From the NCBI GenBank assembly GCA_016795365.1, contig JAEUHN010000005.1, positions 124,001 through 188,000 on the forward strand: DNA of 64,000 bases, read 5' to 3'. The notes below the pieces were generated by a model that saw nothing but the letters and a program-made list of their open reading frames with translations, was not told the DNA's origin and did not search any database. Below, piece after piece: positions 1 through 64,000 of the stretch. Positions within the stretch are counted from its first letter, which is position 1. Every line of letters starts with the position of its first letter. The position numbers were made by a program, and so were the translations under genes. Origin of the DNA: Verrucomicrobiaceae bacterium (GTDB lineage Bacteria; Verrucomicrobiota; Verrucomicrobiia; Verrucomicrobiales; Verrucomicrobiaceae).

Positions 1-3000
1 GGACCCACCAACGATGCGTTCAGCATCCAATTCAATGGCACTACCACTCTCGTGGGGCGTTCTGCCATCGCTGTCGACAACAACTATTCGTCAGGCGCAA
101 ACGATGCCTTCCTGATGGGCAAGGTCACCGGTTCGGGAATGCTAGTCAAAGGCCCCTCGGACAGCCGCACGCGCACCCTATTCCTGCAGAATATCAACAG
201 TCTCAACGACTGGGCCGGAGGCACTACCCTTCAAGGGGGCACGCTTCAAGTGCAGGCGCGCGCAGCCAACGTGGCAGCCAACGCAGTTTCCAATATTACC
301 CTCGGCGGTCTGGGAACGAACAACACGGTGACAGTGATGGGCGGCACGCTGGACCTCCGGGTTGACGGCGCCGTTTCGGGCGCTGCCGACACGGACATCG
401 AGTTCGTCCGTTATACGTCCGGTTCTGGCAACGGCCTTGATCTTGTGGTCAATGGCTCCACAGCGCTAAACTTTGACCGCAATAGCTATCAAGGCACTTA
501 CACACGCAGCACCGGGGTGGTTACGGCCACTTTGCCAGGTGGGCATGGTTTCGTGAATGGGCAGACCGTCTCGGTTACAACGGGGGCCAATGCCAACAAT
601 TTCGTCATTACGTCGATCATTGACGCCAACACCTTCACTTACGCTGACGCCACAGGCACCGCGGCGGCAGGTTTCTTTGCCGTCAATAACGGGTCCAGCT
701 CCAACAAGATGGTGACGTTTAATAACCTGACCATCGGTTCACAGATCCTTTCGGTGAGCGCTGGCAACGGATATGGCATGGCGGTGGCGGGCACGACGAC
801 ACTGCTCGGTAACGCGTTTTTCAATGTTGGCACAGACACGGTGCTCGGTGGCGGTGCGGGCACTGCAGGAACCGCAAACTCCATCGTCACCGATGGCGGC
901 CAGGTCCTCATCAACAAGATTGGCACGGGTAACCTGTGGGTTCACTCGACGAACAACTCGCTGACGGGACCTGTTTATATCAACGCCGGTTTGCTTGCCT
1001 TCGGTAACCGGGCTGTCGGCAATACGACTGCCACGTTGGGGACGGGAGACCTGTTCATCAATCCAGGGGCAGAGATTCAGGTGCGGGCAATGACCAATAT
1101 CAACACGGCATTGGGCCAAGAGGTGGTGTTCACAGCCACACCATACGCGCCTGCTGTTTTCCGTGGCGTTGGTGCCTTCACCCAGGCAAATCTCACCAGT
1201 CTGATTCGCAACACGATTTCAACGACGACCTCGAATGACATGGTGGTCATTGGATTTGAGGCCACACCTGCCGCAGATAATTTTGACCAGAGCACACTGG
1301 GTAACGGGCGCGTGTTCTTCGCTTCCGTCGCTGCTGATCGCACGATTACCGGGGCGGCTGGCAATGGAACCCTCACTCCGGGGCTTGCGGATCTGGCTAA
1401 CAATGTGGTCGGCAATGGCAGCACCAATCGCGTCTATCGCCTTGGTGGGCGCAATTCCAACGCCCTCATCATCAATTTGAACGGCACTGGGAATCTCAAC
1501 GACGTCGGTGGGGCTACGGATGTCATGATCGGAACTCAAGCCAATCTGGGGCCCAGTTCCAACTGGGGCCTGGGCCAAGTGGTGATGCTGGATCAGAACA
1601 CCTACACCGGCCAGACGACCGTTAGTCGGGGAAGCACACTTCGATTCCAGACAACGTCCACCGCCACGGCTGGTCCTTTGGGGGGGCTGACGGGAGGCAC
1701 CAGTGCGGCACCCATCCACGTCTATGGCACCCTTCAAGTGGAGGCCAACGGCACTTTCCGCGATGCGGCTGGGACTGCGAATGCCTATACCAATATCAAC
1801 CTCCATCCTGGCAGCAGTCTGGTCTTGCTCGATAACAACGCCACAACCAATGCCAACAGGTGGAACGACACCACTGGCATCAACTTGGATGGCGCACGCT
1901 TTACTCTCGATGCCGCCAACAATGTGGACCTTAGTGCTGAGACTGTCGGAGCGATCACGTTTGACCGTGGTGCACGTATTCAGACCGTGAACCAGGGCAC
2001 CAGTGAAATTCTGCTCACCGCCGCTTCGATCACTCGTGCGGCTGCGGGGCCTGGGGCAGGCACAGGTCGTGGCACGATGGTATTCACTCCTGGAACCAGC
2101 GGCAATCTTGGTCTGTCGAGCGCTACCAACAATGCGGAGCAGGTTAAGTTTAGCGCCGCCCCCACACTGTCTGCCGTCGCACCGACGATGTTGCCTGGCT
2201 ACTTCATGGACGGCACAGGTCATCGGTTCGTCGGTTACAATGCCACCAATGGGGTGACGCCGATCGCTGATGGAGGCATGGTCGCCATGCCCGCAGGAGC
2301 TGGTGCAGGCAATGAAATCGTCAATGTAACGGCCAATGTCACGATGGGCAGCTTCGAGACGAGCATCTTCGCGTTGCGTGGTGGTGCGTTCACTTTGAAC
2401 AGCCCGACTGGTGCCAACAACGATGCGACGATCACTTTCACAGGATCGGGTGCGGACATCGGTGCTGTCGCCAGCTTTGGGGCTTTCATCGTCAACCCTA
2501 ACCTCAAGTTTGGCACCACTGGAACCAACGAAGCGCTGTTCTATACCGGGAGCACATTGACCGTGAACGGTAATATTACGGCGGGTTCGATCACGAAGTT
2601 CGGCACGGGCGGCACTCTGGTCATTGCTAACGATCAGAGCGACGCCGCACGTGGAGTGGGCAATGGCTACCAGGGGGGCTGGGTCGTTAACGAGGGTAAC
2701 TTGCAGCTCGGCCAGTTTGGATCGGCCGGCAACGCGGTGGCTACCAATACCATCGTGCTCAATGGTGCCCAGGCCGGGGCTGCCCAGTTGAATCTTCGCG
2801 CGCAGCCTGCTGATACGCTCCTGAATTACACCTACAGTTCCGGGCGAATCATTGCCGTGGACAATGCGACCATCGACTGGGATCCGAATGCGGCGGATCG
2901 TGTGCACAAGATCGCCGATATTGAGATTCAGCAGTCGGGAGGCATCGGCAATGCTGTGGCCAATAGTGCGAACGATGCGCTCTTGCGCGTGGCGGTTGCC

Positions 3001-5010
3001 AACTCTCGCAACATTCTGGCTGCAGGTCAGCTGATCATTACCAACAACGCGATCTTGAACGTGGATGCCACGACGGCAGGATCGCCATTTGCCGCTTACA
3101 GCGGGAATGCGGCATACCTGACTAACGGTATGAGTTCCGGTCTTTCGGTCGCCAACCTTACCGGCAGCCAGCGCTTCACCAAGTGGGGCGACGGCACCCT
3201 CTATGTTCGCGGCGATAGTTCCGCCTCCTTCTCGGGTCCGATGATTATCGACCAGGGAGCCGTGCATGTGAGCCACAATGGAGCGCTGGGCACTGGTGCC
3301 CTCATCATTAACCGCTACGGCACCCTTGAGATCGGTGTGGCGAACTTTGCCCCGACCAACTCCTCGATTACCTACAATGCGGGATCGATTGAAAGGTGGA
3401 GCGTCAACAATGCTCGCTCGGGCACATTGAACCTCGGCCAGGGCACCCTGCAGATTGCCGCTGACCAGCCAACCACGAATGTCGCGGTGACCATCAATGG
3501 CGGTGGAATCGAAGCTTTCCTTCGCAATGATGACCAGATCGCGGCCAGCACAGGTGCCGGTGTGCTGCGTGTGCTGAATTCGAATGTCACCTTCACGCTT
3601 GCTGGTGATTCGTTCCTCGGCAGCCAGTATTACCTCGGTGCCAACGGCCTAGACAATGGCCGCCAAACTCTGGACAACCGCCCGCTCGAAGAATACCTCG
3701 CTTCCGGTGCCATTCTCGACATCAAAGGCGTCATCAGTGGTCCCGGCGGGCTTACCAAGGTCGGCTACGACACCGTCTTCCTCTCCGGCGCCAACACCTA
3801 CGCAGGTGCTACGAAGGTCGAGGGCGGCAAGCTCATGATTGGCAAGGACAACGCTTTGCCTGTGACTACCTCGCTGACGACCACCGCCAACGGTGTGCTT
3901 GATCTTAACGGTCAGAATCAGACGGTGGGCTCTCTCAGCAATCCAGGAGTCCCAGCAGCCGGTGTGAACTCGACGAGTGGCTTCATCACCAACAGCGGAA
4001 CTACGATGAAGACATTGACAGTCGGCAATGGCGTGTCCGCTGATTTCACCTACTCGGGCGTGATCCAGCACAATGTCGCGCTCGCCAAAACGGGAACGGC
4101 GGTATTCACGCTCAACAACGCCAACACCTACCGTGGCGATACGACCATTAGCGCTGGCACCTTGAAGCTCGGCCAAAATGGAACGGTGGATGATTCGCCG
4201 TGGATCAAGATTGGCAACAATGCACGCCTGGACGTGTCTTCGAAGACTTCCGGTTACAACTACGACGGTGTGATCAGCGGTGGTGGCACTGATACATCGG
4301 GCAAGACCTTTGCCACGGCGACTAATGTGGCCAAGATTTCCGGCGCGGTTACTGTCGGTGACCACATCGGCGAAGTTTGCCTCGTAGGATCCATGTCTCC
4401 AGGCGGCAGCAGTGTGGCCACGGACATTCTGACCGCCGGAAACCAGATTGGTCACATCTATACCGACAATGCGGTGACGCTGAGTGGCGCGATCGCAGGA
4501 AGCTCTCCGGCGGCTAGCACCACACGTCTGACGCTCCAGTTGAACGGTGCGACGGCAACCCTCGCCTCCCTGGGTTACACTTCGGGCCCATACGAAGCCT
4601 TCATTGACTCGCTGCCAACTCTCAGTGCCCTGAGCACGAACACTCTGAATGGTGTCGCTGGCGACCTGACGGGCCATGATTATGTGAACGTTGGCGGTGC
4701 TCTGACTCTCAACCAGAACGGCAAGATTGCTGTGAGTAACTTCGGCAGCTACACACCAGCGATTGGTGACCTGTTCAATCTTCTCGATTGGGTATCGCTG
4801 ACCGCCAATACCTTTAACTTCGGCAGCCGCTACCAGGATGGCTCGGAGAATAATGACCTCGACCTGCCTTCACTTTCGGGTGGATTGCTTTGGGATACGT
4901 CACTGTTCCAATCGCATGGTGTGGTCGTGGTCGTATCTCCTGAGCCAGGTCGAGTGATGCTGCTCCTGCTGGGCTTCCTGGCCATGTTTGGACGCCGTCG
5001 CCGCCGCTGA
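1..5010 (+). CDS. Autotransporter-type beta-strand repeat protein with PEP-CTERM signal (5' end missing)
   Basis: The reading frame is open from the first base, so the start lies outside the window; at least 1669 residues are present. The sequence is rich in Gly, Asn, Thr and Ala and contains about seven copies of the autotransporter-associated beta-strand repeat, with a core like 'GxGxLxLxGxNTYxGxTxVxxGxL'. Clear copies are near bases 130-250, 910-1020, 1550-1680, 2595-2730, 3170-3300, 3725-3860 and 4070-4240. The C-terminus has the tripartite PEP-CTERM pattern: SPEPGR, a hydrophobic stretch (VMLLLLGFLAMF) and five arginines. No autotransporter beta-barrel is visible. Family knowledge says PEP-CTERM proteins are exported and processed by an exosortase, so this is probably an exported or surface-anchored repeat protein; its ligand is unknown. 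A non-repeat insert lies near bases 490-680. Confidence 0.88.
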   Translation, partial: GPTNDAFSIQFNGTTTLVGRSAIAVDNNYSSGANDAFLMGKVTGSGMLVKGPSDSRTRTLFLQNINSLNDWAGGTTLQGGTLQVQARAANVAANAVSNITLGGLGTNNTVTVMGGTLDLRVDGAVSGAADTDIEFVRYTSGSGNGLDLVVNGSTALNFDRNSYQGTYTRSTGVVTATLPGGHGFVNGQTVSVTTGANANNFVITSIIDANTFTYADATGTAAAGFFAVNNGSSSNKMVTFNNLTIGSQILSVSAGNGYGMAVAGTTTLLGNAFFNVGTDTVLGGGAGTAGTANSIVTDGGQVLINKIGTGNLWVHSTNNSLTGPVYINAGLLAFGNRAVGNTTATLGTGDLFINPGAEIQVRAMTNINTALGQEVVFTATPYAPAVFRGVGAFTQANLTSLIRNTISTTTSNDMVVIGFEATPAADNFDQSTLGNGRVFFASVAADRTITGAAGNGTLTPGLADLANNVVGNGSTNRVYRLGGRNSNALIINLNGTGNLNDVGGATDVMIGTQANLGPSSNWGLGQVVMLDQNTYTGQTTVSRGSTLRFQTTSTATAGPLGGLTGGTSAAPIHVYGTLQVEANGTFRDAAGTANAYTNINLHPGSSLVLLDNNATTNANRWNDTTGINLDGARFTLDAANNVDLSAETVGAITFDRGARIQTVNQGTSEILLTAASITRAAAGPGAGTGRGTMVFTPGTSGNLGLSSATNNAEQVKFSAAPTLSAVAPTMLPGYFMDGTGHRFVGYNATNGVTPIADGGMVAMPAGAGAGNEIVNVTANVTMGSFETSIFALRGGAFTLNSPTGANNDATITFTGSGADIGAVASFGAFIVNPNLKFGTTGTNEALFYTGSTLTVNGNITAGSITKFGTGGTLVIANDQSDAARGVGNGYQGGWVVNEGNLQLGQFGSAGNAVATNTIVLNGAQAGAAQLNLRAQPADTLLNYTYSSGRIIAVDNATIDWDPNAADRVHKIADIEIQQSGGIGNAVANSANDALLRVAVANSRNILAAGQLIITNNAILNVDATTAGSPFAAYSGNAAYLTNGMSSGLSVANLTGSQRFTKWGDGTLYVRGDSSASFSGPMIIDQGAVHVSHNGALGTGALIINRYGTLEIGVANFAPTNSSITYNAGSIERWSVNNARSGTLNLGQGTLQIAADQPTTNVAVTINGGGIEAFLRNDDQIAASTGAGVLRVLNSNVTFTLAGDSFLGSQYYLGANGLDNGRQTLDNRPLEEYLASGAILDIKGVISGPGGLTKVGYDTVFLSGANTYAGATKVEGGKLMIGKDNALPVTTSLTTTANGVLDLNGQNQTVGSLSNPGVPAAGVNSTSGFITNSGTTMKTLTVGNGVSADFTYSGVIQHNVALAKTGTAVFTLNNANTYRGDTTISAGTLKLGQNGTVDDSPWIKIGNNARLDVSSKTSGYNYDGVISGGGTDTSGKTFATATNVAKISGAVTVGDHIGEVCLVGSMSPGGSSVATDILTAGNQIGHIYTDNAVTLSGAIAGSSPAASTTRLTLQLNGATATLASLGYTSGPYEAFIDSLPTLSALSTNTLNGVAGDLTGHDYVNVGGALTLNQNGKIAVSNFGSYTPAIGDLFNLLDWVSLTANTFNFGSRYQDGSENNDLDLPSLSGGLLWDTSLFQSHGVVVVVSPEPGRVMLLLLGFLAMFGRRRRR

Positions 5011-5043
5011 GAAAACTGTCGAGTTTAAAACGCCCCTCAGACG

Positions 5044-5064
5044 ATGTGGGGATCAGCCCCACAT
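5044..5064 (+). promoter_or_regulatory. Hairpin enclosing the start codon of the spermidine-synthase-like gene
   Basis: ATGTGGGG (5044-5051) and CCCCACAT (5057-5064) form a perfect 8-bp stem with a 5-base loop. The right arm contains the first two bases of the ATG at 5063. It lies 34 bases after the stop codon of the upstream gene and has no T-tract, so it is a poor intrinsic terminator. It could hide the start codon or stabilise the upstream mRNA end; both roles are inference. Confidence 0.45.
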
Positions 5065-7570
5065 GGAGGCAGACACACATCACAGCAAATCCCCGGTCGT
5101 CGTCTGGGCGATCGGGTTGCTGTGGGCATTGTCGGGCTTCTCGGTGCTTACGATGGAAGGCCTCTGGATGCGCGTCGTTGCCCTGCGTGCAGGCAACACA
5201 GCCATGGCTTCGACCTTGGTGGTCTGCATGTTCTTTGGCTTCGCAGCTTTGGGGAATTGGCTGGGTGCCAGGTGGTTTGCGCACAATGCCTATCCGTTGC
5301 GGGTCTATGCGACTCTGGAGATCGCCGCTGGTTTGATGGCGATCGCGGGCCGTTGGATGGAGGCCATGATCAACGCTGCTGCCTTGTCGGGCCTCGGCTC
5401 TGACACGATGGCCATGGTGAGTGCGGTAGTGCTGGCGGGACCTGCATCAATGCTCGCCGGTGCGAGTTTCCCGAGGCTCGTTGAATGTGTGGTGGCTCGG
5501 TCTGATGAACGAACTTCACATGCAGGACGGCTCTATGCGTTGAACCTCGCCGGAGCAGCGCTTGGCGTCACTCTTGGGGGCGTGCTGATGCCCTGGTGGT
5601 GCGGTTTGAGGCGGGCGTTTCTGTTGGCTGCGGGTTTTCAGATCACAGGTGGACTCGCGGCTTGGTGCTGGGCAGCCAGAGTGCCGCGTTGTGAGAGCAA
5701 AAGAGGCCCACGAGGAGTGGAAAACCGTCATGCGTGGGCAGGGTGGAGTTTATTGCTGCTCTCGGGTGTCCTTTCGTTGGCTGCACAAACAGTGCTGGTG
5801 GTGTGGGCTCGCCAGATTTTTGAGGGTTCGATCTACACGACGAGTGCTGTGCTCGCGACCTTTCTCGGAGGTTTAGGTGCAGGAGCTTGGTTGGCAGGAT
5901 GGCTGCGGAGATGGGGTTGGGCGAGCGCGGGGTTGATCATCGGGTTCACCATGATGGGTTCCGTGCTTTTCTTTGTGCTCGCTAGTTGGCTGCCAACGCT
6001 GGTGAGCCGCAGTCTTTGGCTTGGGGCTCAATCACCCGAGCACCTGCTGGTCGAGGCGACATGGAGGTTGTTGCCTTTAGTCGTGCCATTAGCCTGTGCC
6101 TTGGGAGGAGTGTTTCCGCTGGCATGGGAGTGGGTGCGGTTGGGAAGTAGCGGAGAAAGCCGAGTCATGGGAGTTGCTGCCGCACTCAATAAGCTGGGGG
6201 CTGCTCTCGGCGCGGTGCTGGCGTTGTTCGTTCTGATCCCGGTCGCAGGCCTTGGTCATGCAACTACGGTTCTTGGCTGGGCCTACTGGATCGTTGCGGT
6301 GTGTGCAATCTTGGTGGTTGCTGAATCAAAGTGGCGGCGAGGGTTTGTTTTGGTGGTGATTGGATTGTTCGGTTGCTGGGCCATGCTGGGCGTGAAAAGT
6401 CCCGTTGCAATCGAAGTGAACCATCGGGCGATCGCTTCAAGCGTGGGTGCTTATGGCCCTGTCGATGTGGTAGAGAATCTGTCGACGGGTTCGCGACACA
6501 TCGTTCTCAACAGCAAGCAAAGGCTGAGTGGAACCCGCGGGGCATTGTTGTCCCAATGGAATCAGAGCTGGGTGCCCTTGTTGTTTAGCACCAGACCCGA
6601 TCGAGTGGTAACCATTGGCATGGCGGCAGGAATCTCGGCGGCCGCTGCTCTGGATGCTCCGCTCAAACAACTGCAATCCATTGAGTTGGTGCCCGAGGTC
6701 GTAGGCGCTGCTCGCCAGCATTTCGCGCCGTGGAATGAACGTCTGTTTAGTGATCCCCGCTCTCAGGTGCTTATTGGCGACGGGCGCACGCAGTTGGCGG
6801 GGATGCCCTCAGGCATCGACTTGCTGATCGGTGATCTCTTCTTCCCGGCCGACGACGGTAGCGCCTTGCTCTACTCGGAAGAGTTTTTCCAGTTGGTCCG
6901 CGGCAAGCTCGCTGCCGATGGAGCCTTCTGTCTATGGCTGCCGTGCTATCAACACACACCGCAGACCGCAGCGCTGATCATCAGCACGTTTGAGAAGGTG
7001 TTTCCTCATGCGATCATGGTGCGGGCGAACTTCGATCCTCAGGCCCCCGTGGTGGGCCTTCTGGGCTCGGGCAAGCCGATTCCCCTCAGCCGGGCTTCCC
7101 TCGGGCAGCAGCTCGCCCAACCTTGGGCTAAGGGCGTGGCAGAGCGTTCGCCGTTCTATCGCTCGGTCGATCATGCGCTGCTCGCGATCGTCTGTGATCT
7201 GCACTCCGCAGAGCCCGCCTTTGGTGATGGCAATCTGATCACTGATGACCATCCGGCGCTGGCCTGGCTGGGTCCACGAGTGCCCACGGGCAGGGAGCGT
7301 CTCCATGGCTTTCCATTTCTCGACTGGGCAGGGAAGCGGGCGCTCGGTGGTCGGTTTCCGTCGTGTGAACTCGGCGACCTCGATCCGTTCGGGCTGACGC
7401 AGGCAGTGAGGGCGGCGAACTTCTATTTCGCAGCTGCCGCAGCCCATGTGATGCTGCCCGGCGATGCACGCCCTGAGGTGATGCGAACGCAACAGTCAGG
7501 CGGCTATTTGCACCGCGCAACCGAGCTTTGGCCAGCGGCTTCCCTGTCCCTTGATGACCTCGGGAAGTGA
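5063..7570 (+). CDS. Membrane-bound spermidine synthase-like protein
   Basis: The product is 835 residues from the ATG at 5063. An in-frame ATG at 4988 would overlap the upstream gene and add a non-membrane leader, so 5063 is preferred. Roughly the first 460 residues are a series of hydrophobic segments resembling the multi-pass membrane part of fused MFS/spermidine-synthase proteins. Residues ~500-660 look like a spermidine-synthase/methyltransferase fold: IGMAAGISAA in the place of the glycine-rich nucleotide loop, then SIELVPEV with the acidic residue that usually binds the ribose, then GDGRTQL and DLLIGDLFFP. The glycine-rich loop is divergent from soluble SpeE enzymes, so real aminopropyltransferase activity is doubtful. 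It follows the PEP-CTERM gene by about 50 bases and may be cotranscribed with it. The true substrate is unknown. Confidence 0.8.
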   Translation: MEADTHHSKSPVVVWAIGLLWALSGFSVLTMEGLWMRVVALRAGNTAMASTLVVCMFFGFAALGNWLGARWFAHNAYPLRVYATLEIAAGLMAIAGRWMEAMINAAALSGLGSDTMAMVSAVVLAGPASMLAGASFPRLVECVVARSDERTSHAGRLYALNLAGAALGVTLGGVLMPWWCGLRRAFLLAAGFQITGGLAAWCWAARVPRCESKRGPRGVENRHAWAGWSLLLLSGVLSLAAQTVLVVWARQIFEGSIYTTSAVLATFLGGLGAGAWLAGWLRRWGWASAGLIIGFTMMGSVLFFVLASWLPTLVSRSLWLGAQSPEHLLVEATWRLLPLVVPLACALGGVFPLAWEWVRLGSSGESRVMGVAAALNKLGAALGAVLALFVLIPVAGLGHATTVLGWAYWIVAVCAILVVAESKWRRGFVLVVIGLFGCWAMLGVKSPVAIEVNHRAIASSVGAYGPVDVVENLSTGSRHIVLNSKQRLSGTRGALLSQWNQSWVPLLFSTRPDRVVTIGMAAGISAAAALDAPLKQLQSIELVPEVVGAARQHFAPWNERLFSDPRSQVLIGDGRTQLAGMPSGIDLLIGDLFFPADDGSALLYSEEFFQLVRGKLAADGAFCLWLPCYQHTPQTAALIISTFEKVFPHAIMVRANFDPQAPVVGLLGSGKPIPLSRASLGQQLAQPWAKGVAERSPFYRSVDHALLAIVCDLHSAEPAFGDGNLITDDHPALAWLGPRVPTGRERLHGFPFLDWAGKRALGGRFPSCELGDLDPFGLTQAVRAANFYFAAAAAHVMLPGDARPEVMRTQQSGGYLHRATELWPAASLSLDDLGK

Positions 7571-7687
7571 TGCCACCACGGGTCGTTCAACGACTTGGTT
7601 TATTCAATTGTCTAGGCGACAGGTGCCGCCGCTGGCGCATGATCCGCGTTCGCGATTTTCTTTAGCGCCGACGTCTTGTCTTCAAGC

Positions 7688-10600
7688 ATGAAACTTTTCC
7701 TTTTGCCCCTCCGTCTTGCGCTGGCAGTCCTGGCTCTCACCTCCAGTGCTCTGGCCGATTACGGCCTGACTTCTCGACCCTCCTTCACGGCCTACAATGG
7801 CGGCACCCTGCCCACCACCGCTCCCACGTTCTCGGGGTCATGGTCCACCGTTCCCGCGTTCAACAACCTGACCTTCATCAATGCCCTGGGCATCACGCAG
7901 ATGCCGGGCACGAACAACATGGTGGTCTGGGAGCGCGAAGGGCGCGTTTACATCTTCGACAAGAGTGCCAATACGTCGACGAAGACGCTGGCGCTCGACA
8001 TCACGTCCAAATGCCAGGGCTGGGATGATTCAGGGCTTCTCGCACTGGCTTTCCATCCGAACTTTGGGGCTGGGCCTTCGAACAATCGTTACGTCTTCAT
8101 CTACTACACGTGGGTCACGCCCGGGACAGTCACCGGTTCGTCCACGGTTCGACCTGCCACCTTCAAGGCAAATCGCGACCGCCTGGCGAGGTTCGTGGTG
8201 AACCCGGATGGCACCATTGATCCCGCGAGTGAGACGATCTTCATTGACCAAGTGTCGCAATCTGTCTGGCACAATGGTGGCGGGATGTTCTTCCACCCTG
8301 ACAATGGCTTCCTCTACCTGACCAATGGTGATGACGCCCAGGCATCCGTAAACACTCAGCGGGTTGATCGCGGCCTCTACAGCGGTGTGCTGCGCATCGA
8401 TGTTGATCAGCGTGGAGGCAGCATCTCGCATCCCATTCCGCGCCAGCCGCAGCCTGCAGGGTCCATCACGCAGAACTATTACATCCCCAATGACAATCCC
8501 TTCGTTGGCCAGGCGAATGCGATGGAGGAACTCTTTTGCATTGGTCTTCGCAGTCCTCATCGAATGACCATCGACCCGGTGAGCAAGCGCATCTTCATCG
8601 GTGATGTCGGCCTTGCCTCATGGGAGGAAATTGATGTCATCAATCCCGGCGAAAGTGCTCTCAATTTCCAGTGGGACAAGGTGGAGGGCAACAATGGCGA
8701 TCTCACCGCTCCCTACATCGGGACCAACCGTCGCCCCATCATTCACTACTCGCACAGCGAGGGCAGTGCAGTGATCGGCGGCTATGTTTATCGCGGATCA
8801 GAGTTCGCTGCCGACCTCGCGGGCAAATACATCTTTGGGGACAATGGCACGGGCAACATCTGGTATCTCGATGAGAGCACCACGCCAGCGACGAAGGTGC
8901 AACTCGCCCAGCTTCCGAATGGCAGCGGGCCGAGCGCTGGCTCCAACTACATCGGCTTGTCGAGTTTTGGTGTGGACTCCAACAACGAGCTTTACCTCTG
9001 CCAGATGTCCAGCCTGGGCGGCAAGATCTACAAGCTCTCCCGTTCGGGCTCGCCGCCTGCTGCTCTGCCTACGACGCTGAGTGCGACTGGATTGCTCAAT
9101 GCCACATCGTTCACCAATGGCGCGACCCCGGTCCCGACTTCGAGCTTCATCCACTACAACGGCATCACCCCCCTCTGGTCCGATCGTGCTGACAAGACAC
9201 GTTGGTTTGCCATCCCCGATGGTCAGCAGATCGGCTATGCACCGGCAGGCGACTGGACCTTCCCCAACGGATCCGTCTTCTTGAAGCACTTCTCGCTGCC
9301 CGTGGATGATGCGAATCCCACCGTCTTGAAGCGACTCGAGACGCGTGTGCTGGTGCGTGATGGCAATGGTCAGATCTATGGCATGACCTACAAATGGCGT
9401 GCTGACAACAGCGACGCCGACTTGGTCACGACCGGCTTCACGGAGGACGTGCCCGTGGTGGGCAATGTGAACCTGGGCACGCTCACGAGCACCGACATTG
9501 GCTCGCCGCAAGCAGGCAACACCGTGCCGCTCAACGGAGGCTATGCGGTCACAGGCGGTGGCGCGGACATTTTTGGCACCAGTGATTCGTTCCGTTATGT
9601 GGCCTCGCAAAAGACGGGCGACTTCGACATTGCGACGCGCATCGAGTCCGTGACCAATGCCAACCTATACACGAAAGCCGGGCTTATGGTGCGTGAGTCA
9701 TTGGCAGCCAATGCCCGGAACCTGATGGCACTCGTGTTTCCAACGAACGAAGCGCGTAACAACAACAACGGCGGCTACGAGTTCCAGTATCGTGAGACGA
9801 CCGGCGGCGGCAGTGCCGCGATCTACCCAACGGCACCACAGCCTGCGGTTCGCTATCCCAATGCCTGGCTGCGCATGAAACGAGCAGGCGACGTCTTCAC
9901 CGCCTATTACTCGCGCAATGGCACCACATGGACGCTCTATGCGACCAAGACGCTGGCCTTGCCGAGCACCGTTTATTTTGGCATGGCCATCACCAGCCAT
10001 ACGACGAGCGCTCTGGCGACGGCGAATTTCTACTTCAACATCAACCGCACGCAGCCCTGGTATTTCCCAGGCCGTCAGGACTGTCTCGCGTGTCATACCA
10101 ACAACGCGGGAGGTGTGCTGGGGATCAACACACAGTCCAACAACAACATGAAGCTCTTCACCGAGACGGGCGTGACGGACAATCAGATGCGGGCCTGGAA
10201 TCATGTGGGCTATCTCAATACAGGGATGAGCGACAGTGCCTTTGAGGCGTCGCTTTCTGGCTTGGTGACCATGGCATCTCTCAACGATACCAACGCATCC
10301 GCCGAGCATCGCATGCGGTCCTACCTGGACTCGAACTGTGCGCATTGCCATCGACCAGGCGGTGTCCACGCCTTCTGGGATGCGCGTCTTGAGAGTTCGC
10401 TCGGCAGTGCAGGCATCATCAATGGCATTGTGCAGGACACCCTCGGCATCAGTGGAGCGAAGATCCTGGTGCCACAGAGTGTGGAGCAGAGCACCATGTA
10501 TGTGCGCATGGCGTCCGCCACCGCTCACTACAAGATGCCTCCGCTCGCCAAGAACGTGGTGGACCAGCAAGCGATGGCTGTGCTGGAGCAATGGATATCC

Positions 10601-13600
10601 GAGGCCACGCAGCCACCAGCTGATCCTCTGCCATCGCCGTGGCTTCATGCCGACATCGGCAGTGTGGGGCAGCCCGGCGATGCAACGTATGCAGGAACCA
10701 CCGGCACATTCATCATGTCGGGTGGGGGCGATGACATCTTCAACAACGCCGACGCCTTCCACTATGCGTATCAGCCGCTCACCGGCGATGGCGAGATCGT
10801 GGCGCGCGTGCAGTCGCTCTCGGCCACCGACCCTTACACGAAGGCGGGCCTCATGATTCGCGAAAGCACGGGGGCCGGTGCGAAGAACGTGATGGTCAAT
10901 CTCATGTCCGCGCACGGCTCGCAGGTGCAGTGGCGCGACACGACGGACGGCGGCTCAAACTACCAACTCGGCCCCAACCAAGCCGCGCCGTATTGGCTGC
11001 GTCTGCGTCGTCAGGGCAATGTGATCACTGGCTACGTGTCCGGCACCAGCGGAGGTTGGTCGCAGATAACAAGCGTGACGCTGCCGATGAATAATAGCGT
11101 GCTCATCGGCATGGCGCTCACCGCGCACAACAACGCGCAGACCGCGACCGGCTTGTTTGATAACGTCAGCGTTATCACGGGCTCGTTGCCACTTGATCTG
11201 CACATCAACTTCCAGCCTGCAGGTGCTCCGATTCCTGAAGGTTACCTTGCGGACACAGGTCTGGTGTATGGCGCACGCGATGGTGGCCTCACGTATGGCT
11301 GGAGCGAGGACAACACCGCCTTCGCGCGTGACCGCAATGCAGGGACGTCACCCGATCAGCGCTACGACACGCTCAACCACATGAAGCACAGCAGCGCGCC
11401 CACGGTGCGCTCCTGGGCGTTGGCGCTTCCGAATGCAACGTATTCCGTGCATCTTGTGGCTGGCGATCCGACCACGACAGACAGCACCCACGAGGTCACG
11501 GCCGAAGGTGTCACGCTGCTCAGTGGCATCCCAACCAATGCGACGCCCTTCATCGAAGGCACGGCGACTATCACAGTGAACGACGGCGTGCTGAATCTTG
11601 CGCAAGGAGCAGGCGGTGCGAATACCAAGCTATGCTTCATCGACATCACCGCCGTGCAAGGTGCGGTCAATGTGGTGCTCACCTCGCCTGCTCATCAGAG
11701 CACGCACTATGGTGCGGCGGCTGCTACAGTGAATCTCAGTGCTGCGGCTTCGACCTCGAATAGTGGTGCAAGCATCACAAGCGTGGAGTTCTATGATGGA
11801 CTGACCCTGATCGGCAGCGACACGAGCGCGCCGTTTGAGCTGGCCTGGAATACGCCAGGCGCTGGCACGCATCGCCTCATGGCGAGAGCCATCGATTCGA
11901 CCGGTGCGAGCGGCCTCTCGTCGTTCAGCGATATCACGGTGAGCGCGGATGGCGCGTTCGGTTTGAATGCCGAATACTGGCCGAACCTCACGATGCAGGG
12001 CACGCCGCTCACTCGGGTTGATTCAAACATCCAGTTCGACTGGACCACCGGCATCCCGATGAGCGGCATCCCGAACGACAACTTCAGCGTGCGTTGGGTG
12101 GGGCGAATCAAGGCCCCCGTTACTGGCACCTACACCTTCAAAACCGCGACTGACGATGGCTGCCGCTTGTGGGTGAATGGACAGCTCATCATTGATCGCT
12201 GGGTGAACCAGGGTGCGACTCCTGCCTGGACCGGAAGCATCGCATTGACGGCTGGCACGATTTACGAGTTCGAGATGCACTACTTTGAGAACTACGGAGG
12301 CGCCAGCGCGCTGCTCTCGTGGTCAGTCCCCAGCTTGATCGCTGAGACGCCGGTGCCGATGACGAACCTCTATGTGCCTTCGGCTGGCTCCAATCACCGT
12401 CCACGCACGCCTGACATCCTCATTCCGGCTGCTGATGGGGAACTGGTCGATCCCGTCAGCATGGTGATGCAATCGAGTCTTTTTGAAGACCAGGATGCGG
12501 CTCAGACGCATGCATCGACCGAGTGGCAAATCTGGAGCACCGATGTGGTGCCCGTGCAGGTGTGGGGTGCGACGGTGGCGAGCGGCCTGGCACTGACTCA
12601 TGCAGGCCTCGCGGATGGGGCGTTCGTGAATGGGTTCACAGCGCTGGCGAACAATGTGAACTACCAGCTTCGAGTGCGGCACAAGGATAGCAGCGCAGCA
12701 TCGAGCACCGAGTGGAGCGTGTTCGCGGTGCGCAATTTCACCACCACACCTCCCGATGATCCGCGCGGTGTGACGGCGGAATACTATGCGAACACCACGC
12801 GGTTGGGCACAACGCCAGCGCTGACTCGCACCGAAACGAACATCAATTACGACTACGGCAATGGTGCCCCGCCGAGCACGAGCAATGTGGGCACTGACAA
12901 CTTCTCCGTCCGCTGGCGTGCACGCATCAAGCCGCAGTTCAGTGAGACCTACATGTTCAAGACGATCACCGATGATGGTGCTCGTTTGTGGGTGAACGGG
13001 CAGCTGCTCATCGACAAGTGGGTGGGCCAGGGCGCTACGCCATGGACGGGTAGCATCACCCTCGTGGCCGGTCAGTATTACGACCTTGAGATGCAATACT
13101 TCGATGGAGCCTTTGGCGCCTCGGCCAAGCTGTATTGGAGCAGTCCCAGCCTCACTGAGGAAATCATCCCCGCGCTTCGACTGTATGCGATCAATGCCGG
13201 GGCCAATCATCGTCCGCTGGTGCCAGGCGTCGCCGGTCCGATGGTGAATGGAGGCTGGTTGGACGTGGCATCCACGAGCACCATCACCAGCACCGCCTTC
13301 GAAGATCAGGACGCAGCCCACACCCACGTCGCCACGGATTGGGAGATCTGGGACAATGATGCCACTCCTACCCGCATCTGGTCCGCGCTCGGTCAGACGG
13401 GAAGCCGGCGCACGGCGATCGCTCTGAGCGATGGCACCTTTGAGGGCACGCATTCGGGCCGCACCACCCTCATTGCCGAGGCCGCTTACAAGATTCGTCT
13501 CCGTCACAAAGACAGCAGTGCCGACGCCAACAGCGAATGGAGCGCGTGGAGTGATTTTGTCGTCTTCGTTGGCAGCGGCTCGCTGAACCCGCATGGGCTA

Positions 13601-14404
13601 CTTGCGCAGTTCTATCCCGATACTCAGACCTTCACTGGCACGCCGCTGTCCCGCATTGATCAGAACATCAACTTCAACTGGGTGGGCGGCAGCCCCATGG
13701 CCGGTGTGGGCGTGGACAATTACGTCGCACGCTGGACAGGACGCATCATGCCCGAGTTCAGCGAGACCTACACCTTCAAGACGGAATCCGACGACGGTGT
13801 TCGCCTCTACGTGAACGGGCAGCTCATCATCGACAAGTTCCAATACCAGGGCACCACGCAGTGGACCGGCACAATCGCCCTCGTAGCCGGGCAGAAGTAT
13901 GACATCCAGCTCGATTACCTCGAAGGCGGGTTTGATGCCAATGTGAAGCTCATGTGGAGCAGCCCCAGCCGCCCCGAGGAGGTCGTTCCCGGCTCACGTC
14001 TGTATCTGTCCGCCCCATGGAATTCGTGGCGCAGCGACACCAACAACTTCACACTCGCCGAACAAGGCAATGCAGCCATCAGCGGCGAGACTGCCGACCC
14101 CGATCAAGACGGTCTGCCCAACCTTCTCGAATACGCCTTCCGCACCTCGCCCAAGACCCGCACCGGTCGTCAGGACACCCTGACCAAGGCACCTGCCGAA
14201 CTGACGCTCGACTTCCCCGTGAACCGCGAAGCCACCGATCTGCTCATCACCGTCGAATGGTCCACCGACCTCTCTAATTGGTTCACCACTGGCGTCACCT
14301 ACGAGATCCTCAGCACCGTCGGCAACATTGACAACTACCGCGCTCACGTCGCCCTGCCATCTAATGTGCGCGCCTTCCTGCGAGTGAAGGCGGTGAAGCA
14401 GTAG
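7688..14404 (+). CDS. Secreted PQQ-type sugar dehydrogenase / cytochrome c / PA14 multidomain protein
   Basis: The product is 2238 residues from the ATG at 7688; a TTG 12 bases upstream is less likely. Residues 1-23 are a signal peptide ending SSALA. Order of parts: glucose/sorbosone dehydrogenase-type beta-propeller (~58-453); a linking region typical of these fusions (~462-595); a concanavalin-like domain (~597-788); a cytochrome c region with two haem motifs, CLACH (799-803) and CAHCH (884-888); a second concanavalin-like domain (~981-1168); a malectin-like domain (~1170-1328); an Ig-like domain (~1331-1420); and three PA14 domains (~1421-1568, 1693-1833, 1968-2108) separated by two fibronectin-like spacers. 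The tail has the calcium-type motif DPDQDGLPN. By family, it should oxidise a sugar in the periplasm or outside the cell and pass electrons to haem, while PA14 and concanavalin-like parts bind glycans. The substrate is not evident. Confidence 0.85.
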   Translation: MKLFLLPLRLALAVLALTSSALADYGLTSRPSFTAYNGGTLPTTAPTFSGSWSTVPAFNNLTFINALGITQMPGTNNMVVWEREGRVYIFDKSANTSTKTLALDITSKCQGWDDSGLLALAFHPNFGAGPSNNRYVFIYYTWVTPGTVTGSSTVRPATFKANRDRLARFVVNPDGTIDPASETIFIDQVSQSVWHNGGGMFFHPDNGFLYLTNGDDAQASVNTQRVDRGLYSGVLRIDVDQRGGSISHPIPRQPQPAGSITQNYYIPNDNPFVGQANAMEELFCIGLRSPHRMTIDPVSKRIFIGDVGLASWEEIDVINPGESALNFQWDKVEGNNGDLTAPYIGTNRRPIIHYSHSEGSAVIGGYVYRGSEFAADLAGKYIFGDNGTGNIWYLDESTTPATKVQLAQLPNGSGPSAGSNYIGLSSFGVDSNNELYLCQMSSLGGKIYKLSRSGSPPAALPTTLSATGLLNATSFTNGATPVPTSSFIHYNGITPLWSDRADKTRWFAIPDGQQIGYAPAGDWTFPNGSVFLKHFSLPVDDANPTVLKRLETRVLVRDGNGQIYGMTYKWRADNSDADLVTTGFTEDVPVVGNVNLGTLTSTDIGSPQAGNTVPLNGGYAVTGGGADIFGTSDSFRYVASQKTGDFDIATRIESVTNANLYTKAGLMVRESLAANARNLMALVFPTNEARNNNNGGYEFQYRETTGGGSAAIYPTAPQPAVRYPNAWLRMKRAGDVFTAYYSRNGTTWTLYATKTLALPSTVYFGMAITSHTTSALATANFYFNINRTQPWYFPGRQDCLACHTNNAGGVLGINTQSNNNMKLFTETGVTDNQMRAWNHVGYLNTGMSDSAFEASLSGLVTMASLNDTNASAEHRMRSYLDSNCAHCHRPGGVHAFWDARLESSLGSAGIINGIVQDTLGISGAKILVPQSVEQSTMYVRMASATAHYKMPPLAKNVVDQQAMAVLEQWISEATQPPADPLPSPWLHADIGSVGQPGDATYAGTTGTFIMSGGGDDIFNNADAFHYAYQPLTGDGEIVARVQSLSATDPYTKAGLMIRESTGAGAKNVMVNLMSAHGSQVQWRDTTDGGSNYQLGPNQAAPYWLRLRRQGNVITGYVSGTSGGWSQITSVTLPMNNSVLIGMALTAHNNAQTATGLFDNVSVITGSLPLDLHINFQPAGAPIPEGYLADTGLVYGARDGGLTYGWSEDNTAFARDRNAGTSPDQRYDTLNHMKHSSAPTVRSWALALPNATYSVHLVAGDPTTTDSTHEVTAEGVTLLSGIPTNATPFIEGTATITVNDGVLNLAQGAGGANTKLCFIDITAVQGAVNVVLTSPAHQSTHYGAAAATVNLSAAASTSNSGASITSVEFYDGLTLIGSDTSAPFELAWNTPGAGTHRLMARAIDSTGASGLSSFSDITVSADGAFGLNAEYWPNLTMQGTPLTRVDSNIQFDWTTGIPMSGIPNDNFSVRWVGRIKAPVTGTYTFKTATDDGCRLWVNGQLIIDRWVNQGATPAWTGSIALTAGTIYEFEMHYFENYGGASALLSWSVPSLIAETPVPMTNLYVPSAGSNHRPRTPDILIPAADGELVDPVSMVMQSSLFEDQDAAQTHASTEWQIWSTDVVPVQVWGATVASGLALTHAGLADGAFVNGFTALANNVNYQLRVRHKDSSAASSTEWSVFAVRNFTTTPPDDPRGVTAEYYANTTRLGTTPALTRTETNINYDYGNGAPPSTSNVGTDNFSVRWRARIKPQFSETYMFKTITDDGARLWVNGQLLIDKWVGQGATPWTGSITLVAGQYYDLEMQYFDGAFGASAKLYWSSPSLTEEIIPALRLYAINAGANHRPLVPGVAGPMVNGGWLDVASTSTITSTAFEDQDAAHTHVATDWEIWDNDATPTRIWSALGQTGSRRTAIALSDGTFEGTHSGRTTLIAEAAYKIRLRHKDSSADANSEWSAWSDFVVFVGSGSLNPHGLLAQFYPDTQTFTGTPLSRIDQNINFNWVGGSPMAGVGVDNYVARWTGRIMPEFSETYTFKTESDDGVRLYVNGQLIIDKFQYQGTTQWTGTIALVAGQKYDIQLDYLEGGFDANVKLMWSSPSRPEEVVPGSRLYLSAPWNSWRSDTNNFTLAEQGNAAISGETADPDQDGLPNLLEYAFRTSPKTRTGRQDTLTKAPAELTLDFPVNREATDLLITVEWSTDLSNWFTTGVTYEILSTVGNIDNYRAHVALPSNVRAFLRVKAVKQ

Positions 14405-14492
14405 GCAAAGGTGATGATGGACCTTGGTGGTCTCGTCGGCGGATGAAGGCCTGTCATCGGAAGGTAATACGGACTTCAACCGCCTGACTATA

Positions 14493-14527
14493 GTCGCGAA
14501 TCAACAGTGAGGCCTGATGTTCGCGAC
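14493..14527. terminator. Inverted repeat between convergent genes
   Basis: GTCGCGAA (14493-14500) pairs perfectly with TTCGCGAC (14520-14527); after a two-base bulge a further three base pairs extend the stem. It sits in the 155-base gap between two convergent genes, where a bidirectional transcription stop would be expected, but neither side has a T-tract. Nothing else was recognised in this gap. Confidence 0.4.
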
Positions 14528-14559
14528 CAATGCCCGGCCGTTGGTTGTTCGTTCACTTG

Positions 14560-15327
14560 CTACCTCCTGAACTGAGGTGGCATGGGATCGGGGATGCGTT
14601 GGGCGAGAGGGATGTTGAGCTTTTGTTCGAGCGTTTTGAGGTTCGAGATCACTCCGGGCATCTTGTTCCCATTGGCATAGTTTTGCTGGAGGATGGCGTA
14701 ACCTTTTTTCCAGGAGGCGGGATCGTTGGCGAGCTTGGCGAACTCATACGCGGCGCGGCGCTCATACACGGGCAGGGCTCCATTTTGAAACGCGAGCAAG
14801 AAGTGTTCTCCGGCTTGTTTGGGATCGGGTGGCTGAGGACGGGCGGAAAAGACTTCGCCCAGATTCTGGTGCAGGCGATAGCTTTTGGGCAGGTAGGTCA
14901 GGCCTTGCTGAATAACCTCGATGCCGCGCTTCACATAGTGCCCGTAGAGCTGCTGCGTGTAGAACTCGGGCTGCTCGCGAGCCCACGAGGCGGCGTCGTA
15001 GGCCATGAAGTTGGCCGCGTTGTCCCAGTAGCCATCGTAGCGGGGATCGAGGCGGGTGGCGATGCTCATGCGATTGTCCACGGAGCCCCAGTCCTTCTCA
15101 TCCCAGGCGGAGGCGGCGCTCAAATACAAGCCGCTGGCCACCATGGAGCGCAGGCCACCGAGGGAAGCAGCGAGGCCCATCTGCCCTAGGTTCTCCATCA
15201 CGCCCACCTCCATGCGCGGTGGCAGGACTTCTTCGGCACTGAGGTGCTGATAGACGCGATGCTCCATAGGCAGCTTCACAATGCCGACCAGGAGGAAAAG
15301 CAGCAGACCCCAGTGGCGTGGTTTCAT
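14560..15327 (-). CDS. TPR-like protein with N-terminal membrane anchor
   Basis: The product is 255 residues. The N-terminus (MKPRHWGLLLFLLVGIVKLP) is one hydrophobic segment that is probably an uncleaved membrane anchor or signal. The remainder is helical with spaced Ala/Tyr/Leu residues typical of tetratricopeptide-like repeats (for example around residues 85-230), and it ends in a Pro/Arg tail. Its start overlaps the stop of the upstream ABC-2 permease gene in an ATGA arrangement, and AAGGAG lies just before the ATG: one of the few clear ribosome-binding sites in the window, consistent with translational coupling. It may help assemble or regulate the permease. No enzymatic motif was seen. 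Confidence 0.72.
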   Translation of the reverse strand: MKPRHWGLLLFLLVGIVKLPMEHRVYQHLSAEEVLPPRMEVGVMENLGQMGLAASLGGLRSMVASGLYLSAASAWDEKDWGSVDNRMSIATRLDPRYDGYWDNAANFMAYDAASWAREQPEFYTQQLYGHYVKRGIEVIQQGLTYLPKSYRLHQNLGEVFSARPQPPDPKQAGEHFLLAFQNGALPVYERRAAYEFAKLANDPASWKKGYAILQQNYANGNKMPGVISNLKTLEQKLNIPLAQRIPDPMPPQFRR

Positions 15328-16220
15328 AGCTCCTTATCTTTGAAGAGAAAGCAGGCGACGGCGGTGTAGCCGACCACGTAAAGCCCTGCCGCCCATATCA
15401 TGTAGAGCACGCTGGTGGCGCTGACGGCCTTGCCAATCACAACGGCATCCACGGCTTCGAACAGGCTGAGGTCCGGGCAAATGATCGCGATGGCAATGGA
15501 GAGGGCGGTCTGCCAGATCGTCGCATCGCCGCGCATGAAATACTCACGCAAAAGACCTTCGCCATGTCCCAGCACGGTCATGCAAAAGGCGCTGATCACA
15601 GTGAACAAGGTGCTGCTGGCAAAGGTGGAGATCAGCAGCGCGAGCGAGGCGATGACCGCACCTTTGAGGAAGATGGCAAGCGTGCCCAGGTGCAGGCTCC
15701 AGGCGAGGCCCTGGGCGTGGATATTGGTCATCACGGAAGCCATCGCTTCGGGTGGAACGTCGCCTTTGTAGCGCTCCTTGATCGAGGCGATGGTCTCATT
15801 CACCACCATGCCCTCACGGATCCAGAGCACGGCGCTGCACACGATTTGCATGATGATCAATCCGGCCCCCATGAGCATGAGCACACCGAGCAACTTGCCG
15901 AGCAGATAATCGACTCGTGGCACGGGCTTGGCGAGGATGGTGTAGAGCGTGCGGTCTTCCACGTCCTTGGGCAGCAGGAGCGCGGTGGCGACGATGGCGA
16001 TGATCAAGGCGAAGACCAACTGCGCACCGAAGGATACGGACTTGAGCTGCTTCAATTGCTGCTCGGCATCCAGACCTGGAAACGCGAACGCAGCGGCAAC
16101 GACAATGACACAAAACACCGCAAGGAAGGCGACGATCTTCATGCGCACGAGCTGTGTCACGGTGCTCGTCGCCAGTGTCCAGATGCGGGCAGGGGAGAAG
16201 CGTTGATAGGCGTCGGTCAT
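15324..16220 (-). CDS. ABC-2 type transporter permease
   Basis: The product is 298 residues from the ATG at 16220 (MTDAYQRFSPARI). The open frame extends upstream to 16346, but the extra 42 residues look non-coding and would overlap the divergent gene's start. There are about six hydrophobic segments, with the ABC-2 permease motif PKDVEDRTLYTILAKPVPR after the second (about residue 95), as in the NosY/ABC-2 family. It would be the membrane half of an ATP-driven exporter or of a membrane-remodelling complex. No ATPase gene is adjacent, so its partner must be elsewhere. It is coupled to the TPR gene downstream by a 4-base overlap. Confidence 0.82.
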   Translation of the reverse strand: MTDAYQRFSPARIWTLATSTVTQLVRMKIVAFLAVFCVIVVAAAFAFPGLDAEQQLKQLKSVSFGAQLVFALIIAIVATALLLPKDVEDRTLYTILAKPVPRVDYLLGKLLGVLMLMGAGLIIMQIVCSAVLWIREGMVVNETIASIKERYKGDVPPEAMASVMTNIHAQGLAWSLHLGTLAIFLKGAVIASLALLISTFASSTLFTVISAFCMTVLGHGEGLLREYFMRGDATIWQTALSIAIAIICPDLSLFEAVDAVVIGKAVSATSVLYMIWAAGLYVVGYTAVACFLFKDKEL

Positions 16221-16345
16221 GCGCGGGATGATGGCATGTGGGGGCTCAAGTGCCAATGATGGAAACGTTGGATCTGTGATGGCAACAAGTTCCGCCTGGA
16301 AGAAACTTCTCGCCTGGGGCCAAGGTGATCCGGTAACGTCGTTCA

Positions 16346-16879
16346 ATGAACTGGACGCCTGAACGTAAGCGCTTTGTCCTCGCCGTGGGTGATGGGTTGA
16401 TGACGTTTCTGGTCGTCACGGCTACTTTTTGTCTGAACCATGGATTTGTGCGCTGGCTCGTGCGGAACCTGAGTCATGCACCCGAGAACCGGCGGTATTG
16501 TGTGACGCCGTTGTATGAAGCTATCGTCGCGATCACCCCAGAGAGTTGGACCCTGTTGATCGTCCTCCTCGGCATCCCCTTAGGCTTCGGCTACCTCAGT
16601 TATTCTTGTGACGAGCCGCTCATTACCAAGGTGTCTCGATGGTTGATTGCTCTGTGCGCCTTCTCCGTTATGGCCGCTGTGTCGCCCATTATGTCGATGC
16701 ACCATTGCCTTTGTGGTGACATTGACCAAACGGCTTGGGACGAGATCTTGATTCCGGGCTTGGTGGTGATCTTCGTTTACTTCTGTCGTCGGCTGGCTTG
16801 CCGCAGGTCAAAGGTCACCGGGTCTTCGCTCGCATCTCCTCCCGCCAGTTCGGGCGGTGATTCGCAGCCCAGTCTTTGA
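16346..16879 (+). CDS. Hypothetical membrane protein
   Basis: The product is 177 residues with about four hydrophobic segments (near residues 12-30, 65-85, 97-115 and 130-147) and a polar Ser/Pro-rich tail. A cysteine cluster (MHHCLCGD) lies in a loop near residue 118. I do not recognise the family. It is divergent from the ABC-2 permease gene; the 125 bases between them probably hold both promoters, but no clear -35/-10 pair was found. Its last 65 bases overlap the convergent small gene at 16815-17009, so the tail encoded there may not be under strong selection. Confidence 0.6.
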   Translation: MNWTPERKRFVLAVGDGLMTFLVVTATFCLNHGFVRWLVRNLSHAPENRRYCVTPLYEAIVAITPESWTLLIVLLGIPLGFGYLSYSCDEPLITKVSRWLIALCAFSVMAAVSPIMSMHHCLCGDIDQTAWDEILIPGLVVIFVYFCRRLACRRSKVTGSSLASPPASSGGDSQPSL

Positions 16880-17009
16880 GAGCGCGCTCGAAGCCGATGT
16901 CGTGCCCCGACTTCTGACTTTCGAGATACTTGTGCTCGAGGATCTTGGCGAGTTCGGCTTCGAAGGCGGCGTAGGCGTTGGGGAATGGCGAGGTGTTGGA
17001 CTGGCTCAT
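16815..17009 (-). CDS. Small conserved-looking hypothetical protein
   Basis: The product is 64 residues from the ATG at 17009 (MSQSNTSPFPNAYAAFEAEL). The frame opens further upstream, but that part lacks the character of the rest. It is predicted helical and ends in a charged segment (IGFERALKDWAANHRPNWRE) that resembles small verrucomicrobial proteins of unknown function as I remember them; this is not a database result. It overlaps the 3' end of the convergent membrane protein gene by 65 bases. Function unknown. Confidence 0.55.
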   Translation of the reverse strand: MSQSNTSPFPNAYAAFEAELAKILEHKYLESQKSGHDIGFERALKDWAANHRPNWREEMRAKTR

Positions 17010-17105
17010 GGGCGGGCAAGGGGTAGCCAGGACCACTCGCGAGACAAGGACGTGCATTTCAGCTCTTGCCAAGGTTTGACCGACTCCCTAACCTCGCGCC
17101 CGCTT

Positions 17106-18359
17106 ATGAAATCACCTGCCGCGAAGAAGTTGTTCCTCATGATGGTCCTGGAGTTCTTTATCTGGGGAGCCTGGCTGCCGTTGATTTGGGGCTACATGCT
17201 CAATCCTGTAGATAAGGGTGGCATCGGGTTTTCTGGATCTGAGGTCGCTTGGGTCGGCAGCGCCTTCGCCATCGCATCTGTGGTGGGCATCTTCTTCAGC
17301 AACCAGTTCGCGGACCGCAACTTCGCGGCGGAGAAGTTCATGGCCTTCAGTCACCTTGTCGGCGGTCTGGCCATCCTGGGCATGTATTTCGTGAAGGACT
17401 TCAATACTTTCTTTGCCCTGATGCTCATCCACTCGCTGCTTTACGTGCCCACGATCAGCGTCTCCAATTCCATCGCCTTCACCCACATGAAGGACGCGCA
17501 GAAAGAATTCGGCTTGGTGCGCATGGGCGGAACCATCGGATGGATCCTCGCCGCATGGCCTTTTTACTTCATCATTGGCAACAAGGTGGGGGCAGATGCC
17601 ATCGCTGCCCGACAGAATATCTTCCTCGTGTCCGGCGTTGCCTCGCTGCTGCTTGCATTCTTCAGCCTCAGTCTGCCTCATACCCCGCCGAAGCCCGCGT
17701 CCGATGGTGAGGGGCGTTTCGCTTGGCTGCGTGCCGCGTCTTTCCTGAGCAAGCCTTTCCTGCTCGTGCTCTTCATTGTCACTTTCATCGACTCGACGAT
17801 TCACAACGGCTACTTCCTCATGGCTGAAGGCTTTTTGGGCAGTAAGGTGGTTGGTATCGAACAGAAGTGGATCATGCCCGTGATGAGCATCGGTCAGATC
17901 GCCGAGATCGCGACGATGGCGGTGCTCGGCATGGTGCTCTCTCGACTCGGGTGGAAGACCACCATGATCCTCGGTGTGCTCGGCCATGCGGCACGCTTCG
18001 CCGTCTTCGCCTTCATGCCGCAGAACCAGACGATGATCATCCTCGTGCAGGTGCTGCATGGCATTTGTTACGCCTTCTTCTTCGCCACGCTCTACATCTT
18101 CATTGATGCTGCATTCCCGAAGGATGTGCGCTCCAGCGCGCAGGGTTTGTTCAATCTCCTCGTGCTCGGCCTCGGCGACCTCGCGGCCAAGTGGATCTTC
18201 ATCCCGCTGCAAGGCAGCCTCACGGCCAAGGATGGGTCCGTGGACTATCATTCGCTCTTCCTCTGGCCCACGGGCCTCTCCCTCGCAGCTGCGGTCATCC
18301 TTGTTATCGGCTTCTGGCCCCCGAAGGAACTCGAAGCTCCGGCGGATGCGGGGCATTGA
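17106..18359 (+). CDS. MFS transporter, NupG-like nucleoside:H+ symporter family
   Basis: The product is 417 residues from the ATG at 17106; the longer frame from 16857 would overlap the small gene on the other strand and adds no plausible sequence. There are about twelve hydrophobic segments, starting with LFLMMVLEFFIWGAWLPL, which matches the start of NupG/XapB-type carriers (E-F-F-x-x-G-A/C-W). FGLVRMGGTIGWI near residue 138 and TLYIFIDAAFPKDVRSSAQG near residue 326 are characteristic of this branch of the superfamily. The expected substrate is a nucleoside or related solute, imported with protons; specificity cannot be read from the sequence. It stands alone, with a small hypothetical gene following. 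Confidence 0.82.
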   Translation: MKSPAAKKLFLMMVLEFFIWGAWLPLIWGYMLNPVDKGGIGFSGSEVAWVGSAFAIASVVGIFFSNQFADRNFAAEKFMAFSHLVGGLAILGMYFVKDFNTFFALMLIHSLLYVPTISVSNSIAFTHMKDAQKEFGLVRMGGTIGWILAAWPFYFIIGNKVGADAIAARQNIFLVSGVASLLLAFFSLSLPHTPPKPASDGEGRFAWLRAASFLSKPFLLVLFIVTFIDSTIHNGYFLMAEGFLGSKVVGIEQKWIMPVMSIGQIAEIATMAVLGMVLSRLGWKTTMILGVLGHAARFAVFAFMPQNQTMIILVQVLHGICYAFFFATLYIFIDAAFPKDVRSSAQGLFNLLVLGLGDLAAKWIFIPLQGSLTAKDGSVDYHSLFLWPTGLSLAAAVILVIGFWPPKELEAPADAGH

Positions 18360-18398
18360 TGCCTGCGGCTGACCCCTATCCTTGGGCAAGACAACTCT

Positions 18399-18779
18399 AT
18401 GAAAGCGGCCTCTATTGACCTTTCTTCGGTCGGCGATGCTCACGTCATTGATGTCCCCAAGGTAGCCGAACTCCAGATGGAACTGCGAGCGCTAAAGGGA
18501 ATGCCCGGATGGCGAGAGATTCGTTCGGCTTTACTCTCTTGCGTGGCTCCGGCGCTTGTCATTGGAAACTTCCTTTTCAATCGAGCAGCTACACCCTCTG
18601 CGCTGGATTTCATTGCTTGCTTCCTGATGGCGCTGCTGCCGCTCACTATGCTCGTTCTTTTCTTGGAGCGCAGGTCTCGCCAGATCAGGCTCATGGAGGC
18701 CTTGCTCCATTGCCTTGCGGAGAATCAAAATGAACACCGTCGTATCCTCGAAAGACGCGCCCGCTCCCAGACTCATTAG
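18399..18779 (+). CDS. Hypothetical two-helix membrane protein
   Basis: The product is 126 residues with two hydrophobic segments (about residues 43-58 and 68-90) and a basic, helical C-terminal tail (ENQNEHRRILERRARS). The family is not recognised. It starts 40 bases after the MFS gene and ends 21 bases before the oxidoreductase gene, in the same direction, so all three could be on one transcript. No functional motif was seen. Confidence 0.5.
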   Translation: MKAASIDLSSVGDAHVIDVPKVAELQMELRALKGMPGWREIRSALLSCVAPALVIGNFLFNRAATPSALDFIACFLMALLPLTMLVLFLERRSRQIRLMEALLHCLAENQNEHRRILERRARSQTH

Positions 18780-18800
18780 TTTTCCGACCTTTCTTCCACC

Positions 18801-19871
18801 ATGAAACGCTGGCGCATCGCAGGCATCAACTTTGATCACTTTCACATGGGCGACCTGCTGCGGCAGGCGTCTGAGCATCCGAACGTGCAAATCGTCGGCA
18901 TCTCGGACGAGCAGACCGAGCGCATGGTGGAGGCCACGCGGAATTTCGACCTCTCGCCCGAGCAAGTCTTCACTGATTATCGCGCCTGCATCGAGCAGAC
19001 GAAACCCGACATCGTGATCCTTTGCCCGGCCGCATCGAAGCACGGCGAGTGGGTGACCAAGGTGGCTCCGTTCGGCACGCACATCATCATGGAGAAGCCG
19101 TTCGCGGGCTCGCTGGCGGAAGCCGATGAGATGGTCGCAGCGATGAAGCCCACGGGCAAGCTGCTCGCGATCAACTGGCCGCTGGTCTGGTCGGCGGGGC
19201 ATCAGACGGCGTATCGCCTGATCCAGGAAGGGCTCATCGGCGAGGTGCGCGAGTTCCATCACAGTGGAGGCAATCGCGGGCCTTTGTATCACGGCGCAGA
19301 CAAGATCGACAAGGAACCGACGGCAGAGGAGAAAGCTGCGAGTTGGTTTTACAGCAAGGCCTTGGGTGGTGGTTCGCTGCTCGATTACATGGGCTACGGC
19401 ACGACGCTGGGCACGTGGCACTTGGGCATGAAGAAGCCGCTCGAAGTCACCTGTGCCTGGGATATTCCGCCAGGCCTTGATGTGGATGAGCACGCCGTCG
19501 CGGTGGTTCGTTACGCCTTTGGTCTGAGTAAGACGGAGACGCGCTGGGGCACCTTCACCGATCCCTGGACGCACCAACCTCAGCCCGTGTGCGGTTTTGT
19601 CATCAAAGGCACGGACGGCACGATCTCGATCCCGGATTACTGCGAGCATCTGCGCGTGCAGACACGTTCGCAGCCCGAGGGCTGCGATATTCCCGTGGAG
19701 CCATTGTCAGGGCCGAACCGCAACCCGATCGAGCATGTCATCCACCACCTGGAGACCGGCGCGCCACTCATCGGACCGCTCACCATCGAGTGCTCGCGCA
19801 TCGGCCAGCAGATTGTGGATACCGCCTTCGCGAGTGCCACGGCCAAACGCACGCTGCCATTGATCGGTTAG
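18801..19871 (+). CDS. Gfo/Idh/MocA family oxidoreductase
   Basis: The product is 356 residues, normal for the family. The N-terminal Rossmann domain starts WRIAGINFDHFHMG; the usual GxGxxG loop is replaced by G-I-N-F-D-H, so cofactor binding may be unusual. The family hallmark EKP is at residues 98-100 (HIIMEKPFAG), where the lysine normally helps orient the substrate and NAD(P). The C-terminal alpha/beta part (residues ~130-356) fits the substrate domain. It probably oxidises or reduces a sugar or polyol derivative with NAD(P); the substrate is unknown. Its TAG stop shares bases with the TAA stop of the convergent glycosyltransferase gene. Confidence 0.88.
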   Translation: MKRWRIAGINFDHFHMGDLLRQASEHPNVQIVGISDEQTERMVEATRNFDLSPEQVFTDYRACIEQTKPDIVILCPAASKHGEWVTKVAPFGTHIIMEKPFAGSLAEADEMVAAMKPTGKLLAINWPLVWSAGHQTAYRLIQEGLIGEVREFHHSGGNRGPLYHGADKIDKEPTAEEKAASWFYSKALGGGSLLDYMGYGTTLGTWHLGMKKPLEVTCAWDIPPGLDVDEHAVAVVRYAFGLSKTETRWGTFTDPWTHQPQPVCGFVIKGTDGTISIPDYCEHLRVQTRSQPEGCDIPVEPLSGPNRNPIEHVIHHLETGAPLIGPLTIECSRIGQQIVDTAFASATAKRTLPLIG

Positions 19872-21874
19872 CGCACGATTGGAGCCTGCACGTAGATGTG
19901 GTAGCTGAACATGGCTTCGAGCCCCTTCATGTCCTTGAAGTGAACGAAGTCGGGTGACTGTGCCACACGCTTCATGAGGTCGGGCGAGCGATGGGCGCTC
20001 TCGCGCAGTCCTGCGAAATAGACGAAGACCGGACGCGCCTCCGTTTTGCCGCGAGCGAGGAGAGCATCCACGTCTCCGGCTTTCTCCAGGATCGTCACGT
20101 CGGGATCATAGCTTTGCGACTGACGGTCACTCACGCCGAAGACGCCCGTGAGGGCCTCGGGTTTCTTCTCGTAAATGGCCTCGACGGTCTGGCGGATCGG
20201 CTGACGATCGTGATTCACAAAGATGGATCGAGGCTTCTGCGTGCCGATGCCGTAAAGACCCACCAGCACCAAGACCAGCACGGCCGGGAACACCTGGAAA
20301 CGAACGGCCGCCAGACCGCAGGCGAGTGCGAGCGGGATCAGCAGGTAGATGTAATACATCGCGAGGTTCGGATGGTTCTGCACGTGGGCGTGCCAGAGGC
20401 TGAGACCTCCGGCAATGGTGAGGCCGAGGATGCTGACGCGCGCTGCCACATTCTCGAACGGCGCGACGATGAAGCCCAGGAAGGCCAGGAAGAGAACGCC
20501 CCAGCCGAGGATACTGGTGGCATCGAAGCTCGGTCCCCGCATCTGCTCCCAACTGGTGCCAATGTGCTCGGTGCTGTCCGCATTGATCTGCATAATGCCA
20601 GCAGCGAGGTGCGAACCCAGGTCATAGATCCAGCCGGAGTCTGGTCTGAGGTTGTTCGAGTAACCATGGGAGAGGAAGCCGGCCATCTGCGGCACGGACG
20701 GAAGCGTCCACCAGATGACAGGGATCGCAGCGATCAGATTGAAGGCGATCAAGGCAGCGATGCGTCGAGGCTGGCGCTTCACCATGCATTCGATCAAGGC
20801 GACGGCGTTGATGCCAATCGCGACATAAATAGCACCGCCGAAGCTGAGCAGGAATCCAGCTTCTCCGATCGCGAAGAGCAGCCAGTGCTTGAGTTCGTGA
20901 TGGCGCAGCGCACGCACCAGACCCAGGAGGGCAAGGCAGATGAAGAACAAGCAGAGCGAGTAGCCCTTCGCCTCCGCAGCGTAGCGCACATGCCACGGAT
21001 GCAGCGCAAGCATCCAGCCCGCCCCCACGCCGACCCACGGCAGGCCAAACTCCCAGCCCAGCATGGCGAGCAGGGCGATCGTCAGCACGCCTGCTAGCAG
21101 CGAAGGCAGTCGAAGGGCGGTCTCGTTGAAGTCACTGGGCTTGGCATCCTTGTTGATCAAGCGCCAGGCGCTCAGTGATACGCGGCTGAGCAGCGAGTGG
21201 AGGAGGTGGTTGTTGCCGTTGTGATTCTCGAACAGCGTTTCATTCCACTCCACGGCTTCGAATTGCTTGCCTCGCTGGCCTTCGTCCGGTGCCTTCCACT
21301 CGCCGTGAGCAAAGCGGCGCATGGCATACTCTTCATCGTTCCACAGGCTGTGGCTCATGGCCGGCATGCGCAACCAAGCGCCCGCTGCCATGGCGGCCAC
21401 CATGAGCACGTAGAAGATCGGGCGTGCGGACAGTAGCTTCGCGAAGCCCGTGTCCCCGGCGTTCTCAGCATCGGCTTCTTCCTCGACGGCTCGCTCCTGG
21501 CCCTCGAGTTCACCATGAGGCAACCACCAGCGGCTGGTGAGCAGCAGCACCACGACAATGCCCAAGGCGATGCCCGCACCGTAGAAGGTGCCGATCATGC
21601 CGTGCTCCTTGGCGCGCAGGATCTTCGGGTGCTGCACCTCGCACTTGAGCCAGTTGCCAAACTCGGTGACGGACTTCGGATTCTGAATCTCGGGTGCTTC
21701 CTTCACGATGCGCTGGATGACGGACTTTGACCACGGCAGCGGCCCCGAGTAGAGCTTTGCAAACGCACCGATGAAGACCAGCAGCAGCACGACCTGCAAG
21801 ATGCGATGTGCGCGTTCGCGGCTGTGAATGACTTCTTCAGCTTCCTGATGATCGGTTTCGGTGCGGTAAAACAT
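19868..21874 (-). CDS. GT39-type membrane glycosyltransferase (ArnT/PMT-like)
   Basis: The product is 668 residues from the ATG at 21874; a TTG at 21934 would give 20 more residues. An N-terminal membrane segment (ILQVVLLLVFIGAFAKLY) is followed by a soluble stretch and then about a dozen hydrophobic segments. The first large loop carries SLWNDEEYAMRRF (around residue 178), matching the D-E motif that binds metal and lipid-linked sugar donor in GT39/ArnT-type enzymes. The C-terminal ~130 residues form a soluble domain. It should transfer a sugar from a polyprenyl-phosphate donor to a lipid or protein on the outer face of the inner membrane. The acceptor is unknown and no cell-envelope cluster surrounds it. 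Confidence 0.8.
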   Translation of the reverse strand: MFYRTETDHQEAEEVIHSRERAHRILQVVLLLVFIGAFAKLYSGPLPWSKSVIQRIVKEAPEIQNPKSVTEFGNWLKCEVQHPKILRAKEHGMIGTFYGAGIALGIVVVLLLTSRWWLPHGELEGQERAVEEEADAENAGDTGFAKLLSARPIFYVLMVAAMAAGAWLRMPAMSHSLWNDEEYAMRRFAHGEWKAPDEGQRGKQFEAVEWNETLFENHNGNNHLLHSLLSRVSLSAWRLINKDAKPSDFNETALRLPSLLAGVLTIALLAMLGWEFGLPWVGVGAGWMLALHPWHVRYAAEAKGYSLCLFFICLALLGLVRALRHHELKHWLLFAIGEAGFLLSFGGAIYVAIGINAVALIECMVKRQPRRIAALIAFNLIAAIPVIWWTLPSVPQMAGFLSHGYSNNLRPDSGWIYDLGSHLAAGIMQINADSTEHIGTSWEQMRGPSFDATSILGWGVLFLAFLGFIVAPFENVAARVSILGLTIAGGLSLWHAHVQNHPNLAMYYIYLLIPLALACGLAAVRFQVFPAVLVLVLVGLYGIGTQKPRSIFVNHDRQPIRQTVEAIYEKKPEALTGVFGVSDRQSQSYDPDVTILEKAGDVDALLARGKTEARPVFVYFAGLRESAHRSPDLMKRVAQSPDFVHFKDMKGLEAMFSYHIYVQAPIVR

Positions 21875-22012
21875 GGCAGCGCGGATGGAGGTTGGGAGTG
21901 CGGCATTCTGCGCAGACGCGGGCGCGATGGTCAAATGGCAATTCTCAGGGCATCGAGAACGACAGTCATCGGTCGCTTGGACAAACGACTCTGATGAGGC
22001 AGTCTGCGAGCC

Positions 22013-22720
22013 ATGAAACTCGACCGTCTGCTAGCTCGTCATCAGCACATGGGCCGCACAGCGGCTCATCGGGTGCTTGCGCAGGGGCTTGTGGCGGTGG
22101 GGGGCGTGGTGCGGCGTGATGGGCACTACGAGGTGGATCGTTTTGATGAGGTCACGCTCGATGGTGAAGTCATCCAGGCGGGTGAGCGGGCCATCTATCT
22201 GATGCTGCACAAGCCGGTGGGCTGGCTCAGTGCCACGAAGGATGCACAGCATCCCACGGTGATCGACTTGATCGATGAGCCGGACAAGGCCTCGCTGCAT
22301 CTCGCGGGTCGTCTTGATCGCAGCACGTCGGGGCTGGTGCTGCTGACCAATGATGGCCAGTGGTCCAAGCGCGTGATGGATGCGGAGCACCGGGTGCCAA
22401 AGGTGTATCGTGTGCAGACTCAGGAGCCGATGCGAGAGGAGGATGTGGAGGCCTTCGCCCAGGGATTTCATTTCCCTACCGAGGACATCATCACTCTGCC
22501 TGCCACACTGGAGATCATCGGCGTGCGCGAGGCGCGGCTGACCTTGCACGAAGGTCGCTACCATCAGGTGAAGCGGATGTTCCACCGGGTGCAGAATCGC
22601 GTGATCGCGCTGCATCGTGAGAGCGTGGGAGAGTTGTCGCTGGGGCAGCTGGCTCCGGGGCAATGGCGGCCTCTGACGGCTGCGGAAGTGGCGGGATTCC
22701 TGGCTACGGGTTGCGACTGA
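22013..22720 (+). CDS. rsuA: Pseudouridine synthase, RsuA/RluB family
   Basis: The product is 235 residues. An S4 RNA-binding domain covers about residues 1-55 (MKLDRLLARHQHMGRTAAHR). The catalytic domain has the family signature LAGRLDRSTSGLVLLTNDG, with catalytic Asp102, and the C-terminal EGRYHQVKRMF motif. Length and domain order match RsuA, which makes pseudouridine at position 516 of 16S rRNA; RluB/RluE-like enzymes that act on 23S rRNA are close relatives, so the exact site is inferred. It is divergent from the glycosyltransferase gene and 62 bases upstream of the cyanophycin-synthetase-like gene. Confidence 0.88.
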   Translation: MKLDRLLARHQHMGRTAAHRVLAQGLVAVGGVVRRDGHYEVDRFDEVTLDGEVIQAGERAIYLMLHKPVGWLSATKDAQHPTVIDLIDEPDKASLHLAGRLDRSTSGLVLLTNDGQWSKRVMDAEHRVPKVYRVQTQEPMREEDVEAFAQGFHFPTEDIITLPATLEIIGVREARLTLHEGRYHQVKRMFHRVQNRVIALHRESVGELSLGQLAPGQWRPLTAAEVAGFLATGCD

Positions 22721-22782
22721 TCTTGCGACGAAGTCCGTGACGGCGCTTGCGCTTGTGCTGCTCTCGCCTCTACGTATCGCCC

Positions 22783-24945
22783 ATGCCCGATCTCGACATA
22801 CGTGACATCCACATTCTTCGCGGCCCCAACATCTGGGCCAACTACCCGGTGCTCGAAGCCTGGGTGGACCTCGGCGGGCTCAATGATGCTTCATCGGAAG
22901 AGGTGCCAGGCTTCAATGCGCGGCTGAAGTCGTGGTTGCCAGGCATGATCGAGCATCGGTGCAGCGAAGGCGTGCGCGGTGGCTTTTTCCAGCGTTTGGA
23001 TCGCGGGACCTATCCGGCCCATGTGCTGGAGCATGTGACGCTGGAGCTTCAGACGCTCGCGGGGCACAAGGTGGGCTATGGCAAGGCGCGCCACACTTGC
23101 GTGGACGGACTTTACAAGGTGATTGTGCGTTACATCGACGAGGCGGTGGGCGAGGCCTGCCTGCGCTCGGCTCGGGAGTTGTTGCTCGCTGCCTACACGG
23201 GGAAGGAGTTCGATGTGAAGGCGGAGGTGGAGCGCTTGCAGCAGATCGTGGATCGCAACGCGCTCGGCCCGAGCACGACTGCCATGGTGGATGCGGCGCG
23301 CGAGCGAGGCATTCCATGGCGCCGCCTGCAGGAAGGGCGCAGCTTGATTCAGTTCGGCCAGGGCGCGAAGCAACGCAAAATCTGGACGGCTGAGACGGAC
23401 CGCACCGGTGCCATCGCGGAATACATCGCGCAGAACAAGGACCTCACACGGTCCACGCTGAAGGCAGCCGGGGTGCCTGTGCCTGAGGGACGCACGGTCT
23501 CAGATCCTGAGGATGCCTGGGATGCTGCGCAAGACATTGGCATACCCGTGGTGGTGAAGCCGCTGGATGCGAATCACGGTCGTGGTGTATTCATCGATTT
23601 GGAAACCAAGGAGCAGGTGGTCGAGTCCTACCACGAGGCGCTCAAGGAAGGCAGTGCGGTGATGGTGGAGAAGTTCATCCCTGGAGTTGATCACCGCTTG
23701 CTGGTGGTAGGCAGCCAGATGATCGCCGCCAGCCGGGGCGATCCAGCGATCGTTGTCGGTGATGGTCGGCAGACCATCGTTGAATTGATCGAATCGCAGC
23801 TCAATTCCGATCCGCGTCGCGGGGAGCTGGAGACCTGTCCGTGGGACAAGATCGACACCGTGAAGTGGGACCCTGTCATCCTCCGCGATCTGCAAAGCCA
23901 GGGCTATCAAACCGACTCGATTCCACGCGATGGCGAGCGCGTGATGGTCGCGCGTTTTGCCAACTGGGCGATCGACATCACGGATGATGTCCATCCCACC
24001 GTGCGTGCGAATGTGGTCATCGCCGCGCAGTCGGCGGGCCTGGACATCTGTGGTGTGGACGTGGTGTGTGTGGACATCAGCCGGCCCTTGGAGGAGCAGG
24101 GCGGTGCCATCGTGGAGATCAATGCCAGCCCTGGCTTGCTCATGCATCTCAAGCCCGCCGTCGGCAAGGTGCGCCCGGTTGGCGAGGCGATTATCGACAT
24201 GATGTTCGCGCCTGGCGAAGATGGTCGCATCCCCGTGATCGGCGTCACCGGCACGCATGGGAAGACCACGACCGTTCGGCTGATTGCGCACTTGATGGAG
24301 GCGACCGGAAAGTTCATCGGCGTCGCATCGAGTGACGGGGTGCGCTTTGGAAACCGGGTGTCCAAGGCCCTCGCCGGGGATCGCATCGCGGGCTCTCATG
24401 GTGTGCTCACGCATCCCTGGACAGAGCTTGCCGTGTGCGAGGCAGGATCGGAGAGCATCCTGCTGGAAGGCATGGGATTCGATCGCTGCCACATTGCCGT
24501 CGTGCTCAACGTGGGCACCGAGGAGCTAGGCTTTGCCTACATCGACACGGTGGAACAGATGGCCAAGGTGAAGCGCTGCGTGGTGGACATCGTGCTGCCC
24601 ACCGGCACGGCCGTGCTCAATGCCGATGATCCGCATGTGGCGGCCATGGCCGAGTATTGCAAGGGGCGAGTGCTCTACGTGACACGCGATCCAGCCAATG
24701 CGGTGGTGGTGGCGCATCGTGCCAATGGTGGTGGCGCCGTGGTGTTGCGTGAGGGCGTGATCTGCATCGCCGAGGGACCCGATGAACGGGCGCTCTGTCC
24801 CCTGGCGGAGGCTGGCATTCCCACCTCGGGGCCGTTTGAATTCCACACCGAAAACGTGCTGGCCTCCGTGGGTGCCGCAGCTGCGTTTGGGCTGGAGGAC
24901 CAGGCCATCATCGAGCGCCTGAGGAGTTTTGATGTTCGCTCGTGA
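22783..24945 (+). CDS. Cyanophycin synthetase-like enzyme lacking the C-terminal Mur-ligase lobe
   Basis: The product is 720 residues from the ATG at 22783 (MPDLDIRDIHILRGPNIW), against about 870-900 in classical CphA. It has the CphA N-terminal domain (~1-160), an ATP-grasp domain (~200-470; VVKPLDANHGRGV and AIVEINASPGLLMH), and the Mur-ligase-type central domain with an intact P-loop GVTGTHGKTT (487-496). It then ends with LRSFDVRS, exactly where the central domain would pass into the C-terminal ligase lobe. The ETARGGILR-type segment is replaced by CEAGSESILLEG, and the DHLG motif by EELG (580-583). There is no room for the missing lobe before apt. Classical CphA adds Asp and then Arg to a nitrogen-storage polymer; the ATP-grasp step may remain while the second ligation may be lost or need a partner. 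It could also make a different amino-acid amide. Confidence 0.8.
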   Translation: MPDLDIRDIHILRGPNIWANYPVLEAWVDLGGLNDASSEEVPGFNARLKSWLPGMIEHRCSEGVRGGFFQRLDRGTYPAHVLEHVTLELQTLAGHKVGYGKARHTCVDGLYKVIVRYIDEAVGEACLRSARELLLAAYTGKEFDVKAEVERLQQIVDRNALGPSTTAMVDAARERGIPWRRLQEGRSLIQFGQGAKQRKIWTAETDRTGAIAEYIAQNKDLTRSTLKAAGVPVPEGRTVSDPEDAWDAAQDIGIPVVVKPLDANHGRGVFIDLETKEQVVESYHEALKEGSAVMVEKFIPGVDHRLLVVGSQMIAASRGDPAIVVGDGRQTIVELIESQLNSDPRRGELETCPWDKIDTVKWDPVILRDLQSQGYQTDSIPRDGERVMVARFANWAIDITDDVHPTVRANVVIAAQSAGLDICGVDVVCVDISRPLEEQGGAIVEINASPGLLMHLKPAVGKVRPVGEAIIDMMFAPGEDGRIPVIGVTGTHGKTTTVRLIAHLMEATGKFIGVASSDGVRFGNRVSKALAGDRIAGSHGVLTHPWTELAVCEAGSESILLEGMGFDRCHIAVVLNVGTEELGFAYIDTVEQMAKVKRCVVDIVLPTGTAVLNADDPHVAAMAEYCKGRVLYVTRDPANAVVVAHRANGGGAVVLREGVICIAEGPDERALCPLAEAGIPTSGPFEFHTENVLASVGAAAAFGLEDQAIIERLRSFDVRS

Positions 24946-25000
24946 GGCGGGAGGAGTTTGGGTTTGAAAGACCAGCAAGGCTCGCCACTCTCGCCGCACC

Positions 25001-25534
25001 ATGAGTGCTTCCTCCCTCGAACGCCTTCGCTCTGCCATCCGTGACGTGCCCGATTTCCCGCAGCCGGGCATCATCTTCAAGGACATCACTCCCGTGCTGG
25101 CGGATGCCGAACTCCTTCGCCTGGCCATCGACGGCATGGCCGAGGTGGTCGCAGGTCAACGAGTGGACAAAATCGTGGGCATCGACGCCCGTGGTTTCAT
25201 CTTTGGTTCGATGCTCGCTCAGAAGCTGGGCACGGGATTCATCCCCGCACGCAAGAAGGGCAAGCTGCCCTGGAAAACGCGAGGCCTGGACTATGCGCTC
25301 GAATACGGCACGAACTCGATCGAGATGCACGAGGATGCGATCACTCCAGGCGAGCATGTGCTGCTGGCGGATGATTTGCTCGCCACGGGCGGCACTGCAG
25401 GAGCGGCGCTGCAACTGATGGAGATGGCCCAGGCCAAGATCGTCGGCGCGGTCTTCTTCATCGAGCTGGGCTTCCTCGGCGGGCGCGACAAAGTCTCGTC
25501 CTTTGGTCCAGTGCATTCGTTGCTGACGTTTTAA
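25001..25534 (+). CDS. apt: Adenine phosphoribosyltransferase
   Basis: The product is 177 residues, the normal length for Apt. The N-terminus has IRDVPDFPQPGIIFKDITPV, typical of the enzyme. VDKIVGIDARGFIFGS follows, and the PRPP-binding motif VLLADDLLATGGTAGA is at about residues 120-135. It converts adenine and PRPP to AMP in the cytoplasm (purine salvage). It starts 55 bases after the cyanophycin-synthetase-like gene on the same strand. No ribosome-binding site is visible before the ATG. Confidence 0.95.
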   Translation: MSASSLERLRSAIRDVPDFPQPGIIFKDITPVLADAELLRLAIDGMAEVVAGQRVDKIVGIDARGFIFGSMLAQKLGTGFIPARKKGKLPWKTRGLDYALEYGTNSIEMHEDAITPGEHVLLADDLLATGGTAGAALQLMEMAQAKIVGAVFFIELGFLGGRDKVSSFGPVHSLLTF

Positions 25535-25556
25535 GTGTCTCGCTCAGGGAGCAGAT

Positions 25557-25616
25557 TCAGTGTCTTCTGGTGGAACTCGAAGGACACGAATCGACCACCA
25601 TCTCACGAGTCACTGA
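25557..25616 (-). terminator. Nested imperfect hairpin at convergent gene ends
   Basis: On the + strand, TCAGTG (25557-25562) pairs with CACTGA (25611-25616), and inside it TGGTGG (25568-25573) pairs with CCACCA (25595-25600), with unpaired loops between. The structure spans the gap between apt and the convergent membrane-protein gene and includes the latter's stop codon. There is no T-tract, so its role as a terminator is only a suggestion. Confidence 0.25.
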
Positions 25617-26077
25617 TTCCAGCGACGTAAGGGTTCGACCAGCAGGTGAGCCACCGCTGGAATGATCACAAAAATCATGGTGGCTGGTCTCGGCTCTATG
25701 CGCGCAAGCATGAGGCTGAAGCCTGGAGTTACGAGCGACATGACATCTGCTAAAAACAGGGTCACCATAAGATCCTGAATGCGGAGACGAATTCTGATCA
25801 CGCGAAACAAAAGCCAGAGACAGAGTCCTAGCCCCGTAAGGACCGACACATGCCCATATGTCCAGCGGAAGTCTAAAAGCCGCGCCTGAAAAGTTGGGAA
25901 GGCAAACCAAGCGATGATGAAGGCTGCCATATAGACCATAGTCCACACACGTCCCCACCGAATCTGGCGTGAAGTAAAGTGAACCGGTGTCATCCACCAA
26001 ATCCAGAATACCGGAAGGACGGTGAGTCCAAGCCAGAAGAATGCTCGTCCGCGAGTTGATTCCAGATTGGTGTTCAT
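25610..26077 (-). CDS. Hypothetical membrane protein
   Basis: The product is 155 residues from the ATG at 26077 (MNTNLESTRGRAFFWLGL). About four hydrophobic segments are visible (near residues 12-30, 45-62, 75-95 and 100-145). The family is not recognised. In-frame sequence upstream reads FLLCVLSGCHSE, which resembles a lipoprotein signal, but it has only a TTG available as a start, so the ATG is preferred. The gene is divergent from glnD, and about 110 bases separate the two starts. Confidence 0.55.
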   Translation of the reverse strand: MNTNLESTRGRAFFWLGLTVLPVFWIWWMTPVHFTSRQIRWGRVWTMVYMAAFIIAWFAFPTFQARLLDFRWTYGHVSVLTGLGLCLWLLFRVIRIRLRIQDLMVTLFLADVMSLVTPGFSLMLARIEPRPATMIFVIIPAVAHLLVEPLRRWNQ

Positions 26078-26187
26078 GACGATTGGTTTTGTAACAGGTC
26101 TGGGCTCGCTATGACAACCCGAAAGCACGCACAAAAGAAACGTTACTCCTTTGAAGTCGCGAGAATCTTGGTCATGCTCACGGCTTC

Positions 26188-28956
26188 ATGCGTTACCACA
26201 AACCCATCTGGATTGATGACGAGCCGCCGGCAGATAGCGGGGCGTTGATGCGTCGCTACAAGACCTTCCTCAAATTCGAGGAGGCGCGCATTCTTATCCG
26301 CCACAAGCAGAGCGGCGATGGGCTGCGCGTGTGCCAGGAGCGCACGGATCTCATTGATTGGGTGGTGCAAAACCTCTGGAAGGACCTGCCCAAGGTGATG
26401 GACCCGCCCTTGAAGAAGATGCCGGCGCTGTCGCTGGTGGCTACGGGTGGCTATGCGCGCGGGGTGATGAACCGCCATAGCGACATCGACCTGAGCTTCA
26501 TTCTTCCCGGCAATCGCTTTGACCTGAAACCCGACGAGGCCGCCTTCGTGGGCGATTTTCACACGTTTCTGGGAGACCTCAGTTTCGTGGTCGGTCACGC
26601 CACGGATTGTGTCGGCGGGCGCATTGCCAAGGCGAACGAAGACCCGCTGACCAAGACGTCGCTGATCACGACCCGCTTCATTGGTGGCGATCCTCTGGCC
26701 TACGAGCAGTTGCAGTCGCGATTTGTCAGGGAGTGCATCGCCGGTCAGGAGGATCAGTTCCTGAAGGTGCGCATGGATGAAATGATCAAGCGCCACAACA
26801 ATCACGAAGGCACGCCGTTTGTTCAGCAGCCAAATGTGAAGGAGGGCTGTGGTGGTCTGCGTGACTACCAGAATCTTGTCTGGGTGTCCTTCGCCAAACT
26901 GCGCATCACGGATCTGAGCGAGTTGGTAGAGAAGGGCATGCTCGACAAGCGCGGGTGGAACGAGCTGCGCCGGGCTTACGACTTCCTGCTGCGCGTGCGC
27001 AATGAGATGCACTACCACGAGCGCCGCGAGCAGGATGTGCTCACCATGAAGCTGCAAGGTGCTGTGGCGACTCGACTGGGCTACAAGGGCACGCGCATGA
27101 CGGAGCGCATCACGGCGTTCATGCATGACTACTACCTTCATGCGCGCAATCTGATGCGCCAGTCCACGAAGGTGCTCGATGCGTTCAATCTCCTCGTGCT
27201 CAATCAAGGTGAGAGCCCCACGCTCATGAAGAAGCTGATGAGCAGCATCAAGATCGGCGGTAAGAAGGAGGGGAAGGCTGAGCACTTCGATGGCTTCTAT
27301 GCCCAGCATGGGCGCATCTTCGCGGAGAATGATCGCATCTTCAAAGAGGACCCTCATCGCCTGATGCGGCTCTTCATGCACACGCAGCAGCGGAACCTGC
27401 GCCTGGCACCCGAGCTGTTCGACATGGTGTGCAACACCTCGCTGGTGAACAAGGAATTCCAATACAGCAAGGCCGTGCGCGAGACCTTCCTCAGTCTGCT
27501 GGAGAAGAAAGGCGATGTGGCCCGCGTGCTGCGCCAGATGCATCGCTGCGATTTCCTGGGCAAATACATCCCGGAGTTCGGCGCGCTCACGCTGCGCATT
27601 CAGCACGAGCTGTTCCATCACTACGCCGCCGACGAGCACACCCTGCGCTGCATTGATGCGCTCGATGAACTCGCTGGCAAAGAGCAGAAGGGGCTGGAGT
27701 TTTATCAGCAACTGTTCCGCCAAATGCTCAATCCCGCTGTGCTTTACCTTGCCCTGCTGATGCATGACACGGGGCGTGCAGCGGAGAAGAAAACTCACGC
27801 CGATGAGAGCACGATCCTGGCTGACAAGGTCTGCCGTCGGCTGCAGATCAAAGGCGAACCGCGCAACCAACTGCTGCTGCTGGTGGACAATCATCTCATG
27901 ATGTTCATGACCGCAACGAAGCAGGATCCAGATGATCCTGAGGTGGTGCAGAACTTCGCCCGTATCGTCAAGAACCGGGAGAACCTCGACATGCTCCTGG
28001 TCATGACCATGGCGGATTCGAAAGGCGTGGGCGGCAATGCCTGGACGGGTCACAAGGAGTTGCTGCTGCGTGAGTTGTATCGCAACACGGTGCGCTACTT
28101 CGATGCGCCTGCGGACTTCATGGCCCGCGCGACGGTGCCTTTGGACAGCCTGAAGGCCGAGGTGATGACGGATCTCCGCAAGGGTGACAAGGACGGTCAC
28201 TACGAGCGTGAAGTGGCGGCACACTTCGAGAAAATGCCGCGTGCGTATTTCAATTTCCGCAAGCCATCGACCATCGCCAATCATCTGCGCCAGTTCCGCG
28301 CCTTCTACGAGCAGGTGGAGAAGAGCGACGACGATCTGTCGCTCATGCCGGTGCTTCGCTGGGAGGACAAGCCCCTGGAAGGATGCAGCAAGCTGGTGGT
28401 GGTGGGCTGGGACAGGCATCTGCTGCTCGCTCGTGTGGCGGGTGCTCTCGCGGCGGAGAGCCTCAGCATTGTCAGTGCTGATTTTTATCAACGAGCGGAT
28501 CACCTCGTGCTCGATGTGTTCCGCGTGAGCACGACCAACTTCGAGCCTGTAACGGGAGAGAATACACGCAAGCGGGTGCAAAAGGCCGTTCACGAGGCAC
28601 TTCGCACCGAGCACTTCGATTTCAGTCCACGCATTGCATCACGGCGCAAGCAGGTGGGCCTAGCGGAGTTGGAAGCTGACATCCCTCAGTGGATCTACGT
28701 GAACAACAACATCTCGCCCAACCACACAGTGGTCGAACTCCAGGCCATCGACCGCATTGGCCTGCTCTATGATGTTTTCATGGTCATCGGCAAGCATGGC
28801 TTCAGTGTGACTCATGCACGCATCGGAACCGAGCGCGGAGTCGCGGTGGATGCCATTTATCTCCAGGATGTGTCGGGACGGAAGATCACTGATGAATCCC
28901 AGTGGATGCCCCTCAAACTTGCTCTGGAGAAGGCGGTGATCGGCGTCGAGCGCTAG
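26188..28956 (+). CDS. glnD: [Protein-PII] uridylyltransferase / uridylyl-removing enzyme
   Basis: The product is 922 residues, the usual GlnD size. The nucleotidyltransferase domain carries GGYARGVMNRHSDIDLSF (from about residue 87), with the metal-binding D-x-D. The central HD phosphohydrolase domain has LMHDTGRA near residue 523, and two C-terminal ACT domains lie at about 737-790 and 845-905. It senses glutamine and uridylylates or deuridylylates PII, controlling nitrogen assimilation. No glnB or glnK is nearby. Its TAG stop overlaps the stop of the convergent histidine kinase gene within the palindrome CTAG. A cyanophycin-synthetase-like gene about 1.2 kb upstream makes a nitrogen-related neighbourhood possible. 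Confidence 0.93.
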   Translation: MRYHKPIWIDDEPPADSGALMRRYKTFLKFEEARILIRHKQSGDGLRVCQERTDLIDWVVQNLWKDLPKVMDPPLKKMPALSLVATGGYARGVMNRHSDIDLSFILPGNRFDLKPDEAAFVGDFHTFLGDLSFVVGHATDCVGGRIAKANEDPLTKTSLITTRFIGGDPLAYEQLQSRFVRECIAGQEDQFLKVRMDEMIKRHNNHEGTPFVQQPNVKEGCGGLRDYQNLVWVSFAKLRITDLSELVEKGMLDKRGWNELRRAYDFLLRVRNEMHYHERREQDVLTMKLQGAVATRLGYKGTRMTERITAFMHDYYLHARNLMRQSTKVLDAFNLLVLNQGESPTLMKKLMSSIKIGGKKEGKAEHFDGFYAQHGRIFAENDRIFKEDPHRLMRLFMHTQQRNLRLAPELFDMVCNTSLVNKEFQYSKAVRETFLSLLEKKGDVARVLRQMHRCDFLGKYIPEFGALTLRIQHELFHHYAADEHTLRCIDALDELAGKEQKGLEFYQQLFRQMLNPAVLYLALLMHDTGRAAEKKTHADESTILADKVCRRLQIKGEPRNQLLLLVDNHLMMFMTATKQDPDDPEVVQNFARIVKNRENLDMLLVMTMADSKGVGGNAWTGHKELLLRELYRNTVRYFDAPADFMARATVPLDSLKAEVMTDLRKGDKDGHYEREVAAHFEKMPRAYFNFRKPSTIANHLRQFRAFYEQVEKSDDDLSLMPVLRWEDKPLEGCSKLVVVGWDRHLLLARVAGALAAESLSIVSADFYQRADHLVLDVFRVSTTNFEPVTGENTRKRVQKAVHEALRTEHFDFSPRIASRRKQVGLAELEADIPQWIYVNNNISPNHTVVELQAIDRIGLLYDVFMVIGKHGFSVTHARIGTERGVAVDAIYLQDVSGRKITDESQWMPLKLALEKAVIGVER

Positions 28957-31193
28957 CTTAGCATGCCATTGTCCGTGGAACCATCAGAGGCCACTTGGCT
29001 GCGTGTGCGCGGGGTGGGCTGGAGTCCGGGCTCCCGGAGGGTGCGTGCCATGTTCATCTCTCGGATCAACTGATCGGCCGTCACCGGTTGCTTGCGCGCC
29101 AGTCCCACGGAGATGGGGCGCGAGGTGCTGGCCTTGGGGAAGAGCCGGTTGAGGATCTGGAGCAAGCTCTGGGCATCGTAGGGCTTCGCGAGGAAGTTGT
29201 GCCCTTCTTTGAATCCGTTGTCGATGCCGAGCGTTTCGGCGCTGTAGCCGGTGCAGTAGATGATCTTGGTCTGCGGGCGATCGGCAGCGATGCGCTCGCC
29301 CACGCCGATTCCGTTGATGTTGCCTGGGATGCCCACGTCGGAGATCACGAGCTGAATCTCCTTCATGTGCTGCCGCCAGAGATCGAGAGCTTGCAGGCTG
29401 TCACCGGCCTCCAGCACGTCGAAGCCGAACCGCTTGAGCATCTGGCGCAACACACTGCGATTGATGTCTTCGTCCTCAATGATAAGCACCGCGCGTCCAG
29501 CCCCCACATTCCAGTCGCTCGGCTGAAGCGGCTGGGTGGCAAGACGTGCGGGCTCGGCTTCCTCTGTGGTCCGAGGTAGATAAACGAAGAAGGTCGTGCC
29601 AAATCCTGGCGTGCTCTCCAGCTCCAGCCATCCACCCTGCTGTTTGACCAGGCCATGCACCGTGGCGAGGCCGAGACCGGTGCCGCCACTGGCTTCTTTG
29701 GTGGTGAAGTATGGCTCAAAGACGCGGGCCTGGATCGCAGGTGCGATGCCGGTGCCGGTGTCCGCCACCTTGACGAGGATGTAGTCGCCAGGCTTGGCGT
29801 CGCGCACGCGCTCGCAATGACTCTCGTCGATGCGAGCGGTGCAGGCTGAGACGGTAATGCATCCGCCTTGAGGCATGGCGTCACGGGCGTTCACCACCAA
29901 ATTGAGCAGCACTTGGTCAAGGCTGCCCGGATCCACTTGAGCTGCGGGCATCGAAGGCTGGCTCTCCCAGCGGAGGGCGACTCGTTCTCCCACCAGGCGG
30001 CCGAGGAGACGCGACTGGGACTCGATGTGCGACCTGACGTCGATGGGGCGAGGCACGACGACCTGCTGACGACCAAAAGCCAGCAACTGGCGCACCAAGC
30101 CCGTGGCTCTGTCCGCAGCATCAGCCATTTGCTCGATCGATTGCTGGGCGGAAGGGGGCAGATTCGAATCTCCGACCAGCAGGCTGGCTTGTCCTTTGAT
30201 GACGGTCAGGATGTTGTTGAAGTCGTGGGCGACACCAGCGGCCAGACGGCCCACGGCTTCAAGCTGAGCCGTTTGCCGGTTCTTCTCCTCATTCAATCGC
30301 TGAGCGGTTACGTCATGGAGCACCAGCAGGACATGTGGCTCATCCTTCACGTGGATGAAGCGCCGTGAGAACTGGATAAAATGCTCTTCGCGACGACGGT
30401 CGTAGAAACGGCTCTCGGCGCGCAGGACTTCATCGGGGCTGGCGAGCTGCTTGCGCAGGCAATCAGGCTGAGCGCGCCAGAAGGAGCCTACTTCCACACG
30501 TTGATTCATCAGGTCAGCCCTTGGCCAGCCGGAGAGGGTGACGAAGGCTTCGTTAGCATCCACCCAGGTGACAGTCTTCACGTTGATGACACACATGGGA
30601 ACCGGCGCGGTTTCGAAGGTCGCGCGGAAACGCTCTTCAGCCTTGCTGCGCTCCGACATCTCGTGGCTGAGTTCGGCTTTCGTTGCCAGGATCTGTGGCT
30701 GAGGCGATGCTGATTCGGTGGTGTCCGTTGGTATGGACGCGCTCTTGTGGGCGAGGTTGATCGCGAGTTGGAGTGCTTCCAGAGGGTCGATCGGTTTGCG
30801 CAGGATGGCGAAGTTCTCGTTGATGCCCAGCAGGCCGGCGAGGTCCTTGCGCGTGTAGTCAGACGATGCCGCACAGAGTGCAATCTGAAGGTCTGGCTGC
30901 ACCGCCCATAGTTGATTCATGATCTCGGGACCGTTCCACCCGTCGCTCATGTGCATGTCCACGAAGGCCACCTGGTAGGGGTTTCCAGCCGCAAGGGCCT
31001 TTTGGAGCAAGGCGACGGCTTCCTGGGCTTGCAGCGCCGAATGGATGTCTGGAACGCTCAGCGGTGTCGTCGCCGAGTTCACTGGGGCGACCGGCTTGGA
31101 TGCTGAGGCAAACGCCTTCTTCAGATCCGTGTGAACCGCAGGATCATCGTCGATCAGGAGGATTCGGAGAGATGGAGGAGTGCGTAGGCTCAT
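28953..31193 (-). CDS. Hybrid histidine kinase (receiver-PAS-HisKA-HATPase-receiver)
   Basis: The product is 746 residues and has no membrane segment. Residues ~8-145 are a receiver domain with phospho-acceptor Asp79 (VAFVDMHMSDGW). Residues ~185-300 are a PAS domain. HisKA carries the phosphorylated His323 (AAGVAHDFNNIL). The ATPase domain (~420-542) has N435 (NLVVNARDAMPQGG), VADTGTGIAP and GGTGLGLATVHG. Residues ~567-700 are a second receiver with Asp619. It is a soluble sensor that takes phosphate or signals at its N-terminus. No DNA-binding output or partner regulator is next to it. The signal is unknown; placement tail-to-tail with glnD does not prove a nitrogen role. Confidence 0.92.
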   Translation of the reverse strand: MSLRTPPSLRILLIDDDPAVHTDLKKAFASASKPVAPVNSATTPLSVPDIHSALQAQEAVALLQKALAAGNPYQVAFVDMHMSDGWNGPEIMNQLWAVQPDLQIALCAASSDYTRKDLAGLLGINENFAILRKPIDPLEALQLAINLAHKSASIPTDTTESASPQPQILATKAELSHEMSERSKAEERFRATFETAPVPMCVINVKTVTWVDANEAFVTLSGWPRADLMNQRVEVGSFWRAQPDCLRKQLASPDEVLRAESRFYDRRREEHFIQFSRRFIHVKDEPHVLLVLHDVTAQRLNEEKNRQTAQLEAVGRLAAGVAHDFNNILTVIKGQASLLVGDSNLPPSAQQSIEQMADAADRATGLVRQLLAFGRQQVVVPRPIDVRSHIESQSRLLGRLVGERVALRWESQPSMPAAQVDPGSLDQVLLNLVVNARDAMPQGGCITVSACTARIDESHCERVRDAKPGDYILVKVADTGTGIAPAIQARVFEPYFTTKEASGGTGLGLATVHGLVKQQGGWLELESTPGFGTTFFVYLPRTTEEAEPARLATQPLQPSDWNVGAGRAVLIIEDEDINRSVLRQMLKRFGFDVLEAGDSLQALDLWRQHMKEIQLVISDVGIPGNINGIGVGERIAADRPQTKIIYCTGYSAETLGIDNGFKEGHNFLAKPYDAQSLLQILNRLFPKASTSRPISVGLARKQPVTADQLIREMNMARTLREPGLQPTPRTRSQVASDGSTDNGMLS

Positions 31194-31562
31194 GAGGTCT
31201 GCTGAAGGATGGGAAGAAGGTCATCATTTAATCAGGCCTGGCTGCACTTGCGGGCGTAAGTCCGATTCGTTGCCTTGGGGTATGAGGAGGAGGGATGAGG
31301 GATAAAGGAGGGACTGGGTTTGGAGGCAGGAATCGCCGCTACGAAATTACTGAGTTCATAATTACCATAATAATTCGACTGACGTCAACTATGATCTGGA
31401 ATTGCCATGGAATTGACTTATAGCGAAAACCCTAGGTCCTAAGTGGAAAAGGGCTGATCTGTGCCGCGAAGTGTGGAGCCGGGGGGAATGCCTGCTTGTA
31501 TGGGCGCGATGCTCGCTATGCTGCCGGAGTTGCAACCCAGGCGTCAGCCTGCCGCGTCGCCT
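31194..31562. other. 369-base intergenic region with AT-rich core
   Basis: This gap separates the divergent histidine kinase and recO genes. Bases ~31340-31450 are clearly AT-rich against a GC-rich background and hold short repeats (TGGAATTG twice, around 31396-31415). A possible minus-strand -35 box TTGACG lies at 31383-31388, followed by AT-rich sequence, but no good -10 is seen. It probably holds the promoters of both genes. No RNA gene was recognised. Confidence 0.4.
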
Positions 31563-32105
31563 ATGGAAAAGACTGCCGCTATCCTGATTGGTCGCCATCA
31601 ACTCACCGAAACCAGCTTGATCGTCCACTGGTGCTCGGCGGAGTGCGGGTTGTTCAAGACAGTGGCCAAAGGGGCGCTCCGTCCGAAGTCGCCCTTCACT
31701 GGACGGCTTGACCTCTTCGTGACGGCCGAGATCCGATTCACTCGTGCGAGGACCGGCGACCTCCACACCCTGGCTGAGGCCGAGTGGATCAATCCGCGGC
31801 TGTCCCTCCGCGAAAGTTACGACCGAGTGCTGGCAGCGACCTACTTGGTGAAGCTGATTGATTTGATGGTGGAGCGCGAGCATCCGCTGCCGGAGATCTA
31901 CGACCTGCTGGCGAAGGCGCTGGATTATCTCAGCACTCACGCGCCGTCGAAGGTGCTGATCGAGCGTTTCGAGGCACGCCTGGCGGAGGACCTGGGCGTG
32001 GCCACTCCACAGGGCAAGGCCGCGGCGGCTTTGCAAATGGCGATCCATCATGCATTGCCCGTGCAGAGGCGTCAGCTGTTCGCCCGATTACAGGCTTCTG
32101 TGTGA
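31563..32105 (+). CDS. recO: DNA repair protein RecO-like, short form
   Basis: The product is 180 residues from the ATG at 31563 (MEKTAAILIGRHQLTETSLI). The frame is open from 31461, but the extra 34 residues do not resemble the RecO start. The N-terminal OB-fold (TSLIVHWCSAECGLFKTVAKGA, shown here as its two halves TSLIVHWCSA and ECGLFKTVAKGA) and the following helical region fit RecO, which loads RecA with RecR in gap repair. E. coli RecO is about 240 residues; here the C-terminal part, including any zinc cysteines, is missing. The stop overlaps a GTG that could start the next frame, but the ATG at 32171 is the likelier start of that gene. Confidence 0.75.
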   Translation: MEKTAAILIGRHQLTETSLIVHWCSAECGLFKTVAKGALRPKSPFTGRLDLFVTAEIRFTRARTGDLHTLAEAEWINPRLSLRESYDRVLAATYLVKLIDLMVEREHPLPEIYDLLAKALDYLSTHAPSKVLIERFEARLAEDLGVATPQGKAAAALQMAIHHALPVQRRQLFARLQASV

Positions 32106-32170
32106 CACGAATTTCCCTTGCTGCCTGGGCAGGCGAAGCGGCATGTTACCCGACCCCCATCCCTGTTTTC

Positions 32171-33073
32171 ATGCCCGTCTCCCATCTCAACATCAATGCT
32201 ATTCTCCAAGGCGAGGCTGGCGAATTGCTTGCCGCCGGAAAGATCGACGAAGCCCTAGCCGAGGGCGAAAAGGCTCTGGCGACTGCACGAGAGGCATTCA
32301 AGATCGAAGAACGCCATCGTGCACTCGTGGTTCAGGCGCTGGAGAACCTTGCCGAGATCAAGCGCGAGGCTGGCCAGCCTGAGGCCGCCAGACCGCTCTA
32401 CGAAGAAGCCCTGGATGAGGCATTGAAGGCGCAGTTGGAGCAGCCAGTGCTGGCCCAGATCCGAACTTCGCTGGCCACGCTGCTCGACAACCTCGGGCAG
32501 GCGGCGGAGGCGGTGCCCGTTTACGAGCAGGCGATCAAGGATCTGGAAGGCATGACTCCGCCGGACATGCAGACGGCCGGCCAGTTGCGTAACAACCTGG
32601 CGCTGACCTACAAGCGCATGGACAAGTTTGCTCTTGCCGAGCAGCATTACTTGCGTGCGCTGGAGGCGCTCGAGGGCAGTGAAGGCGCGGAGTCGGAGAT
32701 GGTGGCCTCGATTTGCAACAACCTCGGCGGACTCTACTACGCTGCGGGGTTCGCTGATCAGGCCAAGGACATGTTCGAGGATGCCATGAATGTCCGGCTC
32801 AAGCTGCTCGGACCCAATCACCGTGACGTGGCGCAGTCGCACAGCAACATGGCGACGGTGCAGCACGAACTCGGTGACAACGAAGGAGCCCAGCGCAGCT
32901 ACGAGCAGGCACTGCGCATTCTGGAGACTCACATGCCGCAGGAGGCCGAAAGCTACGAAGCCATCGGCAATGATTACATCGCCCTGCTTGGTTCCATTCA
33001 GGAAGACCGCAAAGCTGCTGCCTTCCAGAAGCGCATGGACAAGGTCCTCGCGCAGGCGAAGACGGTAGCCTAA
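32171..33073 (+). CDS. TPR protein, kinesin-light-chain-like repeats
   Basis: The product is 300 residues from the ATG at 32171 (MPVSHLNINAILQGEAGEL). The frame extends upstream to a GTG overlapping the recO stop, but the intervening sequence looks untranslated. About six tetratricopeptide repeats cover most of the protein, with repeat cores such as LRNNLALTYKRMDKFALAEQ and ICNNLGGLYYAAGFADQAKD that resemble TPR_10/TPR_12 arrays. It has no signal peptide or membrane segment, so it is a cytoplasmic protein-binding scaffold. It is downstream of recO on the same strand. The partner is unknown. Confidence 0.82.
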   Translation: MPVSHLNINAILQGEAGELLAAGKIDEALAEGEKALATAREAFKIEERHRALVVQALENLAEIKREAGQPEAARPLYEEALDEALKAQLEQPVLAQIRTSLATLLDNLGQAAEAVPVYEQAIKDLEGMTPPDMQTAGQLRNNLALTYKRMDKFALAEQHYLRALEALEGSEGAESEMVASICNNLGGLYYAAGFADQAKDMFEDAMNVRLKLLGPNHRDVAQSHSNMATVQHELGDNEGAQRSYEQALRILETHMPQEAESYEAIGNDYIALLGSIQEDRKAAAFQKRMDKVLAQAKTVA

Positions 33074-33173
33074 AGGCGATCGGCGGGTGGATGATGGTTC
33101 GAGGTTGAGTGGTGGAGAAGTATGCTGCAGTGCAGCCCGCCTCCCTTCTCACCTGTTGCCCCCTGTCCGACAG

Positions 33174-33620
33174 CTATGTCGTATCCTTCGGCAGTTCCTG
33201 CTTCTGCTGCATCTCCTGCTTCGCCTTGTCCATGGCCTCTTGAATGCCCTTGTAGAGTTCTGGGTTGGTGAGGCTGGAGAGCATCAGCAATGCATACGAG
33301 ATGATCGTTACGTAGCCGAGGATCATGCCGACCATCGCCAGCGCCTTGCCTTGCAAAGAAGGATTCGCCTTGATCTGGGAGAGCGACACGTGGCCGCAGA
33401 TCACCGCCACCAACGCCGCTGCCTGCAACGGGCAGCAGCAGCATCCCATGGTGCCCACGATTCCGCACACGAGCGACGCGATGGCCGTGCCGCTGGTTTG
33501 ACCCTCGATGTAGGGCTGCTGGTAGTGCTGCGGGGGAATGATCTCCGGCGGCGGCTGAGGAATATAGACCGGAGGTGGGTTTGACGACGTTGGTTCGTTC
33601 GGCGGAATCTCTGGAGGCAT
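33174..33620 (-). CDS. DUF4190-type membrane protein
   Basis: The product is 148 residues. The first ~40 are Pro-rich and cytoplasmic-looking, followed by TSGTAIASLVCGIVG, which is the start of the DUF4190 domain, then a cysteine cluster (GCCCCP) and VAVICGHVSLSQIKANP. There are two or three hydrophobic segments, and a Gln/Lys-rich helical tail. DUF4190 proteins are small bacterial membrane proteins of unknown role. The gene is transcribed away from the xerD-like gene. Confidence 0.78.
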   Translation of the reverse strand: MPPEIPPNEPTSSNPPPVYIPQPPPEIIPPQHYQQPYIEGQTSGTAIASLVCGIVGTMGCCCCPLQAAALVAVICGHVSLSQIKANPSLQGKALAMVGMILGYVTIISYALLMLSSLTNPELYKGIQEAMDKAKQEMQQKQELPKDTT

Positions 33621-33705
33621 GAGTTCGGCACGCTAACGCTGGACTCGTGCCGATGGGAAGACTTTTCTCGCATCTCGTGCGGAGGAGTGCGATCAAACAA
33701 GCACC

Positions 33706-34599
33706 ATGCTCGATGCCATTGATCAGTTCATCATGCACCTCGCCACGGAGCGCGGGCTCTCGGTGAATTATCAGATCCTCGTGCGTCGTGTGCTGGAGAC
33801 CTTCACGGGCTGGGTGGGGCGTGTGCGCGAGAAAACCCAGGTGGGGCAAATCGCCACCAGCGACCTCACGGACTTCCTCATGGATCGGAAGCGTGAGGGC
33901 TTGTCGCCTGCGACACTTCGCCAGGACCTTGTTGCCTTGAAGATCTTCTTCCGCTGGCTGGTCGTTCGTCGATTCCGAGAAGGCGATCCCGCCGAGCCCA
34001 TCCTGCCGCCCCGCATGGAGCAGCATCTGCCGGATACGATGAATGAAACGGAGGTGCGGCAGTTGCTTGAGTCCGTCACGGGAAGCGAGCCCCTCGATCT
34101 GCGGGATCGTGCCATCCTGGAGCTGTTTTATGCGAGCGGACTTAGGCTCACGGAACTAGTCGAGTCGAGGCTGGAGAATCTCAGCCTGGAGGAAGGCTGG
34201 ATTCGCATCACGGGCAAGGGCAGCAAGACCCGGCTTGCACCTGTGGGAACTTCAGCCTTGGCCGCAATCCGCCGTTATCTTGATCAGGGGCGGATAAAGT
34301 TGGTGAAGCCGAAGAGTGGCAGCTGGATATTCCTGTCCAATCGCGGAGCCCGGCTCAGTCGAATTCGCATCTTCCAGATCGTGCAGGAGCGGGCTGCGCT
34401 GGCCGGACTGGATCCGAAGCGTGTGCATCCGCATTTGCTCAGGCACTCCTTTGCCACCCATCTACTGAGCCATGGAGCCGACCTCCGTGTGATTCAGGAG
34501 ATGCTCGGCCATGCAGACATCGCTACCACGCAGATCTACACCCACGTGAATGACCGGCAGTTGAAGGCGGTGCATCGCAAGTTTCATCCACGCGGATGA
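33706..34599 (+). CDS. xerD: Tyrosine recombinase XerD/XerC-like
   Basis: The product is 297 residues, the standard Xer length. An N-terminal SAM-like core-binding domain covers ~1-95. The catalytic domain contains the full set of expected residues: Arg147 (ASGLRLTEL), Lys171 (ITGKGSKTR), His243 and Arg246 (HPHLLRHSFATH), His269 (MLGHADIATT) and Tyr278. It probably resolves chromosome dimers at dif. Whether it is XerC or XerD cannot be settled without a tree. It is followed by the phosphohexomutase gene, and no mobile-element genes adjoin it. Confidence 0.87.
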   Translation: MLDAIDQFIMHLATERGLSVNYQILVRRVLETFTGWVGRVREKTQVGQIATSDLTDFLMDRKREGLSPATLRQDLVALKIFFRWLVVRRFREGDPAEPILPPRMEQHLPDTMNETEVRQLLESVTGSEPLDLRDRAILELFYASGLRLTELVESRLENLSLEEGWIRITGKGSKTRLAPVGTSALAAIRRYLDQGRIKLVKPKSGSWIFLSNRGARLSRIRIFQIVQERAALAGLDPKRVHPHLLRHSFATHLLSHGADLRVIQEMLGHADIATTQIYTHVNDRQLKAVHRKFHPRG

Positions 34600-34652
34600 G
34601 GGGGTGCAAGGTTGTTGCCCATCAGGCAAACTCGCCTAGAATCCGCGCCGCC

Positions 34653-36602
34653 ATGTCACTTGAAGCCATCCTTTCCCAGGCCGTCGCCGACGGCAAACTC
34701 CGCCAGAGCAGCCTCACGAATATTCAGTCGCTGCTCGCTGCCAGCACGAACCCGCTGTATCGCACCGCGATCGAAGAACTCGCCAACGGCGGCCACTGGA
34801 CGGAGTTGGATGATCGCTTCTACCAGACGCTCAAGTTCGGCACCGGCGGTCTGCGCGGACGCACCATTGGTCGCGTGATCGCGAAGGTGGAGCAGGGGAA
34901 CTCGCCCTCGGGTCGTCGTCCTGATCATCCCTGCGTCGGCACGAACTCGATGAACTTCTTCAACGTGCTGCGCGCCACGCGTGGTCTTGTGGCCTACATC
35001 TTGAAGTATCGCGCGAAGGATGGACTCGGTGGCAAAGCGAGCCTCGTGATCGCGCACGACACGCGCCATTACTCGAAGGAGTTCTGCGACTTCGCCGCCA
35101 AGGTCGCCACTGACATGGGCGCGAATGTGTATATCTGGGAAAGCTGCCGCCCCACGCCGGAAATGAGCTTCGCGGTGCGCACGCTGCGTGCCGATGCAGG
35201 CGTCATGCTTACCGCCTCGCACAACCCGCCGCACGACAATGGCTACAAGGTGAACTTCAACGACGGCGCTGGCATCGTGGAGCCACACGCGAAAGGCATC
35301 ATCACCGAGGTCAATGCGATTACTTCTGAAGCTTACGAGCCCGTGGCTGAAGCGGATCGCGGCAAGGTCATCGTGCTTGGCAAGGACATGGACGAGGCCT
35401 TCCTCACGCGCGTGAAAACTTCCATGCTCAAGCCCGAGCTGCTCTCGAAGGCGCAGGGTCTGAAGATCGTTTACACCGCGCTGCATGGCACTGGTGGCGT
35501 GTTTGTGCCCGGCTTGATGCGCGGGCTTGGTTTCAATGTTACGACCGTGCCCGAGCAGGACGTGCAGGACGGTCACTTCCCCACCGTCGAATCGCCGAAC
35601 CCTGAGAACGCACCCGCTCTCAAGATGGCGGCTGACCTTGCTGACAGCATCGGCGCAGATGCCATCATCGGCACCGACCCCGATTGCGACCGCATGGGTG
35701 TGGGCGTGCGCAATCAAGAAGGCAAGATGGTGCTGCTCACCGGCAACCAGATCGGCGCGCTCATGGCCTGGTATCGCACCAAGACGATGTTCGAGATGGG
35801 CTGGGTCAATGACTCGAACAAGAGCCGAGCAGTCATCTTGAAGACCTACGTCACCTCGTCCATGGCCGAGCGGATCGCTGAGATCTATGGTGTGAAGTGC
35901 GTCAACACGCTGACCGGCTTCAAATGGATCAGCAGCAAGCTCCAGAAGTATGAAGAGGCGCTGGGCCTCGGTGACAAGTATCGCGACCTCAGCGAGTCCG
36001 AGACCCGCGACGCTCGTCTCGCGAAGAGCACCTTCCTCATCATGGGCTTCGAGGAGAGCTATGGCTACATGGGCAGCGACTTCAGCCGCGACAAGGACGG
36101 CAACGGCGCGGTCGTGATGTTTGCGGAGCTCGCGGCATTCGCAGCAACTCGCGGGCAAACCATCGCCGGTCTGCTCGACGACGTGTATGCTGAACTCGGT
36201 TACTTCCTGGAAGTGAACAAGAGCAAGGTGTTCGAAGGCGCGGATGGCGCGGAAAAGATCAGCAAGCTGGCCGACAGCTACGCCTCGAATCCGCCGAAGG
36301 AACTCGACGGCGTCGCCGTCACCAAGGTGCTCGACTTCCGCAAGGACGTCATTCACGACGAAGAAGGCGATCGCGTGCCTGCCGAGAAGATGATTCGCGT
36401 CGAACTCGCCGATGGTCGCAGCTTCAATGTGCGTCCGTCCGGCACCGAGCCCAAGATCAAATACTACATGTTTGCCAAGCAACTCCCAGCATCGGGTTCA
36501 TTCAGTGCCGAACAGCTCGCTGCGGCCAAGACGAGTGCTGCCAATGGTCTCAAGAACCTGTGGTCGGCGCTGGAGAAGGATATTGATTCCCGACTCGCCT
36601 AA
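34653..36602 (+). CDS. Phosphohexomutase (phosphoglucomutase/phosphomannomutase family)
   Basis: The product is 649 residues from the ATG at 34653 (MSLEAILSQAVADGKL), somewhat longer than PgcA-type enzymes (~580). The active-site phosphoserine is Ser189 in TASHNPPHDNGYKVNF. The metal loop is DPDCDR (342-347). The sugar-binding loop is GFEESYGYMGSD, and the phosphate-binding loop RPSGTEPKIKYY is near the C-terminus. It interconverts hexose 1- and 6-phosphates, probably glucose, feeding glycogen and envelope polysaccharide synthesis. It is 6 bases upstream of lnt and probably cotranscribed with it. Confidence 0.93.
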   Translation: MSLEAILSQAVADGKLRQSSLTNIQSLLAASTNPLYRTAIEELANGGHWTELDDRFYQTLKFGTGGLRGRTIGRVIAKVEQGNSPSGRRPDHPCVGTNSMNFFNVLRATRGLVAYILKYRAKDGLGGKASLVIAHDTRHYSKEFCDFAAKVATDMGANVYIWESCRPTPEMSFAVRTLRADAGVMLTASHNPPHDNGYKVNFNDGAGIVEPHAKGIITEVNAITSEAYEPVAEADRGKVIVLGKDMDEAFLTRVKTSMLKPELLSKAQGLKIVYTALHGTGGVFVPGLMRGLGFNVTTVPEQDVQDGHFPTVESPNPENAPALKMAADLADSIGADAIIGTDPDCDRMGVGVRNQEGKMVLLTGNQIGALMAWYRTKTMFEMGWVNDSNKSRAVILKTYVTSSMAERIAEIYGVKCVNTLTGFKWISSKLQKYEEALGLGDKYRDLSESETRDARLAKSTFLIMGFEESYGYMGSDFSRDKDGNGAVVMFAELAAFAATRGQTIAGLLDDVYAELGYFLEVNKSKVFEGADGAEKISKLADSYASNPPKELDGVAVTKVLDFRKDVIHDEEGDRVPAEKMIRVELADGRSFNVRPSGTEPKIKYYMFAKQLPASGSFSAEQLAAAKTSAANGLKNLWSALEKDIDSRLA

Positions 36603-36607
36603 GGCCG

Positions 36608-38305
36608 ATGCAAAGACTCGCGTGGCTGAGGATGATGGTCGCTGCTCTCAGCGGCTTCATCCTCGTGGGCGCGTTTCCAGGCTGCAATGTCGAGGCTGCC
36701 GTGTGGCTGTGGTCGCTGCCATTGCTTGCAGCTTTGTGGCTGGGTGAGCTGCCCGTGGTAACCGCGCAGGGGCGGTGGAAGCGCTGGTGGCAGGCATCGT
36801 ATGTGTTCCGCCTGGGCTGGGTGACCGGGGTTTGTTTTTTCATGCCGAACCTGTCCTGGCTCCGTCACTCCTCGCGGGTGATCAATGGGGCCACCGGTTT
36901 GGATTGGATGGGCTGGCCGGTGGAACTCATGGGCTGGAGCGCGGTGACGGGCATGAGCGTTTTCCTGGCCCTCTACTTTGGACTGTGGGCCGCCTTTGTT
37001 GCGAAGGTGGTTCGGCCTCGTGAAGCGGTGTGGCGTCACGGCTCGATCGTGGAGGCGTCATGGGAGTCGATTCGCGTCGCGCTGCTCGCCGGTCTTGCCT
37101 GGGTGGCGCTGGAGTGGGTGCGGGGCTGGCTTTTGACCGGCTTCGGATGGAACGGACTGGGTGTGGCCTTGCATCGAAACAAGGTGCTGATCCAGGCTGC
37201 GGATCTTGTGGGCGTGAGCGGACTGTCGTTCACTCCAGTCTTCTGTGGGGTGTTGTTATTTCTCGTGGGCTGGCGTTTCGTGATCCAGTCCCAGGGAGGC
37301 AAGCGACTGCGCTATCACTTCGATACGTTGACCGCGGTGCTGCTGCTGGCGGCGCAGTTGATCTACGGCATTCAACGGCTCAAGCCCACCACAAACGAAA
37401 CGATCCCGCTACGTGTTGCCCTGGTGCAGCTGAATGTGCCGCAGGTGGACATCTTCTCGCGCGAGAATGTGGTGAAGCACTATCAACGCTATGCTGAACT
37501 CACCCAGATGATGGTGGAACCGCGAGGTGGTGAAACCAAAGGATCTTTCGATCTGGTCGTATGGCCTGAGAGTGCCGTTGGTTTGCCATGGGATCACAAG
37601 GACCATGGAGCCTTCTTTGATCCGCTTTTGCAGTTGAGCGATTACTCGTTGCTTGTGGGCTGTGATGACCGCCCTGTGGCTGGCCCGGAGCACACGGGTG
37701 CGGCGATGATGAACAAGGCCTACAACGGCGCACAGACCTACTGGAAGGTCCACCTCGTGCCCTTTGGTGAATACCTGCCGCTGCGTTGGTTGCTGGGTCC
37801 AGTGCTCGGAGGCGTGCTGCCTGGTGACTTCCGTCCAGGTGAAAAGCTGGAGCCGCTGCCGATGCAGAACATTCCCGTTCAAGTGGTGCCGCTGGTATGC
37901 TTCGAGGACACCGTGGGCGACCTCGCTCGTCAGTTCGTGCGCGATGAGCCGCAGGTGCTCGTCAATCTCACCAATGATGGATGGTTCCTCCAGAGTGCGG
38001 AGCCTGAGCAGCATCTCAACAACTCCATCTTCCGTGCCATCGAGCTGCGTCGTCCGCTGTGTCGCGCTACGAACACGGGCGTCACATGCTTCATTGACGA
38101 GCGGGGTAGTGTGACGGCCTCACTGCGTGATCCAGACACGGGCAGCACCTTCATCGAGGGCGTGCTGCCCCGGACCATCCAGGTGCCCAAGCACCCAGAG
38201 CGCACGATTTATGCGCGATGGGGCGACTGGTTCGCGATGCTGGGAGCAGTGATTTGTTTGGCCGTTGCTTGGTTCACTTTACGTGATCGATCAACTGCGC
38301 GATGA
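36608..38305 (+). CDS. lnt: Apolipoprotein N-acyltransferase
   Basis: The product is 565 residues. The first ~260 hold about six membrane segments, and the rest is a nitrilase-fold domain. The catalytic triad is present: Glu321 (VVWPESAVG), Lys380 (TYWKVHLVPFGEYLP) and Cys431 (PLVCFEDTVGD). It adds the third acyl chain to the N-terminal cysteine of lipoproteins in the inner membrane, which fits a diderm envelope. Its last 32 bases overlap the 3' end of the convergent moxR gene. Confidence 0.93.
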   Translation: MQRLAWLRMMVAALSGFILVGAFPGCNVEAAVWLWSLPLLAALWLGELPVVTAQGRWKRWWQASYVFRLGWVTGVCFFMPNLSWLRHSSRVINGATGLDWMGWPVELMGWSAVTGMSVFLALYFGLWAAFVAKVVRPREAVWRHGSIVEASWESIRVALLAGLAWVALEWVRGWLLTGFGWNGLGVALHRNKVLIQAADLVGVSGLSFTPVFCGVLLFLVGWRFVIQSQGGKRLRYHFDTLTAVLLLAAQLIYGIQRLKPTTNETIPLRVALVQLNVPQVDIFSRENVVKHYQRYAELTQMMVEPRGGETKGSFDLVVWPESAVGLPWDHKDHGAFFDPLLQLSDYSLLVGCDDRPVAGPEHTGAAMMNKAYNGAQTYWKVHLVPFGEYLPLRWLLGPVLGGVLPGDFRPGEKLEPLPMQNIPVQVVPLVCFEDTVGDLARQFVRDEPQVLVNLTNDGWFLQSAEPEQHLNNSIFRAIELRRPLCRATNTGVTCFIDERGSVTASLRDPDTGSTFIEGVLPRTIQVPKHPERTIYARWGDWFAMLGAVICLAVAWFTLRDRSTAR

Positions 38306-39257
38306 CCTTCTCCACCGTCACGCCCTCGGCTTCGGCGCGGTAGTTGATCAGCACGCGATGCCTTAGCACTGGCTGGGCGAGAGCCTTGATGTCGTCGAAG
38401 GTGACGTGCGCACGACCGTGCAGCAGCGCTCTGGTTTTGGCTGCCAGCACCAGCGCCTGACCCGCTCGCGTGCCAGCTCCCCAGCTCACCCATTCCTTCA
38501 CGAAGGCAGGTGTGCCGGGCTGTCCAGGCCGTGAAGCTGCGGCTAGGCGGACCGCAAATCGCACCACATCTTCTGCACAGGGCACCTGACGAATGACATG
38601 CTGAAACTGCCGGAGTTGCTCGCCATTGAACAGTGACTTCACCTTTTCGCCGGGGCCAGCGGTGGTGCGTTGGATCACTTTCACTTCGTCGTCTTCGGGC
38701 AGGTAGTCGATGACCACATTGAGAAGGAAGCGGTCAAGCTGGGCCTCGGGCAGGGGATAGGTGCCTTCCATCTCAATCGGGTTCTGCGTGGCGAGCACGA
38801 AGAAGGGCTCCTCCAATCGCATCGTCTTGCCAGCCACGGTGACCTGGTGCTCCTGCATCGCTTCAAGGAGTGCCGCCTGGGTCTTGGGCGGTGTGCGGTT
38901 GATTTCATCGGCCAGGATCATGTTGGCGAAGATCGGCCCCTTGCTGAAAACGAGCTTCCGGCCCTCCGGCGTGTCCTCCAGGATCTCCGTGCCCGTGATG
39001 TCCGAAGGCATGAGGTCGGGTGTGAACTGAATGCGCTGGAAACTCAGATCGAAGACCTGAGCCAACGTCTTGACCAGCAGCGTCTTCGCCAGTCCCGGTG
39101 CGCCCGTGATGAGGCCGTGGCCTCCAGCGATGAGTCCGATGAGCATTTCCTCCACCACCTGCTGCTGCCCGACAATGACCTTCGCCACTTCGGTGAAGAT
39201 GCTGCCGCGCGCAGTGTGAAGGAGTTCGACGGTGGTGCGTTCTTGGTCGGGAGTCAT
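38274..39257 (-). CDS. MoxR-family AAA+ ATPase
   Basis: The product is 327 residues, typical for MoxR. Walker A is [11 protein letters not shown] (residues 51-61; the family's GxPGxAKT form) and Walker B is MILADEINR (Asp117, Glu118), followed by the family segment [15 protein letters not shown]. MoxR ATPases act as chaperones, usually working with VWA-domain partners encoded alongside. Here the usual DUF58 and VWA genes are not downstream: the convergent lnt gene follows. The partner is therefore elsewhere, or is the upstream DUF4159 protein. The start overlaps the stop of the four-helix-bundle gene by 4 bases. Confidence 0.92.
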
Positions 39258-39676
39258 GGTCTGGATGCTGGTGGCTGGATGGCAGATTCTGGATGGCGGA
39301 TCATTTTTCGGAGCGATGGCCTTCGATGACGGCTTGGCGGAATTTTGAGCTTTTTGCCGAGCAACTGGAGGCGGTCGTGGAGGTCTTGGTAGATGGCTTG
39401 ATCTTTCAGCGATTCACACTCCCAGAGGCAGTCGAGATGATCGGTAGTCTCGTCGCAGGAGCCGAGGGCGAAGGTGAGAAACCGAATGAACTCCTGCTTG
39501 TAGTCCCGGCGTCCGTAGCCTTCCACGATGTTTGCACGGATGGATTTGCAGGAGCGGCGAATCTGCGAGCCTTGCTCATAGAGTTCGAACTTCGGCAGCA
39601 TCGTCAGCGACATTTGGTGAACGTCCTTCGACACATCACGTGCCAGCTTCCAGATGTCCAGATTTCGGTAACTCAT
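39254..39676 (-). CDS. Four-helix-bundle protein (23S rRNA intervening-sequence type)
   Basis: The product is 140 residues from the ATG at 39676 ([19 protein letters not shown]). It has the family pattern: aromatic start [10 protein letters not shown], the conserved [19 protein letters not shown] segment and [18 protein letters not shown]. These four-helix-bundle proteins were first seen inside 23S rRNA intervening sequences but are widespread as stand-alone genes; their role is unknown. Here it lies between the DUF4159 and moxR genes, with an ATGA overlap with moxR, and no rRNA is near. The Arg/Pro-rich C-terminal ~25 residues look non-conserved. Confidence 0.85.
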
Positions 39677-39750
39677 AGCACTCGTCTCAACGCCCCATCT
39701 TCGATTCATCCAGCATCAAGAATCCAGAATCTAGCCACCAGCATCGAGCC

Positions 39751-40671
39751 TCAATGCGTCATCGCGTAGTAAATGATGTTGATCGCGAGTGGGTAGGCAT
39801 ACTTCTCGGAAAACTCGCGGAAATACCAGGGATCAGCGGCTTCTTCCTCCCAGCCATCGCCGTTGTCCGTATTCCAGCAGATGATCATGCACATGCGCTT
39901 TTGGTCATCATACACGGCGCGGTAGTGCACCGTCTCAGAGCCGGGCTTGAACCATTCGTGGTAGCGGGTGTCGCCCATGTGGTAAGCGCGGACGGCCACG
40001 CCTTTGCCGGGGACCATGGGCTTTTCTTTGAGATCGAAGACACTGTGGAAGATGTCGTGATCCATCTCTAGTTCCACGAAGTCGCGGTCCGGCCAGATCA
40101 TTTTGAAGGCCCGGTAAAAGCCATCCCATTCGTCCGTGCCCCAGAAGTCATCGACCATCACAAAGCCACCGTTGAGCATGTAGTCGCGCAGGGCTTGGGC
40201 TTGAGGCTCGGTAAGATCGATCTGCCCCACCTCATCCATGTAGAGGAAGGGGTAGTGGCGCATCTGCTCGGGCTCGATGTCCACGATGGCGCTGTTCGGA
40301 TTCACGCGCAGCGACGTCATCTGCTGGAGGCGATAGGAGAGATTCATCTCTGCTCCAGGGTAATCCACATGCCAGCCGCCACCGCGCCGACGACGGCCAA
40401 AGCCTCCATCGCCATACGACGGGTAACGAATGCGCACAAAGGTGAAATCATCGTTCGGAGCCTCGGTGCTCACGGGCCAGTTCGCGAAGCCCGAGAAATC
40501 GCCGCGGTCGTAGTCGCGCGGGTTCTCCGGGTAGTAATCGTTTTGGTGATCAATGCCGAAGCTCTTGGGCCGCACCGTGAGGTCTGGCGAGGTATCGTCA
40601 GCACCGATGACGATGCTAGACACGAGCAGGGCAGTGAGGAATCGGCGGCTGGAGTTCACACGGATGACCAT
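39751..40671 (-). CDS. Exported DUF4159-domain protein
   Basis: The product is 306 residues from the ATG at 40671 (MVIRVNSSRRFLTALLVSS); a longer frame adds 50 residues that look untranslated. Residues 1-23 form a signal peptide. The domain contains FTFVRIRYPSYGDGG, a glutamine-amidotransferase-like core (FLYMDEVGQIDLTEPQ, GGFVMVDDFWGTDEWDGFY) and a C-terminal segment with NIIYYAMTH, as in DUF4159 proteins. Family knowledge: DUF4159 genes commonly occur with MoxR and DUF58/VWA genes in cell-envelope or stress clusters. This is the likely functional partner of the MoxR ATPase downstream. Function unknown. Confidence 0.8.
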   Translation of the reverse strand: MVIRVNSSRRFLTALLVSSIVIGADDTSPDLTVRPKSFGIDHQNDYYPENPRDYDRGDFSGFANWPVSTEAPNDDFTFVRIRYPSYGDGGFGRRRRGGGWHVDYPGAEMNLSYRLQQMTSLRVNPNSAIVDIEPEQMRHYPFLYMDEVGQIDLTEPQAQALRDYMLNGGFVMVDDFWGTDEWDGFYRAFKMIWPDRDFVELEMDHDIFHSVFDLKEKPMVPGKGVAVRAYHMGDTRYHEWFKPGSETVHYRAVYDDQKRMCMIICWNTDNGDGWEEEAADPWYFREFSEKYAYPLAINIIYYAMTH

Positions 40672-40744
40672 GCGTGAACGTGGGGGCGGCAGCAGTAATT
40701 GCGCCCATGTGGCGGCGAAGCTCTTCTTCGACCGATCAAACAAG

Positions 40745-41080
40745 TCACTCAGCTGCGGGTGACTCCGCCTTGGCACCCGACTCGTTTGCCGCCGTAGCTT
40801 CCGCTTCAGCCTCTGCGTCATCTTCCTTCGCCGTGCCTACTTTCAGCGACACCTTGATGCCATGCTTGGCGGCGGCCACGTTGAGCAGTGAACGAATGGC
40901 ACTGATGGTGTGCCCATGCTTGCCGATCACCCGTTTCACATCCTCCTGCGCCAATTGAATGCGGAAAGTGGTGGCACCCGCGGCGTTGTGACCGATGGCG
41001 ATGGACGCCTGCTGGGGGTGGTCGATCAGGTTGGCGACCGCGTAGGAAAGGAATTCGCGAAGGGCTTCGGGGGCGTCCAT
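40745..41080 (-). CDS. khpA: KH-domain RNA-binding protein KhpA
   Basis: The product is 111 residues. Residues ~1-80 match KhpA: ALREFLSYAVANLIDHP and the KH loop VIGKHGHTISAIRSLL with its GxxG turn (GKHG). KhpA binds RNA, often with KhpB. A Glu/Ala-rich tail of about 30 residues (DDAEAEAEATAANE) extends beyond the usual length. It lies downstream of rpsP, a common arrangement, but a strong terminator separates them. Confidence 0.88.
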   Translation of the reverse strand: MDAPEALREFLSYAVANLIDHPQQASIAIGHNAAGATTFRIQLAQEDVKRVIGKHGHTISAIRSLLNVAAAKHGIKVSLKVGTAKEDDAEAEAEATAANESGAKAESPAAE

Positions 41081-41111
41081 GGCTCAGAGGAAATGATTCG
41101 ACGGTGACCAA

Positions 41112-41150
41112 ACAAAAAGTCCGGGGTCATGCAAGCGACCACCGGACTTT
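41112..41150 (-). terminator. Intrinsic terminator after rpsP
   Basis: On the minus strand, AAAGTCCGG pairs perfectly with CCGGACTTT (+ positions 41142-41150 and 41116-41124). An inner GGTC/GACC pair is offset by one unpaired base, and the stem is followed by T-rich sequence (TTTTTGTTT). It lies 28 bases past the rpsP stop and 32 bases before the khpA start, so khpA needs read-through or its own promoter. Confidence 0.85.
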
Positions 41151-41178
41151 CCGAAAAAAGGAATGCAAGCTCCGCAGC

Positions 41179-41439
41179 TTACTTGGCAGCTTCAGCAGCC
41201 TTGCGAACGCGCTTGATGATCGAAGCGACGGTCTCGGAAGGCTGAGCGCCTTTGGAAATCCAGGCATCCACACCGGCGAGGTTCAGCGTCTCACGATCAG
41301 AATCGTTCTTGGCCAGCGGGTTGTAAGTGCCAAGGTTCTCCAGATAAGCTCCCTGACGGGCTTTGCGGTGGTCGATGGCCACGATGCGGTAGAACGGACG
41401 ATTTTTTGTGCCTTCACGGCGGAGACGAATGGCGACCAT
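41179..41439 (-). CDS. rpsP: 30S ribosomal protein S16
   Basis: The product is 86 residues from the ATG at 41439 (MVAIRLRREGTKNRPFYRIV), the classical S16 start. ARQGAYLENLGTYNPL and the C-terminal GAQPSETVASIIKR segment are also characteristic. The frame is open upstream, but the S16 motif fixes the start. It is a 30S subunit assembly protein. In many bacteria it heads an rpsP-khpA-rimM-trmD operon; here only khpA follows, after a terminator. Confidence 0.95.
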   Translation of the reverse strand: MVAIRLRREGTKNRPFYRIVAIDHRKARQGAYLENLGTYNPLAKNDSDRETLNLAGVDAWISKGAQPSETVASIIKRVRKAAEAAK

Positions 41440-41599
41440 GTGTAAGTGGAGACGGGTGTTAAGGGGCGGGGATAGTGCTTGGTCGTGTGAATAAATCAAG
41501 CGGGTTTTCGGGAAGATTGTCAGGATCACAGCGCAAGGGTAGAGGTGATTGCCTTCGCCATGGTGGCCGACTTGAATCAACTGCCGTAAACCGGATCCG

Positions 41600-42043
41600 A
41601 TGCCTCGCCTCCACATCAACTTCTCAGGTCCCGAGCATGGGTGGCTGGGGATCAGGATTCAGGCGGAGGGTGGGGAGATTTGCGTGAATGCCTCTCACAC
41701 GCCCGAAGACACGCTCACGGCATTCGCCGAGGCCTTGGTGGCAATCCTGGAATCGGGCTCCAGCAGGCCGATTCCGATCCATGAGGAGCCGCAGAAGTCT
41801 GAGCTTCGGTTTGAGCGGGAGGGTGATAGCCTGCTGATCAGGCACATTTCTTTGGGATCATCCGCATCCGGATCGCACCAAGTCTTGAAGGCACCCTTCC
41901 GTTCAGCCACCCGGGAGATCGCGCGCAAGCTGCGGACTCTCTATGAAGAGGTTGGATACGATGGATTCGTGAGGCACTGGCGGCATCGACCGCCCAAAGA
42001 TCTGATCGCTCGTGCTTGGAACGCAATTGCGCTGGCAGATTGA
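41600..42043 (+). CDS. Hypothetical protein
   Basis: The product is 147 residues from the ATG at 41600 (MPRLHINFSGPEHGWLGIRI). It is predicted soluble, mixed alpha/beta, with an acidic N-terminal half and a basic C-terminal helix (ATREIARKLRTLYEEVG) ending near FVRHWRHRPPKDL. The family is not recognised. It is divergent from rpsP with about 160 bases between the starts. It has no signal peptide or membrane segment. Confidence 0.55.
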   Translation: MPRLHINFSGPEHGWLGIRIQAEGGEICVNASHTPEDTLTAFAEALVAILESGSSRPIPIHEEPQKSELRFEREGDSLLIRHISLGSSASGSHQVLKAPFRSATREIARKLRTLYEEVGYDGFVRHWRHRPPKDLIARAWNAIALAD

Positions 42044-42062
42044 GGCAAGCCTTTGGCGACAC

Positions 42063-42092
42063 GAAAAAGGGCCACCCTTGCGGATGGCCCTT
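42063..42092 (-). terminator. Intrinsic terminator of the TIM-barrel isomerase gene
   Basis: On the minus strand this reads AAGGGCCATCC, loop GCAA, GGGTGGCCCTT, then a run of T. The stem is 11 bp with one wobble pair, closed by a GNRA tetraloop and followed by five T. It starts about 30 bases after the stop of the gene at 42121-43152 and also lies just past the end of the convergent hypothetical gene. Confidence 0.9.
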
Positions 42093-42120
42093 CGGTCAAT
42101 CGTTGTGATCAGTGAGGCAA

Positions 42121-43152
42121 TCAGGCCCAGCCGTGGGCGTTGCGCACCTTGATCATGGCGTCGAGGATCTTGTTCCAGGTGTCCGGCGTTTCGAGCACGG
42201 CGTTCGGGAACATGCAGCCATCCCAGCAGATGTGCTGGATGCCACGGGAGGCGGCGTCTTTGAGCCAGTAGCCGGAGGCCTTCGTGATGTCGAGCTTGCC
42301 GTTCGGATCGTCAGCGCGGCAATGCTTGCCGGTCTTGTCGTGGCTGCCGGCGCCGTGGACGGTGCCGTCGTTCTGCGCGACGTGGAAGTCGATGGTCCAG
42401 GGGCGGAGAGCGTCGGTCATCTTCTCATAGGCGGCCCAGAACTCGGCGTCGCTGTAGCCTTCCTTGAGCAGGGCGTGCTCGGGGGCGTTGTAGCCGAGGG
42501 TGTAGAGGTAGGTGTGGGCGAGGTCGGCCTGGAAGCCGAGGGCGTCCGGCATGCCGACGCCTTCGAGGACGTCGAGCATGTCCTTCCAGGAGTGCATACC
42601 GGCCCAGCAGATTTCGCCTTCGGCGGCAAGGCGTTCGCCGTTGTCCTTGGCGATCGCGGCGGCCTTCTTGAAGGTGTCGATGATACGGGCGGTATTGGCC
42701 GTGGGGTTTTCACGCCACTTGGCGATGCCGAACTCGGCGGAGTCGATACGGATGACACCATACTTGCGCACGCCGTGGGCGTTGAAGATCTTGGCGATGC
42801 GGCAGGCCATCTTGACAGCGCTGAGGAACTTTTCCTGCTGAGCATCGTCGCCCATGGCGGAGTCGCCGACGGTGCCGGGCCACACAGGAGCCACAAGGGA
42901 ACCGACAGAAAAGCCTTTGGAGGCGATCAGATCGGCGATGCGCTTGATCTCGTCATCGCTGGCCTCGGGATTGGTGTGAGGGAGGAAGAGGAAGTAGTCG
43001 ATGCCTTCGAACTTCTGGCCGTTGACGTTGGCTGCGGCCGTGAGGTCGAGCATGCGCTCCAGGCTGATCGGGGGTTCCTGGCCGTCGCCATCGCCTTTGC
43101 CGACGAGGCCGGGCCACATCGCGTTGTGAAGTTTGGGTGCGGTGTTGCTCAT
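42121..43152 (-). CDS. Sugar phosphate isomerase/epimerase-type TIM-barrel protein
   Basis: The product is 343 residues. Motifs fit the xylose-isomerase-like (AP_endonuc_2) barrel: [11 protein letters not shown] on an early strand, RIDSAEFG and [12 protein letters not shown] with a candidate metal-binding Glu, [16 protein letters not shown] with Asp and His, [11 protein letters not shown] with His, and HICWDGCMF near the end. It has no signal peptide, so it is probably cytoplasmic and acts on a sugar or sugar phosphate. The substrate is unknown and the gene is not in a sugar operon. It is divergent from the DUF2231-cytochrome gene, with 247 bases between the starts in which no clear promoter was identified. 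Confidence 0.8.
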
Positions 43153-43399
43153 GATGGTTTGTAGGTTGATGAGTGAATCTGCGGCTTTCTAAAGCGGCGC
43201 GGATGATAGAGGTGAGCGCGAGGTTGAAAAGCAAAAAGCAGCGCTTCGAAACGGAACTTGAGCTTGCCCGTCGGCAATGGTGGGGCGGCGCTGGACATTG
43301 AGACTGCCTTTCCTGGCGAATCCTGGCATTGCCTTGTGCGACTGAAAGTTTCGGCGATGAATGGCGCGTTTCTTCTCATCAACTCCTTGTCATCCTCTC

Positions 43400-44593
43400 A
43401 TGACTTCCGCACCCAGCCAGCACTCCGAATACGATTACGCGCCACCTGCGCCGCCGCCGAACTACACTCTTTACTGGGTGGGCATCTCGCTGCTGACGGT
43501 CGCGTTCTTCCTGGCGCTGCTGATCTGGCCGCCATATTTTTCCGGCGCTGGTGCGAGCACGCCGCCATCGAGCTGGGTGGTCTTCTTTGGGCGCTTCCAT
43601 CCCATCGTGCTGCATCTGCCGGTCGGTGTGCTGGCGATCAGTCTGCTCATCGAAGTGGGCTCGTTCCGCGCGAGCTTTGAGGAGAAGTGGCGCGATCAAG
43701 CGCTCTTTGTGGCCTTTGTGGGTGCCGTCGGTGCGGTGGTGGCGGTGATGTTTGGCATCTTCCTCTCGCGGGAAGGGGATTTCGCAGGGAAATCAAATCT
43801 CCGCGCCCATCAGATGCTGTGCCTGATCAGTGCTTTCACCTCGATCGCGGGTGTCTTCGCTCGTCTCATCTACCTCACGAGCATGAGGAAGTCCCTGCTC
43901 GATGCCACGCGGTTCATCTTGTTCGGCACTGCGGCGGTGATGGGCATCGGCGCTCACTTCGGTGGCAATATGTCGCACGGTGACAAGTATCTCACCGAGT
44001 TCGCTCCGCCTGCGGTGGCAGGTCCAATGAGCGCGATGGACAACTGGGTGCGCAGCTTCTTCGAGAAGAAGAAGGACAGTGCCAAAGAAGAGCCCAAGAC
44101 GGTTCCGACGCCTGCGGCCAGCACCAAGACTGAACCGGCGAAACAGCCCGAGCCTGCGAAGACGGAGCCAGCCAAGGCAACAGCACCTGCGCCCACGCCT
44201 CCTCCTGCGCCAGCGGCGGGTGGCAATGACAAGCTGGTCTTCCAGCACATCATCCTCCCGATCCTCGAAGCCAAGTGCAACAAGTGCCACAACGAAGCCA
44301 AGTCCAAAGGCGACCTCCGCATGGACACGTATGAGTTGGCGATGAAGGGCGGCGAGAACGGTAGCAACATCGTGGCTGGCGACCCGGACAAATCATTGAC
44401 CGTTCAGCGCATGGCCTTGCCTCTCGATGACGACGAGCACATGCCGCCCGAGGGCAAGGATCAGCCCACCAAGGAAGAGATGGAACTCATCAAGTGGTGG
44501 ATCAAGGAAGGCGCCTCCAACACCCTGACCGTGAGTGCTGCCAAGATTCCAGACGCCTTGAAGGCCACAGCGGACGAGCAATTGAAGAAATAA
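43400..44593 (+). CDS. Membrane protein with DUF2231-like region and planctomycete-type cytochrome c domain
   Basis: The product is 397 residues from the ATG at 43400 (MTSAPSQHSEYDYAPPAPPP); the longer frame from 43361 is unlikely. After a Pro-rich start come about five membrane segments, with FGRFHPIVLHLPVGVLAIS matching DUF2231-type domains. A long Ala/Pro/Lys/Glu linker (~240-275) leads to a cytochrome domain with one haem motif, CNKCH (293-297), and the PSCyt1-type tail DDDEHMPPEGKDQP then ELIKWWIKEGA. It is probably a membrane-anchored electron carrier with the haem outside the membrane. It is followed 61 bases later by the LRR-cytochrome gene. Confidence 0.85.
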   Translation: MTSAPSQHSEYDYAPPAPPPNYTLYWVGISLLTVAFFLALLIWPPYFSGAGASTPPSSWVVFFGRFHPIVLHLPVGVLAISLLIEVGSFRASFEEKWRDQALFVAFVGAVGAVVAVMFGIFLSREGDFAGKSNLRAHQMLCLISAFTSIAGVFARLIYLTSMRKSLLDATRFILFGTAAVMGIGAHFGGNMSHGDKYLTEFAPPAVAGPMSAMDNWVRSFFEKKKDSAKEEPKTVPTPAASTKTEPAKQPEPAKTEPAKATAPAPTPPPAPAAGGNDKLVFQHIILPILEAKCNKCHNEAKSKGDLRMDTYELAMKGGENGSNIVAGDPDKSLTVQRMALPLDDDEHMPPEGKDQPTKEEMELIKWWIKEGASNTLTVSAAKIPDALKATADEQLKK

Positions 44594-44654
44594 CTGTCTG
44601 AAACATTCGCCTCGCCGACTTCCTATTACACACCCGACCATCCCCCCAAAGCCT

Positions 44655-46406
44655 ATGATCCGATCCACGCTCCTCGCCTTCCTCGCCACCACCGCGCTGC
44701 TCAGCGCCCAGGATGACAAAGCCGTGGCCGACATCGTCGCCAAGGTCAATGCCACCGGTGCCTCGCTGGCCCCGATTTCAGCCGATGCCAAAACTTATCG
44801 TTTCACCGCGCTCAACGTCGCCAAGGAATTCACCGACGCAGGCCTCGCTCCGCTGGCACCGATCGCTGACAAAATTACCTCGCTCGACCTCGCCCGCACC
44901 AAGGTGACCGATGGCGGGCTGAAGTCCCTGGGCGCAATGAAGAACCTCGTTGAGCTGCACCTCGAGAACACCGGAATCACCGACGCCGGATTGGATGCCC
45001 TCAAGCCCCTGGCAAGCCTCGAATACCTCAACCTCTACGGCACCAAGGTGACCGATGCGGGGGCCGCCAAGCTCTCCGCGCTCGCCAAGCTGAAGTCCCT
45101 CTACCTCTGGCAGACGGCGGTGACGAAGAACGGAGTCGCCGCCCTTAAAAAGGCGCTGCCCGGCGCGCACATCAACATTGGCTGGACCGCTGAAGATGAT
45201 GCCAAGCCCGTCGCCGTCGCCGCTGCCCCGGCCGCCGCGCCTGCATCGGCTCCCGCTGCCAAGCCTGCTGAAAAAGCCGCCGCACCCGCTGCTGCTCCGG
45301 CCGCCGCCGCCAAGCCCCTCGATCCCGCCTTGGCAGGCAAGGCCGTCGTCTTCAATGACGTGATCATGCCCATCCTCGAAGCCAAGTGCACGAGCTGCCA
45401 CGGTGCCGACAAGGGCAAGGGCAAGCTCCGCATGCATACCTTCGCCGACCTCATGAAAGGCGGTGGCGATGGCCCGACCACGATCGTCGCAGGCAAGCCG
45501 GATGACAGCCTCGCCATCGTGCGCGCCAACCTTCCAAAAGACGACGATGAACACATGCCACCTTCGGACGAGCCTCAGCTCACCAAGGAAGAGATCGCCA
45601 TCCTCAAGTGGTGGATCACGGAAGGTGCCAGCGACACCGTCACCGTGGCTGCCGCCAAGAAAACACCCGACATCGAAGGCATCATCGGTGGATTCATCAA
45701 GACCGGCAGCAAGCCCGCCGCTGCCAAAGCCGCCGAGAAGCCCAAGGCCAAGCCTTTGAGCGAAGCGGAAAAGAAAGCCGTGGCAGACCTCGCCGCGAAG
45801 ATGCAGGGCATCGGGGCCTCGATCATGCCGCTCGCTCTCGATACCGAGCAGCAGCGCCTCAGTGTGATCAATGCAGCCGACAAATTCAGCGACAAGGAAC
45901 TCGCCATGCTCGCCCCGATTGCCGCGACCCTGTCATGGGTGGACCTCGCCCGCAGCCAGATCACCGATGCCGGCCTCGCCACCATCGGGAAGTTCGCCAA
46001 TCTGGAGCGCCTCCACCTGGAAAACACCAAGGTGACCGATGCAGGCGTCGCCCAGCTCGCCGGCCTGAAGAACCTCGAATACCTCAATCTCTACGGCACC
46101 AAGGTGACCGACGCCGGCATCGCCAAGCTCGCCACGGCCACCGGATTGAAGAAGCTTTTCGTCTGGCAGACCGCCGTCACCCAAGCCGGAGCCAAGGCCC
46201 TCGAAGCCAAGATCCCAGGGCTGGTCGTGAACATCGGCCTCAGCGAAGCCGAGATCGCCAAGCTCACCGCTCCGCCCCCTGCGCCCCCTCCCGCTCCGGC
46301 TCCCGCCAAGAAAGAGGAGCCCAAGAAGGATGCCAAGCCCGCCGCGACTCCCGCTCCCAAGCCAGCAGCCGCTCCCGCAAAACCAGCAGAAGCGCCGAAG
46401 AAGTAA
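44655..46406 (+). CDS. Exported protein: LRR - cytochrome c - LRR
   Basis: The product is 583 residues. Residues 1-16 (MIRSTLLAFLATTALL) are a signal peptide. Leucine-rich repeats cover ~49-175 (cores LDLARTKVTDGGLKSLG and YLNLYGTKVTDAGAAKL). A planctomycete-type cytochrome domain with haem motif CTSCH (245-249) and the tail DDDEHMPPSDEPQL then AILKWWITEGA covers ~229-329. A second LRR block (~376-528) closely resembles the first, down to the ENTxVTDAG and LYGTKVTDAG repeats. Ala/Pro/Lys-rich linkers join the parts, and the protein ends in one. The haem domain resembles the one in the neighbouring DUF2231 protein. LRRs suggest binding of a protein or polysaccharide partner. The two genes probably form an operon; their redox role is unknown. 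Confidence 0.85.
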   Translation: MIRSTLLAFLATTALLSAQDDKAVADIVAKVNATGASLAPISADAKTYRFTALNVAKEFTDAGLAPLAPIADKITSLDLARTKVTDGGLKSLGAMKNLVELHLENTGITDAGLDALKPLASLEYLNLYGTKVTDAGAAKLSALAKLKSLYLWQTAVTKNGVAALKKALPGAHINIGWTAEDDAKPVAVAAAPAAAPASAPAAKPAEKAAAPAAAPAAAAKPLDPALAGKAVVFNDVIMPILEAKCTSCHGADKGKGKLRMHTFADLMKGGGDGPTTIVAGKPDDSLAIVRANLPKDDDEHMPPSDEPQLTKEEIAILKWWITEGASDTVTVAAAKKTPDIEGIIGGFIKTGSKPAAAKAAEKPKAKPLSEAEKKAVADLAAKMQGIGASIMPLALDTEQQRLSVINAADKFSDKELAMLAPIAATLSWVDLARSQITDAGLATIGKFANLERLHLENTKVTDAGVAQLAGLKNLEYLNLYGTKVTDAGIAKLATATGLKKLFVWQTAVTQAGAKALEAKIPGLVVNIGLSEAEIAKLTAPPPAPPPAPAPAKKEEPKKDAKPAATPAPKPAAAPAKPAEAPKK

Positions 46407-46524
46407 TCTCGTAGTGATCGGCCACACGCCGCGCCGTGGACGTCGGCACACCTCATTGCTCCCGGTGACCGGATCTCGGCGTGGCTAGGCCTTTTGGGCG
46501 GAACGCCCAGCCCGGCGTGCGGTC

Positions 46525-46872
46525 TCAGCAGCGGACCAGGCAGTAGCCAAAGTCCAGCTCCCAGCCCGTCTCGGTGCGGCGGGCGGGGATGGTCGGGGAC
46601 AGGCGGTAGAGCAGGCGACGACCGTCGGCGGGGTTCTCCGAGGTCACCACCAGGCCCGCGCCGCGCAGGGCCACGAGGTGCTTGAGGGTGGCATCCAGTT
46701 TGCGTTCGGCGCTGCTCTTGAGTTGGGTCGCCGTCCGCCCCTGACCATCCGCCAGCGCTTGGAGGAGTCTCCGGCGGGCGGGATCACCCAGCGCGGCATA
46801 GACGGTATCGGCGGGAACGACCTGCGGTGGCGGCGCAGGGATCATCGGAGGCGCGGCAGGCTCATTCATCAT
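46525..46872 (-). CDS. ArsR-type winged-helix transcriptional regulator
   Basis: The product is 115 residues with a Pro-rich start (AAPPMIPAPPPQVVP). The winged helix covers ~20-90: VYAALGDPARRRLLQALADG (helix 1-2), RTATQLKSSAERKLDATLKH (recognition helix region) and LRGAGLVVTSENPADGRRLL (wing). It lacks a clear metal-binding motif such as CVC. The C-terminus is ELDFGYCLVRC, with two cysteines. It lies between the LRR-cytochrome gene and the 42-bp repeat array. Its target is unknown; it could control itself or the cytochrome pair. Confidence 0.72.
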   Translation of the reverse strand: MMNEPAAPPMIPAPPPQVVPADTVYAALGDPARRRLLQALADGQGRTATQLKSSAERKLDATLKHLVALRGAGLVVTSENPADGRRLLYRLSPTIPARRTETGWELDFGYCLVRC

Positions 46873-47138
46873 CCCAAAGTGCCACCTCCCCGGCTCCTGA
46901 CAAGCGCCCAGACTTCGGGGTTGCCTCGCCCCAGCCTAGAGCGAGAGGCCAGACGCCTTGGGGCCGGGGCAGGGAGGCTGGCGCAGGGCAGGAGGTCCCA
47001 CGAGGAACCGGGAGGAAGGCGGCACCGGTTCAGCCAGAGATTTCCCGCCCTCCGGTCGAGGGTCGGCACCACCGCAACCTCAGCCGGGGCAGCAGGCCAG
47101 AGACTGGAGCGACTCACCGCGAGATTTGGCGGCGGGTT

Positions 47139-47537
47139 CCCGAGACTCCCCACACGCGTGCCGAATCTTGGGCCGACCCACCGGAGACTCCCGACAAGCG
47201 TGCCGAATCTGGGATCGACTCGCCGGAGACTCCCAACAAGCGTGCCGAATCTGGGATCGCCCCACCGGAGACTCTCAACAAGCGTGCCGAATCTGGGATC
47301 GACCCGCCGGAGACTCCGAACAAGCGTGCCGAATCTGGGATCGACCCACCGGAGTCTCCCAACAAGCGTGCCGAATCTGGGATCGCCTTGCCGGAGACTG
47401 CCAACAAGCGTGCCAAATCTGGGATCGCCCTGCCGGAGACTCCCAACAAGCGTGCCGAATCTGGGATCGGCGTGCCGGAGTCTCCCAACAAGCGTGCCAA
47501 ATCCTGGATCGGCGTGCCGGAGTCTCCCGATGATGAG
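47139..47537. repeat. 42-bp tandem repeat array, nine full copies plus a partial
   Basis: Units start at 47139, 47181, 47223, 47265, 47307, 47349, 47391, 47433 and 47475, each 42 bases long; a partial tenth begins at 47517. The common unit opens CCGGAGACTCCCAACAAGCG and continues TGCCGAATCTGGGATCG plus a variable five-base end. Units 2-9 differ by only a few substitutions; unit 1 is more diverged. Because 42 is a multiple of 3, all three + frames and two - frames are open throughout; the third - frame is broken once, in unit 4. One + frame would give a 14-residue repeat, PETPNKRAESGIDP. Whether it is translated is unknown. Confidence 0.92.
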
Positions 47538-47955
47538 CCGCGCAGGCCATCCATTGAGCGGCACCGACTTGCCGCCGGGCGGGGATTCTCACCGAAAAGC
47601 GATTGAACAATTCTGAGTCGCAAGGTAAAAGGCCGGGCCTCGGCCTTCGTTTGGCTGCGCTGTTTCTCTTACCCTTGCACGGAGTTTGCTGGAAGACCTC
47701 TCCTCTTCCCGATCCGATCTGTAGGGCATCCTCCCACAGCGCTCCCTCTCACCTCCCCTTGCCTCTCACCCGACATGCCCTGTGCTGCGGTCCGTGGATC
47801 GGACCAGGGGAACGTGTCTCAAGATGGGTAGCCTCGGAGAGCCGCAAGGTGCAGGAACATCCCAACAGGGCGGCGCAACCACCTTTGATCAGCGCGGCTT
47901 CACCGCCGAGGCTGACGACGGCGCGTGGGCCTGGGGCCTGGAGCTACAGCATGAG

Positions 47956-48006
47956 GCAGACATTCCTGTCAGCACGAACGACCCGGAAGCAGACAAAAAA
48001 GTCCGC
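47956..48006. repeat. Imperfect inverted repeat, REP/MITE-like
   Basis: GCAGACATTCCTGTCAGC (47956-47973) and the reverse complement of GCAGACAAAAAAGTCCGC (47989-48006) match at 13 of 18 positions, with a 15-base loop. The translated arms give 'RQTFLSA' in one + frame and 'VRTFLSASGSF' on the - strand. Short predicted proteins with RTFLSA-type strings are, as I recall, common in verrucomicrobial and planctomycete annotations, so this is probably one copy of a dispersed repeat. That needs a genome search. Confidence 0.45.
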
Positions 48007-48124
48007 ACCACCCTGTTCATCCGCCGCAGCGTCCTGGCTGAGATCCGCCTGCGCGTGACTGACTGATCGCTTCTTCTCAACCCCGCCCTCCACTTTTCTC
48101 TCCCTTGTCAACGCCTCCTCCCGT

Positions 48125-51100
48125 ATGAAGAACTCGATCGTCGCACCCCTCCGCCGGTTTGCCGCCAGCTCTCCGATTTCTATCGCCCTGGCCGCGCTGC
48201 TGGTCCTGGGCGGCTCTGTAGCGATGGCTGCCGGACTCGTCACCGGCAGCACTGGCCAGGTCTCGCCCACCGCCATCCCGATCACCAAGCCCGCAACCAC
48301 GATGACGTGGATGATAATGGTCTCGGGCATGATGTATCCGACTGGCGACGTGAGTGCAGGTGGTAATGGTGCCATGACTGAAGATGCTTATATTGGCGAG
48401 GTGCGATTGTTTGCCTCCGCAGACACTTACCTCACGAACAACTCATCCGTGTGGTTTCCGTGTGACGGGCGCACGATGCAGATTACCTCATACCAGGCGC
48501 TCTACTCGCTGCTGGGCACGCTCTTCGGCGGCGATGGCGTCACGACTTTCAAACTTCCCGACATGCGAGGTCGCACACCCATCGGTGTGGGCACGGGCAC
48601 GGGACTCACCTCACGCACCGTCGGACAAATCGGCGGCGGTGAGACGGTCACACCCGCCACGGCCAATCTGCCGGCGCACACCCATACCATCGCCGGGGGC
48701 AACAATACCGACTCCTCGGGTAGTGGCACCGGCTTGAACAACATGCCTCCCTTTATTGTGCTCTCGCCGGCCATTGTGGGAATGGGAAATGACAGCACTT
48801 CCATCGGCACGATCCGGTGGTTCGCTTTTCCAGATGTCCTCCCCTGGAGTCCAGCCAACCGCCACCTTCCCGGATTGCCCTGCGATGGTGCGATCAAGGC
48901 GATTAGCCAGCATTTTGCTCTCTTCTCCAAAATCGGCTCGACCTTCGGTGGCAATGGCACCACCAACTTCGCCGTGCCCGATCTTCGCGGACGCATGGCT
49001 ATCGGAGCTGGCAGCGGCCCCGGACTCACGGCCCGCCCGCTGGGACAATCCGGCGGATCGGAAACTTACACGCTCACCGCCACGGACATGCCGGCGCACA
49101 CGCACTCCTACACAGGCGGCACCACCGGCAGTGCAGGTGGTGCCGGGGCAGCGCACAATGTCATGGCTCCGTTCCTCGTGTTGAATACCGGACTCGCCGT
49201 CGGCGGCACCTACGGGGAGAGTGATTATGATCCCGCCATTGGCGAGGTGCGGTTCTTTGCCAAGTCTTCGAGCCTGCTTGCCATTGACGGCGACAACACG
49301 GGCTATGGCTGGCTTCCCTGCGATGGCACGGTGCAAGCCTACACGAACGCAGTGAACGGTGGCAACATTCTGATCGCCTACTTTTCCATCGTCGGCTCGA
49401 CCTGGGGCGGCGACGGCGGCACTACCGTGGGCGTCCCCGATCTGCGCGGGCGCAGCACACTGAGCTTCGGGCAGGGAGCAGGTCTCACCAACCGCGTGCT
49501 GGCCGCCCAGTTCGGCTCGGAGAGTCTCCCGGCGCTCACTTCCGCCAGTCTGCCAGCCCATACACATACGGAGCCCACCGTCGGCACCACCGTCACCTCG
49601 CTGAACCGGGTCAACGCCACCCCCAGCAATGCCACCACGGTGAACTGGACGCTGACCTTCTCCGCAGCCGTCACCGGCGTGACGGCCAGCAACTTCTCGC
49701 TCTCAGGAACTGCGGCCACGGGAGCCAGCGTCGGCACACCGACCATCGCCAGCGGCGGCGGCCTCACCTGGAACGTGCCCGTCACCACGGGCAGCACCGA
49801 TGGCACACTCGCGCTCAGCCTCGCCAATGCCACGGGCCTCACTCCGGCCTTGTCCACGGCGCTGCCCTTCGCCACGGCGGGCCAAGATTACACGATGGAC
49901 AAGACCGCACCCACCATCGGCATCGGTTCGCCCTCGGTCGGCAGCGTTAATGCTGGACAGGGCTCGGTCACCTACACCGTCACTTACGCCGACACCAATT
50001 TCAACGCCAGCACGCTGGCCAACGGCAATATCACGCTCAATGCCACTGGCGGCGCGAGCGGAACGGTGAACGTCACCGGCAGCGGCACCACCCGCACCGT
50101 CACCATCAGCAGCATCACCGGCGCAGGCACCCTCGGCATCAGCATCGCCTCCGGCACAGCCAGTGACACAGCAGGCAATACCGCCCCAGCGGCTGGCCCG
50201 AGCACGACTTTCACGGTGATCGGCGTCCCCGGAGCCCCCACCATCGGCACAGCCACGGCTGGCAATGCGAGTGCCAGCGTGGCCTTCACGGCACCCGCGA
50301 TCACGGGTGGCAGCGCCATTCTAGACTACACGGTCACCTCCAACCCTGGCACCATTACCGCGACGGGCAGCAACTCACCCATCACTGTCTCGGGTCTCAC
50401 CAATGGCACGGCTTACACCTTCACGGTCACGGCAAGGAACGCCATAGGCCCGGGTGCGGCTTCGGCTCCGTCGAACTCGGTCACACCAGCTGCCCCGGCA
50501 GACATTCCGATCACGATTGGAGTGGGCAGCACGTTGACGATTGATGCGACGGGCTCGGCGGGAGCAGCGGAGACGACGGTGCGCCTGGTGGATCTGGGTG
50601 GTGGCGTCTTCGTGCTGGAAATCACGGATCCGAATCGCAGCATTGGAGCGCCTCCAGGGGGCACGCAGGTAAATTCGAAGGCGGTGCAGATCCCGATTGG
50701 CCTCGTGGGGAACCTTGTTATCAATGGCACGTCGTCGGGTGATCAGTTCACGTTAGACCTCAGCATGGGCACGCTGCCAGGGCAGATCACGGTGAATGGC
50801 AATCTGCCGACGAGTTCACCGGGCGACTCCCTGCGGGTGATCGGCGCGTATGACGACATCACGTATGGTCCGAACGGTGTCGGCTCGGGCAACCTGGATG
50901 TCGATGGCACGCAGGTGGCTTTCTCTGGCTTTGAGCCCTTGGATTTCAGTGGAGCGAGCATCGGGAATCTCACCGTCACCGTGGACCCGACGAGCACGTT
51001 TGCGGGAGATGTGATCACCACGATCGCTTCGGTGGATGCGGGGGTGAACACGGAGATCACCTTTGCTGACAATGCTGGCGTGGCGAACGGGCTGGAAAGC

Positions 51101-54100
51101 ATCAAGATCGGTGCCCTGACCGGCACCCTGACCATCGAGGGGGACAACGCGGACAATGACTTCTTCAAGCTCCAGGGCCTCGGCTCGGCGATGGTGGGGC
51201 ATCTGAGCATCGATGGGAAGGGCGGAGCCTCGGACATCGTCGTCATCAACGGAACCACCGTGACCATGGCTGGTGCGGGCAAGAACTTCACCGCCACGGC
51301 GGACTTCATTGCCACGGGACGTGTGTCCGTCGCATCACCCGCCGACAACCCCGGCATCCTGGAGTGCAGCGGCAACATCATGCTCGTGGCGGATGGCGAT
51401 TCCACCGTTACCAGCCCGTCTCTCTTCGGCGCGGGCGGCGTGTGGTCCGGAGTGCCCATCACGCCCGTGGCCTCCGCTTACCTCGGCACCTCGGTGACTG
51501 GCGTCGCCTACTCGCGCGGGTCCATCCTGCATCGCGGTGTGGTGCGCAAGACCGCTGGCGCGGATGCCACCGTCACGTTCAAAGCAAAGGCGAATGTGAC
51601 CTTCCAGAACGCCACGCCGGGTGCGGGCACGGTCACTTCCACCTCCAACAAGCTGCACACCGTGCTGTGGTCCGACAGCGACAACAGCGGCGAGGGGAAC
51701 ATCGCTTGTGGTGCGATCTCTAGCATCACCACCAATGGCGGCAACGTCACCATGGGCGGCGGCACGGACCCCGCGCTCAATCCGGCGCGTGGCCTGACCG
51801 GCGCCGTGGTGGGTGTCGTTGTCAGTGCGACGTCGATCAACACCGAGGGTGGTAATTTGAGCATCCGCGGTCTGGGTGGGAATGTGGCCAACGGACTCGG
51901 TGTCGCCTTCACTGCCAATAATGTCCTCAATCCCACCGCCACGACGAGCACCGGCGCGGGCAGTATCACCATCGTCGGCACCGGTGGCAACACCACCTCA
52001 GGGGTGCAGATCCAAGGCGACACGGCAGGTGTCACTGCCACCACGCAGTTGCTCACCACCACCGGAGCCATCAGCATCACCGGCACCGCCGGCGGCGGCA
52101 TCTCCAGCGGCGTGAGCATGACCAGCCTCACCAACGTGAGCAGCAGTGGCGCGGGCAACATCACCATCACCGGCACGGGTGCCGGCGGCGGCTTGGGTTG
52201 CCTATTGGCCCCGGCAAGCACACGCACCGCCACTGTGTCGAGCACGGGCGGCGCGATCACCCTCATCGCCGACACGATGAACCTTGATGGCGGTGCAGGC
52301 ACCGAAAGCATCACCACCGGCAGCAGCACCAGCGGCAGTGTGACGCTCAAGCCGCTGACGGCGGGCAAGCAGATCGCGCTGGGCTCTGGCGTAACGGACA
52401 GCGGCACGCAGCTCGCCATCGACTCGAGCATAGAGTTAACGAATGTGACGGCTGGCACGGTGACGATCGGCGACAGCGCCTCGGGTCCGATCTTCGTAAG
52501 CAGTGTGATCTCGCCGGCTACCTTCACCACGCTGGGACTAGCCTCTGGTATCAGCTCCACCTTCCAGTCCACGGCTGGCTTCATTGCCGATGTGACCAGT
52601 GCGAGCAACTACGAGAAGATCGCTGTCACCGGGGGCATCGTCATCACCCTCAACGCCACCTTCACCGCGAGCAGCGCTGGTGGCTATGTGTGGAACGGCA
52701 CAGATGCGTTCACCTTCATTAACAACGACGGCTCAGACGCGATCAGCGGCAGCACGTTTACGGGGCCGACGTTGACGAACTTCCTGGGCAGCACGCTCAC
52801 CGCCACGCAGAGCTACACCGGCGGCACGGGGAATGATTTGGTCATCGGTGCAGCGCCGCCCATCGTCACCAATGTCTTCCCACCTAGCGGCCCGACCACG
52901 GGTGGCACCAGCATCACCATCACTGGCTCCAACCTGTTAGGAGCCACTTCCGTGACTGTGGGCGGCACACCTGCCACCAACGTATTGGTCGTTAATAGTG
53001 GCTCGATCACGTGTGACACACCGGCAGGCTCAGCAGGCCCGGCCAATGTGCTCGTAACTACCCAGGCGGGCACCAGTGCCCCCAGCTCCACCTTCACCTA
53101 CGTCGCGCCCCCCACGATCACGACTGTCGCTCCCTCCTCAGGAACGACGGCAGGTGGCACGGTGGTGATGATCAGTGGCACCGGATTCACCGGAGCGAGT
53201 GCGGTGACCTTTGATGGCATTGCCGCATCTTCTTTCACTGTGACCAGCGACACGCAAATTATGACCACAACCCCGGCGCATGCCGCTGGTGCGGTAAACG
53301 TGGTCGTGACCACGCTCGGCGGCACGAATTCGGCGAACGCGCTCTACACGTATATGGTGATCAACACCGCGCCCACCATCAGCAGCAACGGCGGCGGTGC
53401 GACGGCTTCGATTGACGTGATTGAGAACACGACAGCCGTGACTACCGTCATTGCGAGCGACACGGACCTGCCTGCGCAGACGATCACGTATTCGAAGAGC
53501 GGCACGCACGCGGCGTTGTTCAACCTCAGCTCGGGCGGCGTGCTCACCTTTGTCACGGCACCAGATTTCGAGACCAATCCGGGACCATTCAGCGTGACCG
53601 TGACCGCCACGGACAACGGCTCGCCCAACCTGAGCGATTCGCAGGACCTCACGATCAACGTCCTCAATGCGAATGAAACGCCACCTGCGGGCACCGACAA
53701 GGCGATCACCATGAACGAAGGCACCACTTACACCTTCGTGCCTGCGGACTTCGGCTTCACCGATCCGCTCAGCAGCCCGGCGGACAACTTCAAGACGTTG
53801 CACATCGCCTCGCTACCGACGGCGGGCTCGCTGCTCGTGGGTGGAGTGCCTGCGGTGGTGGGTGACACGGTGACGCCGAGCACGGCACAGGCGGGTGCCA
53901 CGCTCGTCGAGCGCACCAGCTCTGTCCCATCGGGCGACACGCCTGGGTTTAGCACCATTCTCAGTTCGGGCAATGGCATGAAGCTCATCGCCAAGTCGAA
54001 CAACGGCTACATGCGTTTCTCATCGGATGGCGGTGCCAGTTGGGTGACGCGTAACACCTTGTTCATGTCAGGGGAAGTCTGGGCCATGACTCGTGATGGC

Positions 54101-57100
54101 AGCAAGCTCATCGTGAAAGCTAGCACTGGCTATCTGTCCGTCTCCACGGACGATGGACAAACCTGGACTCAGCTCACCAGCGCGGGATCCAGGGACTGGC
54201 AGCAGGTGGTCATCTCTGCCAACGGCCAGCGTATCGCTGCGGCGGAAGGCAATGGCTACATCCACACTTCCACCAATGGGGGAAGCTCCTGGACCCAGCA
54301 GACCGGCTCAGGCCCCACCTACTACTGGCTCAGTCTCGTCGCCTCGGATGACGGCATGAGACTCGCCGCCGGTCGCTTTAGTAGCTCCAGCCAGAACCAA
54401 CTTCTGCTGACCTCCACCGATGGCGGTGTCACCTGGACGGAGCAGCCCAACTCCGGCGTCCGCGACTGGAGAAGGCTGGCCTGCTCGGCCGATGGCTTGA
54501 AGCTGGTCACTGCCGGCTACAGTCCTATCAGCCGCGTCTTTACCTCGAGCGATGGCGGTGCCAACTGGACGGAGCGCACCAGCAGCAGCAACACCGTGAA
54601 CTGGACTGGCGTCGCCTCCTCGTCCGATGGTATGAGGCTCTTCGCTCTCGGCTCTCAGTTGCTTGAGACCTCCAGCGATGGCGGTGCCACCTGGACGACG
54701 AAATCCCTGAACACGGCCCCCTTGAATATCTTTTCGGCGAACTCAATCGCTGCTTCCTCGGATGGCTCCCGCCTGGCCATCGCGGATTACTTCCCGATGA
54801 CCGGCAAGATCTGGACCTCGGTGGGCGCCAGCTCAACCACGCCTACGCTGACCTACACCGCACCGAGCGTGCCCGCGGATGCCAGCCCGCTGACCAGCTT
54901 CACCTTCCAGGTGGAAGACGACGGCAGCACCGCCAATGGCGGCCAAGTGCTGGACCTGTCGCCGAACACGATCAGCATCAACGTGCTGAACCTCAACGCG
55001 GCACCGACGGACATCACGCTGACGCCTTCAAGCATCGCCGAGAACAACGCCGCAAATGCCACCGTGGGCACCCTGGCCGCCGTGGATGCAGATGCAGGCC
55101 AGACTCACACCTTTACCAAGGTCACCGGCACCGGAGACACCGACAACGCTAGCTTCAGCATCAGCGGCACGGACTTGATCCTGATCCCGAGTGCGAACTT
55201 CGAGGTGAAGAGCAGCTACAGCGTCCGCGTGCAGGCGGATGATGGCAATGGTGGCACCTTTGCGAAGGCGCTGACGGTGACGATCACGGACGTGAATGAA
55301 GCGCCCTCGATTGTGAACTTCGGCAGCTTGCCCACCTTCCCGCTGGACTGGGCCGAGGCCGCTCCCGGCAGCCTGACTTATGCGGCCTCTGATCCTGATG
55401 CGGGCCAGACCTTGACTTACTCCAAGTCGGGCGCGGATGAGGCGCTGTTCGATCTCACGCCAGCCGGTGTGCTCACCTTCGTCACTCCGCGAGACTTTGA
55501 GAACCCGACGGATGCGAACACCGACGGCGTGTATGAAGTCACCATCACGGTCACAGACAATGGAGCCGTGCCCCTGAGCGACTCGCAAGCGCTGGTCATC
55601 ACCGTGACCAACCGGAACGAGCCGCCCACCTTCACCGGTGGCAGCAGCCCGGTGCATACGGTAGATAGCGGTGCCAAGACCGTGCCCGGCTGGGCCACGG
55701 CGATGGATGACGGCGACAGCACTGTCACTCAGGCCTTGAGCTTCACCGTGGTGCAGAGCGGTGGTGCCGCCATCTTCAGCACCCCGCCCACCATCGCTGC
55801 CGACGGCACGCTGAGCTACACGCTGAACGGCTCCATAGGCACGGCGACTCTGTATGCCTACTTGACGGATGACAACGCGATCACCCCTCACGCGGCGCTG
55901 AATTCCTTTCCGAGTTACTTCTTCTCCATCACCAATCAGACCCTGCCGGACTACCAGGTGACCTATTCGGGCGGTGCCCTGACGGTGACGGATCTCTCCG
56001 GGATCAGCGGCACTGTGCTCTACCTGTATGAGAAAACGGGTGAGGCTGGCCGCGTGCGTTTCTATGATGCCGGTCGCACCTTCAGCGTCAATGGCGGGCT
56101 GAAGTCCACCACGGAGACGAGCGTCTCCTTCCTCATGGCGGACCTCACCAGCAGTGTGACCATCAATGCGGGGGCGGGAAACAACACCATCCGTGTGGAG
56201 ACGAATATTCCCGGCAATGTCCTGACTCTGCCCAGCCTCACGATCAATGGTGGAGCGGGCAATGATACTGTCCAGATCCGTAACAGCATCACCTTCCTGG
56301 CGGGGGCCAGCCTGGATGTGGACCTGCAAAACGATGCTGGTGGCGCAGGCTTGGACACTGTCACCATCTCTAACAATGTGCTTATGCCGCTGCTCGGCAC
56401 AGGCTCTGCCACGATCAAATGCAGCGGCCCGATCTCGCTTGGCAGTTCCACCCAATTGACCACGGTGAATGGCAATCTCACGCTCGAGGCCAATCAACAG
56501 GCTGTTCCCAGCGTGAGCAGTTTCTCCGGGATCACGCTCGGTGGTAGTGCTCTAGTGCAGGCCAGTGGCACCGGACAGGTGACGGTGAAGGGCCGCACCG
56601 GCGATACCTCTGGCCAGCATGGGGTGGTAATGGCGGGTGGGGCTTCCATCATGGGCGGCACCACGGGCACCCTGAACGTCAGTGCGGTTTCGAATGCCGC
56701 CACTGCCGGGGGCTCTGGCCATGGTCTGATGATGTTTGCACCGGCTGCCATGATCAGCACGACAGGGGCGAATGTCGTCGTGGAGGGCACGGCAGCGGTC
56801 TCTGGTAGTGGCGTTTTTGTGGATGGCGGCGTGATCTCCGCAGGCGGAGCGGGCACGGTGAGCGTCACCGGCACGGGTGGCGTCGGGGGCGCTTTTAGCA
56901 GTTATGGCGTGTTGGTGAGGAGATCATCCGGCACGCAGAATGGGTCCATCCTCTCCAGTGGTGGAAACGTCACGGTTGTAGGCAATGGCGGTTCGGGGAC
57001 GAACGGCGGCAATTATGGGGTATTGATCCAGGGGCCTGCGGACATCAGGCCGGGCACGAATGGCAATCTCAGCATCACTGGCACCTGCAGCGCCACGGCC

Positions 57101-60100
57101 ACAACAGGCAGTGGCAGCGCTGGTGTGTTCACGACTAACACTGGAGTAACGGTGGGCGTCAGCGGGACCGGCACCCTGGTGGTGAACGGCACTGGTGGCA
57201 ATGTCAGCGGCGGGTTCAATTCCGGCGTGGTGCTGAGTAGTGGCACGTCAGTCACGCTCGGCTCTGGAAACGTGACCATCATGGGCACAGCTGGACCCGG
57301 CGGCGGCAGTAACAATCAGGGTGTCTCTATTGTGGTCCCGCTGACTAGCTCGGGAGGCAATCTCAGCATCACGGGCACGGGCAAGGGAGTCGCCACCACC
57401 AATGGCAATCACGGTGTCACCACCAATGTGCTCAGCACCACTGGCACGGGCACCATCACCGTGCAGGGCATGGCGGCCACCACCGCAGGCGGCTATGGAT
57501 TCCAGCCCTCGGGAGCGATCACCACCGCTGGCGGCAGCATTTCCCTCACTGGAGTTGGAGGTGGGGCTGGCACAGACGGCACCGGCCGTGGCGTCCTGAT
57601 CAACAACGTCGCCGTCTCCGGCCCGGCAGCAGGCTCCACCCTCACCCTGCATGGCACGGGCAGCACCCTCACAGGAGCAGGCAACTTCGCCGTCGGTGTG
57701 GAACTCGCCGGTTCTGGTGCCCAGGTCAGCACCACAGGTGGCGACATCGTCGTCACCGGAATCGGTGGAGCTGACAGCTCTCTATATTCCATGGGAATCG
57801 TGCTCAATGGCGGATCAGTGGCAGCGGGAGGCGCAGGCAAAATCAATCTTATCGGCTCGGGCGGGGCCAATCTGGGGGTCACGCATGGCGTCTGGCTCAT
57901 TGGCGGTTCCGTCAGCACCAACAATGGCGATATCACGCTCACTGGCACCGCAGGTGGTCAGCCAGCCTCACCGCCCAACTATGGCATTTCGAGCGCCGTC
58001 AACGTCATCGCGGGTGGCACAGGCACCATCACCCTGGTGGCCGACAGCATGAATCTCAGCGGAGCCTTCCAGGCCGTGGGCGACACCATCACCGCACGCC
58101 CGCGCACGGCTGCCACCCCGATCCTCATCGGAGGCGCTGACGTGCTCACCGGGTCGCTCGCTCTGGGCCTCTCGGACGGCGAACTCGACCGCTTCGACTG
58201 CGCCACGGTGACCATCGGCGAGTCCACCAGCGGCCCCATTGCCGTCAGTGCCGACATCAGCCCTGCCACCTACAAGACCTTCGTCCTGAAAAACAACACT
58301 GACTTTACTAACACGGGCAGGTTCTTCTCCGATGTCGGGGCTACGGCCAGTGTGTTCGAGAAGATCAGTGTCGAAGGCACCGTCACGCTTAACACCAATG
58401 CCAATGTCTTCTTCTCCTCCACCGGCGGCTACGTTCCGGCGCTGGGCGACAGCTTCAAGATCATCGACAATGACGGGTCCGATGCGGTCTCAGGGACCTT
58501 CACTGGCAAGGCCGAGGGCGCGGTGCTCGCGAACTTCGCAGGCTCCAGCTTGAACGCCCGCATCACCTACCTTGGCGGCGATGGCAATGATGTCGTCGTT
58601 ACTGTGCAGAACATTGCTCCAGTGATCACCAGCAATGGCGGTGGCACCACGGCTTCAATCACCGTTGCCGAGAACACCACTGCCGTGACCACCGTCACCT
58701 ACACTGATCCCGACGTGCCGCAGACCAAGACCTACAGCCTGTCCGGCACCGACGCGGCGCTCTTCAGTATTACCTCGGGCGGAGTCCTTACCTTTATCGC
58801 CCCGCCTGACTTCGAAGGTGCACACGGCAATACTTATGCTGTCACGGTGACCGTCACCGACGACGGCTCGCCGATCCTCAGTGATTCGCAGGACCTCACC
58901 ATCACGGTGACGAATGCGAACGAGGTGCCGAGCTTCACCAAGGGCGGGGATCAAGTGCATCCGTATCAGACCAGCGGTGCGCAGAGCGTCACAGCCTGGG
59001 CCACAGGCATGGATGACGGGGACAGCACCGTGGTGCAGGCGCTTACCTTCAACGTGTCGAACAACAACAATGCCTTGTTCACCACGCAGCCAGCGCTGGA
59101 CGCCAGCACCGGCACGCTGACCTACACCCTCAACGGCACCAGTGGCATCGCGACCGTCAGTGTTTCCCTCACCGATGACAACACGATCAATGGCAACCTC
59201 GCACGGACCAGCGCCGTGCAGACCTTCACCATCACGGTGGAGATGCCGGACTACCTGGTGACCACGAACGCTACCACTGTCACGGTGACGAACCTCAGCA
59301 ACACCAGCGATACGCTGAGCTTCACCGACGGTGGTGCTTTTGCGACGTTTGCCGCTGCGGGTCGCACCTTCAGCTTGAACGGTGCCCTGACTCAATCGGG
59401 CAGTCTCGATCTCACCTATGCCAGCCTTCCTGGCATCACCACGATCATCATTGATGGTGCCGGAGGCAGTGACACGATCAACATTGGTGACTTCTCGGCT
59501 CGGAGCGGATTCCCAGGCCTCACCATCCATGGTGGCACCGGCGACGACACGGTGAATTTCAATGGCGACATCACATTTGCGACGGATGCGAGTCTGGATG
59601 CTGACTTGCAGAACGATGACCCGGCGCCCGGCATCGACACGGTGAACGTGGCGACAAACGCCAACATCCTGACCAGCGGCACCGGCACGATCACGGTGAA
59701 GGTGAGCAAAAGCTTCGCTATGGCCAGCGGCTCCAGCTTTGAGACCGTCAACGGCGGCATCACCGTGGAGGCCAATCAACAGGCCACGCCTGCTTCTGGA
59801 ACTTTTATCGGTGTGTTGGTCAGCAATGCACAGGTCAAATCCACCGGATCGGGAACGGTTTCAGTGCTCGGAAAGGGCGGTGACTCAGGCACCAATCAAT
59901 ATGGCGTAAGCGTGGCCGCTGCTGGCAGCATTACGGGTGGCACATCTGGAACAACGACCGTTGTGGGTCGCGCCGGAGCCTCAACTGGGGCTTTCGCAAA
60001 AGGTGTTCTGATTGATGGCTCCGGTTCGAAGATCACTGCGAACGGCGCAGACATTGCTGTGCAGGGTTTTGGAGGCACATCTTCCACCGGGTCCAACAGC

Positions 60101-63100
60101 AAAGGGGTGCACTTGATCAATGCTGGGTCGATCGTCGCTGTATCGACAGGCACGATTACAGTCTCGGGCACGGCTGGCACTGGCACAAATCAATGCACTG
60201 GGGTGGAGCTGCTGTCAGGAACCCTGATCGCTTCAGCGGGAGGCCAGGTGCAAGTGAGCGGGCAGGGCGGCGGAACCGGTGCTGCCACCACCAGTCGGGG
60301 CGTCGTGGTTAGCGGAACGATCAGTGCGGCGGGAACTGGAGCGGTGGAAGTGACTGGCACGGGCGGTGTCGGCACGGGTGGCAACAATAACGGCATTTTG
60401 CTGGAGCAAAACAATGCCAACGGCACCATCCAGGAGATCAAGTCCGCTAACGGAAACGTGACAGTGACGGGAACTCCAGGAAGTGGAGCCAACTCGGAAG
60501 CTATCAAACTAAATTCCGTTGCCCTTGCCCCCGCCAGCGTCATGACCGCATCCCCTGGCGTGCTGACTCTGATCGGTGACAGCATCAATCTGGTCAGTTC
60601 GTCCGCGATCTCCAATACCGGAGGCACGGTGAAGTTGCTGCAAAAAACGGCTGGCACGGTCATCGCCCTCGGTGGTGCTGACAGCTCAGGCACACTCGGC
60701 CTGACCGATGCGGAACTCGACTGCGTTACCGCTGACATCCTCATCGTTGGTGACAGCAACAGCGGCAACCTCGTGGTGCAATCCGCCGTCTCTCCAGCAG
60801 GTGCCGCAGCCATGAATCTGATTAGCGGTGGCACGATCAGTGACACGAACACAAGTGGCACCGACATCACCATTGCCAGCCTGACCACGACGGGGAATCT
60901 GGTATCGGTGGGCAGCACGCCGGGGATTTTCACCGTGACTGGCAACCATGCCTTTGCCGCGAGCAGCTACTTCTCCATCACCCTCGGCGGCACCACACCC
61001 GGCACTCAGCATGGGCAGTTGAGTGCCACCGGCAGTGTAAATCTCGGCGCGAGCACGACACTGGCTTTGGGTGCGAGCGGTGGGTTCACGCCGAGCATCG
61101 GCCAGGTCTTCACCATCATCTCACGCACGGGGGGCACGGGCACTTTCTTTGGTTTGGCCGAGGGGGCATCGGTTTCGTCGAACTTCCTCGGCTCCGGCCT
61201 GCCCGCACGCATTTCGTATGTGGGCGGCGACGGTGATGATGTGATCATCCGCGTGGCCAACCCTGAGATGATTGTGACCGGCAAGAGCATTGAAATCGTG
61301 GATGGAGACACCACGCCTGTCGCAGCCGACAACACCGACTTTGGTGGTATCCTCGTGATTGGCAGCCCGGTGCCTCACGTCTTCCGCATCGCCAACACGG
61401 GCACCAGTGCGCTGTCATTGACGGGCACGCCGAAGATCGTGCTCAGTGACACGGTGAACTTCTCGGTGGGGCTGGACCCGGTATCGCCCGTGGCAGTGGC
61501 TGGAAACACGCTTTTCCAGATCATCTTCGATCCGGTGAGTGCGGGCGTGAAGACCTGCACGGTGAGCATTGCCAACGACGACTCCGATGAGAACCCCTAC
61601 AACTTCGTGATCACAGGGGAAGGCACCGTGCCAGAGCCCGTCGAGTTTACCGTGGGTGGAGTGCCTCGCAATGTGGTGACGAACGAAGTCGCCACCGATG
61701 CAGCAGGTTTGGGCGATGGCACCCAGTTCGACATCCTCGGTCGCGGCGGCTACCTGGCCAACAACGGCGTTCTCGGAGTGCCCGGCACCCTCAAGATTGG
61801 CGTGGGCGGTGTGACCGAAGTGCCGAACAACTTCCAGGGCTACTGGAAGAGCAACGGCAGCACCTTGAGCCGCTTGATTCGCTCGGGTGATGTGGCTCCG
61901 GGCACGGGTGGGGCGCTGTTCAATGCGATTCCCACCATCCCCGTTCCAGGGCTCAATCCAGACGGCGAAGTGACTCTCCTCACAGCGCTGCGAGTGGGCA
62001 CGGGCAGCCCGGCGGTCACGACCTCTGATGACCAGGGCATGTGGTCCGAAGTGGGCGGCAATGGGCTGCAACTGCTGATGCGTGAGAACGATGCAGTGCC
62101 CGGCATCGCTGGGGCCTTCGTCGCCAACTTTGGTTACGGCTGTTACGCCACCGCCACCACCGGCGCGGGCGCAGGAGAAGCCGCCTTCACGGTGAAGCTC
62201 AAGGGCAGCACCACCGACTCCGTCTTGCTGCGCATGAGCATCACCGGACCCGGCACCGCTGATGTGAGCGTGGTGGCACGTGAGAAGACCGCAGCCCCCG
62301 GCACGGCGGAGCAGTTTGGCGCGCTGCACAGCACCTTCACTAGCGCAGTGCGCATGGACCCTCAGGGCAATATTGTCTTCGGCGCCGTGACCCGTCCGAG
62401 CAACAAGACCGGCATCTGGTCCCAGGCACTCGGTGGAGCCCTGGCCAAGGTGTTTGTCGCCGGCGATGTGGCCCCCGACACCGGCGGCGCGACCTTCGCC
62501 GCCCTCGACATGCCCTCCATGGCCGCCGACGGGGCCTTCACCTTCCGTGGCGTGCTCAACCGCGATGGCGACAACACAGCGAACGACAAGAACGACGGCA
62601 TCTGGTTCCGCTCGGATACCGGATTCATCTTCCCGATCCTGCGCCGTGGCGACGCCACCGTCACCGGACTGCCTGTTGGCGGTAAAGTCGGCAACGTGTG
62701 GAATGGCTGGGTCAACCTCGGCGGCGAAGGAGCCTGGCGCGGCTGGGTGGACACCGCCGGCGACGGCATCAGCCCCTTCCCCGCCGACACCTATGGCATC
62801 TACACCAACATGGGTAGCGACATGGAATTGCTCATCAGCGTGGGCGATACAGCGCCAGGAGTCGCCGGAGCCACGTTCTCCTTCATGGACCATCCCGTCG
62901 TGGGCGGTGACAGCTCATTGGACGGCTACCTCGCCTTCCTCGGCAACATCACCGGCGGCGGCATCAACGGCAGCAACAACAAAGGCGTCTGGGCTTCTCA
63001 CAACGGCAATGCCCCCATCCTCGTCCTACGCACTGGCGACGAAATGCCCACCAGCCAAGGCAGCAAAGTCGTGTCCAACATCGACCTCCCCGGCTCCGGC

Positions 63101-63229
63101 ATGGACATCCGCCCCTGGCAGCAAAGCGTGATCGACAACCAAGGCCGCATCCTGCTGTTCATCACCTACACCGACGGCACCACCGCCCAGGTCGTCATCC
63201 CCGTCTTCAGCCCCAGCACCGCCGACTAA
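48125..63229 (+). CDS. Giant exported surface protein with tail-collar, Ig/cadherin and repetitive beta-rich modules
   Basis: The product is 5034 residues, read without interruption. Residues 1-36 are a long signal peptide (ending VAMAAG). Three phage-tail-collar-type domains follow at ~85-190, 228-326 and 368-481, each with FPCDG/LPCDG, LPDMRGR/VPDLRGR and PAHTHT-type motifs. Next are two Ig-like domains (~488-698), one FnIII (~700-791), the first large Gly/Thr-rich module (~800-1575), two IPT/TIG domains (~1577-1744), a cadherin-like domain (~1746-1848), an Asp-box block (~1928-2238), two more cadherin-like domains (~2291-2500), the second (~2615-3495) and third (~3709-4378) large modules with a cadherin-like domain between, a choice-of-anchor D/ASH-like domain (~4380-4500), and a C-terminal repeat region (~4515-5034). 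No PEP-CTERM or other anchor is visible at the end, so the release or anchoring route is unknown. Likely an adhesin or surface fibre. Confidence 0.88.
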   Translation: MKNSIVAPLRRFAASSPISIALAALLVLGGSVAMAAGLVTGSTGQVSPTAIPITKPATTMTWMIMVSGMMYPTGDVSAGGNGAMTEDAYIGEVRLFASADTYLTNNSSVWFPCDGRTMQITSYQALYSLLGTLFGGDGVTTFKLPDMRGRTPIGVGTGTGLTSRTVGQIGGGETVTPATANLPAHTHTIAGGNNTDSSGSGTGLNNMPPFIVLSPAIVGMGNDSTSIGTIRWFAFPDVLPWSPANRHLPGLPCDGAIKAISQHFALFSKIGSTFGGNGTTNFAVPDLRGRMAIGAGSGPGLTARPLGQSGGSETYTLTATDMPAHTHSYTGGTTGSAGGAGAAHNVMAPFLVLNTGLAVGGTYGESDYDPAIGEVRFFAKSSSLLAIDGDNTGYGWLPCDGTVQAYTNAVNGGNILIAYFSIVGSTWGGDGGTTVGVPDLRGRSTLSFGQGAGLTNRVLAAQFGSESLPALTSASLPAHTHTEPTVGTTVTSLNRVNATPSNATTVNWTLTFSAAVTGVTASNFSLSGTAATGASVGTPTIASGGGLTWNVPVTTGSTDGTLALSLANATGLTPALSTALPFATAGQDYTMDKTAPTIGIGSPSVGSVNAGQGSVTYTVTYADTNFNASTLANGNITLNATGGASGTVNVTGSGTTRTVTISSITGAGTLGISIASGTASDTAGNTAPAAGPSTTFTVIGVPGAPTIGTATAGNASASVAFTAPAITGGSAILDYTVTSNPGTITATGSNSPITVSGLTNGTAYTFTVTARNAIGPGAASAPSNSVTPAAPADIPITIGVGSTLTIDATGSAGAAETTVRLVDLGGGVFVLEITDPNRSIGAPPGGTQVNSKAVQIPIGLVGNLVINGTSSGDQFTLDLSMGTLPGQITVNGNLPTSSPGDSLRVIGAYDDITYGPNGVGSGNLDVDGTQVAFSGFEPLDFSGASIGNLTVTVDPTSTFAGDVITTIASVDAGVNTEITFADNAGVANGLESIKIGALTGTLTIEGDNADNDFFKLQGLGSAMVGHLSIDGKGGASDIVVINGTTVTMAGAGKNFTATADFIATGRVSVASPADNPGILECSGNIMLVADGDSTVTSPSLFGAGGVWSGVPITPVASAYLGTSVTGVAYSRGSILHRGVVRKTAGADATVTFKAKANVTFQNATPGAGTVTSTSNKLHTVLWSDSDNSGEGNIACGAISSITTNGGNVTMGGGTDPALNPARGLTGAVVGVVVSATSINTEGGNLSIRGLGGNVANGLGVAFTANNVLNPTATTSTGAGSITIVGTGGNTTSGVQIQGDTAGVTATTQLLTTTGAISITGTAGGGISSGVSMTSLTNVSSSGAGNITITGTGAGGGLGCLLAPASTRTATVSSTGGAITLIADTMNLDGGAGTESITTGSSTSGSVTLKPLTAGKQIALGSGVTDSGTQLAIDSSIELTNVTAGTVTIGDSASGPIFVSSVISPATFTTLGLASGISSTFQSTAGFIADVTSASNYEKIAVTGGIVITLNATFTASSAGGYVWNGTDAFTFINNDGSDAISGSTFTGPTLTNFLGSTLTATQSYTGGTGNDLVIGAAPPIVTNVFPPSGPTTGGTSITITGSNLLGATSVTVGGTPATNVLVVNSGSITCDTPAGSAGPANVLVTTQAGTSAPSSTFTYVAPPTITTVAPSSGTTAGGTVVMISGTGFTGASAVTFDGIAASSFTVTSDTQIMTTTPAHAAGAVNVVVTTLGGTNSANALYTYMVINTAPTISSNGGGATASIDVIENTTAVTTVIASDTDLPAQTITYSKSGTHAALFNLSSGGVLTFVTAPDFETNPGPFSVTVTATDNGSPNLSDSQDLTINVLNANETPPAGTDKAITMNEGTTYTFVPADFGFTDPLSSPADNFKTLHIASLPTAGSLLVGGVPAVVGDTVTPSTAQAGATLVERTSSVPSGDTPGFSTILSSGNGMKLIAKSNNGYMRFSSDGGASWVTRNTLFMSGEVWAMTRDGSKLIVKASTGYLSVSTDDGQTWTQLTSAGSRDWQQVVISANGQRIAAAEGNGYIHTSTNGGSSWTQQTGSGPTYYWLSLVASDDGMRLAAGRFSSSSQNQLLLTSTDGGVTWTEQPNSGVRDWRRLACSADGLKLVTAGYSPISRVFTSSDGGANWTERTSSSNTVNWTGVASSSDGMRLFALGSQLLETSSDGGATWTTKSLNTAPLNIFSANSIAASSDGSRLAIADYFPMTGKIWTSVGASSTTPTLTYTAPSVPADASPLTSFTFQVEDDGSTANGGQVLDLSPNTISINVLNLNAAPTDITLTPSSIAENNAANATVGTLAAVDADAGQTHTFTKVTGTGDTDNASFSISGTDLILIPSANFEVKSSYSVRVQADDGNGGTFAKALTVTITDVNEAPSIVNFGSLPTFPLDWAEAAPGSLTYAASDPDAGQTLTYSKSGADEALFDLTPAGVLTFVTPRDFENPTDANTDGVYEVTITVTDNGAVPLSDSQALVITVTNRNEPPTFTGGSSPVHTVDSGAKTVPGWATAMDDGDSTVTQALSFTVVQSGGAAIFSTPPTIAADGTLSYTLNGSIGTATLYAYLTDDNAITPHAALNSFPSYFFSITNQTLPDYQVTYSGGALTVTDLSGISGTVLYLYEKTGEAGRVRFYDAGRTFSVNGGLKSTTETSVSFLMADLTSSVTINAGAGNNTIRVETNIPGNVLTLPSLTINGGAGNDTVQIRNSITFLAGASLDVDLQNDAGGAGLDTVTISNNVLMPLLGTGSATIKCSGPISLGSSTQLTTVNGNLTLEANQQAVPSVSSFSGITLGGSALVQASGTGQVTVKGRTGDTSGQHGVVMAGGASIMGGTTGTLNVSAVSNAATAGGSGHGLMMFAPAAMISTTGANVVVEGTAAVSGSGVFVDGGVISAGGAGTVSVTGTGGVGGAFSSYGVLVRRSSGTQNGSILSSGGNVTVVGNGGSGTNGGNYGVLIQGPADIRPGTNGNLSITGTCSATATTGSGSAGVFTTNTGVTVGVSGTGTLVVNGTGGNVSGGFNSGVVLSSGTSVTLGSGNVTIMGTAGPGGGSNNQGVSIVVPLTSSGGNLSITGTGKGVATTNGNHGVTTNVLSTTGTGTITVQGMAATTAGGYGFQPSGAITTAGGSISLTGVGGGAGTDGTGRGVLINNVAVSGPAAGSTLTLHGTGSTLTGAGNFAVGVELAGSGAQVSTTGGDIVVTGIGGADSSLYSMGIVLNGGSVAAGGAGKINLIGSGGANLGVTHGVWLIGGSVSTNNGDITLTGTAGGQPASPPNYGISSAVNVIAGGTGTITLVADSMNLSGAFQAVGDTITARPRTAATPILIGGADVLTGSLALGLSDGELDRFDCATVTIGESTSGPIAVSADISPATYKTFVLKNNTDFTNTGRFFSDVGATASVFEKISVEGTVTLNTNANVFFSSTGGYVPALGDSFKIIDNDGSDAVSGTFTGKAEGAVLANFAGSSLNARITYLGGDGNDVVVTVQNIAPVITSNGGGTTASITVAENTTAVTTVTYTDPDVPQTKTYSLSGTDAALFSITSGGVLTFIAPPDFEGAHGNTYAVTVTVTDDGSPILSDSQDLTITVTNANEVPSFTKGGDQVHPYQTSGAQSVTAWATGMDDGDSTVVQALTFNVSNNNNALFTTQPALDASTGTLTYTLNGTSGIATVSVSLTDDNTINGNLARTSAVQTFTITVEMPDYLVTTNATTVTVTNLSNTSDTLSFTDGGAFATFAAAGRTFSLNGALTQSGSLDLTYASLPGITTIIIDGAGGSDTINIGDFSARSGFPGLTIHGGTGDDTVNFNGDITFATDASLDADLQNDDPAPGIDTVNVATNANILTSGTGTITVKVSKSFAMASGSSFETVNGGITVEANQQATPASGTFIGVLVSNAQVKSTGSGTVSVLGKGGDSGTNQYGVSVAAAGSITGGTSGTTTVVGRAGASTGAFAKGVLIDGSGSKITANGADIAVQGFGGTSSTGSNSKGVHLINAGSIVAVSTGTITVSGTAGTGTNQCTGVELLSGTLIASAGGQVQVSGQGGGTGAATTSRGVVVSGTISAAGTGAVEVTGTGGVGTGGNNNGILLEQNNANGTIQEIKSANGNVTVTGTPGSGANSEAIKLNSVALAPASVMTASPGVLTLIGDSINLVSSSAISNTGGTVKLLQKTAGTVIALGGADSSGTLGLTDAELDCVTADILIVGDSNSGNLVVQSAVSPAGAAAMNLISGGTISDTNTSGTDITIASLTTTGNLVSVGSTPGIFTVTGNHAFAASSYFSITLGGTTPGTQHGQLSATGSVNLGASTTLALGASGGFTPSIGQVFTIISRTGGTGTFFGLAEGASVSSNFLGSGLPARISYVGGDGDDVIIRVANPEMIVTGKSIEIVDGDTTPVAADNTDFGGILVIGSPVPHVFRIANTGTSALSLTGTPKIVLSDTVNFSVGLDPVSPVAVAGNTLFQIIFDPVSAGVKTCTVSIANDDSDENPYNFVITGEGTVPEPVEFTVGGVPRNVVTNEVATDAAGLGDGTQFDILGRGGYLANNGVLGVPGTLKIGVGGVTEVPNNFQGYWKSNGSTLSRLIRSGDVAPGTGGALFNAIPTIPVPGLNPDGEVTLLTALRVGTGSPAVTTSDDQGMWSEVGGNGLQLLMRENDAVPGIAGAFVANFGYGCYATATTGAGAGEAAFTVKLKGSTTDSVLLRMSITGPGTADVSVVAREKTAAPGTAEQFGALHSTFTSAVRMDPQGNIVFGAVTRPSNKTGIWSQALGGALAKVFVAGDVAPDTGGATFAALDMPSMAADGAFTFRGVLNRDGDNTANDKNDGIWFRSDTGFIFPILRRGDATVTGLPVGGKVGNVWNGWVNLGGEGAWRGWVDTAGDGISPFPADTYGIYTNMGSDMELLISVGDTAPGVAGATFSFMDHPVVGGDSSLDGYLAFLGNITGGGINGSNNKGVWASHNGNAPILVLRTGDEMPTSQGSKVVSNIDLPGSGMDIRPWQQSVIDNQGRILLFITYTDGTTAQVVIPVFSPSTAD
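53905..54840 (+). other. Asp-box (BNR-like) block inserted within a cadherin-like domain of the giant protein
   Basis: Six Asp-box motifs occur: SSDGGASW, STDDGQTW, STNGGSSW, STDGGVTW, SSDGGANW and SSDGGATW, as in sialidase-type beta-propellers. The block is about 312 codons. The flanks (PSTAQAGATL before, TLTYTAPSVPADASPLTSF after) look like two halves of one domain. Confidence 0.65.
55970..58610 (+). repeat. Large repetitive module 2 of the giant protein
   Basis: A Gly/Thr/Val-rich segment built of short 'VTGTGG'-like strands, probably a beta-helix. It starts with LPDYQVTYSGGALTVTDLSG, contains LEANQQAVPSV, and ends with GYVPALGDSFKIIDNDGSD then YLGGDGNDVVVTV. It is paralogous to the segment at 59250-61260 and, more distantly, to the one at 50520-52850. 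A cadherin-like and an MDDGDSTV-type domain precede it. Confidence 0.7.
59250..61260 (+). repeat. Large repetitive module 3 of the giant protein
   Basis: This segment matches module 2 part by part: MPDYLVTTNATTVTVTNLSN at the start, AGRTFSLNG, DASLDADLQNDDPAPGIDTV against SLDVDLQNDAGGAGLDTV, VEANQQATPAS, and YVGGDGDDVIIRV at the end. It is about 600 bases shorter than module 2, mostly in the middle. The upstream domain containing MDDGDSTV is duplicated as well. Confidence 0.7.
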
Positions 63230-63259
63230 CGGAGCCAAGACCGCACCGTGTCTCACAAC

Positions 63260-63291
63260 CCGCCGCCCTGTCCTCATTGACCAGGCGGCGG
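63260..63291 (+). terminator. GC-rich hairpin after the giant gene
   Basis: CCGCCGCC (63260-63267) and GGCGGCGG (63284-63291) form an 8-bp stem with a 16-base loop, 30 bases past the stop codon of the giant gene and before the convergent gene's end. No T-tract follows on either strand, so termination is plausible but not assured. Confidence 0.5.
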
Positions 63292-63322
63292 CATGTGGCT
63301 GATTCATCCTGCACAGGGAGAT

Positions 63323-64000
63323 CTATGCGTCCCGGCTGGTCGTCATCGCTTCATCAACCCATTCTTCCAGCGTTGCCTGCCAGAGCTTCAGGCGGGCTCC
63401 GACGGCTTCTTTAGTGCGTCGGTCGATCAGGCTGGTGGTGTCGAGCAGGGCGATGAGGCGGGCGGTCGCCAGGTGCTGCCGAAGTCGTGCGCGCAGATCG
63501 CGAGCGAGGGCCGCATGAACTTCCTCCTCGGGAGTGCTCGCCGCATTGAACACGAGCACCACGAGTGGCTGAGTGGGTGTCCATTGGGTGACGAAAGATT
63601 CTTCTTCCGCCGAGGGTATGGCATCGAATTGCAACCGAGCGAGTCCGCCGAAGCGCTCGCGAATCACCTCGGCCCAGCGATCCCGAGGCTCCTCGCCTGC
63701 GCGCCAGCCGTAGGCCAGCACTTCGATGGATTTGCCGCCGCCGGTGATCGTCATGCGCAGCCTGCTTGCGTAGGCCGCCCAGTTGAGCTTGTGCCAGGCG
63801 ACTTCGACACGCTGCGAACCTCTCCACAAGGCCAGTGCGGCGAGGCATAGACGTGGCAGCAGCACCAGCAGTAGCAAGGTGCCAGCATACAGGTTGATCC
63901 ATGGCAAGGCATCGCCCGGATGCGGCTCGCGGCCGGGACCGGCACGCATGGCATCGAAGTGCTCGAGCGGCAGTGGCAGGCCTAGCACCTTGGAAGTGGG
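63323..64000 (-). CDS. Membrane protein fragment, possibly DUF2868 family (5' end missing)
   Basis: The frame is open to the right edge, so only the C-terminal 225 or so residues are present. One hydrophobic segment (LYAGTLLLLVLLPRLCLAAL) is near the start of the visible part. It is followed by a soluble alpha/beta domain with ITGGGKSIEVLAYGW and QPLVVLVFNAASTPEEEV, and a helical end. This recalls DUF2868 proteins, which are usually encoded with a DUF3482 GTPase, but the match is from memory and only moderate. The partner would lie beyond the window. Confidence 0.5.
   Translation of the reverse strand, partial: PTSKVLGLPLPLEHFDAMRAGPGREPHPGDALPWINLYAGTLLLLVLLPRLCLAALALWRGSQRVEVAWHKLNWAAYASRLRMTITGGGKSIEVLAYGWRAGEEPRDRWAEVIRERFGGLARLQFDAIPSAEEESFVTQWTPTQPLVVLVFNAASTPEEEVHAALARDLRARLRQHLATARLIALLDTTSLIDRRTKEAVGARLKLWQATLEEWVDEAMTTSRDA

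Follow-up and report, generated by a model that had tools for sequence, protein, structure and literature searches.

In the cyanophycin synthetase SuCphA1, the N domain contains a cryptic zinc endo-cyanophycinase with the motif Cx19HxxEH. Its cuts in nascent cyanophycin yield primers, and CphA1 enzymes without this motif require added primer (PMC9262961). The activity can be supplied in trans, as a G-dead, M-dead SuCphA1, or the isolated N domain, makes the primer-dependent TmCphA1 primer-independent (PMC9262961). In TeCphA1, the incoming-Asp residues are R323, N394, S396 and R458, and the M-lid comprises residues 724–876 (PMC9427784). With the H267A substitution, SuCphA1 and TeCphA1 lose part or all of their activity (PMC9262961, PMC9427784). 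The cyanobacterial beta-Asp-Arg polymerase CphA2 lacks the M-lid and the M P-loop (PMC9427784), and the N motif is absent from it (PMC9262961).

Some heterotrophs carry more than one cphA gene. Tandem copies are found in Ca. Accumulibacter and Sideroxydans, and Ralstonia eutropha H16 has two (PMC10687191, PMC5178258, PMC8560796). A review reports no cyanophycin from the two R. eutropha H16 genes (PMC8560796), which bears on the proteins described here only if that pair consists of the types A and B defined below. In the openly searchable literature, key subscription papers aside, we found no description of reciprocal active-site loss or of roles for two cphA copies. The two-gene arrangement is known; what we add is the reciprocal loss of sites and a proposed division of labour.

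Here we describe a short CphA-like protein, type A, encoded in a 64,000-nucleotide stretch of Verrucomicrobiaceae DNA (the window). From its residues, its predicted structure and the analogy with SuCphA1, we propose, with a probability of roughly 0.6, that cyanophycin synthase is here divided between two proteins, of which type A supplies primer-making cleavage in trans to a full-length partner, type B.

The window's type A ends at the boundary between M-core and M-lid

The type A gene occupies exactly positions 22783–24945 of the window (plus strand, as are all window coordinates below) and encodes 720 residues. It comprises an N domain (about residues 1–160; 22783–23262), an ATP-grasp G domain (23257–24228) and an M-core, the Mur-ligase middle domain (24229–24942), without the C-terminal M-lid. 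Pfam recognizes the cyanophycin synthetase N domain (PF18921, residues 27–134, with a structure match), the ATP-grasp domain and the Mur ligase middle domain. The earlier note on this DNA had read the same three domains and a stop before the C-terminal lobe, and Pfam and the predicted structure agree with it. The NCBIfam cyanophycin synthetase subfamily NF010623 matches type A over positions 2–716 of 871 with 939 bits (cut-off 877); for the equivalog TIGR02068, type A falls below the cut-off (762 versus 850).

The predicted structure (mean pLDDT 88.4) aligns with residues 1–724 of CphA1, with Z scores up to 47.1, a fold match over residues 4–719 and about 39% sequence identity to SuCphA1 and TeCphA1 across N domain, G domain and M-core. 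As modelled, the protein ends where the M-core would pass into the M-lid. A second assembly (L008) has a 96%-identical gene with the same end, and the remaining complete short orthologues share a common end point, differing by between a few and a few tens of residues. The next gene, an apt-like neighbour outside the system (25001–25534), has its start codon 55 bp past the type A stop, leaving no space for a lid. A frameshift or recent stop codon is ruled out by the shared end of the orthologues, the position of type A in its own clade (see below) and the 55-bp gap. We conclude that the short type A protein is real and ancient.

A Mur_ligase_C profile search of the genome found no free-standing lid gene; all seven matches fall within open frames no shorter than 439 aa. 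The earlier note had proposed this search and suggested that the protein might need a separate lobe protein, an idea supported neither by the search result nor by the state of the M catalytic residues, whose loss is described next.

Active sites of type A

Residue counts refer to a main set of 51 complete short type A sequences plus four lid-bearing N+ sequences classed with type A. In the window protein, the metallopeptidase-like site of the N domain (22954–23046) reads H58, C60, x19, H80-V-L-E83-H84 and E88, corresponding to SuCphA1 H57, C59, H79, E82, H83 and E87. The Cx19HxxEH endo-cyanophycinase motif is complete, including H57, F67, R70 and E87 (SuCphA1 numbering, here and below). Across the main set, there is no variation at H57, C59, F67, R70, H79, E82, H83, E87, G97 and Y110, whether in the short forms (51/51) or in the lid-bearing ones (4/4). 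Of the two M-core residues that line the cleavage groove, D607 is the same throughout, and R603 does not vary among the short forms.

This complete N site argues against membership in CphA2. The window protein does resemble CphA2 in fold (7ta5 and 8fxh; Z 28.2 and 25.3), but the N motif is invariant in type A, and the protein is nearer to CphA1 in both sequence and fold. Its M domain gives a mixed picture in this comparison, with the M-lid absent and the P-loop present. The earlier note had used CphA2 as a contrast for the missing lobe; since CphA2 lacks the M-lid too, the missing lid is no mark that separates the two.

In the G domain, the ATP, Mg and acyl-phosphate residues K220, K261, H267, R309, D431 and E450 are present in the window protein and invariant in 51/51. 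Position 267 (H265 of the window protein, 23575–23577) is Gln in every type B partner. The pocket for incoming Asp is changed: R323, N394, S396 and R458 read Gly, Asn, deleted and Leu. By alignment to SuCphA1, Arg323 is replaced by Gly at 23737–23739, the LSTGG loop is deleted at 23962–23973 (FANWAIDITDD versus ANLSTGGIAIDRTDD in SuCphA1), and Arg458 is replaced by Leu at 24139–24141. The same changes recur across the short forms (R323G in 49/51, residues 396–399 deleted in 51/51, R458L in 47/51), and of the four pocket residues only N394 is retained.

Among short type A proteins, the M site is degenerate. The P-loop GVTGTHGKTT (24241–24270) is intact in the window gene, where it continues as GVTGTHGKTTT, and is degenerate in many orthologues, with K499 in only 23 of the 51. 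EELG replaces the catalytic DHLG (24520–24531), and the ETARGGIL-type segment reads EAGSESIL, so that the catalytic DH and ARGG segments have become EE and GSES. On all three of these points our reading matches that of the earlier note. In short, type A resembles SuCphA1 and TeCphA1 in its complete N site and G-domain ATP residues and differs from them in having no M-lid, no M catalytic residues and no intact G-domain Asp pocket; judged from these residues, it cannot be expected to make cyanophycin alone. The earlier note had also suggested a different Asp-containing product. That suggestion is weakened, as R323, S396 and R458 are lost and one clade, described below, dropped the ATP-grasp lid and kept the N site.

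The full-length partner has the opposite losses

A full-length cphA, which the earlier note had proposed to look for, is present in the same genome (G000:C20:88098-90692, equal to L077:6098-8692) and encodes an 864-residue type B protein. When both proteins are compared with SuCphA1 and TmCphA1, the N-domain motif is whole in the short protein and entirely absent from the full-length partner. The pattern holds across 76 type B sequences, in which the N site is lost, position 267 is Gln (76/76), and the Asp pocket and M site are invariant. We conclude that the losses are reciprocal and that types A and B probably share one job. The idea of a distinct, conserved CphA-like form in the earlier note stands, its lobe protein is unsupported and its Asp product is weakened; it had missed both the N-domain peptidase motif and the full-length partner.

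Type B resembles the primer-dependent synthetases TmCphA1 and AbCphA1, which are also without an N site and keep the G and M sites, but it has Gln 267 and a type A partner, whereas TmCphA1 and AbCphA1 have His 267. The Gln is a point against the proposed role of type B, as it sits at the position where H267A impairs SuCphA1 and TeCphA1. Three planctomycete CphAs that we compared pair Gln 267 with an intact N site, so Gln 267 alone need not mean an inactive G domain.

The contrast between His 267 in A and Gln 267 in B had first suggested that the two proteins split the synthetase sites between them, with A adding Asp and B adding Arg. We rejected this as the main reading, since the Asp pocket is missing from A and present in 76/76 type B sequences, and since Gln 267 also occurs in CphAs with an intact N site.

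Type A is a single clade that accompanies type B

Our tree leaves out the N domain and the diagnostic Asp-pocket columns. On it, type A forms one clade (SH-aLRT 99), with members from Planctomycetota, Verrucomicrobiota and Pseudomonadota, and is not a recent stop inside ordinary CphA; this was the phylogenetic check that the earlier note had called for. Planctomycete type A proteins (L027, L029 and L030) retain both M-lid and M site and lie outside the branch of the short forms, and the lid was therefore probably lost once. Both members of one Akkermansiaceae A-B pair fall among pseudomonadotal sequences, suggesting that its A and B genes were transferred together. TmCphA1 groups with the His 267 CphAs, apart from type B. 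Control CphAs of neither type, drawn from plasmids, planctomycetes and solved structures, are mostly intact at all sites; in TmCphA1 and a Deinococcus deserti protein the N site is absent and His 267 is kept.

We then compared the occurrence of the two types, bearing in mind that the genomes are related and the counts are not independent events. In the 68 Verrucomicrobiaceae genomes, both A and B occur in 31 and neither in 36; the last has only an ambiguous fragment at a contig edge. Full-length B is found in 21 of 260 Akkermansiaceae genomes, and A is present in all 21. Every clear type B genome in these two families thus also has type A. A phylum-wide search of Verrucomicrobiota turned up few further genomes with CphA beyond them. 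A and B are adjacent, in tandem, in Pseudomonadota (where co-occurrence was scored as tandem loci) and in some Planctomycetota.

NCBI's cyanophycin-associated ABC transporter and a DUF1854 protein occur near A-B pairs, and a cyanophycinase occurs in two loci. In one locus (L018:13281-15937(-)), the ABC transporter (NF052233) and the DUF1854 protein (NF052234) sit between the A and B genes; other Verrucomicrobiaceae loci have the NF052233 transporter at the same place. The window's genome has A, B and the transporter on three separate contigs and has retained all of them.

These data bear on whether type A is simply a functionless, decaying duplicate of cphA. The loss of the M site, the lid and the Asp pocket would fit such decay. 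It is contradicted by purifying selection, with a dN/dS of 0.05 between the window gene and its L008 counterpart, by N and ATP sites that are invariant in 51 sequences from different phyla, and by the retention of type A with type B even on separate contigs. We consider decay very improbable.

Natural variants suggest two separable functions

In 12 Akkermansiaceae genomes, type A has lost most of the ATP-grasp Glid and Gomega, including ATP-site residues, and is 593–680 aa long where complete. All nine N-site residues that we checked are intact in 12/12 genomes. These deleted proteins form a clade. The structure of this form is predicted with confidence (pLDDT 89.0, pTM 0.86), and its best structural match is the cyanophycin-bound SuCphA1 E82Q (Z 51.3). 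For the two pairs tested, dN is lower in the N domain than in either of the other two.

The opposite pattern is seen in A2, a paralogue of type A in five Akkermansiaceae genomes (L168, L176, L178, L180 and L181) that forms one clade (SH-aLRT 100). In A2, the N site has decayed and identity in the N domain is down to 55%, against 86% in Gcore; every ATP residue is retained. Each of the five genomes also carries a type A with an intact N site. As the deletion clade keeps the N site and A2 keeps the G domain, type A appears to have two separable functions. From the residues, one would be the N-site peptidase and the other would belong to the G domain, which has an ATP site and a remodelled acceptor pocket. 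The N site is not the sole function of type A, because the ATP residues are invariant in 51/51 and A2 keeps its G domain while the N site decays.

Rates of change in the domains differ between the types. In type B, dN is higher in the N domain than in the G domain in 10/10 pairs and than in the M domain in 9/10; in type A, the M domain exceeds the N domain in 8/9 pairs and is the fastest in most, all codon-based rates coming from a simple method with several synonymous distances near saturation. N-domain positions invariant across three groups (29 type A sequences) number 29 in type A and six in type B.

Could type A be mainly a ligase, whose G domain uses ATP to activate the cyanophycin C-terminus for an acceptor larger than Asp, such as a beta-Asp-Arg dipeptide or another chain? 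Its favour lies in the conserved ATP, Mg and acyl-phosphate residues (51/51), the uniformly altered pocket (R323G in 49/51, loop gone in 51/51, R458L in 47/51), the strong constraint on the G domain in Verrucomicrobiaceae pairs (dN about 0.02–0.08) and the retention of the G domain in A2 (Gcore 86% identical) as the N site decays. However, twelve genomes have dropped the G lid and Gomega and retained the N site. CphA2, a known dipeptide polymerase, also spans the STGG-loop region with no net length change, so the deletion is unlike a CphA2 trait. We regard a mainly ligase role as unlikely.

Alternatively, type A could be a pseudo-enzyme with a structural or regulatory part: in mixed dimers or tetramers with type B, it would tune activity or bind polymer, and catalysis at the N site would be incidental. 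Gcore and M-core, through whose surfaces the CphA1 tetramer assembles (PMC9427784), are kept even in proteins without the G lid and M-lid; in the laboratory, mutant SuCphA1 works as a two-protein heterodimer (PMC9262961). A pure scaffold, however, has no need of invariant metal ligands, a general base and second-shell residues, and the M-core is the part that evolves fastest in most type A pairs. We consider the pseudo-enzyme reading quite improbable.

A model for priming in trans

We favour the reading in which type A primes type B. Type A would have arisen from a full-length CphA1 that lost the G-domain Asp pocket and the M catalytic residues, and finally the M-lid. Its N site would cut early cyanophycin chains into primers, and these would start the type B CphA (encoded at G000:C20 in the window's genome), which would polymerize Asp and Arg without an N-domain site of its own. 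By its residues, type A looks like a natural version of the G-dead, M-dead CphA1, and type B like a primer-dependent synthetase; by analogy with the SuCphA1 experiments, we infer that the pair carries out trans-priming. In most lineages, the ATP site and changed acceptor pocket of the type A G domain suggest a second, ATP-dependent role, probably present there, the main candidate being ligation to a larger acceptor.

A stronger form of this proposal is an obligate two-protein enzyme in many heterotrophs, reciprocally inactivated and working as a mixed complex, in which A provides the endo-cyanophycinase and an ATP-dependent step on a new acceptor and B adds Asp and Arg. We hold this form tentatively and consider it possible but doubtful.

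The residues indicate which copy should make primers and which should polymerize, and this division of labour is testable by mixing the two purified proteins. If our reading is true, counts of the N motif in annotated CphA1 proteins overestimate the number of primer-independent synthetases wherever type A is included. For polymer production, co-expressing both genes rather than one may matter.

Other CphA-like proteins

Several further proteins were met during the searches. The window's genome encodes a third CphA-like protein outside the window (L109:3683-5482(-), equal to G000:C27:51683-53482), a 600-aa open frame with the N domain, the G domain and part of the M domain. Its N site is lost, position 267 is Tyr, and it adjoins a cyanophycinase (L109:5472-6668(-)); a genome of the same genus (G003) has a similar open frame. 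A plasmid of Chryseobacterium sp. SNU WT5 encodes a CphA (L121:4728-7301) that has Gln at position 267 and has lost part of the N site, and there is no type A within the plasmid stretch. On a plasmid of Ruegeria sp. AD91A, the gene directly downstream of a site-intact CphA1 and a cyanophycinase (L117:7817-9553) encodes a 578-aa protein of the Mur ligase family that may be a further accessory ligase. Finally, Singulisphaera acidiphila DSM 18658 encodes a CphA-like protein (L073:10007-11812) in which the G domain is deleted and the N site and the M domain, lid included, are present.
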